Assembly: GCA_017615325.1 (NCBI GenBank)
Contig: JAGAAI010000049.1
Coordinates: 1 to 64,000 of the forward strand
Source of the DNA: Clostridiales bacterium
GTDB lineage: Bacteria; Bacillota; Clostridia; Saccharofermentanales; Saccharofermentanaceae
DNA length: 64,000 bases
Direction: 5' to 3'
In this document: one piece after another, positions 1 through 64,000 of the stretch
How the letters are laid out: each line of letters opens with the position of its first letter
Numbering within the stretch: position 1 is the first letter of the stretch
Notes under the pieces: model-generated
The model's input: only the letters and a program-made list of their open reading frames with translations
The model's database searches: none
Told to the model about the DNA's origin: nothing
Program-made: the position numbers and the translations under genes

Positions 1-2
1 AA

Positions 3-197
3 TACCTTAAGACAAAGGGATTCAGGGTCTATTTCGGAACAGGCACTGAAGCTTATACGACCTACGGTTATAACTATCTTTACTATGACCGGATCATGGT
101 GAGTTCCTGGACTTTATCCAGATATGATTTCAAGGCATATTTCGATAAGGATAAGATACTTGATCCCGGCAGGAATCCTGAGAAGAAAGACGAGTAA
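3..197 (+). CDS. C-terminal fragment of an unrecognised protein
   Basis: An open frame enters from the left edge and ends at TAA 195-197. About 64 residues are visible. They are rich in Tyr and Phe (a GYNYLYYDR stretch) and end in a charged tail, NPEKKDE. No start is in the window and no catalytic motif is recognisable. The aromatic content would suit an extracellular or cell-surface protein, but this is only a guess. The next gene starts 107 bp downstream with its own -10-like sequence, so this is probably the end of a separate transcription unit. Confidence 0.55.
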   Translation, partial: YLKTKGFRVYFGTGTEAYTTYGYNYLYYDRIMVSSWTLSRYDFKAYFDKDKILDPGRNPEKKDE

Positions 198-250
198 TGT
201 TAATTTTATATTTCAATCCGCCGAAAATGTGCATTGACGATCTTCTTTGA

Positions 251-256
251 TATAAT
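251..256 (+). promoter_or_regulatory. possible -10 box upstream of the PH-domain gene
   Basis: A perfect TATAAT lies 48 bp before the start of the next gene in an AT-rich spacer. A TTGACG is present at 234-239, but the spacing (11 bp) is too short for a standard promoter. The -35 element is therefore uncertain. Confidence 0.3.
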
Positions 257-303
257 AAAAAGAGTCAGAAGACCGATCATCTTGACTAAGAGGAGGCTAG
301 ATT

Positions 304-750
304 ATGGCTAAGCCGGACAGACTATCGGAATTTGCAGCAGAGGATGAGATCATCTGGAAAGACCGCAGAAGATATCTGGGTTTGCCTCTGTCTTTCACAG
401 TTTATAAGTTTGATGCCAACAGGTTCTACGAGAAGAAGGGACTCTTCAATACAAAGGAAGAGGAGATCCTTTTATACCGTATCCTTGATGTCAGCCTTAA
501 GCGTTCTCTTTGGCAGAAGATCTTCGGTGTAGGTACCATCGTGTTGTCGACAGCCGATCAGTCCACTCCGATCTTAGAGATCAAGAGCGTCAAGAACTCT
601 GAGAGAGTAAGACGCGCGCTTTCCAATATCGTTGAGAAGGAAAGAGACGAGAAGAGAGTCCTCGGCAAGGAGATGTTTGGCGCATCCGGTGCTTTCGATG
701 TGCTTGACGGCCACGACATGGATCACATGATCGATCATCCCGGGATCTGA
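304..750 (+). CDS. bacterial PH-domain (bPH2/DUF304-like) protein
   Basis: This 148-residue protein has the pattern of a bacterial PH domain. A short N-terminal region leads to a Phe/Tyr-rich strand with a GLFNTKEEEILLYR-type turn. Then comes the typical IxDVSLKRS segment, a GTIVLSTAD strand and an ExIKSVKNSERV helix (about residues 35-115). No membrane segment precedes the domain, unlike many DUF304 proteins. Small bPH2 proteins of this kind have no known enzymatic activity and are thought to act at membranes or as scaffolds. The start has an AGGAGG Shine-Dalgarno site 6 bp upstream. The sirtuin gene follows after 18 bp, suggesting co-transcription. Confidence 0.7.
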   Translation: MAKPDRLSEFAAEDEIIWKDRRRYLGLPLSFTVYKFDANRFYEKKGLFNTKEEEILLYRILDVSLKRSLWQKIFGVGTIVLSTADQSTPILEIKSVKNSERVRRALSNIVEKERDEKRVLGKEMFGASGAFDVLDGHDMDHMIDHPGI

Positions 751-768
751 TAATAAGGAGCAATTCAA

Positions 769-1815
769 GTGGAAACTCGTATAGACAGACTCGGAAGCGT
801 AAGAGACGGTAAGATCCAGCAGTTAAAGGAACTGATCGCCGAGTCAGAGAATATAGTATTTTTAGGCGGAGCCGGCGTGTCCACGGAGAGCGGGATACCG
901 GATTTTCGAAGCGGAACAGGTATCTATAATCAGGATTCCGGAGTTACATACAGGCCTATAGACATAATCGCCCACGATTTCTTCATGGAGAATCCGGATG
1001 TGTTCTTCGATTTCTATAAGCGTAAGCTCATATATCCCGATGCCAAGCCCAACAAGGCTCACAAGGCTCTTGTAAGACTCGAGAAGCAGGGCAAGCTCAA
1101 GGCTATAATCACACAGAACATAGATAATCTCCATCAGGAAGCAGGGAGTAAGTGCGTCATAGAACTTCACGGTTCTGTTTTTCGTAACTATTGCATGGAG
1201 TGCGGCAAGAAGTTCGATATCGAATACATTGCATCCCAGGAAGGAATTCCCAAGTGCGACAAGTGCGGCGGCATAGTTCGTCCTGATATAGTGCTTTACG
1301 AAGAGAATCTTGAACATGAGAATGTTGATGCAGCCATCAAGGCCTGCAAGAAGTGTGATCTCTTCATCATTGCCGGAACATCTCTTACCGTTTATCCTGC
1401 GGCTACATTTGCCCAGTTCTTAAATCATAACAGGATCGTTATCATCAATAAGAGCTCTACATACATGGATCTTAAGGCAATGCTCTGCATTCATGACAGT
1501 GTAGGGAAGGTCCTGGATGAAGCCGTTCCCAAGAGAGTCTCCAAGAAGACTTCTGCAGCAAGATCAACTGCCAAGAAGAGTACAGCTAAGAAGACTGCTT
1601 CAAAGACTGCAAAGACTGCAATATCAGCCAAGTCTTCCAAGACTGCGAAGGCAGCTTCAAAGCCTTCTTCCAAGACAAGTGAGAAGACAACGGATAAGAC
1701 CGTTTCCAAGGCACGATCCAAGACGGCGAAGGCTGCTCCTGCCAAGACTGGCGTAAAAAAAGCATCCAAGTCTTCAACTACTGCTAAAGGAAAGAAGCAG
1801 GGCTCTTCTAAGTGA
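769..1815 (+). CDS. Sir2-family NAD-dependent protein deacylase with H1-like basic tail
   Basis: Residues 1-250 form a complete sirtuin. The NAD-binding GAGVSTESGIPDFRS motif begins at residue 34, the QNIDNLH motif is near 116-122, and the catalytic His is in ELHGS (H134). Zinc ligands are C142/C145 and C163/C166, and a GTSLTVYP motif follows. Sirtuins remove acyl groups from lysines using NAD. The unusual part is residues 255-348, almost entirely Lys, Ala, Ser and Thr in repeating KTAK/KKTA/SKT units, resembling the tail of histone H1 or bacterial H1-like proteins. Typical bacterial sirtuins are about 240-250 residues and end before this. The tail may bind nucleic acid or be itself acylated (inference). 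The start is GTG with AAGGAG upstream. The stop overlaps the next start (GTGA), so translation is probably coupled. Confidence 0.9.
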   Translation: METRIDRLGSVRDGKIQQLKELIAESENIVFLGGAGVSTESGIPDFRSGTGIYNQDSGVTYRPIDIIAHDFFMENPDVFFDFYKRKLIYPDAKPNKAHKALVRLEKQGKLKAIITQNIDNLHQEAGSKCVIELHGSVFRNYCMECGKKFDIEYIASQEGIPKCDKCGGIVRPDIVLYEENLEHENVDAAIKACKKCDLFIIAGTSLTVYPAATFAQFLNHNRIVIINKSSTYMDLKAMLCIHDSVGKVLDEAVPKRVSKKTSAARSTAKKSTAKKTASKTAKTAISAKSSKTAKAASKPSSKTSEKTTDKTVSKARSKTAKAAPAKTGVKKASKSSTTAKGKKQGSSK

Positions 1816-3677
1816 AAGAATTCAATAGTCAATACTTTAAAAACTTAAGCGAAGATTATTCGCGTGATATTGATTCGGCTGAGAAGAAGAGTGCGGCTTT
1901 ATCTTTTGTAAGACTTTTTCTCTTTGTTCTCGCTGTAGTATTTGTTGTTATAGCGTTTGTTAAGCATGCACTTGTTTTGTTCCTGTCTCTGGCAGGCGTA
2001 ATGCTCGCTGCATTTATCGTTGTCTGCATCATCCATCAGAAAGTCAAGGACTCCAATGAGTATCTTAAGGCATTAAGATATGCATCAGACGGCTATGCAT
2101 ATAGGATCAGCAGGGACTTTATATCACTTGAGGAATCCGTTAAGGAAAGGCTTGCTGACAGGAATCCACCGGTTAATATCAATAAGAATGTTTTCGGCGA
2201 AAAGTATATCAAAAAAGATCATGAATACTGTTTTGACCTGGATCTTTTCGGCGCAAGATCCATTTTTGCCCTCTACAATGTATCCGAGACTTCCTTCGGA
2301 AGGGATGCTTTCGCGGATGAACTCCTGAGAGCGCCTAAGAAGGGGAGGAGCATAGAAGAACTTGAGGCAAGGCAGGCAGCATGCAGGAAGATAGCCTCTG
2401 ACCCCGTAAAACTAGTTGAATATCAGGCCCGCGCCATGTCCGGACACCTGGAGGATTATCCTGATGCCTTAATAAAATTCGCAAAAAATGCGAAGACAGT
2501 TGGTCAGATCCCGCAGATTATATCCAAGATACTGCCTTTTCTCTGGCTTATCCCAATTGCAACCGTATTTACTTTTAACCCTTTATTCATAAGGGCTGCT
2601 CTGACTCTTGTCCTGTTCGTAAATCTTATCTTCTGGATCATAGGGCTTCTTAAGAATTCATCCTGTTTTGGCGGCATCGAGCGCCAGAAGAGACAGATAT
2701 CAGCTTATATCTCGCTCCTGGGTAAGATCGAAGAGAATTACGGGGATGATGGATACATTAATTCTCTGGTTAATCCCGGTGAGAACAGATCAAAGGATGT
2801 TCTATCCGGTCTTATGTCTGTAATGAATCTGCTTGACCTGAGATCACAGCCTATACTGGCTCTGCTCTTTAATCTGATTTTCCCCCTTGACTGGTATGGT
2901 GCTGCGGCTTTAGGCAAATGGGCAAAGACATACGGCGGGGACTTTGAGGAAGTCCTTGAGGGTATAGGCTGTTGTGAAGCTCTCATGAGCGCTGCAAACG
3001 GAGCTTATCTTACAGAAGTTAACTCATTCCCTGAGTTTGTTGATTCTGAAGACCCTTCCGACAATGCATTCTTTGACGGTGTCAAGGTCTGTCATCCTCT
3101 GCTCATGCCTGAGACGGCTGTATCCAATTCTGTATCTCTTGATTCGACTACAGCGATGATCACTGGTTCCAACATGTCAGGTAAGACTACTCTTATCAGG
3201 ACCTGTGGCGTATGTTCTCTCCTGTCTTATATCGGCGGTTATGTTCCTTGTGAGAGCCTTAAGATCGGAAGGATGAATATCGTCTCATCCATGAGGATCG
3301 TTGATTCATTGGAAGATAACATGAGCACCTTCAAGTCCGAACTCGTAAGGATCTCCAAGATAATCGAGGCATCAAAAGAGGAAAGACCCATGCTCTTCCT
3401 GATCGATGAGATCTTCAGGGGAACTAATTCCGACGACAGGACCCAGGGGGCTCTGACAGTGTTAAGATCCCTTTCCAAGCCTTATATCTGCGGCTTTATG
3501 ACAACTCATGACTATGCTCTTGTGGATAAGACCGTTGAATCCATGGACAATATTTCCTATTATCACTTCTCTGACAGATACACGGATGACAGCATCGTTT
3601 TCGATTATATCCTGACCGAAGGCATCAGCCGTGAGTCAAATGCGGCATTTCTTATGAAGCTTGTCGGCATAGAATAA
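1812..3677 (+). CDS. membrane-anchored MutS-family ATPase
   Basis: This 621-residue protein carries a C-terminal MutS-type ATPase. Its Walker A is GSNMSGKTT (about residue 450), and its Walker B is LFLIDEIFRGTNS (about 526). A TTHDYAL signature follows. It lacks the mismatch-recognition domain of MutS. It has two hydrophobic N-terminal helices (about residues 27-75) and another hydrophobic pair near 238-280, so the ATPase should be tethered to the membrane. Proteins of this layout are known in Firmicutes as MutS-related membrane proteins of unknown role; a function in mismatch repair should not be assumed. It starts with GTG inside the stop of the sirtuin gene, indicating tight co-expression. 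Confidence 0.85.
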   Translation: MKEFNSQYFKNLSEDYSRDIDSAEKKSAALSFVRLFLFVLAVVFVVIAFVKHALVLFLSLAGVMLAAFIVVCIIHQKVKDSNEYLKALRYASDGYAYRISRDFISLEESVKERLADRNPPVNINKNVFGEKYIKKDHEYCFDLDLFGARSIFALYNVSETSFGRDAFADELLRAPKKGRSIEELEARQAACRKIASDPVKLVEYQARAMSGHLEDYPDALIKFAKNAKTVGQIPQIISKILPFLWLIPIATVFTFNPLFIRAALTLVLFVNLIFWIIGLLKNSSCFGGIERQKRQISAYISLLGKIEENYGDDGYINSLVNPGENRSKDVLSGLMSVMNLLDLRSQPILALLFNLIFPLDWYGAAALGKWAKTYGGDFEEVLEGIGCCEALMSAANGAYLTEVNSFPEFVDSEDPSDNAFFDGVKVCHPLLMPETAVSNSVSLDSTTAMITGSNMSGKTTLIRTCGVCSLLSYIGGYVPCESLKIGRMNIVSSMRIVDSLEDNMSTFKSELVRISKIIEASKEERPMLFLIDEIFRGTNSDDRTQGALTVLRSLSKPYICGFMTTHDYALVDKTVESMDNISYYHFSDRYTDDSIVFDYILTEGISRESNAAFLMKLVGIE

Positions 3678-3700
3678 GTGTTTACCGCAAAAATTAATAG

Positions 3701-3729
3701 TTGTTCGAGAATATATAATAATATAAAAT
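3701..3729 (+). promoter_or_regulatory. promoter for the kinase-VWA-PP2C genes
   Basis: TTGTTC (3701-3706) and TAAAAT (3724-3729) are separated by 17 bp in a very AT-rich spacer, 33 bp before the kinase start. This suggests the kinase run can be transcribed separately from the sirtuin-MutS genes. Confidence 0.5.
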
Positions 3730-3761
3730 AAATTGAGACCCTACTCTTGAGGTAGTATTTG

Positions 3762-5519
3762 ATGTTTGAAGACTTAGAACAGTATGATTCGCTGATCCTG
3801 GACTACTCAGTTATGCGCGAATTCGGCGCTACGCCGATCTTCGACGAGATGACCCGTATCGTATGTACTTCGGGCATGGATGTCTATGTCAGCAAGACAT
3901 TTAAGCTTCTCCATTACTGTATAATGCATCAGGCAGACAAGAAGGACAGTGCTTCCATCGGCAGCATGAAGCTCTTCTGCGCCCAGCTCCTGCCTTATAA
4001 GAAGCTTCACCTTGTTCAGTATGCATCGACCCTTGATTTCCTTGATTCTGTCAAGGAAGTGCCTAATGCCGTTATCGTTACAACGAAGAACGGTCTCTTT
4101 ACAAGGCGTCTTTATGAATATGATATAGATCTTGATATACCTATCTGGGTCGTAACCCGTGAAGGCATGTATATGTTCTCCGGTATTGCCGAGATGAAGG
4201 AATCCCTGCCTATGCCTGAGGTATCGCCTCTGGCTGAGCAGAAGATCTTCCTGGATCTTCCTGTCAGCTGTAATGTCGGTGATGTCGTAAGGACTGAGCA
4301 CGACGAGCCCTTCGAGCTTTACTCCAGGATGAGCGGCGGTGCTGAAGGCATGGTCTTCACGACTGATAAGAAGAATCAGGTTGCCAAGATCTACCATAAG
4401 AACATCCTGACTCCTTTGAGATGGGCTAAGCTTAAGCGGATCTGCCAGATCGGCATCACGGCCAACGGATTCTGTCTGCCTTATAATCTGCTCTTCTATA
4501 AGGGTTATCCCGTAGGTTACATGATGCCACTGGGCAAGGGTGTTCCTCTCGGTAATGTTTTCGACGGGCCGGATGCCCTGCTCGAAGCTTTCCCTGACTG
4601 GACGAGAATAGATGTGGTAAATACTTTGCTCGCCTTGCTCGAAAAGTACATCTATCTGCATCTTCATAACATCATCGCAGGTGATATCCAGCTCAAGAAT
4701 GCGCTTATCAGCTCATCTTCGTCTGTATTCCTGATCGATATGGACAGTATCCAGGTCGGCAATCTACCTTGCCCTGTAGGTACTGAGGAATTCACGGATC
4801 CCAATCTCTGGGGCAAGGATTTTGCGGGATTCGTAAGGACCCTGCACGATGAGGATTACTCGATCGCCATGCTCGTATTCTCCGTTCTCTTCTGCGGTCT
4901 GCATCCTTATGCGACCAGGAACGGCGCCGAGACCTTGAGAGAAGAAGTCCTTGGAAGGAATTTCCCTTACGATCCGGAATCCGAATCCAAAGAACACATC
5001 CCGAAGGGCGGATATGAATATATCTGGTACTACCTGTCTGACAGGCTTAAGAAGATGCTCTACGGAACATTCAGGCTCGGACAGTCCTTTGAGACGATCG
5101 AGTGGTATGACGCCGTCATCGAATATAAAGAGGATCTTCTGAACCGCAGATATAAGGACCCTGAGGCCTATAAAGTCTTCCCCAAAATGGATTACAGGCA
5201 GGCAGAGGTCGATATCACTGTTCCTGATAAGGAAGTTGAGGCGCAGCTTAAGAAGGAAGAGGCTGCAAGAAGAAGAGAAGAAGCTGAGAAGAGAAAAGAA
5301 GAAATGGAAAGGAAGCGCGAAGAACTGCAGAAGCGCCTTGGTAATGTTCCCACGGGTTCTGCAAACAGAGGTCAGCCTGTCTTCACGGCTTCCGGAAGAT
5401 ATATCCCCGGAAGGGACGAGCCCGAAGATACACCTGTAGAACCTGCGACACCTGAGATGCCGTCACAGGATTCCAATAAGAGAAGAGGCTTACTGGGCGG
5501 ACTTTTCGGAAATAAATAA
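3762..5519 (+). CDS. PIN-like domain fused to an atypical protein kinase
   Basis: The protein has 585 residues from ATG 3762; a TTG at 3759 is an alternative. The first ~150 residues look like a PIN-type fold: an LDYSVMREF start with an Asp, then AVIVTTKNGLFTRRL (tentative). A kinase-like domain follows from about 178 to 400. It has a glycine-rich GGAEG loop near 191, the VAKIYHK lysine near 206, an IIAGDIQLKN catalytic loop near 307 in place of HRD, and IDMD near 326 in place of DFG. The Asp and Asn needed for catalysis are present. The C-terminus has an E/K/R-rich coiled coil (about 493-526) and ends in RGLLGGLFGNK. The kinase resembles those in TerY-P type gene triads, and the VWA and PP2C neighbours support a phosphorylation switch. 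Confidence 0.75.
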   Translation: MFEDLEQYDSLILDYSVMREFGATPIFDEMTRIVCTSGMDVYVSKTFKLLHYCIMHQADKKDSASIGSMKLFCAQLLPYKKLHLVQYASTLDFLDSVKEVPNAVIVTTKNGLFTRRLYEYDIDLDIPIWVVTREGMYMFSGIAEMKESLPMPEVSPLAEQKIFLDLPVSCNVGDVVRTEHDEPFELYSRMSGGAEGMVFTTDKKNQVAKIYHKNILTPLRWAKLKRICQIGITANGFCLPYNLLFYKGYPVGYMMPLGKGVPLGNVFDGPDALLEAFPDWTRIDVVNTLLALLEKYIYLHLHNIIAGDIQLKNALISSSSSVFLIDMDSIQVGNLPCPVGTEEFTDPNLWGKDFAGFVRTLHDEDYSIAMLVFSVLFCGLHPYATRNGAETLREEVLGRNFPYDPESESKEHIPKGGYEYIWYYLSDRLKKMLYGTFRLGQSFETIEWYDAVIEYKEDLLNRRYKDPEAYKVFPKMDYRQAEVDITVPDKEVEAQLKKEEAARRREEAEKRKEEMERKREELQKRLGNVPTGSANRGQPVFTASGRYIPGRDEPEDTPVEPATPEMPSQDSNKRRGLLGGLFGNK

Positions 5520-5545
5520 GAGAAAGATTTTGAGAGGTAATACCA

Positions 5546-6286
5546 ATGGCAGAAGAACTGTTTAACGCGTCAGATTTTGGTACGAGTACAAAGAGGAGAC
5601 TTCCTATCTGTTTTGCTCTTGATACTTCCGGTTCCATGATGGGCAACCCCATAAGGCAGCTCAACATGGGCCTTCAGAACTTCCTTGCATCCATTAAGGC
5701 TAATGACGATACAAGGTCTTCTACGGATATCGCCATCATCACATTCGGATCGAAGGTTGAGGTAGTTATGCCTTTCGGTAAGATCTCCAAAGAGAATAGC
5801 GTTCCCGAGATCTCTGCTTCCACGACTCTTACACCTATCGGTGAGGGTGTCCTTACCGCTCTGGAGCTTCTCAATATGCGTAAAGAAGGTTATAAGGAAC
5901 TTGGCATCAAGTATTTCCAGCCCTGGCTCGTCGTTATTACCGACGGTGCTCCTCAGGGCCCGAATGCCATGGCCAATATGGAACTTGCGATCAAGGCCTG
6001 CAATGAACTCGAGGCAAATGACAAGCTCGTTGTGTTCAATATCGGTGTAGGGTCCGGAGTTGACTGGGATATATTGAAGAGATTGTCGGTCAAGAGGGAA
6101 GAGCCTATCTCCGTTAATTCTGCTGACTTCGGCAAACTCTTTGAATTCCTGGGATCTTCGTCATCTTCGATCGTATCTTCCGGCATGAGTGACGATGCTC
6201 TCTATAACATATCGACCGAGCCCGAGGGCGAATCCGTTGATATGGATGACTTTATGAAATACATAGATGACGAGGAAAATTCCTGA
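5546..6286 (+). CDS. TerY-like VWA-domain protein
   Basis: This is a 246-residue cytoplasmic von Willebrand A domain. The metal-ion site is intact: DTSGS at residues 26-30, the Thr of TTLTPIGEG near 93, and the Asp of VITDGAPQG near 132. No signal peptide or membrane segment is visible. Similar stand-alone VWA proteins (TerY) are encoded beside a protein kinase and a PP2C phosphatase in predicted stress-signalling modules; the same three types are contiguous here. The C-terminus is acidic (DMDDFMKYIDDEE). The start follows a GAGAGGTAAT ribosome site. The stop codon shares one base with the next start. Confidence 0.85.
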   Translation: MAEELFNASDFGTSTKRRLPICFALDTSGSMMGNPIRQLNMGLQNFLASIKANDDTRSSTDIAIITFGSKVEVVMPFGKISKENSVPEISASTTLTPIGEGVLTALELLNMRKEGYKELGIKYFQPWLVVITDGAPQGPNAMANMELAIKACNELEANDKLVVFNIGVGSGVDWDILKRLSVKREEPISVNSADFGKLFEFLGSSSSSIVSSGMSDDALYNISTEPEGESVDMDDFMKYIDDEENS

Positions 6287-7419
6287 TGTATTCCGGAATA
6301 ACAGTCGGCGCAGTCACACTGATCGGAAATAAACATAAGAACCGCCAGACCCCCTGTGAAGATTATTCTTACGCCGGTGAGGCCTGCGGAGTCACTGCCG
6401 TTATCGTATCTGACGGTGCCGGAAGCAAGCAGTACACACATGCAAGGTTCGGATCTGAGGCTGCCTGCAAGTCAATATTTGATCTTCTGACCAGGCATTT
6501 TGATTCCTTATATAACGAGAACCGTGAGCAGGCCGTAAGGAGCCTTATCATTGCAAGGCTTCATATCGCATTTGCCGATATCATGAAGGAGATGGAACTG
6601 TCTTCCTTAGAGCAGCTCTCCTGTACATTGATGTTCTGTGCCGTTAAGGACAGACGTATGCTGATAGGACACTTGGGCGACGGCCTTATTGCAAAGATAT
6701 CGTCATCCGGCGCTGTTCCTCTTACCATGCCTCAGAACGAGAAGGACGGTACGACCTTCTTTGTTACGGCAGGTCATGCTCCCGATTATCTGAGATTAGT
6801 GAAGACGACCGTTGATGACTGCCATGCTGTAGCTCTCATGACCGACGGAGTCCAGGATTCCGTATACGATGAGACTTCAGGTCTTGTAAAGCCCGTTGTT
6901 GCAAAACTCTGTGAGACTTTCTCCAAGGGCCGCGAAGAAGGCGAGAAGGCTATAGAAGATACTATCGCCAAGTATATCGTTGGCGGAAGCAACAATTCTG
7001 ACGATGCATCTCTCGGAGTAATTCTTTTCGAGGGGACAGAAGCTCCGGATGCTTCAAAGCTTCCCGGGTCTGCCGCGTCTTTCCCTTCTGCAGATGAGAC
7101 TTTCCGTGATGTTCAGAAGACTATGGTCGAGGATGTCAAGAAAGCTCATGCGATAATATCCGGCCTTGCAAGCAAGGAGCAGGATGAGGCGGTCAATGAA
7201 GATATCAGGGCTGAAGAAGCTAATGAATCGGCTAAGCCTAATGAAGCAGAAGCCGAATCTAACGCTTCAGAAACAAAAGAAGATACAGCCGCTAAAGAGG
7301 CTGATAAGTCTGAACCGGCTGTAACTTCGAATCTTAACACAAAGTTAATCGCAGCCCTTATAGCGTGCGGAGTCGAATTTGTTATAATAATCTTGTTATT
7401 GATAATGCTCTTTAAATAA
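6286..7419 (+). CDS. PP2C-family Ser/Thr phosphatase with C-terminal membrane anchor
   Basis: The 377-residue protein has the PP2C metal-binding motifs: PCEDYS (residues 23-28), VSDGAGS (41-47), GHLGDG, MTDGVQDS and SDDASLG. The catalytic domain ends near residue 255. A long acidic, Ala/Glu-rich linker then leads to one hydrophobic segment at the extreme C-terminus (about 352-375), so the enzyme is probably tail-anchored with its catalytic domain in the cytoplasm. It probably reverses phosphorylation by the kinase two genes upstream (inference from order). Its start overlaps the VWA stop by one base. Confidence 0.85.
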   Translation: MYSGITVGAVTLIGNKHKNRQTPCEDYSYAGEACGVTAVIVSDGAGSKQYTHARFGSEAACKSIFDLLTRHFDSLYNENREQAVRSLIIARLHIAFADIMKEMELSSLEQLSCTLMFCAVKDRRMLIGHLGDGLIAKISSSGAVPLTMPQNEKDGTTFFVTAGHAPDYLRLVKTTVDDCHAVALMTDGVQDSVYDETSGLVKPVVAKLCETFSKGREEGEKAIEDTIAKYIVGGSNNSDDASLGVILFEGTEAPDASKLPGSAASFPSADETFRDVQKTMVEDVKKAHAIISGLASKEQDEAVNEDIRAEEANESAKPNEAEAESNASETKEDTAAKEADKSEPAVTSNLNTKLIAALIACGVEFVIIILLLIMLFK

Positions 7420-7436
7420 TTCAAGAGAGGTTCTTT

Positions 7437-8438
7437 ATGGACGCAGATAACGAACTTAAGAGGAAATACGAGATACTGCCCGGCGTTAATGTTCCGGATA
7501 TGAAGACTTTGGCTGAAGCATCCGAGAATTACGATACGGTAGGTGTCGAGGACTTTGAAGTCAAGGCAGTAGTTCCCAGATTCATGTCAGACGGCAAGCC
7601 CGATGTTGCAACTGCAGCTGAGCTCGCACAGCTCCAGGCCCTTGGTGCGGAAGTCGCTGAGGTTGAGTCCCGCCAGAGCGAAGAAAGCCGCAAGAGGATG
7701 GAAAGCATCTTAAGTACGGCTGTATCTGCTCCGTCAACATTGAGCGATCTTAAGAAAGATGCTGCAAAGAAGATCTCCGAGGAGAAGAAGAAAGAACTCG
7801 AAGAGAGCATGAGAGAGCAGGAAGAGGCCAAGGCTGCAGAAGAAGCCAAGATCAAGGCCAGGGAAGACCGTAAGAAGCTCCAGCAGCAGATCTTTGAGGA
7901 ATCAAAGAAGAAGGCTGAAGAGCAGAAGGCTAAGGCTTCACAGGAGGCCAAGAAGGCTGAAGATAAGGCTGCTGAGTCTAAGGATACTGTTAAGGCATCT
8001 GAAACAAAAGAATCTGAATCCTCAAAAGAAGATAAAGTCAAGGAAGAACCCGCAAAGGAACAGAAGGCTGTTAAGGCAGAGGAGGCCAAGCCTGTTGAAT
8101 CCGCAAAGAAGCCCGCAGAGCAGGTTAAGCCTGCCGAGCCCGTTAAGAAGGAGATCGTTACCGAGTCTGTTGATGCGGATGCATCAGCCGAGCTTGCCTT
8201 TGCAGAGTTTGGAGACTTTGTTGATCCTAATATCCTTGGCATTGAAGATGAAGAAGATGATCTTGATCTCCTGATCGAAGATGTCCCTGCCGAAGAGCCG
8301 GCAAAGGAAGTTCTGCCGTCAGCCCGTTTGTCTGATGGCGAAGAAGAACTTGAAGTCATCATAGATCCTGATCCGGATGATGATCCTTCTGATGACGGGA
8401 GCAAAGGCGGAAGCGGCTTCCTTTTCGGTGGCGAATAA
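7437..8438 (+). CDS. acidic/basic coiled-coil protein of unknown function
   Basis: This 333-residue protein has no recognisable fold. Residues 1-80 are mixed. Residues 80-240 are a low-complexity Lys/Glu/Ala region predicted to form a long coiled coil with alternating KKAEE-type units. The C-terminal third is strongly acidic (EDEEDDLDLLIED, DPDPDDDPSDDG). The end, GGSGFLFGGE, resembles the glycine-phenylalanine end of the kinase (GLLGGLFGNK). It follows the phosphatase by 17 bp with an AGAGAGG ribosome site and is followed by a strong terminator, so it is the last gene of the kinase operon. It may be a substrate or scaffold for the kinase and phosphatase (inference). Confidence 0.6.
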   Translation: MDADNELKRKYEILPGVNVPDMKTLAEASENYDTVGVEDFEVKAVVPRFMSDGKPDVATAAELAQLQALGAEVAEVESRQSEESRKRMESILSTAVSAPSTLSDLKKDAAKKISEEKKKELEESMREQEEAKAAEEAKIKAREDRKKLQQQIFEESKKKAEEQKAKASQEAKKAEDKAAESKDTVKASETKESESSKEDKVKEEPAKEQKAVKAEEAKPVESAKKPAEQVKPAEPVKKEIVTESVDADASAELAFAEFGDFVDPNILGIEDEEDDLDLLIEDVPAEEPAKEVLPSARLSDGEEELEVIIDPDPDDDPSDDGSKGGSGFLFGGE

Positions 8439-8474
8439 CAAATGATCTATTTTCGATGATAACATCGGCTAATT

Positions 8475-8514
8475 AAACCCTCCGGCGATTAAGAGCATCG
8501 TTGGCAGGGTTTTT
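8475..8514 (+). terminator. rho-independent terminator of the kinase operon
   Basis: A 15-bp stem (AAACCCT plus CCGGCGAT against ATCGTTGG plus AGGGTTT, with one bulged C and two wobble pairs) encloses a 7-nt loop and runs into a T tract. Confidence 0.85.
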
Positions 8515-8545
8515 GAAAAGATAGAGATATATTTAGGAGAAAACT

Positions 8546-10369
8546 ATGAAGAGAAGAATACTGAGCTTTGTTGCTGCCCTATTTATCGGTTTATCACTTG
8601 CTTTGGGCCTTGCTCTTATCCCGGACAGCAGGGCAAGGGCTGATGAGACAGTCTGGGTCACGTTCGACCCTGATGATCCCGGGATCGTTCCGGTATCTTC
8701 GATCGACATCGAGAGTGAAGATCCTATAGACCAGTTAGCTTCAGAAGTCAAAGAACACGTTCTCAAACATGAGACCGAGTTCACTATAGAGCTCGACAGT
8801 AACGTGGATGCAGCTTCTCTGTTTGGTACGGCCGGTGCAATAAGGGATAAAGTTGTGGCTCATACCGGAAGACCTGATGAAGGCGATTATCTTGGCAATA
8901 ATCTCTATAGTCTCGGTTCTGCTGTTTATTCTTTCGGTTCACAGAAAAGCGTAACTTTCTTCGCTTCATACCGCATGACAAAAGATCAGACGAATGAAGT
9001 ATCCAAGAAAGAAGATGAACTTCTGAAGTCATTGAAGATCAGCGGTAAGAATGATTACCAGAAGATCCGCGCCATATACGATTATCTGACCAAGAACATA
9101 AAATACGATTATTCCAAGAATAAGGATCCTCTTGTCTATACTCCTTATGCGGCACTCATTAAGAAGAAGGCTGTATGTCAGGGGATAGCGGTTGCAGCTT
9201 ACAACCTGATGCTTAAAGCCGGTATCGACTGTCGTGTTATAACCGGATCGAATCATGCATGGAATATAGTAAAACTTGAGGGCAAGTACTATTATATCGA
9301 TGCGACATGGGATCTCGGCAGAAGCCCCTCAAAATACAAGTATTTTCTTAAAGGCGATCCAATGAGCAAACATTATCCTTCATCGGATTTCAAGTCAGAT
9401 GCATTCAGGAAATTGTTCCCGATCTCAAAATCTGATTACAAGGGCAACGGAAAGAATTCAGGACATTCACCGACACCCGCACCTTATGTAAAGCCAACTG
9501 CTACGCCTACTCCGATCCCGCGTCCGTCTGAACCGCCTTTGCAGGAACCAAAGACGGTTAGTTACGATGTCTACGAATACGAGAGTTCAATAACAGTCAC
9601 CGCAGGTGATACGATCTATCTTTTTATCCCGGAATACCATAATGTTGCGTACTGGGAGTCTTCTGATCCTGAGGTTGTCTATAAAGTTCCGGGTTTGGAA
9701 GAACAATGCCTGGCGCTTAAGGCCGGGAGATCAATCTTAAAAGTTACTTATAACGATCTTAATGACTACGACCCTGACACCGGTTATGCCAGAAAGACAA
9801 AGATCGTCAATGTTACCGTACTCTACAGAGACGTTACCAATGATAAGGATTTCTGGTTTAAACCCACGAATGAGCTTACAGCCAAGGGTATTGTCAAAGG
9901 ATACGATAAGCAGACCCTCTTTAAGCCCGCTCACAACTGCACGCGCGGCCAGATGGTAACTTTTATCTGGCGTATGCAGGGAGAGCCCGAACCTAAGGCT
10001 TCTACATGTAAGTTCTCTGACGTTAAGAAGTCTGATTATTTCTACAAGGCCTGTATCTGGGGCAATGAGAACCATATTGTCGAAGGCTATTCTGACGGAA
10101 CCTTCGGTCCCAAGATCATCTGCGCCCGTAAACATGCCGTTACCTTTCTCTGGAGACTCGCAAAGCAGCCCGAGCCTAAATCCGATACTAATAAGTTCAA
10201 GGATGTTAAGAAGTCAGACTACTTCTACAAAGCAACCCTCTGGGCTTCCGAGAAGGGGATCCTGGCAGGCTACAGTGACGGAACCTTCAGACCGAACGGT
10301 GAGTGCCTCAGGCGTCAGATGGTTACATTCCTTTATAAGTTCGATCAGAACGTGAATAAAAAGAAGTAA
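8546..10369 (+). CDS. secreted transglutaminase-like protein with SLH-like repeats
   Basis: The 607-residue protein starts with a signal peptide (MKRR, then a hydrophobic stretch, ending near SRARADE). Residues about 165-260 are a transglutaminase/protease-like domain with the Cys-His-Asp triad: C211 in AVCQG, H237 in NHAWN, and D252 in YIDATWD. A Pro/Thr-rich linker (about 305-335) and a short Ig-like region follow. Three SLH-like repeats (about 430-600) form the C-terminus, each with a CTRGQ/CARKH/CLRRQ motif. The repeats probably anchor the protein to the cell wall, leaving the catalytic domain exposed. It may cross-link or cleave surface proteins or peptidoglycan peptides; the substrate is unknown. 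A TTTAGGAGA ribosome site precedes the start. Confidence 0.85.
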   Translation: MKRRILSFVAALFIGLSLALGLALIPDSRARADETVWVTFDPDDPGIVPVSSIDIESEDPIDQLASEVKEHVLKHETEFTIELDSNVDAASLFGTAGAIRDKVVAHTGRPDEGDYLGNNLYSLGSAVYSFGSQKSVTFFASYRMTKDQTNEVSKKEDELLKSLKISGKNDYQKIRAIYDYLTKNIKYDYSKNKDPLVYTPYAALIKKKAVCQGIAVAAYNLMLKAGIDCRVITGSNHAWNIVKLEGKYYYIDATWDLGRSPSKYKYFLKGDPMSKHYPSSDFKSDAFRKLFPISKSDYKGNGKNSGHSPTPAPYVKPTATPTPIPRPSEPPLQEPKTVSYDVYEYESSITVTAGDTIYLFIPEYHNVAYWESSDPEVVYKVPGLEEQCLALKAGRSILKVTYNDLNDYDPDTGYARKTKIVNVTVLYRDVTNDKDFWFKPTNELTAKGIVKGYDKQTLFKPAHNCTRGQMVTFIWRMQGEPEPKASTCKFSDVKKSDYFYKACIWGNENHIVEGYSDGTFGPKIICARKHAVTFLWRLAKQPEPKSDTNKFKDVKKSDYFYKATLWASEKGILAGYSDGTFRPNGECLRRQMVTFLYKFDQNVNKKK

Positions 10370-10390
10370 GATTTCCCGGCAAAAAATAAT

Positions 10391-10418
10391 AAAGGTCTGC
10401 CATCCGGCAGACCTTTTT
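10391..10418. terminator. bidirectional terminator
   Basis: AAGGTCTGCC and GGCAGACCTT form a perfect 10-bp stem around a 4-nt loop. It is flanked by a T run on the plus strand and an A run on the other side, between the convergent transglutaminase and MraY-like genes. Confidence 0.9.
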
Positions 10419-10438
10419 GCTTGTATTCTTTTCGGCTA

Positions 10439-11416
10439 TCAGCGGTGAACAATAATGCAGATCACGATATAGATGATGTCTATCACAAGGGCTGAACAAA
10501 CCAGTACAGCCCAGGTCTTCTTAACTGACATTCCGTGCTTCTTGCGGAGTTCGTCGTGGATAGGGGTGATTATGCTCTTTAAGATGATGATCTTTCTCTT
10601 AGTAAGTCTTCCGATCGTGATCTTTAGGATGGACAGACCACCGTCGATGAGGAAGGGCAGGCAGATTACGAGGAAGGCGAATGGGATCTTAAGATACATC
10701 AGATAGAATGCAATGAAGAAGCCGATCGCACGGGATCCTGCATCACCCATGAGAACCTTGCTGGGGTTGAAGTTGAAGATCAGGTAAGCCAGCAGGACAG
10801 CGACAAGTGCCGCCCCCATGAGAAGGCCGTTCTTATCGAGAGTTCCGTTGATCCTGGCGACGATGCCGGCTGTAACGACAGTAAGGATGGTAAGTGTTGA
10901 AGACAAGCCGTCGATACCGTCTGTGGCATTGACCGCATTGATGGATACGATATAAAGGATGAATGCCAGGATTATATAAACTACTACATTTAATTCGATC
11001 CCGTTGCCTGTGATGCCCAAGATGAAGTCTCTGCCGAAGAAATATACTACGATGAAACTTCCGAAGAGGGCGAGGACCGCGTCCATGGCACCTTTGATGT
11101 ATTCGTTCCAGGCATCTTTCGATCTGTCGTCCAGTACACCTGTAACCATGGCGGCAACGATCAGGATCATGGCGTAGATCAAACTTACTCTGAATCCTGT
11201 GAAAATATTAACGATCACGACTGTAAGAGCGAATACGATAACGAAGTAGAAGCCTACTCCTGTTGGTTTTCCGATATTTACGCTGGATCCTTCTGCATAG
11301 AGCCTGCCTCTGTCGTGGCCAATAAGGGTGTTGGAGAAAGGCAGGAACTTCATGAGTAATACAGTTACTGCAAAAGCTGTCAGGCAGCCGCAAATAAGCG
11401 GCAGGTATTCAGTCAT
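10439..11416 (-). CDS. mraY: MraY-family phospho-N-acetylmuramoyl-pentapeptide transferase
   Basis: This is a 325-residue, about ten-helix membrane protein of the polyprenyl-phosphate glycosyl-1-phosphate transferase family. Visible MraY features are GKPTGVG near the N-terminus, the LDDRSKD loop, NAVNATDGIDGL, and NPSKVLMGDAGSRAIG with the catalytic Asp residues. The last loop reads TPIHDELRKKHG where classical MraY has a PIHHH motif. MraY makes lipid I from UDP-MurNAc-pentapeptide and undecaprenyl phosphate. The gene is not beside other mur genes. A WecA/TagO-like relative is possible, though the GKPTGVG and NATDGIDGL motifs favour MraY. Expression is divergent from argS. Confidence 0.8.
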   Translation of the reverse strand: MTEYLPLICGCLTAFAVTVLLMKFLPFSNTLIGHDRGRLYAEGSSVNIGKPTGVGFYFVIVFALTVVIVNIFTGFRVSLIYAMILIVAAMVTGVLDDRSKDAWNEYIKGAMDAVLALFGSFIVVYFFGRDFILGITGNGIELNVVVYIILAFILYIVSINAVNATDGIDGLSSTLTILTVVTAGIVARINGTLDKNGLLMGAALVAVLLAYLIFNFNPSKVLMGDAGSRAIGFFIAFYLMYLKIPFAFLVICLPFLIDGGLSILKITIGRLTKRKIIILKSIITPIHDELRKKHGMSVKKTWAVLVCSALVIDIIYIVICIIVHR

Positions 11417-11439
11417 AAGATCAAAGACTCCTTTTTAGG

Positions 11440-11468
11440 TTGTTCTTTTTACTTATTTATTTTATTAT
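11440..11468 (+). promoter_or_regulatory. argS promoter
   Basis: TTGTTC (11440-11445) and TATTAT (11463-11468) are 17 bp apart in an AT-rich divergent spacer. No T-box leader can be fitted in the 30 bp that remain before the start codon. Confidence 0.55.
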
Positions 11469-11499
11469 ATTTATTCGAAAAAGAAATTTGGAGGTATAT

Positions 11500-13236
11500 A
11501 TGGATTATAAAGCCCAAATTGCCGCTAATATTGCCAATATAACAGATATTCCGGCTGAAGAAGTGTTTAAGCTCACCGAGATACCGCCTCAGCTCGATAT
11601 GGGAGACTATGCTTTTCCTTGTTTCATTCTGGCAAAGACGATGCATAAGGCCCCGCAGGCTATCGCAGCGAATCTTGCCGGCAACGAAGCCGTATTGAAG
11701 GGTATGGAGAATGCGGTCGAGGCCGTTGCAGTGGGCCCTTACCTTAACTTTAAGATCAAGAAGGATGTCCTTGCAAGGGAGATCATAAGCGAGATCTTAT
11801 CTTCCGGCGATGAATACGGCAAGAGCAATATGGGAGAAGGCAAGAACGTTATCGTTGAGTTCTCGTCTCCTAATATCGCCAAGCCTTTCCATGTCGGACA
11901 CGCTTTTACGACACTCTTAGGCAATTCCTTATCCAAGATATACAGCAGACTCGGATATAACGTCATTAGGATGAACCATCTGGGGGACTACGGAACCCAG
12001 TTCGGTAAGCTCATTACGGCATACAGGCTCTGGGGCGATGAGGAAGCACTCAACCGGGATCCCATCAATGAACTCTTAAGGATCTATGTTAAATTCCACG
12101 ATGAAGCCGTTGCAAAGCCCGAGCTTGAAGACGATGCCCGTGAGAACTTCAGGAAGTTAGAGGAAGGCTCTGCCGAGGAAGTTGCTCTCTGGCAGAGGTT
12201 CAGGGATCTGTCGCTTGACGTTTTCAACCAGCTTTACGACAGGATGGGCATCGGTTTTGATAACTATAACGGCGAATCCTATTATGCCAAGATGGCTGAC
12301 GAGGTTGTCGATATGCTCAAGGAGAAGAACCTTCTCGTTGAGAGTGAAGGTGCCCAGGTCGTGCCTCTCGACGAATACAACATGCCGCCCTGCATAATAC
12401 TTAAGAGCGACGGAACGACCATCTATGCCACAAGGGACATCGCAGCCATCCTTTACCGCTACAGGAACTATCAGTTCGATAAGAACGTTTATGTCGTCGG
12501 CATCCCCCAGGCGCTTCACTTCAGACAGGTCTTCTCCGTACTGAAGAAAGCGGGCTTCGACTGGGCCGATAACTGTGTCCATGTAGGCTTCGGTCTCGTA
12601 AAGTTCAAGGACAACACGGCTTTCTCGACGCGAAAAGGCAATATCGTCAAATTAGACGATCTCCTTAATGAGACAGTTGCCAAGACGCGCGAAGTTATCG
12701 TCGAGAACAATAAGACCCGCGGCGGTGAGATGACAGAGGAGGAGATCGACTTCATTGCAGAGAAGGTTGGTCTTGGTGCTGTTACTTATACCTACCTCAA
12801 GGCCGGAAGAGAAAGAGACATTCTTTTCGACTGGGATGAGATGTTAGACTTTGAAGGTGATACAGCGCCTTATCTTATCTATACATATGCAAGATCCAGA
12901 TCGATCCTTCGTAAGGCTGAAGAACAGGGCTATAAGCCTTCCGGCCCCGATTCCGTATCGGTTCTTACTTCTGACGAAGAATATGCCCTGATCCGTTCCA
13001 TGGGAGATCTTCCTGATGCGGTAAGAAGGGCTGCAGCCGAGTACGAGCCTTTTATTATCGCCAAGCAGGTAAGTCTTATTGCAAGAAACTTTAACAGATT
13101 CTACAACAATTCCAAGATCATCAATTCCGATGACGACCAGTTAAGAGCTGCAAGACTTACTCTTTGTGAGTGTCTCTGTGATGCGATGAAGTCGGGTTTG
13201 GGACTTCTCGGTATCGACGTAGTAGAAAGGATGTAA
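11500..13236 (+). CDS. argS: arginyl-tRNA synthetase
   Basis: This 578-residue class I synthetase charges tRNA-Arg. An N-terminal additional domain (residues 1-100) precedes SSPNIAKPFHVGHAFTT, whose HVGH at 131-134 is the HIGH signature. GDYGTQFGKL follows. The second signature appears as FSTRKGN, which replaces KMSKS as is common in ArgRS. The C-terminal DALR anticodon-binding domain contains YARSRSILRK. The ATG at 11500 is chosen because GGAGG lies 5 bp upstream and the family N-terminus begins there. The open frame continues upstream, but only over the promoter. The peptidase gene follows after 7 bp. Confidence 0.95.
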   Translation: MDYKAQIAANIANITDIPAEEVFKLTEIPPQLDMGDYAFPCFILAKTMHKAPQAIAANLAGNEAVLKGMENAVEAVAVGPYLNFKIKKDVLAREIISEILSSGDEYGKSNMGEGKNVIVEFSSPNIAKPFHVGHAFTTLLGNSLSKIYSRLGYNVIRMNHLGDYGTQFGKLITAYRLWGDEEALNRDPINELLRIYVKFHDEAVAKPELEDDARENFRKLEEGSAEEVALWQRFRDLSLDVFNQLYDRMGIGFDNYNGESYYAKMADEVVDMLKEKNLLVESEGAQVVPLDEYNMPPCIILKSDGTTIYATRDIAAILYRYRNYQFDKNVYVVGIPQALHFRQVFSVLKKAGFDWADNCVHVGFGLVKFKDNTAFSTRKGNIVKLDDLLNETVAKTREVIVENNKTRGGEMTEEEIDFIAEKVGLGAVTYTYLKAGRERDILFDWDEMLDFEGDTAPYLIYTYARSRSILRKAEEQGYKPSGPDSVSVLTSDEEYALIRSMGDLPDAVRRAAAEYEPFIIAKQVSLIARNFNRFYNNSKIINSDDDQLRAARLTLCECLCDAMKSGLGLLGIDVVERM

Positions 13237-13243
13237 GCATAGT

Positions 13244-14953
13244 ATGGAGCAGCAGAACGTTAATTCAATGCCGGATTTTAAGGACCTCGTATACGAGCGT
13301 CCTGACATTGAAGCGTTCAGAAAGACCGTCCGTGACATAAGACTCAAGCTCATGACGGCGACGGACCCTGAGTTTGCTGCTGATACCCTTTTCGAATACG
13401 AGAGGGAAATCAGCCGCATAGATACTGCTTACGCTCTTTGCAACATCAAGCATGACCTTAATACCAAGGATGAGTTCTTCGTTAAGGAACTCGAGTTTTT
13501 CGATGAGGCTCTTGCGACTGTATCCGAACTTCAGGCAGCAGTCCTGTCGATATTGCTTACCTGTCCTTGCAAGGATGCCTTAAGAGAGCGCTTCGGCGAC
13601 ATGATCTTCCGCAAGGCCCAGAACCATAAGGATACGATCTCGGGCGAGATCCTTGATGAACTCGTTGAAGAGTCCACATTGGAGAATGAGTATTCCCAGC
13701 TTCAGTCCGAGGCATCTATCGAGTTTGGCCGTGAGACTTTGAACCTGTCGCTTCTTACGCCTTACCTTGAGTCTTCGGACAGGAAGGTACGAGCGGATGC
13801 ATCTTACGCGCTCGATAACTACTATATGGGCCGCAAGGAGACGTTCGATAGGATCTACGACGATATGGTCAGGGTCAGGACCCAGGCGGCAAGGAAGCTT
13901 GGCTACAAGAACTTTACCGAACTCGGCTATAAGAGGATGGAGCGCTACGATTACACAAGGGAAGACGTTGAGAAGTTCCGTGAGAACATCGTCAAATACT
14001 TTGTTCCCTTAAGCGTACAGATCAGGAAGAACCAGAAGGAGCGCTTAGGCTACGAGAAGCTGATGTTCTACGATCTGCCGGCGCTTTTCCGCGACGGTAA
14101 TCCCGTGCCTTCTGTCAACCGCAACAACTATAACGAGGCTGCTGGCAACTTCTTCCGCAAGATGTTTGGCCACGATCCCTCGTTCTTCGATGTTCTTTCT
14201 GAGCACGGTTTTACGGATCTTCTCTCAAGACCTGCCAAGTCAACCGGCGGATACTGTATGTATCTTGAAGATAATGCAATTCCTTATATCTTCATGAACG
14301 GCAACGGTACGGCTGATGACGTTGCAACGATCGTTCACGAGGGCGGACACGCATATGCGGCGATAAGGAGTGCGGATTCTTCTCCTTTCGTTGAGTGCCA
14401 GTCACCGACACTGGAGACCTGCGAGATCCATTCAACAGCAATGGAATACATGAGCTACCCTTATATGGACATCTTCTATGGCAGGAATGCGGATCTCTAT
14501 TGCCAGCTCCATATGACCCAGGGCATACTCTTCCTGCCTTATGGCTGCATGGTCGATGAATTCCAGCACATAGTCTACGACAACCCGGATATGGAGACGG
14601 ACGACCGCCACAAGGCCTGGAGATGGCTTGAAGAGAAGTATCAGCCCTTCATAAACTACGACGATAAGCTTCCTTTCCATGCTATAGGCGGAGCCTGGCA
14701 GAAGAAGGATCACATCTTTACGACGCCTTTCTACTATATCGACTATTGTCTGTCCCAGATCTGCGCACTCGAACTTTGGATCGAGTCAACGACCGATATG
14801 AAGAGCGCATTGAATAAGTATAATGTCCTCTGCTGTGCAGGCGGCAACGATACTTTCCTTAACCTTATAAAGAATGCCGGAATAGATTCACCTTTCGAGA
14901 CTGATACGATCAAGAAGGTCGCATATTCCTGCAGCAGATTCCTCGAATTATGA
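13244..14953 (+). CDS. M3-family oligoendopeptidase
   Basis: This 569-residue zinc metallopeptidase has the HEGGH motif at 365-369 within TIVHEGGHAYAA. The third ligand Glu lies downstream in LETCEIHSTAME. Length and layout match PepF-type oligoendopeptidases, which cleave short peptides in the cytoplasm; no signal peptide is present. It lies 7 bp after argS and overlaps the next gene by 4 bp (ATGA), so it is likely co-transcribed with both. Confidence 0.9.
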   Translation: MEQQNVNSMPDFKDLVYERPDIEAFRKTVRDIRLKLMTATDPEFAADTLFEYEREISRIDTAYALCNIKHDLNTKDEFFVKELEFFDEALATVSELQAAVLSILLTCPCKDALRERFGDMIFRKAQNHKDTISGEILDELVEESTLENEYSQLQSEASIEFGRETLNLSLLTPYLESSDRKVRADASYALDNYYMGRKETFDRIYDDMVRVRTQAARKLGYKNFTELGYKRMERYDYTREDVEKFRENIVKYFVPLSVQIRKNQKERLGYEKLMFYDLPALFRDGNPVPSVNRNNYNEAAGNFFRKMFGHDPSFFDVLSEHGFTDLLSRPAKSTGGYCMYLEDNAIPYIFMNGNGTADDVATIVHEGGHAYAAIRSADSSPFVECQSPTLETCEIHSTAMEYMSYPYMDIFYGRNADLYCQLHMTQGILFLPYGCMVDEFQHIVYDNPDMETDDRHKAWRWLEEKYQPFINYDDKLPFHAIGGAWQKKDHIFTTPFYYIDYCLSQICALELWIESTTDMKSALNKYNVLCCAGGNDTFLNLIKNAGIDSPFETDTIKKVAYSCSRFLEL

Positions 14954-16341
14954 GACTGCCCGAAAAGTTTACGAGCGAGATGAAGGCCTTCTTTGCGGCA
15001 TACGATCTGCCCGAAGAAGGGTTCTGGGCAAGTTTTGACGAGCCCTCCGAGAAGGGGATCAGGATCTCGAGGAGCAAAGTCAGAGATCAGGAAGAAAGAC
15101 AGCATGTATTAAGTTCAGCTGGCTGCAATGAAGATCCTGTTGCCTGGTGCGACGGCGGATATTATTCAGAGAACGACAAACCCGGCAAGAGCCCTTTCTA
15201 TCATGCGGGAGTTATCTATCCTCAGGAATGTTCGGCTATGCTTCCTGCGAGCGTACTTAATGCAAAGCCCGGTGATATAGTCCTTGATATGTGCGCGGCT
15301 CCTGGAGGAAAAGCAACAAGGATCGGCGAGGATCTTAAGGGGGAAGGCATACTCGTTGCAAACGAGATCAATTTCAAGCGTTCCAAGGCGCTCTTACGCA
15401 ATATAGAACGGGCCGGTATCCCCAACGCAGTTATCCTCAATGAATCTCCTGAAAATATAGCTGCATCACTTCCTCATTTCTTTGACAAGATAATAATCGA
15501 TGCCCCATGCTCGGGAGAGGGCATGATGCGCCGCGACGACCGCGCCGTAAGAAGTTACGAGCAGTTCGGTCCTGATACAGTTATCCCTATCCAAAGGGAT
15601 ATCCTGGAGAGCGCTGCGATTTTGCTTAAGAACAAAGGCGAGATCGTCTATTCGACATGTACTTTCTGCGTTGACGAAGATGAGAACATGATAATCGGAT
15701 TCCTTGACAGGCACCCTGAATTCAAAGTTGTTGAACACGATATTCCCGAGGGAGTGTCGGAAAGTCCGGTGTTAAAGGGCGCCATGAGGATCTGGCCTCA
15801 TCTTGCAAGAGGAGACGGGCATTTCTGTGTTCACATTAGAAGAGACACTGAGGATACGGATCCTGAGTACGATATTGAGCCTGATAAGCCACGCAAAGAA
15901 GAGGATATGCATAAGGCTTTTGTGGATGATCTTTTAAGACCGGAATATAAAGCTGTGTTTGACGGCAGGGTCTTAAGGAACGGAAAGAGTCTGGTAATAC
16001 CTGCCATGAACGAGAGGCTTCTAAGGGGACTCAAAGGCGTAAAGAACGGTATGTTCTTAGGCGAGATCGAGACAAAAGGGTCGAAGAAGATATTTGCCCC
16101 GTCCAACAGTCTCCCGCTCCTTTTCACCGGGGACATGATAAGGGAAGATTCTTTCGCAAACTTTGATCATGATGACATCAACCTTGCAAAGTACCTAAAA
16201 GGTGAGACTATACCTGCTCCTGATACTCTTAAATCACAGGGATACGTCCTTATCGGCGTGGAGGGGTATCCGCTGGGTTTGGGCAAAAATACGCAGGGCA
16301 TGATCAAGAATATGTATCCTGCTGCCTGGAGAATGGAATAA
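14950..16341 (+). CDS. RsmF/NOL1-type rRNA m5C methyltransferase
   Basis: This 463-residue SAM-dependent methyltransferase belongs to the NOL1/NOP2/Sun family. The SAM site CAAPGGKAT is near residue 116. The PCSGEGMM motif is near 185 and the second catalytic Cys is in YSTCTFC near 236. The C-terminal ~170 residues form the extra RNA-binding region seen in RsmF-like enzymes. The likely product is 5-methylcytosine in 16S rRNA; the exact position cannot be read from sequence. It is the last gene of the argS group. Its stop codon touches a 27-bp repeat. Confidence 0.9.
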   Translation: MRLPEKFTSEMKAFFAAYDLPEEGFWASFDEPSEKGIRISRSKVRDQEERQHVLSSAGCNEDPVAWCDGGYYSENDKPGKSPFYHAGVIYPQECSAMLPASVLNAKPGDIVLDMCAAPGGKATRIGEDLKGEGILVANEINFKRSKALLRNIERAGIPNAVILNESPENIAASLPHFFDKIIIDAPCSGEGMMRRDDRAVRSYEQFGPDTVIPIQRDILESAAILLKNKGEIVYSTCTFCVDEDENMIIGFLDRHPEFKVVEHDIPEGVSESPVLKGAMRIWPHLARGDGHFCVHIRRDTEDTDPEYDIEPDKPRKEEDMHKAFVDDLLRPEYKAVFDGRVLRNGKSLVIPAMNERLLRGLKGVKNGMFLGEIETKGSKKIFAPSNSLPLLFTGDMIREDSFANFDHDDINLAKYLKGETIPAPDTLKSQGYVLIGVEGYPLGLGKNTQGMIKNMYPAAWRME

Positions 16342-16367
16342 AAATGGTACTTTTGGGTGATATACAG
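16341..16367 (+). repeat. 27-bp exact repeat, copy 1
   Basis: This sequence, containing TTTTGGGTGATATACAG, is identical over 27 bp to 25712-25738. A TATAAT (16384-16389) begins 16 bp after it, and a ribosome site with a relic signal-peptide frame follows. It may be a promoter-proximal regulatory site or an end of a lost mobile element. Confidence 0.75.
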
Positions 16368-16418
16368 ACCATCTGATTATCTATATAATAAGTCGACTTT
16401 ATAACTCAGAGGTGGTTT

Positions 16419-16516
16419 ATGTACAATAAAATGCTTGGCAAGATCGGATCGGCGATACTCTGATGCCTGCTTTTGCAAATGGGCAATATCTGCTTGATTA
16501 TATAAAACTCGTATGA
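16419..16516 (+). pseudogene. relic of a secreted-protein gene (signal peptide only)
   Basis: After a GAGGTGG ribosome site, an ATG opens a frame reading MYNKMLGKIGSAIL and then TGA at 16461. In the +2 frame the sequence continues as [13 protein letters not shown] until TGA at 16514. Joined, these resemble the signal peptides of the LRR/SLH proteins in this window (for example the LIPAFA end of the protein at 26920). I read it as a frameshifted, deleted remnant of that family. The remainder of the gene is absent; a tRNA begins 25 bp later. Confidence 0.5.
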
Positions 16517-16522
16517 TAATAT
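16494..16522 (+). promoter_or_regulatory. tRNA-Glu promoter
   Basis: TTGATT (16494-16499) and TAATAT (16517-16522) are 17 bp apart, ending 18 bp before the tRNA. Confidence 0.6.
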
Positions 16523-16540
16523 ATGCAAGTTGAAAGCCAC

Positions 16541-16615
16541 GGCCCCATGGTCAAGCGGTTAAGACGGCGCCCTCTCACGGCGCAATCAGGGGTTCGAGTC
16601 CCCTTGGGGTCACCA
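16541..16615 (+). tRNA. tRNA-Glu (CTC)
   Basis: This is a 75-nt cloverleaf with an encoded CCA end. The acceptor GGCCCCA pairs with TGGGGTC (one wobble), and the anticodon loop CTCTCAC gives CTC. The T loop GGTTCGAGTCC is standard. Confidence 0.93.
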
Positions 16616-16627
16616 GAATTTATATGA

Positions 16628-16656
16628 AGCGCCGTTTGCAGATCAAACGGCGCTTT
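16628..16656 (+). terminator. terminator after tRNA-Glu
   Basis: GCGCCGTTTG and CAAACGGCGC form a perfect 10-bp stem with a 5-nt loop followed by TTTA. Confidence 0.75.
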
Positions 16657-16684
16657 ATGTATCAGATAGGAAGTTTTTACGATA

Positions 16685-19660
16685 ATGGATGACGGATTTA
16701 TAAAGATCAAAGGTGCGAGAGTACATAACCTCAAGAATATCGATGTTGATATCCCGAGGGGCAAACTCGTTGTATTGACCGGCCTGTCGGGGTCCGGTAA
16801 GAGTTCGCTCGCCTTTGACACGATCTATGCCGAAGGGCAGAGGAGATATGTTGAATCCCTGTCATCCTATGCCAGGATGTTCTTAGGCCAGATCGATAAG
16901 CCTGATGTTGACAGCATCGATGGCTTGTCTCCTGCAATCTCTATCGACCAGAAGGCTACTATCGTTAACCCGAGATCGACTGTCGGAACTGTAACTGAGA
17001 TATATGACTACTTAAGGCTTCTTTATGCCAGAGTCGGAACTCCATATTGCCCTGAATGCGGTACTCTGATCGAATCTTCTTCGATCGATCAGATCAAGGA
17101 CAAGATCTTCATGCGTCCTGAGGGCACCAAGATGATGATCATGGCACCTGTCGTAAGAGGCAAGAAGGGTGAATATGCCAAGCTTTTCGAGGGATTGCGT
17201 AAATCAGGATATTCCAGGGTCAAGGTCGATGGGATAATGTACGATCTCGAAGAAGACATAGCTCTTAATAAAAATAGCAAACACGATATCAGCGTCGTCG
17301 TGGACAGGCTGGTCGTTAAAGAGAGCAACACCAGCAGGATCTACGATTCCTGTGAGACGGCATTAAAGCTTGCCCAGGGGACTTGCTCTGCCGAGTATCA
17401 CATAAAGAATGACAAGGGCGAGGAAGAGATCATTGAAGAACTTTATTCTTCATCCATGGCTTGCCCTAAGTGCGGTTACATGATGAATGAGATCACACCG
17501 AGGAGCTTCTCCTTCAATAACCCATATGGCGCCTGCCCGCATTGTTCGGGTATCGGAACCCTGACACGCGTCGATCCTGAACTCTGCGTTACGGATCCTG
17601 CTAAGTCCATTAATGAAGGAGCCGTAAGGACTGCCGGCTGGAACTTTGACGATCCGAAGAGCTGGGGGCGCTGTTTCATCGAGGCTTTGAGCGTTAAGTA
17701 TAAGTTCTCGCTCGATACTCCTTACTGTAAGCTCCCCGAGAAGATAAAGAACCTCATCATGTACGGCAACGGCGGAGAGAAGATCAAGATCGACACCAGG
17801 AACAGCATCTACAGGAGAAGCGGTGACTACTATTCCGATTGGGAAGGTGTCGTTCCTTCAGTCATGAGAAGGTACCGTGAGGCTTATTCTGACGAGGTCA
17901 GGGCAAGTTACGAGCAGTATATGTCCATTGACCTTTGCCCTGAGTGTCATGGCAAGAGGCTTAAGAAGGACCGTCTCTCGATCCTGATCGGCAAGAAGAA
18001 TATTGCCGAGTTCTGTGATATGGCAGTTGCTGATGCGCTTGATTACACCAACAAGCTCAAGTTCAAAGGCGAGAAGGAGCAGATCGCAAAGCCCATAGTT
18101 ACCGAGATCAAGGCAAGGCTCAGGTTCCTGTCTGATGTCGGTCTGGAATACATGACCATGTCCCGCGCCTCCATGACACTGTCGGGAGGTGAAGCCCAGA
18201 GGATCAGGCTTGCGACCCAGATCGGATCAGGCCTGCAGGGCGTGCTCTATGTCCTGGATGAGCCCTCGATCGGCCTCCATCAGAGAGATAATTCCAAGCT
18301 GATCGCAACTTTGAAGAAGCTGCGTGATCTCGGGAATACTATTATCGTTGTTGAGCACGACGAAGAGACCATGCGTGAAGCCGACTACATCGTTGATATC
18401 GGCCCGGGTGCCGGTATCGGCGGCGGTGAGGTCATTGCGACCGGGACTGTTGACGACATTATCAATACTCCCGATTCCATTACCGGAGATTATCTTTCGG
18501 GAAGGAAGTTCATTCCGGTACCTTCTGACAGGAGGAAGGTCAAGAAAGGCAACATGCTACGCATAAGCGGCGCATCAGTCAATAACCTTAAGAACATTGA
18601 TGTTGATATTCCGATCGGGCTATTCACCTGTGTTACCGGCGTATCCGGGTCCGGCAAGTCTTCGCTCATTGATTCGACCCTTGTGCCTTACCTGTCCCAT
18701 AAGCTCAACGGGGCCCGCAAGACCCGTGTCCAGTGCGATTCGGTAACAGGCCTTGATAAACTCGATAAGATGATCTGTATCGATCAGTCGCCTATCGGAA
18801 GGACTCCGAGGTCCAATCCTGCCACGTATATAGGGCTTTTCGATCTTATCCGAAAAACTTATGCTGCGACACAGGACGCCAAGATCAGAGGCTACGGCCC
18901 CGGAAGGTTCAGCTTTAACGTCAAGGGCGGCAGGTGTGAAGCTTGCGCAGGTGACGGTGTCAGGAAGATCGAGATGCATTTCCTGTCAGACGTTTACGTT
19001 AAGTGCGATGTCTGCGGAGGCAGGAGATATAACAGGGAGACGCTCGAAGTCAAATATAACGGCAAGAATATATATGAAGTGCTTGAGATGTCTGTGGATG
19101 AGGCCTGCGAGTTCTTCTCGGCTATCCCTTCGATCCAGAGAAAGATCATGACCTTGAAGGATGTTGGTCTCGGGTATATCAAACTCGGACAGCCTTCCAC
19201 GACCTTATCAGGAGGAGAGGCCCAGAGGATCAAGCTTTCGGCCGAGCTTTCAAGGCGTTCCACGGGTAAGACCCTTTATATCCTGGACGAGCCGACAACG
19301 GGGCTGCACATTGCAGATGTTCATAAGCTTGTTGACATTTTGCAGAGACTCGCAGAAAATAATAACACTGTGGTCGTCATCGAACACAATCTCGATGTGA
19401 TCAAGACGGCTGACTATATAATAGACTTGGGTCCCGAGAGCGGTAACGGCGGCGGAACTGTTGTCGTGACGGGCACACCGGAAGAGGTATCTCTCTGTGA
19501 CAAGTCTTATACGGGTAAGTTCCTCAAACCCGTACTGGATAAGGCCAAGAAGGAAGGTCAATATGCTTCAAGAGCAATGCTGATCGACTCTTCAAGGCTT
19601 GAACAGGAGGCGATGGAGATCTTGACAGCGCCGAAGATGAGGAGAAGGAAAAGGGAATAG
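16685..19660 (+). CDS. uvrA: excinuclease ABC subunit A
   Basis: This 991-residue UvrA is the damage-sensing ATPase of nucleotide excision repair. Both ABC ATPase units are complete. The first has GLSGSGKSS near residue 33, zinc-binding CPECG/CPKCG pairs, an LSGGEAQRI signature and [12 protein letters not shown]. The second has GVSGSGKSS near 656, a CEACAGDG...CDVCGG zinc module, and LSGGEAQRI with LDEPTTGLH. The C-terminal ~45 residues beyond the usual end are basic (RRRKRE). No uvrB is in the window. The start has AGGAAG upstream. The ClpE-like gene follows by 34 bp. Confidence 0.97.
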
Positions 19661-19694
19661 GATAATAGAAAACAAAAGAATGGAAGTGATCTGA

Positions 19695-22172
19695 ATGGCA
19701 ATTTGCAGCAATTGCAAAAAAAGACATGCGATAGTCTTTACGAGCCGCTTTGAGAACGGCAAGCGCATAGATGAGGGATTCTGCCTCAAGTGCGCATATC
19801 AGTCCGGTATTGCCGGCATGGCAGACATGTTCAAGGGCACCGGAGTCAACGACGACAACATAGACCAGATGAGCGATAAGATCGAAGAGATCGTAGGCAA
19901 CAGCGAGATGTCTGCAGATCCCGGCGAGTTCCTCAAGTCTCTCCTTGATGAAGGAGACGGCGGATTTGACGACCTCTATGAATTCGATGAGGATTCCACA
20001 AATGTGGGAGTGTCAGATCCTGATGAGAGCACGCCTCTGCCTTTCGAGGATGACGATGAAGGGCAAAGCCCTCTTGCAGGCCTCTTTGGCGGCATCTTCG
20101 GAAATAATAAGCCTGACGGTGATGAGAAGACAGGTGAGAACGGCAAGGATGACAGGAAGTCCGGAAAGCCCGGCCGCGGTTCCCGCAAGTTCAAGTATCT
20201 TAACGAGTTCGGCACCAACCTTACCGAGAGAGCCGCTGAAGGCAAGATCGACAGGATCATCGGCCGTGACAAGGAGATCGACCGCTGCATCCAGATATTG
20301 AACAGGAGGACCAAGAACAACCCTGTCCTTATCGGTGCCCCCGGTGTCGGTAAGACAGCCGTAGCTCAGGGCCTTGCTGTTAAGATCAATGAGGGTACGG
20401 TTCCCGAGAAACTCCTTAACATGCAGGTCTGGCAGTTAGACCTTCCTGCAATGGTCGCAGGAACCCAGTTCCGTGGCCAGTTCGAAAGCCGTATCAAGGG
20501 CGTTATCAATGAAGCCATCAAGGCTGAGAACATCATCCTCGTCATCGATGAGCTCCATACGATAGTCGGTGCCGGTGATGCTGAGGGTTCTACCAACGCA
20601 GCCAATATCTTGAAGCCTGCTCTTGCCCGCGGCGAACTCCGTATATTGGGTTCCACCACTACAGGCGAGTATAAGAAGATCGAGAAGGACTCTGCTCTCG
20701 AAAGAAGATTCCAGAAGGTAACTCTCGACGAACCCTCGATCGAAGATTCCATCGAGATCCTTAAAGGTATCAGGGACTACTACGAGAAGCACCATAACGT
20801 AACATATTCGGATGAAGTAATCGAGTTTGCCGTTAAGGCATCCAAGAGATATATCACAGACAGATACCTGCCGGATAAGGCTATCGACCTTATCGATGAA
20901 GCAGGTTCTGCCGCTAACCTCAAGAACATCAAGCTCGTAAAACTCGCCAACACCAGAAAGGCTTCCGAGGAAGCAAATGCCGCTTACGATGCAGCTGTTC
21001 AGGACATCACGGATAATCCCCCGAGACCGGGCAGTGAAGAGGAGCGCTACGAGAAGATAGCCGAGCTTAAGACCAATAAGGAGCGTCTTACCGAAGAACT
21101 TGAGGCTCTTGAGAGCGATATCAAGCCTGACCCTATCCAGAAAGAGGATATAGCAAGAGTCGTAGAGATGTGGACGGGTATTCCCCTGAAGTCCATCTCC
21201 GAGTCTGAGAGCGATAAGCTCATCCACTTGGAGGAGCGCCTGCATAAGCGTGTCGTAGGCCAGGACCAGGCAGTAACCGCTGTTGCGGCAGCCGTAAGAA
21301 GGACCAGATCCGGATTTACCAAGCAGCATAAGCCTACATCCTTTATCTTCGTAGGTCCAACGGGTGTCGGTAAGACCGAGCTCGTTAAGGCTCTTGCTGA
21401 AGTAATGTTCGATACTGAAGAAGCTCTCATCAGGATCGATATGTCCGAATACATGGAGCCGCATTCCGTAAGCAAGCTGATCGGTTCCCCTCCGGGATAT
21501 GTCGGCTTCGACGATGCAGGCCAGCTGACCGAGCAGGTTAGGCATAAGCCTTATTCGGTTATACTTTTCGACGAGATCGAGAAGGCACACCCTGATGTGT
21601 TTAATCTCCTTCTGCAGGTATTGGATGACGGTATCCTGACAGACAGCCACGGCCTCCATGTCAATTTTGAGAACACCATCCTCATAATGACATCGAATGC
21701 CGGCAACAATGCCAAGGCTCCCACGATCGGATTCTTCTCCGGAACGCAGGAAGCGCTGGAATCCCGTGTCAACAGCGCTCTTAAGGAGACATTCAGGCCC
21801 GAGTTCCTGAACCGTGTGGACGAGACGATCATCTTCAAGTCGCTGACCCGTGAAGAGATCCGCCAGATCGTTGATATCATGATGAAGGATGTCTATAAGT
21901 CACTGGCTGAGAAGAACATCATAGGGCACATGACAGATGCTGCAGGCGCAAGACTTGCCGAGGTAGGTTACGATGAGAAGTACGGCGCAAGGCCTTTGCG
22001 CAAGGCGATCAGGTCCAATATCGAGGACAGGCTCGCGGATATGTACTTATCCGGTGCTCTGGCTGATGTTGCCGAGCTGACTATCGACTATCGTGACGGA
22101 GGGTTTGCTTTCGACCGCATCATGGTCCCCAAGCCCCGTAAGAAGGGCGGAAGGAAGCCTGCTTCCAAGTAA
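19695..22172 (+). CDS. ClpE/ClpC-type AAA+ chaperone ATPase
   Basis: This 825-residue protein has two AAA+ modules. Module 1 has GAPGVGKT near residue 215 and VIDELHT. Module 2 has GPTGVGKT near 555 and LFDEIEKAHPD. Between them, near 430-470, a short coiled coil stands where the ClpC M domain would be. The N-terminus is not a Clp N repeat but a CSNC...CLKC zinc finger (residues 4-36), as in ClpE, followed by an acidic disordered stretch of about 120 residues. Such ATPases unfold proteins for ClpP. No CtsR box was recognised upstream. The C-terminus is basic (KPRKKGGRKPASK). Confidence 0.88.
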   Translation: MAICSNCKKRHAIVFTSRFENGKRIDEGFCLKCAYQSGIAGMADMFKGTGVNDDNIDQMSDKIEEIVGNSEMSADPGEFLKSLLDEGDGGFDDLYEFDEDSTNVGVSDPDESTPLPFEDDDEGQSPLAGLFGGIFGNNKPDGDEKTGENGKDDRKSGKPGRGSRKFKYLNEFGTNLTERAAEGKIDRIIGRDKEIDRCIQILNRRTKNNPVLIGAPGVGKTAVAQGLAVKINEGTVPEKLLNMQVWQLDLPAMVAGTQFRGQFESRIKGVINEAIKAENIILVIDELHTIVGAGDAEGSTNAANILKPALARGELRILGSTTTGEYKKIEKDSALERRFQKVTLDEPSIEDSIEILKGIRDYYEKHHNVTYSDEVIEFAVKASKRYITDRYLPDKAIDLIDEAGSAANLKNIKLVKLANTRKASEEANAAYDAAVQDITDNPPRPGSEEERYEKIAELKTNKERLTEELEALESDIKPDPIQKEDIARVVEMWTGIPLKSISESESDKLIHLEERLHKRVVGQDQAVTAVAAAVRRTRSGFTKQHKPTSFIFVGPTGVGKTELVKALAEVMFDTEEALIRIDMSEYMEPHSVSKLIGSPPGYVGFDDAGQLTEQVRHKPYSVILFDEIEKAHPDVFNLLLQVLDDGILTDSHGLHVNFENTILIMTSNAGNNAKAPTIGFFSGTQEALESRVNSALKETFRPEFLNRVDETIIFKSLTREEIRQIVDIMMKDVYKSLAEKNIIGHMTDAAGARLAEVGYDEKYGARPLRKAIRSNIEDRLADMYLSGALADVAELTIDYRDGGFAFDRIMVPKPRKKGGRKPASK

Positions 22173-22192
22173 GGATTGACTCATAACGACTT

Positions 22193-22222
22193 AAGGCTGT
22201 TCCAAAGTTTGGGACAGCCTTT
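22193..22222 (+). terminator. terminator after clpE-like gene
   Basis: AAGGCTGTTCC and GGGACAGCCTT pair as a stem of about 10 bp with a short loop, followed by TTG and a T-rich stretch. Confidence 0.75.
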
Positions 22223-22267
22223 GTTATTGTTCTGGTTGAGCTTTGTCACCGTTTGAACAGCAGTAAC

Positions 22268-23086
22268 TTACAAAGGTTCAGTATAGGGCTGATGTCCGGC
22301 AAAGTATGTGACTTCAAAGAATCCTAAGGACTTTAAGTATTCTGCGCATTCGTTGAAGTAGTAACCCAATGTCTCGGGCTTGTGAGAGTCAGATGCCAAA
22401 GAAATCATCTTGCCGCCCATCTCTTTATAACGCAGGAGAACAGCAGGATCCGGCATGGGTGAGGGATTTCCTTTTTCGATAAGGCTCTTGATGGAAGATG
22501 TGTTTATCTCAAAACATTTGTTTTTAGCGATAAGGGCTTCGAAGAAGCGGTCGAATTCCTTGGGACAGTCTTCGTAGAGGACCTTCTCCAGATTATCGGG
22601 ATTATATCTGTTGATGTAATCGTAGTGGGCGGCAACGTCGAAGTTGTTGCAGTTCTCGCACATCTCGGCCATTACCCCGATGTATTCCGCATGACGGGCT
22701 TTAAGAGGGATGTCGTAAACGATCTTTGAGAAGTAGACATCCTCGCCCCTGAAGTTGTGGTTGCTCAGGATCACGATATCGAAGTCATGGCAGGATGAGA
22801 TGATGTCGATCGCTCTGGCAGTATGTGTCTGGTATCCGAATTCAATGCCTTTTAGGAGTTCCGGACCATCCGGATATTTATTGCGCCACTCTGTAAACGT
22901 CCTGTCGTATTCATCAAGATCGAAAAGCATGACCTCATCGTCCGGGTAGACCATGTCGATCTCATAATGTTCGGTTATCCCGACACGAGGAATGCCAAGG
23001 CTTTTGGCCTTGGCAATCAACTCGTCGATAGACATACTGGCATCGGGTGAGAAGGGAAGAGTGTGATTGTGTGTATCAGTCAGCAT
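22268..23086 (-). CDS. PHP-domain histidinol-phosphatase-like phosphoesterase
   Basis: This 272-residue protein starts with the PHP motif TDTHNHTLPFSPDA and continues with GITEHYEID, an SNHNFRG motif and a late SDSHKPE motif. Together these provide the metal-binding His and Asp residues. The pattern fits the HisK/HisJ class of histidinol phosphatases, but no other his genes are nearby, so another phosphate ester may be the substrate. It follows the 835-residue membrane protein by 7 bp with a GAGGAAAG ribosome site and is likely co-transcribed with it. Confidence 0.8.
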   Translation of the reverse strand: MLTDTHNHTLPFSPDASMSIDELIAKAKSLGIPRVGITEHYEIDMVYPDDEVMLFDLDEYDRTFTEWRNKYPDGPELLKGIEFGYQTHTARAIDIISSCHDFDIVILSNHNFRGEDVYFSKIVYDIPLKARHAEYIGVMAEMCENCNNFDVAAHYDYINRYNPDNLEKVLYEDCPKEFDRFFEALIAKNKCFEINTSSIKSLIEKGNPSPMPDPAVLLRYKEMGGKMISLASDSHKPETLGYYFNECAEYLKSLGFFEVTYFAGHQPYTEPL

Positions 23087-23093
23087 TCTTTCC

Positions 23094-25601
23094 TCATTTC
23101 CAATCGAAGAAGCAGCTTCTGTAACCGAAGTGGTTGACGCTGCCGGATGTGGATACGGTAACGGTGATCTTTACCTTCTCTCCGGCCTTGATCGTTCTCT
23201 CGTCGGGAGTTCCGACCCACTTGCCGTCCTTGTTCTTGAAATTGAATCCGTCTGCCGAGACTTTCTTGATGTCCTTGTCGGCATATACGGAAAGTTCAAC
23301 GGCGTTGAGGGACTTGGTAAGGCTTGCATCCTTGTTGCTCTTGTTCTCCATCGTGATAACGAACGAGAAGCCGCCTGCGGTCCTCTTGAAGTTCTTGAGC
23401 TTAGTCTCGAAGTTGGTTACCTTGACGCCGCCGGCAGGGTTATCATCCTGGGTTGTTGTCGTTGTAGCCTTCGTCGTAGTTGTGGTGGTAGTCTCCTCGG
23501 TAGTTGTCGTTGTAGTAGTTGCTTCTGTTGTGGTTGTTGTTGTCGTAGCTTCCGTTGTAGTGGTAGCTTCGGTCGTTGTTGTAGCCTCAGTAGTAGTGGT
23601 GGCTTCAGTAGTCGTAGTAGCTTCGGTTGTAGTCGTAGCTTCAGTAGTAGTTGTCGTTGTTGTAGCTTCTGTAGTCGTCTCGGTCGTGGTTTCCGTTGTA
23701 GTAGTATCGTTATCACTTGTATCTGCAGGGGTTTCCTTGGTGGTAACTGTATCGGCGCCGCCACCTTGGAAGAAGTTCTTGATATCTTTCAGGTGATCCA
23801 TAAAGAAGATAGCGCCTACAAAGAGGAGGATGATTATAACGAGCGTGATTATGCCGCTCTTGCCTGGATCCTTGGGCTCTTTTGTTGCCTTGAGCTTCTT
23901 TTTCTTAACTTCAGAAGGTGTAACAGGAGTGATGTCATTTTTGCCGCTTCTCGAAGATTTGGCTTTAGGGGCGCTCTTTGCGAGGGGCGCAGGTTCAACT
24001 TCTCTCTTGTTGGAAGATCCGGGTCTTACGGCTCTTGCATTATCAGGAACTGCGCCTGCATTGGTGCGTCCTCTGGGAACGAATGCGGATACAGGTTCGT
24101 TGTCGGTTGCAGGAGCATGTTCAGGTGCTGCTGCAGAAGGAGCTTCGCTAATGGTGTTAGTCTCGGCATCAGCGGGTGCATCAATATTTGCTGAAGGTAT
24201 ATCCTTAGGTTCGTTCGCTGCCTGGAAGGGAGAAGGCGCTGCTTCTTCTTTTGCTGCAGTGGCAGCAACTCCGGTTGCAGCTGCGGCTGCCGTTACGGCA
24301 GGACCTGCTTTCCTGGCAGGAGGAGTGGGAGTATCCTTCTTGTGAAGTTTGGACATATCAGCCTTGAAGGACTGGCTGCCGCCGCCTCTGCGGCTGTTCA
24401 TGTACATCTTGCCTGTGTTGGAAGAAGGAGATACACGTGCTAACAACTCTTCATCAGACATCTCAGGCCGTGCATTTTCGACATCATCACCGGGTCTTGT
24501 CTTAACTGTTGTCTCAGGATCTATGTTATCTTCTTGAGTCGAAGGTTCTGAAGGCGCGGGCTTTGCAGGCTTAAAGGCGTTAACACCTGATGTAACCTTG
24601 CCGTATGACTCGATCTCTGTATCAAGAGGAGTATTGCCGGCCTCAGGAATCCCGGCTGCAGGAGCCTCGGGTTCTGCGGGAGCTGCAGGTTTAAACGCAT
24701 TGACTCCGGAAGAGACCTTGCCGTAAGATTCGATCTCAGCATCAAGAGTTGAATTGTCTGCCTCAGGAATATCTGCAGCAGGAATTTCGGGCTCTGCGGG
24801 AGCTGCCGGCTTAAAAGCGTTAACTCCGGAAGATACCTTGCCGAAAGACTCGATCTCGGCTTCAAGGCTGTTGGAAGGAATATCTATATCAGCAGCCTCG
24901 GGTTCGGCGGGCTTGGCGGCATTAGCGAAAGGACTAGCTCCCTTGTCTGCTTCGGATGTTGCAAAGTCAAGTTCGTCTCCGGAACTGAAGAGATCTTTCT
25001 GATCTTCGCTGCTGACTTCGCCGAATTCCATGAGATCCTTGTCGCTGTCATCGAAAACAGGCACATTAACTTCGGGTTCTGTAACTTCAGCTTCGGGTGC
25101 TTGAGCATCAACCTGAGCTTCAGCCGGACCTTCGGGCTTCTTGTCAAAATCACCGCTTTCACTTGTCGGGAAGACAGGAGCAGCAGAAGGATCTAAAGGT
25201 TTAAATGCTGAAACGGATGAATCGAATTCGAAGTTGTCGAATTCATCTTCCCAGCCGTAATCAGTCTTTGCGGGTGCAGGAGCAGGTTCGGGCATGGGAG
25301 GAGGAGCAATGGCATTGAGTTCAGCATCCAATGCTTTCTCAGCTTCCTCGTTCAGCTTCTCGGAAACGGTATTAGCAGATTCATTCGCTTTAAAAGACAC
25401 TGCGAAAGAAGAAGTTACATATTCATCGTCGGCAACATCTTCGACTCCGAACAGCTTTGTCTGTTCCTGCGGCGCATCGGCACCAAAAAGCTTCTCCTCA
25501 TCGGAAGGCTCGTTCGCACCATATAATCTGTTGCCGCCGGCAGGGGTGTCGGAACCGAATAATTTGTTGTCGTTACTGTTATCATTAGGATCCTTAAACA
25601 T
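23094..25601 (-). CDS. repeat-rich single-pass membrane protein with Thr-rich stalk
   Basis: The protein has 835 residues and no N-terminal signal. It opens with four 12-residue repeats of the NKLFGSDTPAGG type. Three 40-residue repeats (each with GKVSSGVNAFKP) lie about at residues 240-355, encoded at a 120-bp period. These parts are acidic and Pro/Ala-rich. One membrane helix (SGIITLVIIILLFVGAIFF) sits near residue 600, preceded by basic KKKKLKATKEPK, so the N-terminus should be cytoplasmic. Outside is a Thr-rich stalk of TTTE/TTEA units (about 645-720). A C-terminal beta-sandwich-like domain follows, with IKAGEKVKITVTV, similar in style to DUF4352-type domains. The function is unknown. AAGGAG precedes the start. 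Confidence 0.7.
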   Translation of the reverse strand: MFKDPNDNSNDNKLFGSDTPAGGNRLYGANEPSDEEKLFGADAPQEQTKLFGVEDVADDEYVTSSFAVSFKANESANTVSEKLNEEAEKALDAELNAIAPPPMPEPAPAPAKTDYGWEDEFDNFEFDSSVSAFKPLDPSAAPVFPTSESGDFDKKPEGPAEAQVDAQAPEAEVTEPEVNVPVFDDSDKDLMEFGEVSSEDQKDLFSSGDELDFATSEADKGASPFANAAKPAEPEAADIDIPSNSLEAEIESFGKVSSGVNAFKPAAPAEPEIPAADIPEADNSTLDAEIESYGKVSSGVNAFKPAAPAEPEAPAAGIPEAGNTPLDTEIESYGKVTSGVNAFKPAKPAPSEPSTQEDNIDPETTVKTRPGDDVENARPEMSDEELLARVSPSSNTGKMYMNSRRGGGSQSFKADMSKLHKKDTPTPPARKAGPAVTAAAAATGVAATAAKEEAAPSPFQAANEPKDIPSANIDAPADAETNTISEAPSAAAPEHAPATDNEPVSAFVPRGRTNAGAVPDNARAVRPGSSNKREVEPAPLAKSAPKAKSSRSGKNDITPVTPSEVKKKKLKATKEPKDPGKSGIITLVIIILLFVGAIFFMDHLKDIKNFFQGGGADTVTTKETPADTSDNDTTTTETTTETTTEATTTTTTTEATTTTEATTTTEATTTTEATTTTEATTTTEATTTTTTTEATTTTTTTEETTTTTTTKATTTTTQDDNPAGGVKVTNFETKLKNFKRTAGGFSFVITMENKSNKDASLTKSLNAVELSVYADKDIKKVSADGFNFKNKDGKWVGTPDERTIKAGEKVKITVTVSTSGSVNHFGYRSCFFDWK
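24577..24880 (-). repeat. three tandem 120-bp coding repeats
   Basis: The units starting near 24577, 24697 and 24817 each encode a 40-residue repeat with a GKVSSGVNAFKP core. They differ at scattered positions, so they are not very recent duplications. Confidence 0.8.
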
Positions 25602-25711
25602 GGTTTGTCTCCTTATGCATATTTATTCAGATTAATTTTATCACTATTTATTATTTATATATAAAAAATTCCGTTAAAATTGAATTTCATTTCCAATCTG
25701 TAATCAAACTC

Positions 25712-25738
25712 AAAATGGTACTTTTGGGTGATATACAG
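25712..25738 (+). repeat. 27-bp exact repeat, copy 2
   Basis: It is identical to 16341-16367. A TAAAAT (25756-25761) begins 17 bp after it, a spacing close to that in copy 1. The sequence then runs into a gene body that lacks a start and signal peptide. Confidence 0.75.
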
Positions 25739-25777
25739 CCGGATATACAAAATGTTAAAATTTTATATATCTGAAAA

Positions 25778-26755
25778 TTGGGGAAGGACGGCAAGAATAA
25801 GATCTCATCTCCCGTTAAGATCCCCGCTAAAGGTCATAAGTTCGGATCATGGAGCGTATCCAAGAAGGCTACGGTTACAACTCAGGGAGAAGAGATAAGG
25901 ACATGTTCTGTCTGCGGCAAGAAAGAGACCAGAAAGACTGCAAAACTTACTCCGACTCCTACGACGAAGCCCACTCCGAAGCCGGACGAAGTCCTGAGCC
26001 TTGACAAGACAAGCGTCAGCATCGTATGCGGCAAGACCTCGACACTGAAGGTGCTTAACGGCAAAAACGTTAATGTAAAATGGACTTCATCCAATCCCAA
26101 GGTCGCAACTGTAGATTCTAAGGGTAAGGTTACCGCCAAGATGGCAGGTGCAGCCACGATCAAGGCAACGGCAATGGGGAAGACCATGGAGTGCAAAGTT
26201 ACGGCCCTCTATAAGGATGTAACCAGTTCCAAAGATTTCTGGTATGCTCCGACAAACTATCTGACAGCTAAAGGAGTAGTCAAGGGATATGACAATCAGA
26301 CTAGGTTTAAGCCTGCTAATAACTGCACACGTGCTCAGATGGTAACCTTTATATGGAGACTTCAGGGAGAACCTAAGCCCAAGAATGCCACATGCAGCTT
26401 CAAGGATGTCAAGAAGTCTGATTATTTCTACAAGGCCTGCATCTGGGGTAATGAGAATGGGATAGTTGAAGGCTATAAGGACGGAACCTTCGGTCCTCAG
26501 ATCGTGTGTGCAAGAAAGCATGCCGTAACCTTCCTTTGGAGACTTGCCGGCAAACCGAATCCTAAATCATCCAAGAGCAAGTTCTCTGATGTTAAGAAGA
26601 GCGATTACTTCTATAAGGCTACCATATGGGCCTCAGAAGAGAATATCCTTGCAGGCTACAAAGACGGAACCTTTAAGCCTGACGGGGACTGCTTAAGGCG
26701 CCAGATGGTAACCTTCCTTTATAAGTTCGATAAGAATATCAAGATCAAGAAATGA
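25778..26755 (+). CDS. 5'-truncated SLH-like surface protein gene
   Basis: The open frame from TTG 25778 encodes 325 residues. It starts directly in a zinc-ribbon-like GHKFGSWSVSKKATV...CSVCGKKE module that normally sits inside or at the end of secreted proteins. A PTPTTKPTPKP linker, a Big2-like Ig domain (about 70-145) and three SLH-like repeats (about 150-320) follow. There is no signal peptide, no ribosome site, and a stop (25772-25774) just upstream in frame. I conclude that the 5' part was deleted and the gene is probably a pseudogene, although the rest is intact and open. A repeat copy 40 bp upstream marks the damaged side. Confidence 0.7.
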   Translation: MGKDGKNKISSPVKIPAKGHKFGSWSVSKKATVTTQGEEIRTCSVCGKKETRKTAKLTPTPTTKPTPKPDEVLSLDKTSVSIVCGKTSTLKVLNGKNVNVKWTSSNPKVATVDSKGKVTAKMAGAATIKATAMGKTMECKVTALYKDVTSSKDFWYAPTNYLTAKGVVKGYDNQTRFKPANNCTRAQMVTFIWRLQGEPKPKNATCSFKDVKKSDYFYKACIWGNENGIVEGYKDGTFGPQIVCARKHAVTFLWRLAGKPNPKSSKSKFSDVKKSDYFYKATIWASEENILAGYKDGTFKPDGDCLRRQMVTFLYKFDKNIKIKK

Positions 26756-26761
26756 TCACAG

Positions 26762-26790
26762 AAGAGCTGCTCACCGGGGCAGCTCTTTTT
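26762..26790 (+). terminator. terminator after truncated SLH gene
   Basis: AAGAGCTGC and GGCAGCTCTT form a stem with a short loop followed by a T tract. The same GAGCTGC...GCAGCTC stem recurs after the genes ending at 28668, 30847 and 45644. Confidence 0.85.
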
Positions 26791-26833
26791 CACGCAATTT
26801 TGCCGATCTTTATGCCTCGTTTTTCATACAGAT
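26790..26833 (+). repeat. conserved leader block, copy 1
   Basis: A block of about 44 bp (core TTGCCGATCTTTAT, then TTTTTCATACAGA) is shared with 28718-28760 and 30975-31017. It ends 87 bp before the next start codon. A second motif, GGCGTAAACCGAA, follows here (26870-26882) and in copy 2. Confidence 0.7.
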
Positions 26834-26919
26834 GACTATTTTTATAGATGCGGCAGAGTGTTAATTTATTGGCGTAAACCGAATTGGTTTTCTGATAATG
26901 AATCATTTGGAGGTTTTTT

Positions 26920-28668
26920 ATGCTCAGTAATAAGATCAGCAGAACATTAACTTCACTTTTTACATGCGCCATGACATGCGCTATGCTTATCCCGGCTTTT
27001 GCAGTCAATGCTGACACAAAGATCGAGATCAGCGAGAAGAATTTCCCTGACAAGTATTTCCGCGAGAATCTGAAAGATACCAATTATGACAGTGATCAGG
27101 ACGGATACCTGTCTTCTGAAGAGATCAAGGAAATCAGGGATTACCGCTGCGCTGAGTGCGGCGTTAAGGATCTTACGGGAATCGAACTTCTGACTAATGT
27201 GGAATGTCTTGTGATCTACGGCAATGAATTAACCACGATCGATCTTTCCAAGAATACTAAGCTTTCTGAACTTTGGATCGAAAACAATAAGCTTGAGAAT
27301 CTTGATCTTAGCAAGAATACCGAGCTTGATTTCCTGCGTTGCGGAGGCAATCTTTTCGATTCATTGGATCTTTCCAAGAATACCAAGTTAAAGACACTTG
27401 TTATCGAGAACAGCAAGCTAAAGACCCTTGATCTGTCAAATAATAAGGATATTGAGACTTTGGCTATCTCGAACAATAACTTTGAAAAGCTGGATCTGTC
27501 CGCAAATTCCAAACTCAAGACTCTCGAGATCAAAAACAATAATCTGACTGAATTGGATCTTTCGGATTTTCCTGCTCTCGATGAATTGGACTGCTCAAAG
27601 AATGCCATCACATCGCTTAACATCGAGCCGTGTACTAAGCTTCGTATACTTAAATGCAATAACAATAAACTAACAAATATCGATCTGTCCCATAATCCTG
27701 ATGTTCAGCTTCTTTATTGTCAGGGAAATCAGATCGGTGCAGTTGATATCTCCGGCCAAAAGAACCTTATCATGGCTTTCTCGGGAGATCCTGAGAAGAA
27801 AAAGGATTATGTTATTTACACGGACAACATTATGTGGGGAGATTTCAAACTGGCAGTTGACTATAAGACATCGGTAATAACTGATTCTATAACAGTCGAT
27901 GACAATACAAAGCAGATGTATCTCGATCAGGGTGCTGTCGTATCGCTTGGCTTCGAGGGTGCAGATGATAAGACTCAGGTTACATTGACTTCTTCTGACG
28001 ATTCTGTTGTTAAGATCGGAAGCAATAATATGCTCATCACAAGTAAGGCAGGTTCTTCCAACATCACAGCCAAAGTTGGAGATAAAGAGTATAAGTTCAA
28101 AATTACTGTTTACTACAAGGATGTTAAGGATAACACTAAGTTCTGGTTTGAACCGACCTATGCTCTTACTGAGAAGGGTGTCGTTAAGGGTTATAACAAT
28201 CAGACCAAGTTCAAGCCTGCCAATAAGTGCACAAGAGCCCAGATGGTAACATTTATCTGGAGACTCGCAGGATCGCCTGAGCCCGAGACAAAGGAATGCA
28301 AGTTCTCTGATGTTAAGAAGAGTGACTATTTCTATAAGGCATGCCTCTGGGGTAATGAGAAGGGAATAGTAGAAGGTTATAAAGACGGTACTTTCGGTCC
28401 CCAGATCGTCTGTGCAAGAAGACATGCAGTCACTTTCCTCTGGAGATTTGCTGGCAAGCCCGAGCCTACTGGAGATAAGACGAAGTTCACTGATGTCTTC
28501 AAGGACATAGACGAGGATGATTACTTCTTCAAGGCAACGATCTGGGCAACAGAGCAGAAGATCGTAGCAGGCTATGAAGACAACACCTTCCGTCCTGATG
28601 GAGACTGCCTGAGACGCCAGATGGTAACGTTCCTCTATAAATTCGATAAGAATGTAGGCGTAAAGTAA
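26920..28668 (+). CDS. secreted LRR protein with EF-hand-like motif and SLH-like repeats
   Basis: The 582-residue protein begins with a signal peptide ending near PAFAVNAD. A short FPDKYFRE region and a calcium-loop-like DSDQDGYLSSEE (about 55-68) follow. Residues about 85-280 are leucine-rich repeats with a 21-residue period (LTTIDLSKNTKLSELWIENN and relatives). A Big2-like Ig domain (about 320-390) and three SLH-like repeats (about 395-580) complete it. LRRs of this sort usually bind proteins or glycans outside the cell; the SLH part should attach to the wall. TTTGGAGG lies 8 bp before the ATG. It is closely related to the genes at 28849, 29381 and 31112. Confidence 0.85.
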   Translation: MLSNKISRTLTSLFTCAMTCAMLIPAFAVNADTKIEISEKNFPDKYFRENLKDTNYDSDQDGYLSSEEIKEIRDYRCAECGVKDLTGIELLTNVECLVIYGNELTTIDLSKNTKLSELWIENNKLENLDLSKNTELDFLRCGGNLFDSLDLSKNTKLKTLVIENSKLKTLDLSNNKDIETLAISNNNFEKLDLSANSKLKTLEIKNNNLTELDLSDFPALDELDCSKNAITSLNIEPCTKLRILKCNNNKLTNIDLSHNPDVQLLYCQGNQIGAVDISGQKNLIMAFSGDPEKKKDYVIYTDNIMWGDFKLAVDYKTSVITDSITVDDNTKQMYLDQGAVVSLGFEGADDKTQVTLTSSDDSVVKIGSNNMLITSKAGSSNITAKVGDKEYKFKITVYYKDVKDNTKFWFEPTYALTEKGVVKGYNNQTKFKPANKCTRAQMVTFIWRLAGSPEPETKECKFSDVKKSDYFYKACLWGNEKGIVEGYKDGTFGPQIVCARRHAVTFLWRFAGKPEPTGDKTKFTDVFKDIDEDDYFFKATIWATEQKIVAGYEDNTFRPDGDCLRRQMVTFLYKFDKNVGVK

Positions 28669-28692
28669 TAATCTAATATCTGAATGTTATAT

Positions 28693-28713
28693 GAGCTGCT
28701 CTTTGGGCAGCTC
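28693..28713 (+). terminator. terminator after LRR/SLH gene
   Basis: GAGCTGC and GCAGCTC form the stem. The T tract is interrupted by an A, so it may be leaky. Confidence 0.6.
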
Positions 28714-28717
28714 TATT

Positions 28718-28760
28718 TCACGCATTTTTGCCGATCTTTATCCTCATATTTCATACAGAA
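28718..28760 (+). repeat. conserved leader block, copy 2
   Basis: It matches 26790-26833 over most of its length and ends 88 bp before the next start. GGCGTAAACCGAA follows at 28799-28811. Confidence 0.7.
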
Positions 28761-28848
28761 AACGTTTTTTAAGAATGAGGACGAATGATAATATATAGGC
28801 GTAAACCGAACAGTTTTTCTTATTATTTATTGTTTTTGGGGGTGTTTT

Positions 28849-29325
28849 ATGTTCAAAAAATATTTATCTTCGTTCTTGTTTTGTGCGGCTGCCACAGCTG
28901 TTCTGATTCCGGGTATGGCTTTAAATGCAGATTCGCAGGTTGAGATCAACGAGACAAATTTCCCTGATGATCGTTTCAGGACATACTTATCCAATAAATA
29001 CGATGATAACAAAGACGGCAAACTGTCTTCTGATGAGATCAAGGATATTAAAAGAATAAGAAAAGACTCTGGCGAAATTAAGAATTTTAAGGGAATTGAA
29101 TTTCTGACAGATCTGGAGTGGCTTTTTTGCTCAGAGGATTATTTAACCACGATAGATCTTTCAAAGAACACCAAGCTTAGTGTTTTGCATATCGACAGCA
29201 ATGATTTAGATAAGCTGGATCTGTCGAAGAATACAGAGTTGGAATACCTGTACTGCTGGTCTAATAATTTAAAGACACTGGATCTTTCTAAGAATACCAA
29301 GCTTAAATATTTAGATATCTGCTGA
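28849..29325 (+). CDS. N-terminal fragment of an LRR/SLH protein (frameshifted gene)
   Basis: The 158-residue frame has a signal peptide (ending near GMALNAD), the FPDDRFRTYL region, a calcium-loop-like DDNKDGKLSSDE and three LRRs. It then stops at TGA 29323, just after LDIC. From 29318 the +2 frame continues directly with the Ig-like sequence ADINWSSSDSS, which matches the protein at 31112. A deletion has therefore joined the LRR part to the Ig domain out of frame. The product would be a short secreted LRR fragment without a wall anchor. It is best regarded as part of a broken gene spanning 28849-30847. Confidence 0.7.
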   Translation: MFKKYLSSFLFCAAATAVLIPGMALNADSQVEINETNFPDDRFRTYLSNKYDDNKDGKLSSDEIKDIKRIRKDSGEIKNFKGIEFLTDLEWLFCSEDYLTTIDLSKNTKLSVLHIDSNDLDKLDLSKNTELEYLYCWSNNLKTLDLSKNTKLKYLDIC

Positions 29326-29380
29326 TATAAATTGGAGTTCATCTGACAGTTCGCTCGTAACTGTCGATAATAACGGCGTC

Positions 29381-30847
29381 GTGAAAGCGGTCATGGGTGG
29401 ATCTGCCACTGTAACAGCATCTGTTGACGGCAAAGAATATAAGTGCAGCATAAGGTCACTTTATAAGGATGTAAAGAATCCGGCAAACTTCTGGTATAAA
29501 CCGACTTATGCTCTTACAGATGCGGGCGTTGTAAAGGGTTATGATGCACAGACCAGATTTAAGCCTGCTAATTTGTGCACAAGAGCGCAAATGGTGACTT
29601 TTATATGGAGACTCGCCGGGTCTCCCGAGCCCGTGAACAAGGATTGCAAATTCTCTGATGTTAAGGAATCAGATTATTTCTACAAAGCATGTCTCTGGGG
29701 TAACGAGAAGGGAATCGTTGAAGGCTATAAAGACGGAACGTTCGGCCCTCAGATCAACTGTGCAAGAAAGCATGCCGTAACCTTCCTCTGGAGACTTGCC
29801 GGAAAGCCTGATCCTACTTCTGACAAGAGCAAGTTCAAGGATGTTAAGGAGAGTGATTACTTCTATAAGGCAACCATCTGGGCATCAGAGAAGAAGATCG
29901 TTGCAGGTTACGACGACAACACTTTCCGCCCGAACGGCGATTGCTTAAGACGTCAGATGGTAACGTTCCTGTACAAGTATGTTTATTACACAGATGCTGA
30001 CTTTGATGATGATATGGGCGGATACGAACTTGCTGTTGACGAAAATACGATTGTCATATCCAATCAGATCGATGTCGATGACAAAACAAAGCAGATCTAT
30101 CTCGATCAGGGTGCTGTCGTATCGCTTGGCTTCAAGGGTGCAGATGATAAGACTCAGGTTACATTGACTTCTTCCGACAAATCTATCGTGAAGATCGGAG
30201 ACGATATTTCACTTATAACATTGAAGGCGGGCTCTTCCGACATCACTGCAAAAGTCGGAGATAAAGAGTATAAGTTCAAAGTTACTGTCTACTATAAGGA
30301 CGTTAAGGACAAATCTAAGTTCTGGTTTGAACCAACCTATGCTCTTACAGAGAAGGGAGTTGTCAAAGGATACGATAACCAGACACAGTTCAAGCCTGCC
30401 AATAAGTGCACTAGAGCCCAGATGGTAACTTTCATCTGGAGACTGGCTGGATCGCCTGAGCCCAAGACCAAGGAATGCAAGTTCTCTGATGTTAAGAATA
30501 GTGACTATTTCTACAAGGCATGCCTCTGGGGCAATGAGAACCACATCGTAGAAGGATATAAGGACGGTACATTCGGTCCCCAGATCGTCTGTGCCAGAAG
30601 ACATGCGGTCACATTCCTTTGGAGACTCGCCGGCAAACCCGAACCTGCTGGTGATAAGACCAAGTTCGCAGCTGTCTTCAAGGATATAGACGAGGACGAT
30701 TACTTCTTCGAGGCAACCATCTGGGCAACAGAGCAGAAGATCGTAGCTGGTTACGACGACCACACATTCCGTCCTGACGGTGACTGCCTGAGACGCCAAA
30801 TGGTAACATTCTTGTATAAATACGATAAGTTTGTAAATAACAAATAA
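29381..30847 (+). CDS. C-terminal part of broken LRR/SLH gene: two Ig-SLH blocks fused
   Basis: The open frame (GTG 29381, no convincing ribosome site) encodes 488 residues and has no signal peptide. It begins within the Ig domain, runs through three SLH-like repeats, then changes abruptly at VTFLYKYVYYTDADF into a region matching the middle of the protein at 26920 (DDKTKQIYLDQGAVVSLGF). A second Ig domain and three more SLH-like repeats follow. It therefore carries six SLH-like repeats and looks like two genes fused by recombination. The reading frame within the Ig domain extends upstream to about 29315, where it is separated by a frameshift from the signal peptide at 28849. Confidence 0.7.
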   Translation: MKAVMGGSATVTASVDGKEYKCSIRSLYKDVKNPANFWYKPTYALTDAGVVKGYDAQTRFKPANLCTRAQMVTFIWRLAGSPEPVNKDCKFSDVKESDYFYKACLWGNEKGIVEGYKDGTFGPQINCARKHAVTFLWRLAGKPDPTSDKSKFKDVKESDYFYKATIWASEKKIVAGYDDNTFRPNGDCLRRQMVTFLYKYVYYTDADFDDDMGGYELAVDENTIVISNQIDVDDKTKQIYLDQGAVVSLGFKGADDKTQVTLTSSDKSIVKIGDDISLITLKAGSSDITAKVGDKEYKFKVTVYYKDVKDKSKFWFEPTYALTEKGVVKGYDNQTQFKPANKCTRAQMVTFIWRLAGSPEPKTKECKFSDVKNSDYFYKACLWGNENHIVEGYKDGTFGPQIVCARRHAVTFLWRLAGKPEPAGDKTKFAAVFKDIDEDDYFFEATIWATEQKIVAGYDDHTFRPDGDCLRRQMVTFLYKYDKFVNNK

Positions 30848-30860
30848 TCCGTAGAGTATA

Positions 30861-30933
30861 ACCACATCGCTCTGCGAGTTCCGCAGGCGAACTTGTTCGC
30901 CGAGGACCTGTCCGACGCCAAGAGCGATGTGGT
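30861..30933. repeat. palindromic element A
   Basis: A 13-bp perfect inverted repeat (ACCACATCGCTCT at 30861-30873, complement at 30921-30933) encloses a core running from TTCCGC (30879) to GAGGAC (30907). Inside the core is a GGCGAAC-TT-GTTCGCC hairpin (30886-30901). It lies between the stop codon and the terminator. Confidence 0.8.
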
Positions 30934-30948
30934 CTGACGAATCATCAG

Positions 30949-30975
30949 GAGCTGTCCTTCGGGGCAGCTCTTTAT
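30949..30975 (+). terminator. terminator after fused SLH gene
   Basis: GAGCTG-CC and GGG-CAGCTC pair around a TTCG tetraloop, followed by TTTAT. Confidence 0.75.
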
Positions 30976-31017
30976 CACGGATTTTTGCCTGTGTTTATGC
31001 CTCATTTTTCATACAGA
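30975..31017 (+). repeat. conserved leader block, copy 3
   Basis: It shares TTTTTGCC, TTTATGCCTCATTTTTCATACAGA and spacing with copies 1 and 2, and ends 94 bp before the next start. The GGCGTAAACCGAA motif is missing here. Confidence 0.65.
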
Positions 31018-31111
31018 GACCTATTTGATATATTGCTTATTTGAGGTAAGTTAATTTCGATGATCTGATGACCCTGTTAGAGGACATCAAACTATCATTT
31101 GGAGGAATCGT

Positions 31112-32857
31112 ATGATCAATAGTAAGATTGGAAAAACATTATCTTCTTTTTTTATCACAGCAGTTACCGGGGCGGTGCTGCTTCCCGGAATGTCTGTTTT
31201 CGCAGATTCATCTGTTGTGATCGACAAGACAAATTTCCCTGACGAGAATTTCAGGAAATTTGTATCCAAGTCTTTCGATACGGATAAGAACGGTAATCTG
31301 TCTTCTTCGGAGATCAAGGCAGTTGATGAGATCACATGCGGCGTAGAGGAGATCAAGAGCCTTAAAGGAATAGAGTTCTTCACGGATGTTGAACTGATCT
31401 ATTGTGTCGGCAATGAGCTATCGGAACTTGATCTGAGCAATAATACTAAGCTTAAGAGACTGTTCTGTTACGACAACAGGCTAATGGAGCTGGACCTGTC
31501 CGGGAACCCGGAGTTGACACAGCTGGCTTGTGCTAACAATAGACTTACTTCACTTGATCTGGAAAAGAATACCAAGCTGGACGATCTGAACTGCGCCGAA
31601 AATGAACTCGGCAAATTAGATGTCAGCAAAAACACAAGCCTCACGGCGATCAACTGCCGTAAGTGCGGCCTGGAGGCGTTAGACCTTAGTAAAAACGTTA
31701 AGCTCGAATATGTCGATTGCATGGATAATGCAATAAAAGAGCTTGATCTTACCCAAAATGCAAAGCTTAACACTTTATATGCTAACAGCAACAAGCTGAC
31801 GTCCATTGATCTTTCAGGTTTGACTAAGCTTTATATCGTTTGGCTCGAAGATAATCAGCTTAAAACACTTGATATTGAAGATTGGAAAGAGATAGCCGAT
31901 CTGCACCTTGACGGCAACAAGATCGATTATCTTGATATCAGCAAATGTAAACGTCTTATTAAAGCTTTTACTGAAGGAGATGAGACGGTCGGTAAAGGGT
32001 GCAGTATATATAACATCAATGCCGGCGCCCAGCTGATAGTTGACCAAAAGACCATGATCGCAACAGAGTCGGTCGAACTGTCTGGTGAAAAGACCGCATC
32101 ACTGAAGCTCCCCTGCTGCGCATGCGCGAAAGTATATGTAAAAGGAGCGGCTGGATCCGCTGATATTAGCTGGAGTTCATCTGACAGTTCGGCCGTAACT
32201 GTCGATAAGAACGGCGTAGTGAAAGCAGTTAAGGGAGGATCAGCCACAATTACAGCGTCTGTTGACGGCAAGGAATATAAGTGCAGCGTAAGGTCTCTTT
32301 ATAAAGATGTAAAGGATCCTTCAAAGTTCTGGTATGAACCGGCTTATTATCTTACTGATAAGGGCATAGTCAAAGGATATAACGATCAGACAAGATTTAA
32401 GCCTGCCAATAAGTGCACAAGAGCTCAGATGGTAACTTTCCTCTGGAGACTTGCAGGATCCCCTGAGCCAGAGACAAAGGAATGCAAGTTCTCTGATGTC
32501 GATAAATCCGATTATTTCTACAAGGCATGCCTCTGGGGTAATGAGAAGGGAATAGTAGAAGGTTACAAGGATGGCACATTCGGCCCTCAGATCGTTTGTG
32601 CCAGAAGACATGCAGTCACATTCCTCTGGAGACTTGCCGGCAAACCCGAACCCGCCGGAGACAAGACAAAGTTTACCGATGTTTTCAAGGATATCGACGA
32701 GAAGGATTACTTCTTCAAGGCAACAATCTGGGCTACAGAGCAGAAGATCGTTGCAGGTTACGACGACAACACCTTCCGTCCCGACGGTGATTGCCTGAGA
32801 CGTCAGATGGTAACGTTCCTTTATAAGTACGATAAGTTTGTGAATAATAAACGTTAA
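31112..32857 (+). CDS. secreted LRR protein with EF-hand-like motif and SLH-like repeats
   Basis: This is an intact 581-residue member of the array. A signal peptide ends near SVFADS. The DTDKNGNLSSSE calcium-loop-like motif is near residue 55. About nine LRRs (residues 85-280) follow, several carrying a Cys at the variable position. The Ig-like domain has the ISWSSSDSSAVTVDKNG sequence near 355, and three SLH-like repeats occupy 395-578. The start has TTTGGAGGAATCGT upstream. It provides the undamaged template for the broken gene at 28849-30847. Wall-associated binding is the likely role; the ligand is unknown. Confidence 0.85.
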   Translation: MINSKIGKTLSSFFITAVTGAVLLPGMSVFADSSVVIDKTNFPDENFRKFVSKSFDTDKNGNLSSSEIKAVDEITCGVEEIKSLKGIEFFTDVELIYCVGNELSELDLSNNTKLKRLFCYDNRLMELDLSGNPELTQLACANNRLTSLDLEKNTKLDDLNCAENELGKLDVSKNTSLTAINCRKCGLEALDLSKNVKLEYVDCMDNAIKELDLTQNAKLNTLYANSNKLTSIDLSGLTKLYIVWLEDNQLKTLDIEDWKEIADLHLDGNKIDYLDISKCKRLIKAFTEGDETVGKGCSIYNINAGAQLIVDQKTMIATESVELSGEKTASLKLPCCACAKVYVKGAAGSADISWSSSDSSAVTVDKNGVVKAVKGGSATITASVDGKEYKCSVRSLYKDVKDPSKFWYEPAYYLTDKGIVKGYNDQTRFKPANKCTRAQMVTFLWRLAGSPEPETKECKFSDVDKSDYFYKACLWGNEKGIVEGYKDGTFGPQIVCARRHAVTFLWRLAGKPEPAGDKTKFTDVFKDIDEKDYFFKATIWATEQKIVAGYDDNTFRPDGDCLRRQMVTFLYKYDKFVNNKR

Positions 32858-32865
32858 TTGAGTGA

Positions 32866-32930
32866 TTTACTTGTCCGCTTGCGATTTCCGCACAAGCGAT
32901 GCGCGGAGGACTAAGCAAGCGGCAAGTAAT
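32866..32930. repeat. palindromic element B
   Basis: The outer arms (TTACTTG-T-CCGCTTGC at the left, GCAAGCGGCAAGTAA at the right) pair over 15 bp with one bulge. They enclose a core from TTCCGC (32886) to GAGGAC (32911) containing ACAAGCGATGCGCG. To the right, 32936-32956 repeats the right flank and arm of element A (ACGCCAAGAGCGATGTGGTC). Confidence 0.75.
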
Positions 32931-32965
32931 TAGCGAACGCCAAGAGCGATGTGGTCTTATATATC

Positions 32966-32994
32966 TTGACTTATTAATTATAGAGGTGTATTAT
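32966..32994 (+). promoter_or_regulatory. tRNA-Leu/tRNA-fMet promoter
   Basis: TTGACT and TATTAT are 17 bp apart, 19 bp before tRNA-Leu. Confidence 0.7.
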
Positions 32995-33013
32995 CATTGA
33001 GCACTGACGGAGA

Positions 33014-33100
33014 GCTCGTGTGGCGGAATTGGCAGACGCAACGGACTTAAAATCCGTCGGAGTAAAATCCGTACCGGTTCAAGTCCGGTCACGAGCACCA
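33014..33100 (+). tRNA. tRNA-Leu (TAA)
   Basis: This 87-nt class II tRNA has a long variable arm. The acceptor GCTCGTG pairs with CACGAGC, the anticodon loop is CTTAAAA, and CCA is encoded. Confidence 0.95.
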
Positions 33101-33121
33101 TTACAGTGCGCAATATGATAT

Positions 33122-33198
33122 CGCGGAGTGGAGCAGTTGGTAGCTTGCCGGGCTCATAACCCGGAGGTCGTGTGGTTCGAGTCCCTCCTCCGCAACCA
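33122..33198 (+). tRNA. initiator tRNA-fMet (CAT)
   Basis: This 77-nt tRNA has anticodon CAT. Two initiator marks are visible: the first base C is opposite A (no pair at the end of the acceptor), and three G-C pairs flank the anticodon loop (GGG-CTCATAA-CCC). CCA is encoded. Confidence 0.93.
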
Positions 33199-33202
33199 GA
33201 TG

Positions 33203-33238
33203 AGGCTGTCATATGATTATGACAGCCTCGAATTTTAT
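33203..33238 (+). terminator. terminator of tRNA pair
   Basis: GAGGCTGTCAT and ATGACAGCCTC form an 11-bp perfect stem, followed by GAATTTTATTT. Confidence 0.8.
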
Positions 33239-33264
33239 TTAGATCTATACGGAGGTATTGACAG

Positions 33265-33498
33265 ATGGCACTTAGAGATGATTGGAAGAACACAGGCAAG
33301 GATCTGGGTAATGCTTTCGCTAACCTTGGCAAGACACTCGTTAAGTCCGGTGCTGATGTAGCTCATAAGGCTGATAACCTCGTTAACGGTGACGATAAGG
33401 CTAAGGAAACTGAGAAGGCTGCTGAAGCTGCCGCTGAGACTGCCACGGAAGCCGCTGCTGAAGCTGTTGCAGAAGAAACAAAGACCGAAGAGAACTGA
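33265..33498 (+). CDS. small helical protein of unknown function
   Basis: This 77-residue protein begins MALRDDWKNTGKDLGNAF and continues as an amphipathic helix (NLGKTLVKSGADV). It ends in a low-complexity Ala/Glu/Thr tail. GGAGGT lies 12 bp upstream of the ATG. Similar small proteins with a KDLGxAFxxLGKTL helix occur in Clostridia, but I know of no assigned function. The amphipathic segment could bind membranes (inference). Confidence 0.65.
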   Translation: MALRDDWKNTGKDLGNAFANLGKTLVKSGADVAHKADNLVNGDDKAKETEKAAEAAAETATEAAAEAVAEETKTEEN

Positions 33499-33515
33499 TT
33501 CAAATTTCCCCTGAT

Positions 33516-33544
33516 TTGGTGATTTTTTAGCATTATTGTATAAT
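33516..33544 (+). promoter_or_regulatory. promoter of the double-sensor MFS gene
   Basis: TTGGTG (33516-33521) and a perfect TATAAT (33539-33544) are 17 bp apart. Confidence 0.6.
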
Positions 33545-33573
33545 CATTAATATCTTTATCGGGAGATATGTCT

Positions 33574-36500
33574 ATGTCAACTAACAGTCGGGATACCAGA
33601 GAATATTCTTCTGATGTCTTTAATCGCGCGGTAAGAGCCGTTATCCTTGTGATCGTAGCTCTTATCATTTCTGTTGCGGCAGTTTCTTTTGCCGTGCACC
33701 ATATGAGACTTCAGTTTGAAGATGAATTCGAGTCTGTATCCGATACAAAGATCCATCAGATCGCTGATCTGGTATCCAAAGGCGTAAACGGCGATGATAT
33801 AACCAATGACCCTTCTGCGGCTGCGGTTAAATATTCACATGTTTTGAGCCTGATGTTAGCCGACACTTCTTCCGAGAACCTTTCTGTTGAGAGTTACGGC
33901 CTTTTCTCATACAAGGACGGTCATATCGAGCCTCTGTTCGTCCAGGGAACTGAGAATGCAATGGAATTTGCCGTTGCAAACCGTGAGATCTCCGAATGGC
34001 TCAATTCCGACAATTCGCAATCTGTAATCCACGGCGACAACTTCGAAAGCATTATAGTTCCCATTACGAACTCATCAGGCGTGGTCGTTGCCGTTTTCGA
34101 GTATAAGTGCGTATTTAACGGTCTTGTCCTTGTTGGTGACGGCCTTGAGGGCAGGATATTGGTCGCTGTATTGATATCTTTCGCCGTTGCGGTCGTTCTC
34201 TTCGTTCTCCAGGAGATCCTGATAAGGCTGATGCGCAGGAGCAGTTCGTCCGCTCATGCCGGCGAATCCGCCAAGGGTAGGATGAAGAGGATCATATCTT
34301 CTACGATCGGTTACTGCTTTACGACGATCCTGGTTGTTCTCTTCGTTATGTCCAGTCAGCTTACAAGGACTTATATCCTTGCTCTGGAGAGCGAGAGGTC
34401 TGATTCCATGCAGGCAATTGCCCTGTCATCAGCATCGCTCCTTGGACACAATGAGATCGCCGAGAACATGGAATATAAGCTTCCTATTTATTCCTATGCT
34501 GAAGGCAAGGATTATATCGTTAATATCTATGTGATGGCCGGAGATTCATTCCAGAGGCTTTACAGTTCCGCGTCAGATGCCGTTGCCGGCGAACAGTATT
34601 ATCTGGCAAATGCAGGTGAGCAGTATATCAAGTGCTTCCAGAATCAGGAAGTTGCTTTCACGTCACGTTCGGATAAAAATGAATCTTATGTTTGCGCCAT
34701 AGCACCCATTATCTCGCAGGATAATACGGTTGCAGGTGTATATGAGCTCTGCATGCCGAGAGATGATTTCGAGTCTACGGTCAACGGAATGTCCTTAAGC
34801 TGGATATTCACAATCGTATCCATAGCTCTTTCCATGGGCATCATCATATTCGAGATCAATCTGCTTATATCTACGATCGCAAAGGGCATATCGGGCAACG
34901 GACCTGTCCTTATCATGTATGGGGAGAATGCCAACAGGCTCCTGTCATTCTTTGCCGCTTTCTCTGCTGTTATGATACCCATAACCTTTGCCGGTTTCTA
35001 TAAAGAACATTTTGAAGGGGAGAGCGTCTATCTAATACAGGGTCTGATCGCAGGAACAACGGTTCTCTTTGCCGGCGGTTTCTTCGGATTCAGCTCGTTA
35101 AGATCTTTCCTCAAGAGCAAGCTTACAGGCAGGATCGCTCTTATCACGATGACATCCCTGGGGTATTTCCTTGCGCTTATCTGCGGTATTACCGATAATG
35201 AGATCGTTCTTACCTGTTTGGCACTGCCGATGGGATTCTGTCTGGGAATGCCTCTTGATTACTTAAGAACTTACAGGATCAATGCAGGTAAGTCCGGATA
35301 CAGGGATTTTGATGACAGGACTGTCCATAACGTTCAGGCTTCGTCCTATATGTTAGGTGTCTCTGTCGGTGTCGTTATCGCAGGCATCTGTTATGAGAGG
35401 TTCGGACTCTTTGCTGTATCACTTATCGGCGGAGCCGCATCAGTTCTCACAGCCGTTGGCATGAACTACTTCATGAAGAATAATTCCAACGTTAACGAGT
35501 CGCAGTTCCCTATAAGCAGATGGATGTCGATGTTCCGTGATAAGTACGCAGGCAAGTTCCTCTGTTCATCGTTTATGGTCTTGGGAATGATCGTGTCATT
35601 CCTCCTGGTATTCGTTCCGAACTTCCTGGGAAGAGTAGGCATATCGCTTGCAACTGCTTCTTTCTATTACCTGATCGTTGCAGTCATGGCATCCTTCGTA
35701 GCGGCATTCATCAAGTCAACCTTTGCTCATCTTCTTACATCAAGGACCAGAGTCGTGGTTCAGGGCCTGTGCACTGTTATAGGCCTGCTCCTTTTTGCAT
35801 TGATGCCTTCTGCCAAGATGCTCGTAGCAACCTGTATCTTCCTTGGCATCGCTTTGGGCATCCACGATTTCTACTATATCTATGTTCTTTTCCTTATCTG
35901 TAATAACAGGATCAAGACAAATCTCAGAAGATGTGCTGAAGTTACGTTCTATGTTGGTCTCGGCATCATGATCCCCGTGTTTATGGCAGCATTTATGTTA
36001 GGGCAGATAAGGATCGTTTTGCTCCTGGCTCTGCTCGTTGTTGCGATCCTGTCATTTGTCTATCCGATGTCTCCGTTCTCTTCCAAGGTGGACGGCGCTG
36101 ATCCTTCATTGAAGCCTGAACGCAAGAAAGCGCCAAGGCCTCAGAATGACAGACCTTATGATAACAGACCTCAATCCGCACCTCAGGCTCCTGTTCAGGC
36201 TCCGACTCCTGCACCGGCTCCTGCTCCGCAGGCTCCCGCTGCGCCTCAGATGCCTTATGAACCTGCCATGCCGTACGTTCCTTCCGAGAATCTTAATCCC
36301 GGATATAATGAACCTCAGGCTTATCAGGCCCCGGACAGTTCATATACTGTAAGTCCTTCTGCGTCTGCGGATTCTGATGTTTATATGCCCCAGGAAGATA
36401 TAGCGGTTAATACTGAGTCTGTTCCTTATGCTGAGTTTGATCCTGCAAGACCTTTGTTTGGCGATGGTAACGGCAACTATTTCTATGCCGTTGAGGGACC

Positions 36501-36603
36501 GACAGGAGTTTACTATCAGCCTGTTATAGTTCCTGAAGGATATATCGGGGTAGAAGGATCTAATGCTCCTGACAATAACCCTTACGGGAATAGCGGGGTG
36601 TGA
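33574..36603 (+). CDS. MFS-like membrane protein with two extracellular sensor-like domains
   Basis: The protein has 1009 residues from ATG 33574, chosen because GGGAG is 8 bp upstream; ATG 33568 is too close. A first helix (about 20-42) leads to an extracellular domain (43-190), then two helices (192-215 and 240-262) and a second extracellular domain (263-410). Both resemble Cache or CHASE-type sensors, with an SYVCAIAPI...VAGVYEL segment typical of such folds. About twelve further helices (410-835) resemble a major facilitator core in two halves. The C-terminal ~170 residues are Pro/Ala-rich and cytoplasmic. A transporter-like sensor is the best description; the substrate and output are unknown. 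The next gene starts 3 bp later. Confidence 0.65.
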   Translation: MSTNSRDTREYSSDVFNRAVRAVILVIVALIISVAAVSFAVHHMRLQFEDEFESVSDTKIHQIADLVSKGVNGDDITNDPSAAAVKYSHVLSLMLADTSSENLSVESYGLFSYKDGHIEPLFVQGTENAMEFAVANREISEWLNSDNSQSVIHGDNFESIIVPITNSSGVVVAVFEYKCVFNGLVLVGDGLEGRILVAVLISFAVAVVLFVLQEILIRLMRRSSSSAHAGESAKGRMKRIISSTIGYCFTTILVVLFVMSSQLTRTYILALESERSDSMQAIALSSASLLGHNEIAENMEYKLPIYSYAEGKDYIVNIYVMAGDSFQRLYSSASDAVAGEQYYLANAGEQYIKCFQNQEVAFTSRSDKNESYVCAIAPIISQDNTVAGVYELCMPRDDFESTVNGMSLSWIFTIVSIALSMGIIIFEINLLISTIAKGISGNGPVLIMYGENANRLLSFFAAFSAVMIPITFAGFYKEHFEGESVYLIQGLIAGTTVLFAGGFFGFSSLRSFLKSKLTGRIALITMTSLGYFLALICGITDNEIVLTCLALPMGFCLGMPLDYLRTYRINAGKSGYRDFDDRTVHNVQASSYMLGVSVGVVIAGICYERFGLFAVSLIGGAASVLTAVGMNYFMKNNSNVNESQFPISRWMSMFRDKYAGKFLCSSFMVLGMIVSFLLVFVPNFLGRVGISLATASFYYLIVAVMASFVAAFIKSTFAHLLTSRTRVVVQGLCTVIGLLLFALMPSAKMLVATCIFLGIALGIHDFYYIYVLFLICNNRIKTNLRRCAEVTFYVGLGIMIPVFMAAFMLGQIRIVLLLALLVVAILSFVYPMSPFSSKVDGADPSLKPERKKAPRPQNDRPYDNRPQSAPQAPVQAPTPAPAPAPQAPAAPQMPYEPAMPYVPSENLNPGYNEPQAYQAPDSSYTVSPSASADSDVYMPQEDIAVNTESVPYAEFDPARPLFGDGNGNYFYAVEGPTGVYYQPVIVPEGYIGVEGSNAPDNNPYGNSGV

Positions 36604-36606
36604 TCT

Positions 36607-37413
36607 ATGGATAATATGTGGATGGGAAAACTTACCAGAGAAAATTTGAAGGAGTTCTATGACTCCACTGTCGATATGGCTTACCCTGCGGTCTTGAGCA
36701 AGACCCGTGAGTCTACCAGGTGCGAATCGGCCATAATCAAGTCCTATAGCGAGCTCTTCTCCCGCCGTAACAATCTGGCAGGGGATAAGGTCATGTTTGA
36801 ATTCGGTGATATCTTGCTCCGCAATGCCAATGCCGAGGTTGAACAGTATCCGCTCCCCGATGATATAGAGTTCGTTGACCGTGAACTTGACGAATATACC
36901 CGCAACTCCATGTTCGATAAGATCTCCCAGAGGATCGATTCAAAGAGCTTTAAGGTTGCTGAGTTCATATCTTCAGATTCCAAGAAGAAGTCCTCGAGGC
37001 AGGTCAAGAAGATCAATGATCTTTTCCCGATAACGCCTTTGCTCATCATCGAGGTCATGATCCTTGCCATACTTATCGGTCTGACGAGCTATGCTGCAAT
37101 AACCCTGCCTTACAGGAATAATCCGCTTATAAGCGAGAAGACCCTTTTCGAGGCAAAGAACCTGCAGGAACAGTTCGTATCAGCCATGGATTATTTCCCG
37201 TTCATAAATCTTGGCGGCAATCAGGCAGATGCTGCTGATCCTTCAGATCCTACAGATCCTGCCGGCAGCGCTGAGACATCTGCATCGGGTGAGGGAAGTG
37301 CTCCTACAGATCAGACAAGTGCTTCTGAACCGGGCGAGACTACTGCTCCGACCCAGCCTTCCGCAAGCCTTGCTGACCCAACGGATACTACTCCGTCTGC
37401 TACGAGCGGCTGA
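36607..37413 (+). CDS. single-pass membrane protein of unknown function
   Basis: The 268-residue protein has a soluble N-terminal region of about 135 residues with many charged residues. One membrane helix (LIIEVMILAILIGLTSYAAI, about 143-165) follows, then a ~40-residue segment and a Ser/Thr/Pro/Ala-rich tail. The basic KKKSSRQVKK before the helix places the N-terminus inside. It begins 3 bp after the double-sensor protein with GGGGTG as ribosome site, so the two are probably made together and may interact. No known domain was recognised. Confidence 0.6.
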   Translation: MDNMWMGKLTRENLKEFYDSTVDMAYPAVLSKTRESTRCESAIIKSYSELFSRRNNLAGDKVMFEFGDILLRNANAEVEQYPLPDDIEFVDRELDEYTRNSMFDKISQRIDSKSFKVAEFISSDSKKKSSRQVKKINDLFPITPLLIIEVMILAILIGLTSYAAITLPYRNNPLISEKTLFEAKNLQEQFVSAMDYFPFINLGGNQADAADPSDPTDPAGSAETSASGEGSAPTDQTSASEPGETTAPTQPSASLADPTDTTPSATSG

Positions 37414-37421
37414 TCTGGCTT

Positions 37422-38396
37422 TTACCTTTTATCAGGATCGAAAGAAGAGAGGGGATTGCTGTTAACAGCTTCCTGCAATTGTGAGTCGTCTACATGAGTA
37501 TATATCTGTGTTGTAGATACGCTCTTATGTCCTAAGATCATCTGCAGGTTCCTTATATCAACATGACCGTATTTATACATAAGCGTCGCAGCTGTATGGC
37601 GGAGCTTATGGACTGAGTATACCTTTGTATCGATACCGGCTTCCCCAAGCAGACGCTTTATCGTGATCTGTATCATGTCGTCTGATATCCTTGTGCCACG
37701 CTTGGATACGAATAAGGCCTTTTTATGCTCAGGCTTTATCTTCAGTCCGGATCTTACGTTCATCCAGTCTTCCAAAGCCGTAAGGCAGGCGGAATTAAGA
37801 TAAATGGTTCTTTCTTTATTGCCCTTACCGATAACTGTCAGGGTAGTATCGTGGATATCGTCGATGTCTATGCCTCGGAGTTCGGACAAACGCATTCCGC
37901 AGTTTAAGAAGAGCGTCAGCATGCAATAATCACGTTCATTTGATTCGTGCGGGGAAGAATAGGCAGTGGTAAGGAGCGTCTGACTCTCTTCAAGGGTCAG
38001 GAACTTGGGGTTTCTCTTGCCTATCTTGGGGGTCTCGAGCTCGATCGAGGGGTTAGAAGATATCAGGTGTTTCTTTGAATAGCAGTATTTAAAGAAACTC
38101 CGTAGAGATGCAATATGCCTGGCTCTTGAGGCGTTTGACTGCTTTCTGGTCCTCGAAAGGTAGATGATATAAGCCATGAGATCATCGAAAGTGACGCTGT
38201 CTATCATCTTGACGTCAACATCCGATACGTCGATGTCTTCGGGTTCGGTGCCGGATGGGACGAGTTTGCGGTCCAGCTTAAGGAAGCGAAAAAAGCCGAT
38301 AATATCGTACTTATATTCCATAACCGTAAGCTCGGATCTTCCTAAGACCGCGAGCATGTAGTTCGAGTACTGATCAAGTATCGGGAAGCCAGTCAT
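37422..38396 (-). CDS. tyrosine recombinase (XerC/XerD family)
   Basis: This 324-residue site-specific recombinase has an N-terminal SAM-like core-binding domain (residues 1-110) with an Asp/Glu-rich insertion. Its catalytic domain contains the Arg in CGMRLSEL, HKLRHTAA (HxxR) and the nucleophilic Tyr in TTQIYTHVD. Xer enzymes resolve chromosome dimers at dif; no dif-like site was recognised in the flanks. The ATG at 38396 is preferred over the longer frame because AAAGGTG lies 6 bp upstream. It stands alone and converges on the 36607 gene, separated by 8 bp, so it could also be an orphan integrase. Confidence 0.88.
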   Translation of the reverse strand: MTGFPILDQYSNYMLAVLGRSELTVMEYKYDIIGFFRFLKLDRKLVPSGTEPEDIDVSDVDVKMIDSVTFDDLMAYIIYLSRTRKQSNASRARHIASLRSFFKYCYSKKHLISSNPSIELETPKIGKRNPKFLTLEESQTLLTTAYSSPHESNERDYCMLTLFLNCGMRLSELRGIDIDDIHDTTLTVIGKGNKERTIYLNSACLTALEDWMNVRSGLKIKPEHKKALFVSKRGTRISDDMIQITIKRLLGEAGIDTKVYSVHKLRHTAATLMYKYGHVDIRNLQMILGHKSVSTTQIYTHVDDSQLQEAVNSNPLSSFDPDKR

Positions 38397-38463
38397 ATAA
38401 GCACCTTTCGCGATTTTCACATATTTTAGCACAGGACCTTTGATATTTTAGACAAATATGCAC

Positions 38464-38492
38464 TTGTTATCATAATGTCATTGTGATAGTAT
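38464..38492 (+). promoter_or_regulatory. asd promoter
   Basis: TTGTTA and TAGTAT are 17 bp apart, 77 bp before the asd start. The leader includes a short CACTTTT/AAAAGGTG hairpin but no recognisable lysine riboswitch. Confidence 0.5.
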
Positions 38493-38569
38493 TCTCCTTG
38501 AAATACAAATGTACACCACAGGCGGACACTTTTCGAAGCGAAAAAAGGTGTATAAAGAAGGAGAAAGAT

Positions 38570-39655
38570 ATGGAATCTAAGTTAAAAGTAGGCGTAATCG
38601 GTGCAACGGGTTATGTAGGTCAGCGTTTTATCACGCTCCTGGCAGATCATCCCTGGTTCGAACTGACGGCTCTCTGCGCGTCCCCCAGGTCTGCGGGCAA
38701 GACTTACGAAGAGGCAGTTGCAGGCAGATGGAAGATCGATCTTCCCATGCCCGAGAAAGTAAAGAATATGATCGTCTACGGTACTGATAATATTGAAGAA
38801 TACTGTTCCAAGATCGACTTTACGTTCTGTGCTGTTGATATGAAGAAGGATGAGATCCGCGAGCTCGAGGAGAAGATCGCAAAGCTCGAGACACCTGTTG
38901 TATCCAACAACTCTGCCAACAGATGGACAGAAGACGTTCCTATGATCATTCCTGAGATCAACGCTGATCACGCTCAGCTCATCGAAGCCCAGAAGGCACG
39001 TCTCGGTACAAAGAGAGGCTTCATCGCCGTTAAGCCTAACTGCTCTATCCAGAGCTATGTTCCTGCACTTACGCCTTTGCTCGACTTCGGTGTAAGGAAG
39101 ATCTCCGTATGTACATATCAGGCGATCTCCGGTGCAGGCAAGACGTTTGCAGACTGGCCCGAGATGGAGCACAACATCATTCCTTTCATCGGCGGTGAGG
39201 AAGAGAAGTCAGAGAAGGAGCCTCTCAAGGTCTGGGGTTCCTTCGCCGGCGACCATATCGAGCTTGCCAAGGATATCGTTATCTCAGCCCAGTGCTACCG
39301 TGTTCCTGTTCAGGAAGGCCACACAGCTGCAGTTAGCGTAGAGTTCGAGAAGAAGCCTTCCATTGACGAGATGATCTCCCGTTGGAAGAACTTCGAGAGC
39401 GAAGCTGTAAAGCTCGGTCTGCCTTCGGCTCCTGCCAAGTTCCTGCAGTACTTTGATGAGGATAACCGTCCCCAGCCTAAACTTGACGCTATGTACGAGG
39501 GAGGAATGGGCGTATCAATCGCAAGACTCCGTGAAGACAACATCTTCGATTACAAGTTCTGCTGTCTGTCTCACAATACGCTGAGAGGCGCAGCAGGCGG
39601 CGGTGTCCTGACGGCTGAACTTCTTACGGCAAAAGGCTATCTTACAGCGAAGTAA
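38570..39655 (+). CDS. asd: aspartate-semialdehyde dehydrogenase
   Basis: This 361-residue enzyme reduces aspartyl phosphate to aspartate semialdehyde for lysine, methionine, threonine and diaminopimelate synthesis. It has the NADP-binding GATGYVGQRF at residue 10, the catalytic Cys in KPNCSIQ near 158, and QAISGAG downstream. The sequence style (LCASPRSAGK, CSIQ) is closer to the archaeal/fungal type of Asd than to the short E. coli type. ATG 38570 is chosen for GAAGGAGAAAG upstream. The gene is monocistronic, ending in a terminator. Confidence 0.95.
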   Translation: MESKLKVGVIGATGYVGQRFITLLADHPWFELTALCASPRSAGKTYEEAVAGRWKIDLPMPEKVKNMIVYGTDNIEEYCSKIDFTFCAVDMKKDEIRELEEKIAKLETPVVSNNSANRWTEDVPMIIPEINADHAQLIEAQKARLGTKRGFIAVKPNCSIQSYVPALTPLLDFGVRKISVCTYQAISGAGKTFADWPEMEHNIIPFIGGEEEKSEKEPLKVWGSFAGDHIELAKDIVISAQCYRVPVQEGHTAAVSVEFEKKPSIDEMISRWKNFESEAVKLGLPSAPAKFLQYFDEDNRPQPKLDAMYEGGMGVSIARLREDNIFDYKFCCLSHNTLRGAAGGGVLTAELLTAKGYLTAK

Positions 39656-39678
39656 TAGTAATAGAAGCTTTGACAAAA

Positions 39679-39715
39679 GAGGGCTGTCTCCTAAGAGGCA
39701 GCCTTCTTGCTTTTT
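39679..39715 (+). terminator. asd terminator
   Basis: GAGGGCTGTC and GGCAGCCTTC pair over 10 bp with two wobbles and an 8-nt loop, followed by a T-rich run. Confidence 0.8.
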
Positions 39716-39744
39716 ATGAAAATCAAAAGAGATAAAAATACCTC

Positions 39745-39773
39745 TTGACTATAAGGGAAGATATTTATATACT
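39745..39773 (+). promoter_or_regulatory. promoter of the tRNA-Ile2/Met and tRNA-Tyr pair
   Basis: TTGACT and TATACT are 17 bp apart, 37 bp before the first tRNA. Confidence 0.75.
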
Positions 39774-39810
39774 AATCAAGCGCTAAAAATCGCACATGTA
39801 GTGTTGACGT

Positions 39811-39887
39811 GGGCCTTTAGCTCAGTTGGTCAGAGCTCCCGGCTCATAACCGGTCGGTCCCGGGTTCGAGTCCCTGAAGGCCCACCA
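39811..39887 (+). tRNA. tRNA with CAT anticodon, probably tRNA-Ile2
   Basis: This 77-nt tRNA has GGGCCTT pairing with AAGGCCC, anticodon loop CTCATAA and an encoded CCA. The body (CCTTTAGCTCAGTTGGT, CGGCTCATAACCG) resembles bacterial tRNA-Ile2, whose CAT is changed by TilS to read ATA, more than elongator tRNA-Met. It is not the initiator, which is at 33122. Confidence 0.85.
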
Positions 39888-39906
39888 CTTACACTACCTC
39901 ATATAT

Positions 39907-39991
39907 GGGAGAGTTCCCGAGCGGCCAAAGGGAACAGACTGTAAATCTGTCGTCAGTGACTTCGGTGGTTCGAATCCACCCTCTCCCACCA
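39907..39991 (+). tRNA. tRNA-Tyr (GTA)
   Basis: This 85-nt class II tRNA has a GGGAGAG/CTCTCCC acceptor, a CTGTAAA anticodon loop, a long variable arm and an encoded CCA. Confidence 0.95.
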
Positions 39992-40020
39992 AAAGGTTGT
40001 CCTTGAGGCAACCTTTTTTT
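39992..40020 (+). terminator. terminator of tRNA pair
   Basis: AAAGGTTGTC and GGCAACCTTT form the stem, followed by seven or more Ts. Confidence 0.85.
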
Positions 40021-40068
40021 GTTGTTTTGATATTTTGATGTACAATAGTCTGGACGGAGGGATCGAAT

Positions 40069-40740
40069 ATGGAAATCAGCAAAAAGACCTTGAAGATCAT
40101 GGCAGGCACCCTGTCAATGTTTCTGTTTATTATACTTATACTGCTTATCAAGAATGTAGACGTAGCTCCGGTCGGACCGCAATTCACGGCTATCGGTCTG
40201 TCTTCAGCCAATAAAGCCTTTAACGACCTTACGGGCATTAACATGTTCTGGTATTACTTTACTCAGGTCATGGGGATCGTTGCGATCCTTATAGTTGTAA
40301 TGTTTGCTGCCATCGGTGTTCTGCAGCTCATCAAGCGCCGCGATATCCGCAAGGTCGACCAGTGCATAATCGCTGCGGGCTGTCTTTATGCCGTTATGCT
40401 CGCGTTCTATGTGCTTTTCGAGAAGGTCGAGATCAATTACAGACCGGTCATCATGCCCGGTGAGTCACTGCCTGAAGCATCATTCCCGTCTTCGCATACC
40501 ATGCTCGCATGTGTTGTCCTGGGCAGTGTGTTCCTGCTCCTGCCCCAGTATATCGACGACAGGCACTCCGGCAAGATCATTAAGCTGGTTTGCGCCGTGC
40601 TTATGGCTCTTACTGTATTCGGCAGGCTCGTTTGCGGTGTTCACTGGCTTACAGATATCATCGGCGCAGTTCTCCTGAGCTTCGCGCTCCTTGCTTTCTT
40701 CTCGGCCTTCATGAAGCCGAGGAAGGTAACCCAAGGATAG
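40069..40740 (+). CDS. PAP2-family membrane phosphatase
   Basis: This 223-residue integral membrane protein has about six helices. It carries the PAP2 motifs FPSSHTM (near 142) and GRLVCGVHWLTDIIGA (near 186), with the two catalytic His residues. The first motif is reduced to NYRPVIMPG, where the Arg-Pro is kept but the usual upstream Lys is displaced. Such enzymes hydrolyse phosphatidic acid or undecaprenyl pyrophosphate at the membrane. ACGGAGGG precedes the ATG. It follows a tRNA terminator and precedes a different, AT-rich transcription unit. Confidence 0.85.
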   Translation: MEISKKTLKIMAGTLSMFLFIILILLIKNVDVAPVGPQFTAIGLSSANKAFNDLTGINMFWYYFTQVMGIVAILIVVMFAAIGVLQLIKRRDIRKVDQCIIAAGCLYAVMLAFYVLFEKVEINYRPVIMPGESLPEASFPSSHTMLACVVLGSVFLLLPQYIDDRHSGKIIKLVCAVLMALTVFGRLVCGVHWLTDIIGAVLLSFALLAFFSAFMKPRKVTQG

Positions 40741-40903
40741 AAGCTGAGAGTATATCTTCAAATGATATCAACAGGCTTGATATGGAGACTGTTGACAGCA
40801 TGATAGCATCGCTGGTAATAGCTAATACGGAGTTGCATGAAGGGCATAATTTTAGAATCATTCAGTATCTGTTCTTTATCTTATTAAAACCAATGCTTTT
40901 TGG

Positions 40904-40909
40904 TATAAT
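40904..40909 (+). promoter_or_regulatory. -10 box upstream of the large BspA-like gene
   Basis: A TATAAT in a low-GC spacer lies 65 bp before the start. A CCGTA-AAAA-TACGG hairpin lies in the leader between them. No clear -35 is present. Confidence 0.45.
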
Positions 40910-40973
40910 TAATTATGTTGGTAGCCGTAAAAATACGGTGATGTTTTATGTTCAATCTTTTTTGGGGGTTACT

Positions 40974-43900
40974 ATGGATAATCGTTCCGTTCATGCTGGC
41001 CAATCTCGTTCTGCCAGAAAACATTTGCTCAAACTCGCAATTCTGGCTGTTGTTATGCTTCTTGTTATTCCGTTAACATCTGTCGTAAAGAACGTTCTTG
41101 CTTCTTCTACTTCATATGTAACCAAGGTTTATCTTGAGACAGATAATACTCTTCCGGATAAGATATATGCATATTCTCAGGTAGAACAACCATATATTTA
41201 CGTTTCACAGGTTGAATCAGATGATGGTTCGGTTACTGTTGATCAAATAATCCTGGATCCTTCTGAACGGTATGGCTGGTGTTTTGATGCGGGAGGAGAA
41301 GAATTTTACAGTTACAGTGATGACGGTGTTCTGAATCTGTATTTTACAGAGGGTGAGAGCAGGTTTATTGCTGAAGTCACAACAGACTCGGATTTAGTTG
41401 ACGTGTCTTTCGACGCTAACTGTGAGATCTATTTGAATGGTATAAAGATTAATTCAATTTATAATAACAGCGATCTTGTTACAGGTTACATCTCTAAGAC
41501 GGCTATCGTTCCTTCACAGAAAAAAGTAATAAAAGAGATCGGTTTTACTTACACAGAGAAAACTCCATATCTTGGAATGCAATTATACGAGTGCAAACCC
41601 TTCAATAAACCTCAATATGCCTTGCTTGATGACGGTACACAAATTGATGACGGAGTCATGGACGTCTCGTTTAATGGCAGAAAATGGCAATATTCTAATG
41701 GAAGTGAATATGTTGATTATTCAAGCACGACGAGTTATTTTAAATCAGGAAATAACAGGCACTTGACTACTGTTGACATAAACCAGAACTTACTTAAAGG
41801 GTATGTGTTTGCAGATGATCTTATAGTCAAGGTTAACGGATATAAGAATCATAATTTTACTGTTGCATCAACAAAACAAACAGTGGTGTTGTCTAATTCA
41901 TTTACTGTAAGAAAACCTGAAATAACCTTAAAAGCTTATGACCTTAACGGCAGCAGCGGGAATCAGGTAAGTTTTAATAATATCGATTATTCCGATAAGA
42001 TCGAAGAGGAAAAGGATTATAATTCAACCATAACAATATACGCCAAAGCCGGATCTGGCGCCCAATTCGTTGGCTGGGGAAAAGGCAGTCCGGATAAAAT
42101 AGTAAGTTCTGAACCGTCTATTAAGATCATTGTTGACGGAAATGAGCAATACTATGCTAATTTCTGTAAAAAAACTGAGTCATCCGGCATGCTAAGTTCT
42201 TCAGTAAAATATACATTTAACAGTTCAACTGGAGTACTTACCTTGACACCGACAGAAGATGACGGACATGGAGGCAAAACGGGATATGTTCCTGAGCTGA
42301 GTTATTCTGATCCTGGTACGCCTTTCTATGCCGATACGAGGATAAAGAGGGTAATTATTGAGGATGGCATAACTTGGATCGGTAATTATGTATTCTATAG
42401 AAATAACATAGAGTACATTAAGATACCAGCTTCCTTTAAATATTTTACAGGGAGAGCATTTGAAGAATGTGTTCTTTTAGGTGACGGTTTTTATGTAGAT
42501 CCTGCCAATGAGGATCTTAAGACAATTGACGGTTCCCTCCTTAGTAAAGACGGAAGGAGTTTAAAAAAGTATTTCGGGATAACCGGTGTCAGGGATTATA
42601 TTATTCCCGATGGTGTTGAAAGAGTAGATGATAATTGTTTTGTCAAAGTTGATCTTGATACATTAACTTTGAAAAATGATGGGTTGGAACTTGGTAATTA
42701 CAGCATTCATGGAGGGTCTATCAAGCATGTTATCATAAAAGAAGGCGTTATATCACTTGGTTCACACTCGAGTTTTTCCTGTGAAGATACAAACAGGACT
42801 CTTCCTGCATCTTTAGAAAACGTGGGTTATGAGAATAGTTTTGTTCATGATGGTTATCGTAACATTTATGTAGCTGAAGGGTGCCAAAAATATAAAAGCA
42901 TTGATGGCGTTCTTTTCGAGACAGATAATGGAGAACAATATCTGGAATTGTATCCTAGAGGAAGAGTGACAACAAGTTACAATATACCCGAAGGTACTAC
43001 CGGTATTTCTCAACATGCATTTTGGGGCACGAATCATAAAAATGTTGTATTGCCTGAAAGCGTGAATTTAATTGAAGATTGGGCATTTGTCTATTTGAAT
43101 AACACTAAAGTTTCTGTTCTGAACCCGGAATGTGTCTTCGATGGCGGTGATGTGTTCAAATACTGTGAAAACATAACAATCAGAGGTTATATCGGTTCTA
43201 CGGCTCAGATCTATGCTAATGAAAACAGTTTAAAATTCGAACCGATCGGAGATGAAAACGGAAAACTTGATACACCGACAAATCTCAGATGGGATGGTTG
43301 TGTAGCTAGATGGAATGCTGTTCCCGATGCGCAAAAGTATACGGTAAAACTATTTATTGATGAGGAGAAAGACGGTACATACAATGAATATGGTGTCCCG
43401 ATCAATGTTACCGTAACCGAATGCGACCTTTCCCAAAAGATGTTTTATAAATCCGCCAATTACAGATTTGAGGTTTACGCATCTGCATCACACTACGAGA
43501 TCGGTGACAGTGCTCAGTCGACTGATACTATAGGGCGCTTCTCCGTGCAGGATATAACAGATTATGAATTAGTAGGGGATACTTTAAATGTTTCTTTTGT
43601 TGATGATGAGGGTGATGAATGTTTTATAACTTGTTATGTTTATGATATGTCAAATAATTATAAGGGCTATTTCACCTGGAATTACTATACTAATGGTAAT
43701 TTGCGCAATGCTTTTGTTAATAACAGTTTTGGTTATGGAAAATATAAGATCAGTTTGGAAGCAAAAGCTCAGTATACAAAAACAGGCGGAGTTAGTATCG
43801 TTGTCGGTCAATCTCAAGATTTTATAATCTATGATTATCACGAAATATCGCCTGTTTCCAGGATCGAACTTACTATCCCTGAACCTGTTGTTAATGGTGA

Positions 43901-45644
43901 TTACAGTTATTCAGAAAAAGATCTTAATCTTACATCTTATTGTGGATCCGAGATGTTAAATGCTGTAAATTTCAGCAGTTATTCGACAAATGCATATGTA
44001 TATAAGATTGGCGCAACATACAGTTGGCACAGTTGTTCAGATGGTGACAGGATCATGAAAGGTCAGTATGCCTATGGATATATGGCCACGATCAATACCA
44101 TATACGGATATTCGTTCAGTGATGATGTTCAAGTATATGTTAACGGGTCTCAAGAGAATATATCACTTGATAAATCGAGTGGTTATATAAATCTTCTTTA
44201 TACTTTCCCGCTTGATTTTGAACCTCTTGGATTATTAAAAGATGCAACAGTTGATGACATTGCTGCACAGAAATATACCGGTAAGGCAATAACGCCTGAT
44301 CCTGTTGTTAATTTCTTCGGAAACGTTCTAACGAAGGGTACTGATTATACTGTTTCCTGGAAAGATAACTCTGTCTGTGGTAAGGCTGAAGTGATCATTA
44401 CCGGTAATGACGGCTACGAGGGTGCGATCAGCAAAACATTTGATATTCTGCCTGTATCTGTTGAAGGTGCCATAGTCGAAGGGCTTGCAGATAAGATTTA
44501 TTCCGGTAGCCCGGTAGAACAGGAAATAACAGTTAAACTGGATCTTGCAGGCGAGGAGATCGTCTTGCAGAAGGGGAGTGATTATAATGTTTCCTACAGC
44601 AATAATGCTGCGCCCGGTGAAGCAACTATAACTATCACAGGTCTAGGAAACTACTGCGGCACTCAATCGCTTACATACAAGATTATTAGTCCGACAACTA
44701 CGCCTACTACATCTCCCAAACCTACAGTGACAACTCATCCCGCAGAGCCAACCGCTACTGCAAAGCCTACAGGTACTGCAAAGCCTACAGGTATTGCAAA
44801 GCCTACAGGTGCTGCAAAACCCACAGGTACTGCAGAGCCCACAGGTACTGCAAAGCCGACATCTTCATCAACAGTAACTCTTACAATTGATAAGAAAACT
44901 GTGCAGATTAAATGTGGTGAATCTTGTAACCTAAATGCAAGTCTTAAGGGAGCAAGTTCCAAGATTACCTGGAAGTCTTCCAACAGCAAGATCGCTACAA
45001 TTGACTCTAATGGCAAGGTAACATCTAAGCAGGCTGGAACTGTAACTATTACTGCAACTGCGGCAGGGAAGAGTGCAACTGCCGTGATCACAGTCCTCTA
45101 TAAGGATGTAACTAACACCAAGGACTTCTGGTTTGTTCCCACGAACTACTTGACAGCGGCAAATGTTGTTAAGGGCTACGATAAACAAACAAAGTTCAAG
45201 CCGGCAAATGACTGCACACGTGCTCAGATGGTAACATTCCTTTGGAGACTTGCAGGAGAACCTGCACCCAAGTCAACGACAATAAAGTTCAATGATATCA
45301 AGAGTAAAGACTATTTCTACAAGCCTGTTCTCTGGGCAGTTGAGAAGGGAATAACCACAGGTGTATCCAAGACCAAGTTCAATCCGCAGGGTGTATGCAC
45401 CCGTGCCCAGACAGTAACCTTCCTTTGGAGAATGGCCAATAAGCCAGAGCCTAAGACGGCCAAGAACAAGTTCTCCGACGTGAAGACGAAGGATTACTTC
45501 TACAAGGCAGTCCTCTGGGCTTCCGAGAAGAAGATCGTTGCAGGTTATAATGATGGCACGTTTAAGCCTCAGGGTAAGTGTTTGAGACGCCAGATGGTAA
45601 CATTCCTTTATAAGTACGACAAGTTCGTAAACGGCAAAGGTTAA
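40974..45644 (+). CDS. large secreted BspA-like LRR protein with SLH-like repeats
   Basis: The protein has 1556 residues. The ATG at 40974 has TTGGGGGT upstream and opens a signal peptide (hydrophobic 27-45, ending near VLASS); the open frame upstream is non-coding. The N-terminal ~350 residues are beta-rich. An FVGWGKG repeat of the InlB-B type is near 365. BspA-type LRRs (IKRVIIEDGITWIGNYVF and relatives) cover about 450-755, and an Fn3-like domain about 765-860. Two MBG-like repeats (YTGKAITP, IYSGSPVE) lie at about 1085-1240. A Thr/Pro linker with six GTAKPT-like units, a Big2 domain and three SLH-like repeats end the protein. BspA proteins bind host or glycan surfaces. GC drops strongly up to about 44.2 kb compared with the C-terminus and neighbours. 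Confidence 0.88.
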   Translation: MDNRSVHAGQSRSARKHLLKLAILAVVMLLVIPLTSVVKNVLASSTSYVTKVYLETDNTLPDKIYAYSQVEQPYIYVSQVESDDGSVTVDQIILDPSERYGWCFDAGGEEFYSYSDDGVLNLYFTEGESRFIAEVTTDSDLVDVSFDANCEIYLNGIKINSIYNNSDLVTGYISKTAIVPSQKKVIKEIGFTYTEKTPYLGMQLYECKPFNKPQYALLDDGTQIDDGVMDVSFNGRKWQYSNGSEYVDYSSTTSYFKSGNNRHLTTVDINQNLLKGYVFADDLIVKVNGYKNHNFTVASTKQTVVLSNSFTVRKPEITLKAYDLNGSSGNQVSFNNIDYSDKIEEEKDYNSTITIYAKAGSGAQFVGWGKGSPDKIVSSEPSIKIIVDGNEQYYANFCKKTESSGMLSSSVKYTFNSSTGVLTLTPTEDDGHGGKTGYVPELSYSDPGTPFYADTRIKRVIIEDGITWIGNYVFYRNNIEYIKIPASFKYFTGRAFEECVLLGDGFYVDPANEDLKTIDGSLLSKDGRSLKKYFGITGVRDYIIPDGVERVDDNCFVKVDLDTLTLKNDGLELGNYSIHGGSIKHVIIKEGVISLGSHSSFSCEDTNRTLPASLENVGYENSFVHDGYRNIYVAEGCQKYKSIDGVLFETDNGEQYLELYPRGRVTTSYNIPEGTTGISQHAFWGTNHKNVVLPESVNLIEDWAFVYLNNTKVSVLNPECVFDGGDVFKYCENITIRGYIGSTAQIYANENSLKFEPIGDENGKLDTPTNLRWDGCVARWNAVPDAQKYTVKLFIDEEKDGTYNEYGVPINVTVTECDLSQKMFYKSANYRFEVYASASHYEIGDSAQSTDTIGRFSVQDITDYELVGDTLNVSFVDDEGDECFITCYVYDMSNNYKGYFTWNYYTNGNLRNAFVNNSFGYGKYKISLEAKAQYTKTGGVSIVVGQSQDFIIYDYHEISPVSRIELTIPEPVVNGDYSYSEKDLNLTSYCGSEMLNAVNFSSYSTNAYVYKIGATYSWHSCSDGDRIMKGQYAYGYMATINTIYGYSFSDDVQVYVNGSQENISLDKSSGYINLLYTFPLDFEPLGLLKDATVDDIAAQKYTGKAITPDPVVNFFGNVLTKGTDYTVSWKDNSVCGKAEVIITGNDGYEGAISKTFDILPVSVEGAIVEGLADKIYSGSPVEQEITVKLDLAGEEIVLQKGSDYNVSYSNNAAPGEATITITGLGNYCGTQSLTYKIISPTTTPTTSPKPTVTTHPAEPTATAKPTGTAKPTGIAKPTGAAKPTGTAEPTGTAKPTSSSTVTLTIDKKTVQIKCGESCNLNASLKGASSKITWKSSNSKIATIDSNGKVTSKQAGTVTITATAAGKSATAVITVLYKDVTNTKDFWFVPTNYLTAANVVKGYDKQTKFKPANDCTRAQMVTFLWRLAGEPAPKSTTIKFNDIKSKDYFYKPVLWAVEKGITTGVSKTKFNPQGVCTRAQTVTFLWRMANKPEPKTAKNKFSDVKTKDYFYKAVLWASEKKIVAGYNDGTFKPQGKCLRRQMVTFLYKYDKFVNGKG
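44755..44865 (+). repeat. short tandem coding repeats in the Pro/Thr linker
   Basis: About six imperfect 18-bp units encode GTAKPT-like hexapeptides. This is a likely site of slippage length variation. Confidence 0.75.
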
Positions 45645-45665
45645 GTAAAGTGTTTTTCGCATAAC

Positions 45666-45695
45666 AAAAGAGCTGCTCATTGGAGCAGCTCTTTT
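45666..45695. terminator. bidirectional terminator
   Basis: AAAAGAGCTGCTC and GAGCAGCTCTTTT form a near-perfect 13-bp stem with a 4-nt loop between convergent genes. Confidence 0.9.
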
Positions 45696-45710
45696 GTTGT
45701 AATCAGATTT

Positions 45711-47078
45711 TTATCTTTCTTCGATTGGAACGTATACTTGTCTGTCCTGGACACTCTTGTATGCGGGACGGATTATCTTGCCGTTGTTGACGAGTTCTTC
45801 GATGCGGTGGGCTGACCATCCGGAGATCCTTGCGATGGCAAAGAGGGGAGTGAAGAGCTCGATCGGAAGACCTAACATGTTGTAGACGAAGCCGGAATAG
45901 AAGTCGATATTGGCTGATACGCCCTTATAGATCTTACGCTCCTTGGCGATGAGTTCAGCTGAGATCTCTTCGACTTTCTTGTAGAACTTGAATTCTTCAA
46001 AGCGGCCTTTCTCGACGGAGAGCTTCTCGACATAGTTCTTGAAGATCTGGGCTCTCGGGTCGGAGATAGAGTAGACGGCGTGCCCCATACCGTAGATCAG
46101 GCCGGTCTTGTCGAATGCTTCCTTATGTAAGATCTTGTCTAAGTATTTTGCGATCTCTTCGTCGTCAGTCCTGTCGGAGATATTGCGCTTAAGGTCAGCA
46201 AACATGTTGACAACCTTGATGTTGGCGCCGCCGTGGCGGGGACCTTTCAGGGAACAAAGGGATGCTGCAACGGAAGAATAAGTATCAGTACCCGAACTGG
46301 TTACAACGTGCGTCGTGAATGTTGAGTTGTTACCGCCGCCATGCTCGGCATGGAGTATGAGCGAGATGTCCAGGATCTCAGCCTCTAATGCAGTGAACTG
46401 GTTGTCAGGCCTTAAGATATAAAGAATGTTCTCAGCGGTTGACATATTGGGCTGGGGACGGTGGATCATGAGAGATCCCTTATCCTTATAGTATTTCTTG
46501 GCATGGTAGCTGTGGACTGCCATGACAGGGAAGTTAGCGATAAGTTCCAGAGACTGTCTTAATACATTGGGAATAGACAGGTCGTTGGGATTTGAATCGT
46601 AAGCGCAGAGGTTCAGTACACATCGTGCGAGATTATTCATGAGATCGTCAGAGGGCTTCTGCATGATGACGTCTCTAAAGAAGTTTTTAGGCATTTTGAT
46701 GCGCATCTCGGCTAATATCCTGATGAAATCATCAAGCTGAGACGTGGTGGGGAGTTTTCCAAACAGAAGGAGGTAGGTTGCTTCTTCGAATCCGAAGGGA
46801 GGACGGTTATTGCGTCCTGCAATGAGGTCGTGGATATTTATGCCGCGGTAAAATAACTCGCCGTCGATGGGAACTGATTTGCCGTCGATCATCCTGCTGG
46901 CATTGATCTCGGATATTTCCGTAAGTCCGGTCAATACGCCTTTACCGTTGAGATCTCTTAATCCGCGTTTAACGTCATGTTTTGTATATAATTCAGGATC
47001 GATGCTGTTTTGCATGCATATTGAAGCAAGCTGCTCGATCTCGGGAGTAACTTTAGAATATGTGTTCTGAACTGCCAT
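45711..47078 (-). CDS. gltA: citrate synthase
   Basis: This 455-residue enzyme condenses oxaloacetate and acetyl-CoA. Recognisable segments are LHAEHGGGNNSTFT, the GPRHGGANIKV active-site His region, GMGHAVYSISDPRA, and FYSGFVYNMLGLP near the C-terminus. Length and the extended N-terminus fit the clostridial form of the Si-type family. No other TCA-cycle gene is nearby, suggesting a role in glutamate synthesis (inference). AGAGGTG precedes the ATG. A promoter lies at 47114-47142. Confidence 0.93.
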   Translation of the reverse strand: MAVQNTYSKVTPEIEQLASICMQNSIDPELYTKHDVKRGLRDLNGKGVLTGLTEISEINASRMIDGKSVPIDGELFYRGINIHDLIAGRNNRPPFGFEEATYLLLFGKLPTTSQLDDFIRILAEMRIKMPKNFFRDVIMQKPSDDLMNNLARCVLNLCAYDSNPNDLSIPNVLRQSLELIANFPVMAVHSYHAKKYYKDKGSLMIHRPQPNMSTAENILYILRPDNQFTALEAEILDISLILHAEHGGGNNSTFTTHVVTSSGTDTYSSVAASLCSLKGPRHGGANIKVVNMFADLKRNISDRTDDEEIAKYLDKILHKEAFDKTGLIYGMGHAVYSISDPRAQIFKNYVEKLSVEKGRFEEFKFYKKVEEISAELIAKERKIYKGVSANIDFYSGFVYNMLGLPIELFTPLFAIARISGWSAHRIEELVNNGKIIRPAYKSVQDRQVYVPIEER

Positions 47079-47113
47079 GACGTCACCTCTTTCCCTGAAA
47101 AAAAATCGATTGT

Positions 47114-47142
47114 ATTATAACAGGGTTGAAAGTGATTATCAA
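47114..47142 (-). promoter_or_regulatory. citrate synthase promoter
   Basis: On the minus strand, TTGATA and TATAAT are 17 bp apart, 35 bp before the start codon. Confidence 0.75.
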
Positions 47143-47169
47143 ACTTTGAGGGGTTCTGTCAGATCCTTG

Positions 47170-47859
47170 TTACATAATAAATCCGCCGTTTACGCCGATT
47201 ATCTGACCTGTGATATATGAAGACTCGGGACGGGCAAGGAAGAAGGCAGCCTTTGCGATGTCTTCAGGCTTTCCGAGGCGTCCTACGGGGGTTTCAGATA
47301 TTAACTCTTCCTTGTCTTCATCAGAATATTCTGCCATCATGTCTGTATCAATGACTCCGGGTGAGATGGCATTGACCCTGATCCCTGATGGCCCGAGTTC
47401 CTTGGCAAGGGATTTCACATAAGCATCAACTGCGCCCTTGCTGGCAGAATACAGGGCTTCGCAGGAAGCACCGGTCTGTCCCCACATGGAGGATATTGCG
47501 ATTATGGAGCCTTCGTGACGTGTGATCATGGAGGGCAAAGTCAGCTTTACAAGATTGTAGAATCCTCCAAAGTTGGTATCCATAACTTTTCGGTAGTCAT
47601 TATAGTCAGTATCCTGGGCGAGTCCTTTTATCGAGATACCGGCGCATGATATCAGGCAATCCGGCATAGTGATAGCGCCTTCCAAAGCCATAACCTGTCC
47701 GTAATCAGAGACATCACATTTTACGGGTGTGATGTTATCCCCCGTAACGAGGGCTTCGTTCTTATATAAGTAAGTGACATTCCAACCGCGGGATGCAAAT
47801 TCTCTTACGGTTGCGGCGCCGATGCCTCTTGATCCTCCGGATATCAACAGATTGCACAT
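47170..47859 (-). CDS. short-chain dehydrogenase/reductase (FabG-like)
   Basis: This 229-residue SDR enzyme has the cofactor loop GGSRGIG at residue 8, an NFGGFYN helix, a SSMWGQTG strand and the catalytic YSASKGA. The IRVNAISPGVIDTDM substrate-side motif is also present. The Arg after the first Gly-Ser suggests NADPH preference. It resembles 3-oxoacyl-ACP reductase FabG but stands apart from the fatty-acid genes. ATG 47859 is chosen for TGAGGAC upstream; the longer frame adds 14 unlikely residues. Confidence 0.88.
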   Translation of the reverse strand: MCNLLISGGSRGIGAATVREFASRGWNVTYLYKNEALVTGDNITPVKCDVSDYGQVMALEGAITMPDCLISCAGISIKGLAQDTDYNDYRKVMDTNFGGFYNLVKLTLPSMITRHEGSIIAISSMWGQTGASCEALYSASKGAVDAYVKSLAKELGPSGIRVNAISPGVIDTDMMAEYSDEDKEELISETPVGRLGKPEDIAKAAFFLARPESSYITGQIIGVNGGFIM

Positions 47860-47947
47860 AAATATGTCCTCAATAATTACTTGTTTGATTTTCGAAAACA
47901 ATTAATTATAATCTATTTGTCATTACATTAGGAAGGAATATGATCAA

Positions 47948-48814
47948 GTGGATAATAAAGATAATGAGAATCTGGAGAATATTGCCAACGAGACTGCAGA
48001 TGAGATCGTATCTAATGAAGAAGCGGTTGAGGAAGCATCCTCTGACGTTGAGGCATCCGATATCGTGGACGAAGTCTGGGAAAAGGACGGGGATGCCGAA
48101 GATCCAGAAGATAATGAAGATATTGAAGATGCGGAAGAACCGGTCTTTAAGGCTCCCAAGGACAAGGCAAAGAAAAGATCTGATGCGATCGTTACGATCG
48201 GGATCCTTCTTTTGGTAGCTGTTGTAGCAGTAGGATTCATCTTCTGGATGATCCCTATAATCGGTGTTACATCTTTCGGATGTTCAGTTGATGACTATTT
48301 TGCAAAGGTTAAGACGATTCCCTGTTATCAGGCGGTTGAGGACCTGTCATCCATATCCGTAAACAATATCAATTACCAGAATGATGTCCTTAGTTCCACT
48401 ATTACAGAGGATGAACTTAAGAAGGGCTTGAGCGATCTGTCTGAGACCTTGCCGAAGCAGTATTTCCTTAAGTACTTCGATTGTGATGTTTCCAGCACTG
48501 TTCCTGCTGATATCGTAGGCTGTTCCCGTATGACTGACGGTGAACTCGTTTATATAAGGTTTATGGCTCAGTTCGACGCAGAACATCAGAACTACAGCTT
48601 CATGCTCTATTTCTTTGCTGCAGCTCTTCAGAGTGTTTTCCCCGAACTGTCGACAGACGAGGCATCGGCACTCTATGAGCAGCTGATGAATTCAGGATCA
48701 GGTCACTCTGATTACATCATCAGAGGCAACTATGCTTACAGGTTGTCTTTCGGTAAGTATAATGATGCAACCTACATATCCATGGATCTGACTCCTGCAG
48801 CCAACATAAAATAA
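47948..48814 (+). CDS. single-pass membrane protein with extracytoplasmic domain, unknown function
   Basis: The 288-residue protein starts at GTG, 12 bp after GGAAGG. Residues 1-75 are highly acidic and disordered. KDKAKKRS precedes one helix (about 79-102), so the remainder should lie outside. The outer ~185 residues begin CSVDDYFAKVKTIPCY and show mixed helix/strand with two Cys pairs possible. No known domain was recognised. It is monocistronic, divergent from the SDR gene and convergent with tRNA-Trp. Confidence 0.6.
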   Translation: MDNKDNENLENIANETADEIVSNEEAVEEASSDVEASDIVDEVWEKDGDAEDPEDNEDIEDAEEPVFKAPKDKAKKRSDAIVTIGILLLVAVVAVGFIFWMIPIIGVTSFGCSVDDYFAKVKTIPCYQAVEDLSSISVNNINYQNDVLSSTITEDELKKGLSDLSETLPKQYFLKYFDCDVSSTVPADIVGCSRMTDGELVYIRFMAQFDAEHQNYSFMLYFFAAALQSVFPELSTDEASALYEQLMNSGSGHSDYIIRGNYAYRLSFGKYNDATYISMDLTPAANIK

Positions 48815-48854
48815 AGATCTTGATCTGGTTTTGTCTACAGTAAATTAGCAAAGC

Positions 48855-48890
48855 ACGAAAAAACATCTCTTCTGGTTTGTCTCCGCACAA
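48855..48890. repeat. 36-bp direct repeat, unit 1
   Basis: It is identical to 48930-48965. It contains the left arm and the start of the core of the palindromic element but lacks the right arm, so it is a truncated element copy. Confidence 0.8.
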
Positions 48891-48907
48891 ATGTGAACAA
48901 AAACAAA

Positions 48908-48930
48908 TACCTTGCTTTTTCCGCAAGGTA
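48908..48930. repeat. 8-bp hairpin between the direct repeats
   Basis: TACCTTGC and GCAAGGTA pair perfectly around TTTTTCC. The loop and 3' arm read TTCCGCA, like the start of the element core. Confidence 0.6.
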
Positions 48931-48965
48931 CGAAAAAACATCTCTTCTGGTTTGTCTCCGCACAA
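48930..48965. repeat. 36-bp direct repeat, unit 2
   Basis: It is identical to 48855-48890 and overlaps the left half of palindromic element C. Confidence 0.8.
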
Positions 48966-49003
48966 GCGAAGCGGGGAGGACCGAAAAACAGAAGAGATGT
49001 TTT
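48935..49003 (-). terminator. palindromic element C, acting as terminator of tRNA-Trp
   Basis: AAAACATCTCTTCTG (48935-48949) is perfectly complementary to 48989-49003. Between the arms is the core CTCCGC-ACAAGCGAAGCGG-GGAGGAC (48956-48981). Read on the minus strand, the stem starts 7 bp after tRNA-Trp and ends in a TTTTTT run, so it should terminate the tRNA transcript. The core matches element B at 22 of 25 positions, while the arms are unrelated. Confidence 0.75.
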
Positions 49004-49009
49004 GAAGTC

Positions 49010-49084
49010 TGGCAGGGGAGACACGATTCGAACGCGCAACCGGCGGTTTTGGAGACCGCTGCTCTACCGTTGAGCCACTCCCCT
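49010..49084 (-). tRNA. tRNA-Trp (CCA)
   Basis: On the minus strand a 75-nt cloverleaf has AGGGGAG/CTCCCCT acceptor pairing, anticodon loop CTCCAAA giving CCA, T loop CGTTCGAATCG, discriminator G and an encoded CCA end. Confidence 0.95.
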
Positions 49085-49180
49085 TTAACGACAAGACGTA
49101 GTTTATCGAATGGTTTGCACTCTGTCAAGTGGAATGTTAATATTATGCTTATCTTATATTAAATAAAGAGGTGTGTTTAT

Positions 49181-49984
49181 ATGAAGTTTACCGTTATCGG
49201 CACAGGAAATATGGGGAAGGCTCTGATAAACGGCTTTTTGACATCAGGGATGATCAAGCCCGATGAGCTTTGTGTATTTGATATCAGGAAGGAAGCAGCC
49301 GACAAAGTAGCATCTGACTACGGATGCACTTCTACAAACGACGTAAAGACAGCTGTTGAGGGCGCTGATTATGTTCTGATGGCAGTCAAGCCCCAGCATT
49401 TCGATAATGCGCTTGGAGGTCTGATGCCTTATGTTAAGGCGGATGCGGCCATAATCTCCATCGCTGCGGCCGTCAATATAGCAAGGATCGAGAAGATAGC
49501 AGGATCAGACCGTAAGATATTCAGGGTCATGCCCAATACTCCTGCCCAGGTCGGTTCCGGCGTATCGGCAGTTGTTCCGGTCAGGATTGAAGGAGAGCAG
49601 AAGGAATTCCTTATCAGGCTTTTCGAGACATGCGGAATCGTTATCGAGTGCGACGAGAAGACTTTGGATGTCATCGGCTGTGTATCCGGCACGGGTCCCG
49701 CTTATGTAATGCTCTTTATCGAAGCAATGGCTGATGCAGCCGTCAAGCTCGGTGTAACAAGAGCTGATGCCCTGAAGATAGCCGAGGCAACGGTTATGGG
49801 TTCAGGCAAGCTTGCTTTCGAGACAGGTACTCATCCTGCAGTTCTTAAGGATATGGTCTGTTCTCCCGCAGGTACCACTATCGCCGGTGTTGCGGCTCTT
49901 GAGGAAGCAGGACTCCGTAATGCTGTGATCAAATCCGTCGAGGCTGCCTATAACAGGACCCTTGAACTTGCCACAGGAAAGTAA
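49181..49984 (+). CDS. proC: pyrroline-5-carboxylate reductase
   Basis: This 267-residue enzyme performs the last step of proline synthesis with NAD(P)H. The dinucleotide fold starts at once (VIGTGNMGKAL, residue 4). MAVKPQ, MPNTPAQVGSG, CVSGTGPAYV and the C-terminal SPAGTTIAGVAALE signature are all present. AAAGAGGTG precedes the start. rnhA begins 3 bp after the stop, so the two are co-transcribed. Confidence 0.95.
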   Translation: MKFTVIGTGNMGKALINGFLTSGMIKPDELCVFDIRKEAADKVASDYGCTSTNDVKTAVEGADYVLMAVKPQHFDNALGGLMPYVKADAAIISIAAAVNIARIEKIAGSDRKIFRVMPNTPAQVGSGVSAVVPVRIEGEQKEFLIRLFETCGIVIECDEKTLDVIGCVSGTGPAYVMLFIEAMADAAVKLGVTRADALKIAEATVMGSGKLAFETGTHPAVLKDMVCSPAGTTIAGVAALEEAGLRNAVIKSVEAAYNRTLELATGK

Positions 49985-49987
49985 AAA

Positions 49988-50434
49988 ATGTCCGAACTTA
50001 CTAATGTTACAATATACACTGATGGAGCATGCTCCGGTAATCCCGGGCCCGGCGGATGGGGGTGTATCCTTATCGCGGGCAAGGTGGAGAAGGAGATGAG
50101 CGGCGGCGCTGAGCTTACCACGAACAACCGTATGGAGCTCATGGCCGTGATCGAAGGCTTATCCGCATTGAAGCGTCCCTGTAAGGTTACTCTTTACAGT
50201 GACAGCGCCTATGTCGTTAATGCCTTCGCTCAGCACTGGCTCGACAATTGGATCCGTAACGGATGGGTCAACAGCGCTAAGGCTGAAGTAGCTAACAAGG
50301 ACCTTTGGCAGGAACTTCTTAAGCTTAATGACATCCATGAGATCGAATTCGTCAAGGTCAAGGGGCATGCCGATAACGAATACAACAACCGTTGTGACGC
50401 TTTGGCTGTCGCGGCGGCTGCCAAGTATAAGTAA
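49988..50434 (+). CDS. rnhA: ribonuclease HI
   Basis: This 148-residue enzyme degrades RNA in RNA-DNA hybrids. It has YTDGACSGNPGPGGWG (first catalytic Asp, residue 9), the Glu in NNRMELMA, the Asp in LYSDSAYV, and the final Asp in NNRCDALA preceded by VKGHADN. Length is typical of type 1 RNase H. It lies 3 bp after proC. Confidence 0.95.
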   Translation: MSELTNVTIYTDGACSGNPGPGGWGCILIAGKVEKEMSGGAELTTNNRMELMAVIEGLSALKRPCKVTLYSDSAYVVNAFAQHWLDNWIRNGWVNSAKAEVANKDLWQELLKLNDIHEIEFVKVKGHADNEYNNRCDALAVAAAAKYK

Positions 50435-50454
50435 AGCAGGTGTTTTGAGTATCT

Positions 50455-51027
50455 ATGGGCAGATGCGATTGTAACGACGACAATTTGGCAGAAGTAACTG
50501 TCAGTTCCGAGACGTTCTATTCAGGGCGTGTTTTCAATTGCGAATTAAGACAGGTCAGGCTCCCTGACGGCAGCATGGCACCCCGTGAAGTTGTCCGTCA
50601 CGGAGGCGGGGCATGTGTTCTTCCTATAGATGATGACCTTAACTGTTATATGGTAAAACAGTACCGTATCGCGGTTGATAATATATATCTTGAAGCTCCT
50701 GCAGGTAAGATCGAAGCTGGTGAGACTCCTGATGAGTGCATCGCCAGGGAGATCAGGGAAGAGACCGGCTATGTTGCTTCATCCATTGAACCTGTCGGTA
50801 CTGCAGCTGCAACACCGGGGTATTGCTCGGAGATAATATATCTTTATATTGCTACAGGTCTTGAATTCAAAGGGACAGATCCTGATTCCGGTGAATTTAT
50901 ATCCGTACACAAAGTTCCCTTGAAGGAACTGGTCGAGATGGCAGATCGCGGCCAGATCGAGGATGCAAAGACTCAGGTGCTTATCTATAAGGCTGCAAGG
51001 AGGCTCCTTAGTGGAACAGAACGATAA
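50455..51027 (+). CDS. Nudix hydrolase, ADP-ribose pyrophosphatase type
   Basis: This 190-residue protein has a complete Nudix box: GKIEAGE, then REIREETGY. The upstream VYMVKQYR-like strand and downstream TPGYCSEIIYLY segment are typical of ADP-ribose pyrophosphatases (NudF-like), which split ADP-ribose to AMP and ribose 5-phosphate. N-terminal Cys residues (CDCNDD) are unusual. Its end overlaps the ftsK start by 17 bp, indicating coupling. Confidence 0.88.
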   Translation: MGRCDCNDDNLAEVTVSSETFYSGRVFNCELRQVRLPDGSMAPREVVRHGGGACVLPIDDDLNCYMVKQYRIAVDNIYLEAPAGKIEAGETPDECIAREIREETGYVASSIEPVGTAAATPGYCSEIIYLYIATGLEFKGTDPDSGEFISVHKVPLKELVEMADRGQIEDAKTQVLIYKAARRLLSGTER

Positions 51028-53839
51028 CAGAAGAGAAGCAGCCGGGATCGTACTGTTCTTCCTTGCACTTGCTTTGATATTGATGTTCTATCTGCCGACC
51101 GGTATCACGGGCATCGCAGGATCTGCTGTCCGGGACTTGGGATTCGGGCTAATAGGCAGCGCCGCTAATCTGATCCCTGCATTTATACTGTATGCAGCCT
51201 TTGATTTCTTTTTCGAAAAGAGACAGGGCGTAGCAAGGTTCCGTGTCAGGACGGTTATCATGATAATATTTGCAGTCTCGGCTTTCCTGGCTGCGATCAC
51301 CATGGATTTTGACCATTTCCGCACTCTTGCAGTTAACGATTCCGGCAATCAGACAGCAACGGCAGCCATATCGCTCTTGTGGCAATCAGGTGTTGATAAG
51401 TCTCTAATATTAAAGACTCCCGATTCTTTTGTTCTTCCGGGCGGGGTCATCGGCGGTGTTATCGCTTTGGGCCTTTATACCGCTGTAGGTAAAGTTCTGA
51501 CCTGCCTGACACTGGCTTTGTTCTTTATCCTTCAGGTCGTTCTAGTCTTCAGGATATCTTTGAAGAAGACGGCAAAGAAGGCTGTTAATTCCATAGGTAA
51601 TGCTGTCAGCCGCAAGAGACCTTCCCAGGTCAAGCAGTACAGACCTCAGCAGGGTGCAACTGTATATACGGGTTCTGACAGCAGAAGATATCAGGAGGGT
51701 ACTGAGACCAGAGTCAACAGGGCAGTTGAATATTCGGCACAGGGGGCTCCGGCAAGAGCTCATAGGAAGAGGCCTGATCCCTTCCAGCCCGCGATCCCCG
51801 TTGACAGCCGCACTGGTTTTATTGATGTATCAGATCCTGCATTCGGTGTCGAACAGCAGCAGGAAGGACGCCTTAACTATGAGAACAGGGTCGTCGATAC
51901 GACAGGTGATCATCCCAAGGCTGATTTTGAATATACGGCAATGCCCAAGAATGCGCCTCTGCATAAGTCTCCTGATCTGAAGAGACCTTCATTCCTTCCA
52001 GAGAAGAAAGAAGAAGATTTCATAGATCTTACACCTGTTGGCAGCGAGGCTCCTTTCGGCGGCAATGTTGTTGATATAAATGATGATATGTCACCAGCGG
52101 ATGGTATATATGAAGTAGAGGATGACGGAGCTTTCGATAACGAATACGTAGCTTCTGAGCGTGGCAATGTTCGTGTTCCCGTAATGCCGGGAGTTGATCC
52201 TGCGCCTGCAAGACGGGTTCCTGCAGGCAAAGCGGAACCTTCTATCCCTGTTAACAGAAATACTGATCTTAAGGGTTTCTCACAGACGGAAGGCAGGATC
52301 ATAGACGGAGCAGGCGATAAGGCAGGGAAGAGCGTTGGCAGCAGTTCTTATGCAAAGCCCGCCCCTGTAAAGAGAAGGAAGGGGGCTTATGCTCCTTCAC
52401 CGACATCGCTTCTTCCGGCAGATTCTCCCAAGAATGCTGCAAAGGAATCCAACGTCCAGCTTCAGGCCAAGGCCAGAAGGCTCGAGGAGGCTTTACGCAG
52501 TTACGGTATTGATTCAAAAGTTGTTGACATTACCTATGGTCCTTCAATTACCAGATTTGAACTTTCGATCGCAACCGGTACGAAGGTAAGCAGAGTCGTA
52601 AACCTTGCAGAAGACATCCAGCTTGCCATGGCAGCCGTGTCTGTCCGTATTGAAGCTCCTATTCCCGGTAAGAGCGCCATAGGTATAGAGATCCCCAATG
52701 ATAAGACTTCTGTTGTACATTTGAGAAGTCTTCTGGAGACTCCTGAATTCAAGAAATCCACTCCTTTGACAGTTGCTCTGGGACGTGATATCCCGGGAAG
52801 ACCTATATATTGTGATCTTGCCAAGATGCCGCATCTTCTTATCGCAGGATCGACAGGTTCCGGTAAATCTGTCTGTATCAATTCAATACTTACTAGTATC
52901 CTCTGTCATGCGTCGCCCAAGGACGTAAGGATGATAATGATCGACCCCAAACAGGTCGAATTGGCCGTTTATAACGGCATTCCGCATCTTTACATGCCTG
53001 TCGTGACTCAGCCTAAAGAAGCTGCTGCCACTCTGGCCTGGGCCGTTGCTGAGATGAACAGGAGATATAATCTGTTCGCTGAAAGTTCCGTAAGGGACAT
53101 TAACGGATACAACGAATACCTTGCATTGAACGGTGAAGAGAAATTGCCTCTCGTTTTGATCGTAATAGATGAGCTTGCTGACCTCATGACCGTTGCTGCT
53201 AAGGAAGTCGAAGCTCATATCGCAAGACTTGCAGCCATGGCAAGAGCTGCCGGAATGCATCTTGTTATCGCGACCCAGAGGCCTTCTGTTGACGTCATCA
53301 CAGGTGTTATCAAGTCGAATGTTCCTTCGAGGATCGCATTTGCTGTATCTTCAGGTGTTGACAGCCGTACTATCCTCGATTCAGTTGGTGCAGAAAAGCT
53401 CCTGGGTAAAGGTGATATGCTCTATGCCCCTTTATCTGCTCCCAAGCCGATCAGAGGTCAGGGCGCATTCCTTACAGACCCTGAAGTTGAGGCGATAACC
53501 AATTATCTCAAGAAGAACTACGGTCCCGATTATGATGAGGCGATCATTCAGTCCGTTGCTAACGGTACGGCCGGCGCCAATACTGAATCTTCGTCCGGCG
53601 GAGACGATTCCGACGGTGATGATCTTTTCGAGAAGGCTGTAGAAGTAGTTATCGAATATGGTTCTGCAAGTGTTTCCATCCTGCAGAGAAGGCTCGGAGT
53701 AGGTTACCCCAGAGCTGCAAGACTGATCGATGTTCTCGAAAGAAAGCATATAATCGGACCTTTCGAGGGATCCAAGCCCCGTAAAGTCCTTGTTACCAAG
53801 ACTGACTGGCTCGAGATGCAGGCCAAAGGAGAAGACTGA
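51011..53839 (+). CDS. ftsK: FtsK/SpoIIIE-type DNA translocase
   Basis: This 942-residue motor pumps DNA through the septum at division or sporulation. Four membrane helices occupy about 1-175. A variable Pro/charged linker (175-470) follows, then the alpha/beta motor with Walker A GSTGSGKSV near 615 and Walker B LIVIDELADLM near 718. ATQRPSVDVITG follows. The C-terminal gamma winged helix contains LQRRLGVGYPRAARLID, which reads orienting sequences. GTG 51011 is chosen because AAGGAGG lies 7 bp upstream. The next gene starts at the stop codon (TGATG). Confidence 0.95.
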   Translation: MEQNDNRREAAGIVLFFLALALILMFYLPTGITGIAGSAVRDLGFGLIGSAANLIPAFILYAAFDFFFEKRQGVARFRVRTVIMIIFAVSAFLAAITMDFDHFRTLAVNDSGNQTATAAISLLWQSGVDKSLILKTPDSFVLPGGVIGGVIALGLYTAVGKVLTCLTLALFFILQVVLVFRISLKKTAKKAVNSIGNAVSRKRPSQVKQYRPQQGATVYTGSDSRRYQEGTETRVNRAVEYSAQGAPARAHRKRPDPFQPAIPVDSRTGFIDVSDPAFGVEQQQEGRLNYENRVVDTTGDHPKADFEYTAMPKNAPLHKSPDLKRPSFLPEKKEEDFIDLTPVGSEAPFGGNVVDINDDMSPADGIYEVEDDGAFDNEYVASERGNVRVPVMPGVDPAPARRVPAGKAEPSIPVNRNTDLKGFSQTEGRIIDGAGDKAGKSVGSSSYAKPAPVKRRKGAYAPSPTSLLPADSPKNAAKESNVQLQAKARRLEEALRSYGIDSKVVDITYGPSITRFELSIATGTKVSRVVNLAEDIQLAMAAVSVRIEAPIPGKSAIGIEIPNDKTSVVHLRSLLETPEFKKSTPLTVALGRDIPGRPIYCDLAKMPHLLIAGSTGSGKSVCINSILTSILCHASPKDVRMIMIDPKQVELAVYNGIPHLYMPVVTQPKEAAATLAWAVAEMNRRYNLFAESSVRDINGYNEYLALNGEEKLPLVLIVIDELADLMTVAAKEVEAHIARLAAMARAAGMHLVIATQRPSVDVITGVIKSNVPSRIAFAVSSGVDSRTILDSVGAEKLLGKGDMLYAPLSAPKPIRGQGAFLTDPEVEAITNYLKKNYGPDYDEAIIQSVANGTAGANTESSSGGDDSDGDDLFEKAVEVVIEYGSASVSILQRRLGVGYPRAARLIDVLERKHIIGPFEGSKPRKVLVTKTDWLEMQAKGED

Positions 53840-54324
53840 TGACTGATATAGATATTGCTGTATCTGATCTTATCGAATGTGTTAAATCCCATGGATTAAC
53901 TCTTGCTTTTGCCGAGAGTCTGACCGGCGGGCTTATCTCCGCATCAGTTGTTGCAGTGCCCGGTGTATCCGAATTCTTCAATGGTGCAATTGTGTCATAT
54001 TCTAATGAAGTTAAGATAAATACATTGAAAGTGCCTTCTGATGTGATATCATCTGTCGGAGCAGTATCTGCCGAATGCGCCGAATACATGGCAAGAGGCG
54101 TGGCAAAGGAATTGAACTCTGATGTCGGAGTATCAGCTACCGGTATTGCAGGTCCTGACGGAGGATCTGACCTAAAGCCTGTCGGAACCGTATATATCGG
54201 TGCATACTGCAAAGGAAATACTAAGACAGAAAGATTTGTTTTCGAAGGAGACAGGCTTAAGATAAGAGAACAGACTGTTATCGAAGCGCTTAAGCTTGCG
54301 AAGGATATTATCGTAAATGGATAA
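53839..54324 (+). CDS. pncC: nicotinamide-nucleotide amidase (CinA C-terminal type)
   Basis: This 161-residue stand-alone CinA C-domain has AESLTGG near residue 26, VPGVSEFFNGAIVSYSN, and ATGIAGPDGG. It hydrolyses nicotinamide mononucleotide to nicotinate mononucleotide in pyridine nucleotide recycling. The N-terminal MoeA-like part of full CinA is absent, as in PncC. It overlaps the ftsK stop by one base and murJ by 8 bp. Confidence 0.9.
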   Translation: MTDIDIAVSDLIECVKSHGLTLAFAESLTGGLISASVVAVPGVSEFFNGAIVSYSNEVKINTLKVPSDVISSVGAVSAECAEYMARGVAKELNSDVGVSATGIAGPDGGSDLKPVGTVYIGAYCKGNTKTERFVFEGDRLKIREQTVIEALKLAKDIIVNG

Positions 54325-55915
54325 GACACAGGATCCGAACAGCAAAAAGAAGAGCATGTTGATCGCCACGATCCTTATGATGATGGGACTTCTCCTGTCC
54401 AAGGGATCCGGCTTTGTCAGAGATATCATCGTAGGGATCAAGTTTGATGAAGTATACAGGGATGCTTACACTCTGGCCTTCACGATTCCGGATCTTTTCT
54501 ATAATCTTCTTGTCGGCGGTGCCATATTCTCGTCTGTTGCCCCATATATGTCTGGCGCTCTTGCCGTCAATGAAGAGAAGCGGGGCATAAGGACCGTATC
54601 GATATTCGTATCGGTTATATCAGTCGTGATGCTCGTCGTATGTACATTGGGCGTTGTCTTTTCGGAGCAGATATACAGTGTTTATAATCTCTTCCTGGCT
54701 GAAGGGGACAAGATCGATCCGGATAAGCTTCTTTTGGCGGCTAATGCTTCGAAGTTCTTATTCCCGCAGATCTTCTTTATCATGCTGGCTGCCCTGTCGA
54801 GCGGCATCCTGAATGCTTACAAGAGATTCTCGTCTACGGCGTTTGCGCCTACTGTTTACAACATCTGCGTTCTTCTCGCCATCATGATCCTTGCAGGCAA
54901 TACGCAGTCAGAACTTATGCATACTACGGCGGGCGTTCTGGTAGCTGCTTTTATCTATTTTATGTTCCTTTATATCTTAGGCTTCAGCACATTGAAAAAA
55001 TTCAGGTTCAAGTTCGAACCTAAGGATAAGGAATTCATCTTCCTGCTTAAGAGAGCCTTGCCCATTATGTTCTCGGCATCTATCGTTCAGCTTAATGTCG
55101 TTATCTTAAATATGTTTACGGGAAGATTCGGCAACATAATCTTCCTTTTCAGGAATGCAAACACGATCTGGCAGATACCTTACGGTATCTTTGCAGTAAG
55201 TATCGGAACCGTCATGACACCTCATCTTGCAGGCCTCTACGAATCGAAAAAATACGGTGAGTGCCGGGATCTTCTGACTACCAGCATCAAGAACATTCTC
55301 TTCCTTACGATCCCTTCTGCGGGAATGATCTTCCTCATGAGCCAGAACGTTGTCGCCGCCATATATCAGTGGGGCTCCAGATATACTGATGCCAATGTTG
55401 CAGATGCATCGGTCCTTTTGCGTTATCTCGTATTGCCAATTATCACCCAGTCGATCGTTCATGTCATGAACCACGCTTTCTATGCGATAGGGAAGACCAA
55501 GGTTCCTCTGATCGCAGGTCTTGCAGGGCTTGTGACAAACCCAATGCTTTGCTTTATCCTTATCAATAATGACTTTGGTCTTAAATCCTTATCTATTGCT
55601 TATTCTGTCAGCAGTGTTGTCCAGATGATAATCCTGCTCATTCTTTACATGCGTAATAAGGAGATCAAGCCCCGTAATATCGGGATCTTTATCCTTAAGT
55701 CCGCTGTCTGCCTTATCGTAATGAGTTTTGTACTCGTTCTTATCGAAATCTTTATACACTTCGGCCCCGGTAAACTTAATTCACTTTTAAGCCTTGGTTT
55801 AAGAGGCGTGGTATGTTTGATCGTTTACTTCGGTATGGCTATCGTATTGCGTATGGAAGAAGCCAGATTCTGGCTTGACCGCTTCCTTGGAAAGCTTAAG
55901 CTGAAGAAGAAATAA
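54317..55915 (+). CDS. murJ: lipid II flippase MurJ (MviN family)
   Basis: This 532-residue, about fourteen-helix MOP-superfamily transporter moves lipid II across the membrane for peptidoglycan synthesis. The N-terminus has KGSGFVRDIIVGIKFG-like sequence, followed by TIPDLFYNLLVGGA, PQIFFIMLAALSSG and FAPTVYN, all typical of MurJ/MviN. Charged loops contain the conserved Arg in FVRD. It overlaps pncC, and recA follows after its own promoter. Confidence 0.9.
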   Translation: MDKTQDPNSKKKSMLIATILMMMGLLLSKGSGFVRDIIVGIKFDEVYRDAYTLAFTIPDLFYNLLVGGAIFSSVAPYMSGALAVNEEKRGIRTVSIFVSVISVVMLVVCTLGVVFSEQIYSVYNLFLAEGDKIDPDKLLLAANASKFLFPQIFFIMLAALSSGILNAYKRFSSTAFAPTVYNICVLLAIMILAGNTQSELMHTTAGVLVAAFIYFMFLYILGFSTLKKFRFKFEPKDKEFIFLLKRALPIMFSASIVQLNVVILNMFTGRFGNIIFLFRNANTIWQIPYGIFAVSIGTVMTPHLAGLYESKKYGECRDLLTTSIKNILFLTIPSAGMIFLMSQNVVAAIYQWGSRYTDANVADASVLLRYLVLPIITQSIVHVMNHAFYAIGKTKVPLIAGLAGLVTNPMLCFILINNDFGLKSLSIAYSVSSVVQMIILLILYMRNKEIKPRNIGIFILKSAVCLIVMSFVLVLIEIFIHFGPGKLNSLLSLGLRGVVCLIVYFGMAIVLRMEEARFWLDRFLGKLKLKKK

Positions 55916-55989
55916 GGGTATAAAGTCCCATTAATATCCCTTAAATCGCAAAAACCTACATGGTCCCAAAATTTGTGAGACGATTCTTG

Positions 55990-56018
55990 TTGACAAATGC
56001 TATTGTTATTAATAGAAT
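55990..56018 (+). promoter_or_regulatory. recA promoter
   Basis: TTGACA (55990-55995) and TAGAAT (56013-56018) are 17 bp apart. Confidence 0.8.
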
Positions 56019-56032
56019 GGATTCAGAAATAA

Positions 56033-56044
56033 GAACGAATGTTC
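56033..56044 (+). promoter_or_regulatory. LexA (SOS) box in front of recA
   Basis: GAACGAATGTTC matches the Gram-positive LexA/DinR pattern GAAC-N4-GTTC exactly. It lies 14 bp after the -10 and 20 bp before the start codon, where bound LexA would block transcription. Confidence 0.8.
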
Positions 56045-56064
56045 GCGATTTGGAGGAATCTACA

Positions 56065-57201
56065 ATGGCTAAGAGTAAGAATGCAACCAAGAATGAAGTT
56101 AAGGCAGTTCCCGCACAGGATGCAGATGAGAGGAAGAAGGCGCTCGACGCAGCGCTTGCACAGATAGAGAAGCAGTTCGGCCAGGGAGCCGTAATGAGAA
56201 TGGGCGACAGGGCTTCTGTCGAGATCGAGTCTATTCCCACAGGTGCTCTGACACTTGATATGGCTTTAGGTATCGGCGGACTTCCCAGGGGCAGGATCAT
56301 CGAGATCTACGGACCTGAATCTTCAGGTAAGACGACTGTTGCCTTGCATTGCGTTGCAGAAGCACAGAAGAATGGCGGTACATGCGCATTTATCGATGCT
56401 GAGCACGCTTTGGATGCCGTATATGCAGGTAACATCGGCGTTGATGTTGATAATCTCATTCTCTCCCAGCCCGATACAGGTGAGCAGGCACTTGAGATAT
56501 GTGAGACTCTCGTAAGATCCGGCTGTATCGATGTCATCGTTGTTGACTCTGTTGCAGCTTTGGTTCCGAGAGCTGAGATCGAAGGCGAGATGGGTGATTC
56601 CCATGTAGGCCTTCAGGCAAGACTCATGAGCCAGGCATTGAGGAAGCTTGCACCTGTTGTAGCAAAGTCCAATACCGTCTGTATCTTTATCAACCAGCTC
56701 CGTGAGAAGGTCGGCGTAATGTTCGGTAACCCCGAGACAACTCCCGGCGGCAGAGCTCTTAAGTTCTATGCATCCGTAAGGCTTGACGTAAGACGTGTTG
56801 AATCCCTGAAGAACGGTACAGACGTAATCGGCAACCACACCAGAGTCAAGGTCGTTAAGAACAAGGTTGCCCCTCCGTTCAAGGAAGCCGAGTTCGATAT
56901 CATGTATGGTCAGGGAATCTCTTCAGAAGGCTGCATCATCGACATGGCAGTAGAGAACAACATCATGATCAAGAGCGGTTCCTGGTTCTCTTATAAGGGC
57001 AATAAGATCGGTCAGGGCAAGGATAATACCAGGATATATCTTATCGAGCACCCTGATGTTAAGGCTGAGATCGAAGAACTTATCCGTGATTCGTACAGAC
57101 CTGCTGATGATGAAGATCTTCCCGCATCAGATGCAGAGGATGAAACTGAAGCTCTTGATGATGACTTTGATGCTGACGATATCCTCGGTATCGATGAGTA
57201 A
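56065..57201 (+). CDS. recA: recombinase A
   Basis: This 378-residue RecA drives homologous recombination and LexA cleavage. Walker [10 protein letters not shown] begins near residue 83, Walker B is [13 protein letters not shown], and [21 protein letters not shown] is the L2 region. The C-terminus is strongly acidic, as usual. ATG 56065 follows TTTGGAGGAAT. The longer open frame upstream covers the promoter and LexA box. recX follows by 8 bp. Confidence 0.97.
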
Positions 57202-57209
57202 TTTATAAG

Positions 57210-57701
57210 ATGGTCCTTCTTGACAACAACGGTATATCGTCTGATCCCGGAAGCTCATTAAGAGACTGTGCTGTTACTGATGGGATCAGACATATCGGGA
57301 TATCCACTTATTCATCAGGGAAGGTTAAGGATTTCCTGGTGAATAAGGGGTATTCTGACAATGTAGCATCTGAGGCAGTCGCAGAACTGATCAGCAGAAA
57401 ATATATTGATGACCGTAAAGCTTCAGGCAAGGTCCTTAGGGCCCGCTCCGGCAAGAAGCAGGAGAGTAAGGAATATATCTTCAGAAGACTTCTTGCTGCC
57501 GGCATTGATGAGAATATAGCAGAAGATATCGTGTCAGAACTTCCTTCTGACAGAGAGACTTGTCTCATCTTATATGAATCCTTAGGTTATTCAGAGGATT
57601 CTGAAGAGGTAAGAGATGCCATGATCAACATGGCTTTGAAGCGCGGATATGAATATCTGATCGCAGATAAAGCCTATTCTGACTGGTCTGAGGATCTGTA
57701 A
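57210..57701 (+). CDS. recX: RecX regulator of RecA
   Basis: The 163-residue helical protein has RecX three-helix repeats: VKDFLVNKGYSDNVASEAVAEL, YIDDRKAS and FRRLLAAGIDENIAEDIV-like segments. RecX limits RecA filaments. The N-terminal ~30 residues are not conserved. It is co-transcribed with recA. Confidence 0.85.
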   Translation: MVLLDNNGISSDPGSSLRDCAVTDGIRHIGISTYSSGKVKDFLVNKGYSDNVASEAVAELISRKYIDDRKASGKVLRARSGKKQESKEYIFRRLLAAGIDENIAEDIVSELPSDRETCLILYESLGYSEDSEEVRDAMINMALKRGYEYLIADKAYSDWSEDL

Positions 57702-57715
57702 TTTTTTTTGCGTGC

Positions 57716-57744
57716 TTGATATACATATATTATATGTATATAAT
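57716..57744 (+). promoter_or_regulatory. brnTA promoter with palindromic operator
   Basis: TTGATA and TATAAT are 17 bp apart. Positions 57719-57741 form a perfect palindrome: arms ATATACATATA and TATATGTATAT around one T. It covers the spacer and both boxes in part, an ideal autoregulatory site for the BrnA antitoxin. Confidence 0.8.
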
Positions 57745-57761
57745 GCGTATAGGAGCTCATT

Positions 57762-58052
57762 ATGTATTTTGTTTGGGACCATGATAAAGAAAGGAAGAAT
57801 ATTTCCAAGCATTGTATCGATTTTGATACGGCAGTTTCTGTTTTTAATGATAATAACAGAATTGAAATGTATGATGAAGAACACAGTGCAGATGAAGACA
57901 GGTTTATAACGATTGGAATGGTAGGTTCTCTTACTATTGTTGTAACTGTTGTTTATACTTACCGGGATCCGGCAATAAGGATCATATCTGCAAGAACTGC
58001 TACTAAAGCTGAAAGTGAGGTGTATTACGGTGATCGTGGTAAAAGATATTGA
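57762..58052 (+). CDS. brnT: BrnT-family toxin
   Basis: This 96-residue protein has the BrnT/DUF497 pattern: FVWDHDKERKNISKHCIDFD, then DEEHSADEDRF, a VVTVVYTYRD strand and IRIISARTATKAESEVY. BrnT is a ribonuclease-like toxin of the RelE fold that halts translation. The gene order toxin-then-antitoxin and the AGGAG ribosome site are typical. It overlaps brnA by 23 bp. Confidence 0.9.
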   Translation: MYFVWDHDKERKNISKHCIDFDTAVSVFNDNNRIEMYDEEHSADEDRFITIGMVGSLTIVVTVVYTYRDPAIRIISARTATKAESEVYYGDRGKRY

Positions 58053-58344
58053 TGTTGGCAGAGAATTGACTGAAGAACAGAAGGCAATGCTCGAGAAGGC
58101 AAAAAATGCTCCTCTGGTTTTTGACGAAGATAATCCGCCTCTTTCTGATGAACAACTCAAAAAATTCGAGAAAGTCGGTAACAAAAAGAGGATCACTATG
58201 TATGTTGACAACGAAGTGATCGAATACTATAAGAAGATGTCTGAAGAGTGCGATATTCCTTATCAGACTTTGATCAATATGTGTTTAAAGCAATCCGTGA
58301 AGGCTGCCGCTCATTTGGACTTTATCTGGAATAAACCTGCCTGA
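58030..58344 (+). CDS. brnA: BrnA-family antitoxin
   Basis: The protein has about 104 residues from GTG 58030 (GTGAGG upstream; GTG 58015 or 58036 are alternatives). The N-terminal half is charged. The C-terminal half KKRITMYVDNEVIEYYKKM...YQTLINMCLKQ is the ribbon-helix-helix DNA-binding region of BrnA. It should neutralise BrnT and bind the palindrome in front of brnT. The pair is inserted between recX and rimO, a core region. Confidence 0.87.
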   Translation: MIVVKDIDVGRELTEEQKAMLEKAKNAPLVFDEDNPPLSDEQLKKFEKVGNKKRITMYVDNEVIEYYKKMSEECDIPYQTLINMCLKQSVKAAAHLDFIWNKPA

Positions 58345-58392
58345 TCAGTTAGTTGTTCGACCTTTCTGATTGTTATGCTATAATCAGCGGGT

Positions 58393-59751
58393 ATGAACAG
58401 TTCAGATATCAAGATCTCAATAATCGCTTTAGGCTGCTCTAAGAATCTTGTGGATGCCGAATGCATGTCCAAGCTTCTTTCTGAGCGCGGCTTTTCTATC
58501 GTTTCTGATTTCCGTGAAGCAGAAGTCGTTGTTATCAATACGTGCGGATTCATAGAATCTGCCAAGACAGAAGCAATTAACACTATATTGGAAGTAGCAG
58601 ATGAGAAGATGCCTTCCGGGAAAGTCAGGTATATAGTCGTTACCGGGTGTCTGGCTCAACGTTATCCTGAGGATATTAAGAAAGATCTTCCGGAAGTTGA
58701 TGCCGTTCTGGGAACTGCTCACTATCAGGATATCTGCGATTGTATAGACAAGCTCTATGGATCAGAGGGCAATGCTTTCGATAAGGCATCAAATACAGAA
58801 GGAGTCGGCGGTCTGTCTCATCTTATGGAGGACCGTGCCATTTCTACCAAAGGTTATGCCTGGCTTAAGATCGGGGAAGGCTGCCTTAACCGCTGTGCAT
58901 TCTGTGCCATTCCGCTTATCAGGGGCAGTTTTGTATCAAGACCTGAAGAGGAGATAATTGCAGAGGCCCGTGATATAGCATCAAGAGGCTATAAGGAGAT
59001 AATCCTTACGGCCCAGGATACGACCAACTACGGTATTGATCTTTACAGGGAAAGAAAACTCCCTGATCTCCTCCGCAAGCTTTCCGAGATAGACGGATTT
59101 GAGACCATAAGGATAATGTATGGCTATATGGACGGTATCAATGACGAACTCATCGATGCTATTGCCGATATTCCTAAGATCGCACATTACCTGGATATTC
59201 CGATACAGCACGGCTGTGACAGGATCCTGAAAGCCATGAGGCGCCGTGATACGGCTGAACTTATCACGACAAGACTTGAGATGATAAGGAAGAGGATCCC
59301 GGATGTCATTATCCGTACGACCGTCATGGTCGGATTCCCGGGCGAGACAGAAGAAGACTTTGAGACCATGATCTCAAATCTCAGGAAATGGCGTTTCGAC
59401 AGACTCGGATGCTTTATCTTTTCGCCTGAAGAAGGTACCGTAGCTTTTGACATGCCGGATCAGGTACCTGAGGATATCAAGCAGGAAAGATACGAGAAAG
59501 TATATGCCGTTCAGAAGGAGATTGCCGAAGAATCTGCCTCTTCGCGCCTCGGAACTTGTGTGAAAGTGCTTATTGACTCGGTAGCGGATGACGGTATATT
59601 TTATGTCGGAAGAAGTTACGCCGAGGCTCCGGAGGACGATCCGGTCATCTATGTAGCCAATTCCTCGGACTTTGATCTTGAGATAGGACGATCCTATGAC
59701 GTCAAACTGGTCGAAGTATCCGATTACGATATTACGGGGGTGACAGTATGA
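58393..59751 (+). CDS. rimO: ribosomal protein S12 methylthiotransferase RimO
   Basis: This 452-residue radical-SAM enzyme has the UPF0004 domain (ALGCSKNLVDAE, INTCGFIESAK, GCLAQRY, giving three cluster Cys residues). The radical-SAM triad CLNRCAFCAIP is near residue 160, and a C-terminal TRAM domain follows. GCSKNLVD and CGFI distinguish RimO from MiaB. It methylthiolates an Asp of ribosomal protein S12. A TATAAT lies just upstream (58379-58384), close enough that translation may begin near the 5' end; the ribosome site is weak. Confidence 0.95.
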   Translation: MNSSDIKISIIALGCSKNLVDAECMSKLLSERGFSIVSDFREAEVVVINTCGFIESAKTEAINTILEVADEKMPSGKVRYIVVTGCLAQRYPEDIKKDLPEVDAVLGTAHYQDICDCIDKLYGSEGNAFDKASNTEGVGGLSHLMEDRAISTKGYAWLKIGEGCLNRCAFCAIPLIRGSFVSRPEEEIIAEARDIASRGYKEIILTAQDTTNYGIDLYRERKLPDLLRKLSEIDGFETIRIMYGYMDGINDELIDAIADIPKIAHYLDIPIQHGCDRILKAMRRRDTAELITTRLEMIRKRIPDVIIRTTVMVGFPGETEEDFETMISNLRKWRFDRLGCFIFSPEEGTVAFDMPDQVPEDIKQERYEKVYAVQKEIAEESASSRLGTCVKVLIDSVADDGIFYVGRSYAEAPEDDPVIYVANSSDFDLEIGRSYDVKLVEVSDYDITGVTV

Positions 59752-60362
59752 ATCTGCCCAACAAATTGTCTTTATTGAGAATTATATTGATCCCGGTGAC
59801 ACTTGTCTTTATGTTGCCGATCAAGATCTACGGCTTTGAACCTGCCGCTTGGAACAGCTTTATTGCCGATCACGGCATGCTTATTGCGGCTGTCATATTT
59901 ATAATCGCATCACTTACGGATTTCTTTGACGGTCAGATCGCAAGAAGAAGGAACCTTATCACAGATCTGGGCAAATTCCTTGATTCACTTGCTGATAAGG
60001 TCCTTATCGTAAGCGTTTTGCTGGCTTTTATCGCACTTGGCAGGATCTCTCCCTGGTTCGTATTTATCATCGTTCTCCGTGAGTTCATGATATCCGGTAT
60101 CAGGATGATCGCCTCGGCAAAGGGCGTGGTCATGGCAGCCAAGATGATAGGCAAGGTCAAGACGACGACTCAGATGATTGCTGTTATCTACATGATGTTC
60201 GAACCCACATTGTTAAAGATCTTTGGCATGGACAGCCATTATCCGCTCCAGATCTGTGCGGTCACCGTCATTGGTGATGTTTTGTTCATCATAAGCGTAA
60301 TAATGACGGTCATTTCCGGCCTGGACTATCTTATTAAGAATAAGAACTATCTGACTGAATGA
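59748..60362 (+). CDS. pgsA: CDP-diacylglycerol-glycerol-3-phosphate 3-phosphatidyltransferase
   Basis: This 204-residue membrane enzyme makes phosphatidylglycerol phosphate. The CDP-alcohol phosphotransferase motif is complete: DFFDGQIARRRN, then GKFLDSLADK, with its three Asp residues. LSLLRIILIP near the start is typical of PgsA. It overlaps rimO by 4 bp (ATGA). Confidence 0.93.
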   Translation: MNLPNKLSLLRIILIPVTLVFMLPIKIYGFEPAAWNSFIADHGMLIAAVIFIIASLTDFFDGQIARRRNLITDLGKFLDSLADKVLIVSVLLAFIALGRISPWFVFIIVLREFMISGIRMIASAKGVVMAAKMIGKVKTTTQMIAVIYMMFEPTLLKIFGMDSHYPLQICAVTVIGDVLFIISVIMTVISGLDYLIKNKNYLTE

Positions 60363-60383
60363 TATTTTTTTCGAAAATAAGTA

Positions 60384-60412
60384 TTGACATTTTATCAATG
60401 TTTCGTTAAAAG
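60384..60412 (+). promoter_or_regulatory. acpP promoter
   Basis: TTGACA and TAAAAG are 17 bp apart. No FapR-like operator was recognised. Confidence 0.6.
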
Positions 60413-60458
60413 TAGTTTGTTGATTGAATTTAACAATCCATTACGGAGGTAGGTAATT

Positions 60459-60704
60459 ATGACAAACGACGAATTATTTGACACTATCAAGGGGATGATC
60501 GTTGATCAGCTTGGGGTTGATGAGGACGTTATCAAGGAAGATTCCTCATTTATCGACGATCTGAACGCTGACTCTCTTGATATGGTCGAGCTTGTTATGG
60601 CAATGGAAGAGGAATTCGATATCGAGATCCCTGATGACGTTGCTGAGAAGGTTGTTACTGTTAAGGACGCAGTCAATTACATTGCAGGTCTTACACAGAA
60701 CTGA
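60459..60704 (+). CDS. acpP: acyl carrier protein
   Basis: This 81-residue acidic four-helix protein carries acyl chains in fatty-acid synthesis. The phosphopantetheine Ser is in [20 protein letters not shown] (near residue 38). ACGGAGGT precedes the start. It is followed by rnc, the frequent acpP-rnc-smc order. Confidence 0.96.
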
Positions 60705-60728
60705 TCCGGACAAGTATGTAAATATATC

Positions 60729-60775
60729 GGACTGCCTCAATTGTGATATTTTCACCTTGGGGCAGTTCTTTTTTA
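60729..60775 (+). terminator. terminator/attenuator between acpP and rnc
   Basis: GGACTGCC-CAA and TTG-GGCAGTTC form a stem of about 11 bp with a 16-nt loop and a T6 tract. It lies 25 bp after acpP and 37 bp before rnc, so it may reduce rnc-smc expression relative to acpP. Confidence 0.8.
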
Positions 60776-60811
60776 TCAGATATCCATATGATCCGTTAGG
60801 GGGACAATATT

Positions 60812-61513
60812 ATGGACTATTCAAGATTTGAAGAGGCTTTGGGTTATAAATTCAAAGATATCACTCTTCTGGAGACCGCCTTTACACATACGACGTATGT
60901 TTTCGAGAACGGCGGTGAGCATTATGAGTCGAATCAGAGGCTTGAATTCATAGGTGATGCGGTAATGGACGTTGTTGTCGGCAGACTCCTCTATGACTTG
61001 AAGCCTATGGCCGGCGAAGGCTATCTTACCAAGATGCGCGCAACAGTTGTGTGTGAGCAGTCTTTTGCAGAGGTTGCAAGGAAACTGGAACTCGGAAAGT
61101 ACCTGAAACTCGGAAAGGGCGAAGCCCAAAGCGGCGGTGCTGATAAGGCGTCATCCCTTGCAGACTGTTTTGAGTCGGTTGTTGCTGCCGTTTATTTCGA
61201 TGGCGGCTTTGATGCAGCTTTTGATGTCGTATCGAAAAATCTGGCCGAGACGATACAAAAGGCCATAAACGGTGAGATATTCCTTGATTATAAGAGCAGA
61301 CTCCTTGAGATCGCCCAGATGAAGGGCAATCAGCATGAGATCTCCTTTAAGATCCTTGATGAGAGGGGCCCGGCTCATAATATCGAGTTCGAATGCGCGG
61401 TTTATGCGGATGAGGTGTTCCTGGCTAAAGCCTGCGGACACAGCAAGAAAGAAGCAGAGCAGCTTTGCGCCAAGGAAGCCATTAACAAGTACAACGAGCT
61501 TTTTAATGGCTGA
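60812..61513 (+). CDS. rnc: ribonuclease III
   Basis: This 233-residue double-strand-specific RNase has the NQRLEFIGDAVMD signature near residue 40 and a second catalytic Asp/Glu in ADCFESVVAAVYFDGG. The C-terminal dsRNA-binding domain (about 155-230) ends with GHSKKEAEQLCAKEAI. It processes rRNA. The ATG has GTTAGGGGGAC upstream. smc follows after 53 bp. Confidence 0.95.
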   Translation: MDYSRFEEALGYKFKDITLLETAFTHTTYVFENGGEHYESNQRLEFIGDAVMDVVVGRLLYDLKPMAGEGYLTKMRATVVCEQSFAEVARKLELGKYLKLGKGEAQSGGADKASSLADCFESVVAAVYFDGGFDAAFDVVSKNLAETIQKAINGEIFLDYKSRLLEIAQMKGNQHEISFKILDERGPAHNIEFECAVYADEVFLAKACGHSKKEAEQLCAKEAINKYNELFNG

Positions 61514-61566
61514 TATGAGCCCTTTCTTCTATATATTCGCGCGCAAATGTGGTACAATCAGTCGTT

Positions 61567-64000
61567 ATGTATTTAAAGAAACTGGAACTTCAGGGGTTTA
61601 AATCCTTCCCCGAGCATACTGTGATAGAGTTCGGCCCCGGCATGACCGCCGTGGTCGGTCCTAACGGCAGCGGTAAATCCAATATAACGGATGCCGTTCG
61701 CTGGGTCTTGGGCGAGATGAGCATCAAGACTCTGCGTGGTGGCAAGATGGAGGACGTCATCTTTAACGGCACCTCCGCCCGTAAAGCCATGAACTATGCT
61801 GAAGTTACCCTTGTCTTAGATAACTCCGACCATCGTGTCGATCTGGATTTTCCCGAGATACAGATAACAAGAAGACTCTACAGATCCGGTGAGAGCGAAT
61901 ACCAGATCAACAAGGTCAATTGCCGTCTTAAGGACATTACAGGCATGTTCCTTGACACAGGACTCGGCAAGGACGGCTATTCCATAGTTGGTCAGGGCCG
62001 TGTTGACGAGGTTTTATCCTCCAAGTCTGAAGACAGGAGAAGGATCGTAGAAGAAGCCTCCGGTATCGTCAAGTTCAAGATGCGCAAGGAAGAGGCTGAG
62101 CGTAAGCTCAATTCCACCGAGAACAATCTTATCCGCTTAAACGACATCATCGGTGAGATCGAAGGCCGTATCGAACCCTTGGGTGAGCAGGCAGAGAAGG
62201 CAAGGACTTACCATAAGGCATATGATGAACTTAAGACCAAGGAGATCTCGCTTCTCTGCGCCAAGATCAACAATGCAGAGAGCACGATGGGTGATTCATC
62301 CAAGGTAAAAGAGTCCTTAGAAGCCGATATTACCCAGAAGGAAGAGGAATTCAACAGCCTCCGTAATTCCAACAAGGAATATACGGATAAAGCAGATGCC
62401 ATAGAAGAGAAGATCGAGGAATTAAGACAGGAACTGTCTGATATCACAGAGGAAGAATATGGTCTCCGTGCCGACCAGAAGGTCTGCGCCCAGAAGAAAC
62501 TTTCCGCTGAAGAAGCCCTCAAAGCCAATGAAGAGAGCTTAGTTGAGCTCGATAATGCCGTAAAGGAATTAGAAGCAGCAAGAGAAGAACATAAGACTAA
62601 GGCAGCTTCGCTTCTTGATGAAGCCACAGCCCTTAAGGAACAGGGCGAAAACTGCGTTAAGGAGAAAGCAGATCTTGAAGCTGAGCTTGCTTCAAAAGAA
62701 GATTCCTTTAAATCTGTTAATGAGACGATCGAAGGCAAGACGAATGAGCTCTTTGAGATAAAGAGGAACATTCTGGCTGCAAAGGGCAGGATAGAGGCTT
62801 TCGATTCAAGGATCAAGGAAACCCAGGAAGATCTGGAAGAGGTCAAGTCCTCCAAGAAAGATTCCGATGAGGAGCTTAAGAAGGCTGATAAGTACTGGCA
62901 TGACATGATCTCCGGCGAGAAGGACGTCAAGTCCGATATCTCCGAAAGAGACGAGAAGATGGCAGAACTTAAGGTTAAACAGACTGAGCTCAATAAGTTT
63001 TTCGATGAGAACAACAGAAGACTTGTTGCTTTAGAGGCAAGGCTCAAGTCCCTCAAGGACTTGGAATCCCGCAAGGACGGATACCAGGAATCGGTAAAGC
63101 ACCTTGCCGAGCAGGCTTCCAAGGATAAGGAAGTGTCATCAAGGATCGTCGGCATCATAGGCGACCTCATCAACGTTGATGCCAAGTACGAGGTTGCTAT
63201 CGAGACAGCACTCGGCAATTCCATCCATAATGTGGTTACAGAGACTGAAGATGACGCATCTTACCTTATCGGCGTCCTTAAGGAGAACCGTTTGGGCAGG
63301 ATCACATTCCTTCCGAAGGAAAACATCCGCAGAAGAGACATTGCCCCTGAAGTCAAGAAGAAAGCTTCTTCCTGCAAGGGATATGTCGGCATCGCATCCG
63401 AACTCGTAAAATGTGACCGCGAACTGGAAGACATAGTCTCCAATCTTCTGGGGAAGATAATCATCTCCGAGACATTAGACGATGCCCGAGTCATTGCCCG
63501 TAAGATAGATCACTCATCGAAAGTCATATGTATAGACGGTGACTCTGTAAATCCCGGCGGATCCCTTACCGGCGGTTCTTTGAAGAACAGCGGCATCGGC
63601 ATCTTAGGCCGCCAGCGTGAGATCGATGAACTGTCCAAGAAGGTCGAGACTTATGAATCTAAGCTCGCTGATTCCGAGGAAGAGCGCCAGGATGTTGACG
63701 ATAAGATCGGTACGATAACGATCGAACTCGAGCAGTTGGCTGAGCAGCTCAAGTTCTTCTCCATGGAACGTGTGAAGGCTGAGAGCGCTTACCGGAATCT
63801 GGAAGAGAAGACCAAGGATGTTGACAATAAGATCAAGGAATTAGAGCAGGCTCTGTCTGATATGTCCAAGGAGAAGATAAAGACTGAAGACGATATAGAA
63901 GAATACGAGTCTATCGAGTCCGAACTCGAAGGATCCCTTGCCGAGTATAAGGAGACCATCGCCAAAAGAGACGAGATCAATGAAGAATACAAGGCCAAGA
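61567..64000 (+). CDS. smc: chromosome segregation protein SMC (5' part)
   Basis: The first 811 codons are present; the frame runs off the right edge. The ATPase head has Walker A GPNGSGKSN near residue 32 and LDTGLGKDGYSIVGQGRVDE. A long coiled coil (about 165-505) follows. The hinge (about 520-680) contains IGDLINVDAKYEVAIETALG and GGSLTGGS, and the returning coiled coil begins after it. SMC organises and separates chromosomes with ScpA and ScpB. It lies downstream of rnc as in many Firmicutes. Confidence 0.95.
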   Translation, partial: MYLKKLELQGFKSFPEHTVIEFGPGMTAVVGPNGSGKSNITDAVRWVLGEMSIKTLRGGKMEDVIFNGTSARKAMNYAEVTLVLDNSDHRVDLDFPEIQITRRLYRSGESEYQINKVNCRLKDITGMFLDTGLGKDGYSIVGQGRVDEVLSSKSEDRRRIVEEASGIVKFKMRKEEAERKLNSTENNLIRLNDIIGEIEGRIEPLGEQAEKARTYHKAYDELKTKEISLLCAKINNAESTMGDSSKVKESLEADITQKEEEFNSLRNSNKEYTDKADAIEEKIEELRQELSDITEEEYGLRADQKVCAQKKLSAEEALKANEESLVELDNAVKELEAAREEHKTKAASLLDEATALKEQGENCVKEKADLEAELASKEDSFKSVNETIEGKTNELFEIKRNILAAKGRIEAFDSRIKETQEDLEEVKSSKKDSDEELKKADKYWHDMISGEKDVKSDISERDEKMAELKVKQTELNKFFDENNRRLVALEARLKSLKDLESRKDGYQESVKHLAEQASKDKEVSSRIVGIIGDLINVDAKYEVAIETALGNSIHNVVTETEDDASYLIGVLKENRLGRITFLPKENIRRRDIAPEVKKKASSCKGYVGIASELVKCDRELEDIVSNLLGKIIISETLDDARVIARKIDHSSKVICIDGDSVNPGGSLTGGSLKNSGIGILGRQREIDELSKKVETYESKLADSEEERQDVDDKIGTITIELEQLAEQLKFFSMERVKAESAYRNLEEKTKDVDNKIKELEQALSDMSKEKIKTEDDIEEYESIESELEGSLAEYKETIAKRDEINEEYKAK

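Follow-up and report, generated by a model that had tools for sequence, protein, structure and literature searches.

The window, a 64,000-nucleotide stretch from the assembly of a Clostridiales bacterium of the rumen (2.64 Mb, 98% complete; G000), contains a cassette of four genes, all on the forward strand and in the positions given for them in an earlier note on this DNA. The first gene (3762–5519) starts with ATG, is preceded by a GAGGTAG ribosome-binding-like site, and encodes a 585-residue fusion of a PIN-like domain to a predicted Ser/Thr kinase of the YegI/TerY-P class. It is followed by genes for a 246-residue TerY/YegL-type VWA protein (5546–6286), a 377-residue PP2C phosphatase (6286–7419), and a 333-residue acidic coiled-coil partner protein that is confined to the window's clade (7437–8438). 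The earlier note had described the first three genes as contiguous, with a one-base overlap between the last two, and the coordinates agree: the VWA stop codon and the PP2C start codon have one base in common, in the sequence TGATG. The coiled-coil gene that the note saw added to the three lies directly after the PP2C gene. Intergenic distances are short, with a median of −1 bp between the VWA and PP2C genes and 7 bp between the PP2C and coiled-coil genes. A scan for promoters and terminators gave a result near chance level.

The kinase domain occupies about residues 172–480 (4275–5201) and contains a SGGAEGMVF loop, K209, D308 and N313 in the segment GDIQLKN, and D326 and D328 in the segment IDMDS. 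The catalytic Asp and Asn, which had been read as intact, are invariant along with the DxDS residues across 24–27 homologues. The Pfam Pkinase match is below threshold (0.07); BLAST aligned the kinase domain with E. coli YegI at 29% identity (8e-20), and the best PDB match of the predicted model of the full kinase was PknB, followed by other kinases. The predicted protein has the kinase fold, with the Lys, the catalytic Asp/Asn and the metal Asp, by which a Hanks-type kinase is recognized, and presumably has Ser/Thr kinase activity. The VWA protein (Pfam VWA, 1e-13) is 34.5% identical to E. coli YegL (2e-32), and the phosphatase (Pfam PP2C_2, 6e-31) is 23.5% identical to E. coli PphC (4e-6). 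The metal site of the VWA protein, made up of DTSGSM, T and TDG, is intact, as first thought, and its residues are invariant in homologues, as is the metal Asp of the PP2C. Judged by these alignments the three proteins are homologues of YegI, YegL and PphC, i.e., a TerY-P triad, in keeping with the proposal that the locus is a phosphorylation module.

TerY-P triads are described as sets of a VWA protein, a PP2C and a kinase that carries a fused zinc ribbon or OB-fold (PMC11090510). The cassette resembles these triads in the adjacency of the three families and the retention of the metal and catalytic residues. It differs in that the kinase has a PIN N-terminus and lacks a zinc ribbon or OB-fold, in having a fourth, coiled-coil gene and membrane-type tails, in being core and not mobile, and in residing in a genome without TerD or TerC. 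At the kinase C-terminus Pfam gave no zinc ribbon or OB-fold match; the structure model has a charged helix (residues 489–527) followed by a low-confidence linker (5202–5480), and shows the tail as disordered. When the cassette was searched with the PADLOC TerY-P models, neither the VWA protein nor the PP2C was matched at E≤1, the kinase was matched by STK_OB alone, at 0.0015, and no triad was called. A Ter operon was ruled out, there being no TerD or TerC anywhere in the assembly. The earlier note had seen no TerD, TerC or TerB homologue near the genes; the absence of the first two thus extends to the whole assembly, and that of TerB does not, one TerB-domain gene being found away from the cassette. 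All three enzymes are likewise homologous to the proteins of the E. coli YegI–PphC–YegL system, but YegI has no PIN domain, the gene order is different, and there is no coiled-coil partner. YegI also has a longer C-terminal region than the cassette kinase, of the helix-hairpin-helix type.

The N-terminal 150 residues of the kinase (3762–4211) had been called PIN-like. Searches of the N-terminus against Pfam, NCBIfam and PDB sequences gave no PIN match, and the fold was revealed by structure alone: the AlphaFold prediction for residues 1–150 has a pLDDT of 93.9, and the best matches of the model to the PDB by Foldseek were the PIN domains of Utp24 (5e-4) and AF0591 (TM-score 0.60, normalized by target), with VapC and the SMG5 PIN domain also among the PIN matches. 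The prediction thus bears out the PIN fold on which the earlier reading depended. Four acidic residues characterize the PIN active site, and in active-type triads of other bacteria, described below, all four are present in 8/8 kinases. In six distant relatives of the window's kinase the first acid is kept in 6/6 and the second in 5/6, and the others in none; in the window's genus the first is kept in 77/77 sequences and the second in 0/77, while the rest vary and the glutamate is found in 0/77. In the window, D14 is the sole survivor of the four. Because just the first catalytic acid is kept, the domain is, to judge from its residues, a pseudonuclease. The SMG5 PIN and other pseudonucleases similarly have a PIN fold without the full catalytic set; SMG5 differs in not being fused to a kinase, and no sequence relation between the two domains is shown. 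The pattern of acids looks like stepwise decay, though inheritance of the fusion from the active type is unproven by sequence or tree.

The dN/dS values were 0.055–0.069 for the PIN part, 0.055–0.098 for the kinase domain and 0.02 for the VWA protein, the most constrained; dS is near saturation, so these values are approximate and are to be read as strong purifying selection. Constraint on the PIN part is thus no looser than that on the kinase domain. All of 83/83 sequences (77 from the genus and 6 from outgroups) have D14, and F47, K48 and H51 are also invariant. Such constancy might suggest that the domain is still a nuclease with an unusual set of acids, with the kinase regulating RNA cleavage, but the domain has lost all but one of its four metal-binding acids and no genus sequence has the glutamate, so that we consider this reading highly improbable. 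As a pseudonuclease, the domain may bind RNA or, equally possibly, protein. The earlier suggestion that the kinase senses damage through its PIN-like part found no support, and we have dropped it.

Triads of a PIN-kinase, a VWA protein and a PP2C in which the acidic site is complete were found in other Bacillota, Fusobacteriota and Actinomycetota, examples being those of the Lysinibacillus capsici plasmid pFN9B, a Paenarthrobacter AT5 plasmid, and Fusobacterium vincentii SB055. Pfam PIN_4 matched at or above its cut-off in the kinases of Fusobacterium, Paenarthrobacter, and genomes G285 and G784, and below it in those of Lysinibacillus and genome G780; one such kinase is already annotated 'PIN domain-containing protein'. 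As in the cassette, the PIN domain is N-terminal to a kinase of the same class and the VWA and PP2C genes are next to it; the active-PIN triads differ in keeping all four PIN acids, in having a kinase that ends in a treble-clef/zinc-ribbon-like segment, and in that no coiled-coil gene was seen, Lysinibacillus having a J-domain-like fourth gene. Since triads with intact active sites exist in several phyla, the PIN-kinase fusion itself is not new. Aligned with hhalign to the active-triad PIN domains, the window's PIN domain matched in register over its whole length, but too weakly (E 0.011, probability 3.8%) for homology to be claimed from sequence, and the kinase tree resolves the window's clade neither with nor apart from the other PIN-kinases. 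Because the match is weak and the tree does not place the clade, it is possible that the fusion in the window's clade arose independently.

Most named relatives in the window's genus are listed as Saccharofermentans sp. or as unclassified Clostridia, and come from rumen and gut. The kinase was found in 56/59 genomes of the genus, the window's own included; the three without it are 64, 69 and 80% complete, and it is present in every sampled genus genome with a completeness of 90% or more. In the other families of the order it was found in 0/40 genomes, and among 391 sampled genomes of the class the full-length kinase was confined to this genus. A scan of named genomes added six full-length relatives with 36–39% identity (L160, L161 and L163–L166). 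The earlier note had made its reading depend on the four genes being neighbours in related genomes, and in a neighbourhood survey the order kinase–VWA–PP2C–coiled-coil was the same in 40/40 genus loci, one of them interrupted: in L060 (2305–7936; L145 is from the same species), six genes lie between the VWA and PP2C genes, which by sequence read as a response regulator, a sensor-kinase-like protein, an ABC transporter ATPase and membrane proteins. The cassette is thus core in the window's genus, and its position is fixed. Its flanks vary: some species have a diaminopimelate decarboxylase-like gene between a MutS-like gene and the kinase gene, and the downstream genes differ among species, with the cassette itself intact. 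The block just upstream in the window (304–3677) consists of a PH-domain gene, a gene for a Sir2-like deacylase with a lysine/alanine-rich tail, and a gene for a membrane protein with MutS domain V, and is conserved in nearly all relatives.

This distribution bears on whether the cassette is a working anti-phage system of the TerY-P type, in which infection would be sensed and the kinase would trigger arrest or block phage growth. Protection against T7-like phages and Autographiviridae has been shown for some TerY-P triads (PMC7699616; PMC10889362; PMC11090510), and the active-PIN relatives adjoin restriction-modification-like genes, transposases and genes for plasmid transfer. The cassette, unlike patchy defence genes, is core and fixed in position; moreover, its VWA protein gave no match to the PADLOC TerY model, its kinase has neither the OB-fold nor the zinc ribbon seen in defence versions, and the PIN acids are lost. 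A defence role is therefore quite unlikely. A search of phages gave no match.

Both enzymes have tails of a membrane type. The PP2C ends in a TM-like helix (7345–7413) that is hydrophobic in 40/40 homologues, enough so for a TM helix, which agrees with the membrane anchor proposed for it. The kinase ends in a basic/hydrophobic tail, RRGLLGGLFGNK (5481–5516), which in most relatives is KKKFFGLF and in 40/40 homologues is basic and F/L-rich. The tail is short and has no predicted TM helix; in 3/6 outgroup kinases it is replaced by a TM-like helix, and we infer that it contacts the membrane. These tails, and the core status of the cassette, would suit a PknB/Stp-like regulator of envelope or growth that phosphorylates division or cell-wall proteins via the coiled-coil partner. 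In a published view, sets of kinase, PP2C and vWA genes are tied to the regulated assembly of cytoskeleton-like complexes (PMC7159879), and at one outgroup locus (L163) an FHA-FtsW-like gene is next to the cassette. Nevertheless, the genome already encodes a strong PknB-like kinase elsewhere, the FHA-FtsW neighbour is limited to that one locus, and in the window the cassette is flanked by housekeeping genes unrelated to it, all of which makes such a regulator an unlikely explanation. At L163 (10082–13047), a gene for an FtsW-like protein with a fused FHA domain and a penicillin-binding-protein-like gene are convergent to the cassette of this distant relative. The sole FHA protein detected in the window's genome, of 433 residues (contig C39, 46118–46321; L217), could read phosphothreonine.

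The coiled-coil protein has a conserved N-terminal motif, KxYxxLPGVxxPDMKxxxEAxSxx (7458–7547), of which outgroup versions exist: the gene is at the equivalent place in the six distant relatives, with the N-terminal motif recognizable. The C-terminal motif is recognizable in all of them but L163. This second motif, DDFxEFL at the C-terminus of relatives' proteins, has an internal version in the window, EFGDFVD (8205–8225), and resembles the acidic motif DDFMKYI at the C-terminus of the VWA protein (6245–6265). A strict DDFxxF-type pattern occurs in 40/40 VWA proteins, 27/40 coiled-coil proteins and 2/264 unrelated flanking ORFs, with the proviso that the pattern was picked after the alignments had been inspected and that the orthologues counted are not independent. 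The common motif suggests that the VWA protein and the coiled-coil protein may have a common acidic docking site. Ser and Thr residues near the acidic motif of the coiled-coil protein are not invariant. The near-invariant Ser of the N-terminal motif (region 7437–7547 in the window) is Glu in the window and its nearest relative.

The reading that we favour, as the probable one on balance, is that the cassette is a domesticated chromosomal triad of the TerY-P/Yeg type, with a binding-only PIN domain and the VWA protein as a hub, and acts on the inner side of the membrane as a switch based on reversible Ser/Thr phosphorylation. The YegI-class kinase would be kept near the membrane by its tail, and the membrane-anchored PP2C would undo its reaction; PphC has been reported to dephosphorylate YegI, a membrane-bound kinase (PMC13232886). 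The VWA protein, as a metal-dependent hub, would recruit the two enzymes to their targets, and ligand binding by the pseudonuclease PIN would gate the kinase. The coiled-coil protein would be a dedicated adaptor or substrate that docks by the C-terminal acidic motif common to it and the VWA protein. The substrate and physiological role so assigned, and descent from a mobile triad, are presumed. A bolder version, which we hold only tentatively and regard as doubtful, is that an active-PIN and probably defensive triad was tamed in one rumen Clostridia clade: its nuclease would have decayed stepwise to a ligand-binding, kinase-gating pseudonuclease, its enzymes would have become localized to the membrane, and a new coiled-coil effector would have been recruited, giving a core signalling pathway without a described counterpart. 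The earlier description of a possible new module does not hold in the strong sense, given that the TerY-P/Yeg triad is known and that active-looking PIN-kinase versions exist in several phyla. As far as we found in the literature and collections searched, what is new is the decayed but selected PIN domain, the fourth, coiled-coil gene with the motif common to the VWA protein, the membrane-type tails, and the fact that the cassette is core to a genus. Triads of the TerY-P and Yeg types occur widely, and the cassette offers a candidate substrate, the coiled-coil protein, and a candidate docking motif. The active, half-decayed and dead PIN domains form a natural series for how such triads are gated.

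Several further features were seen at loci of this kind. Active-PIN triads with duplicated VWA genes occur at L208 (5533–10682; genome G285) and L203 (3801–10936; genome G763); the G763 triad has tandem PIN-kinases, and that of G285 has methylase- and specificity-like genes on its flanks. An HTH protein is encoded directly upstream of the active-PIN kinase at L170 (4364–5272), L208 (4529–5518) and L207 (5480–6343), and its C-terminal half also looks PIN-like in L208 and L170. In the Lysinibacillus plasmid triad, the fourth gene (L168, 9517–10173) encodes a protein with a J-domain-like end (DnaJ, E 9e-4), and E. coli yegI adjoins the Hsp70 family gene yegD. In genome G414, the gene for a TIR-like protein (L209, 3105–4118) immediately precedes a VWA gene and the gene of a degenerate PIN-like kinase, in which the catalytic motif reads GCPDPAS.
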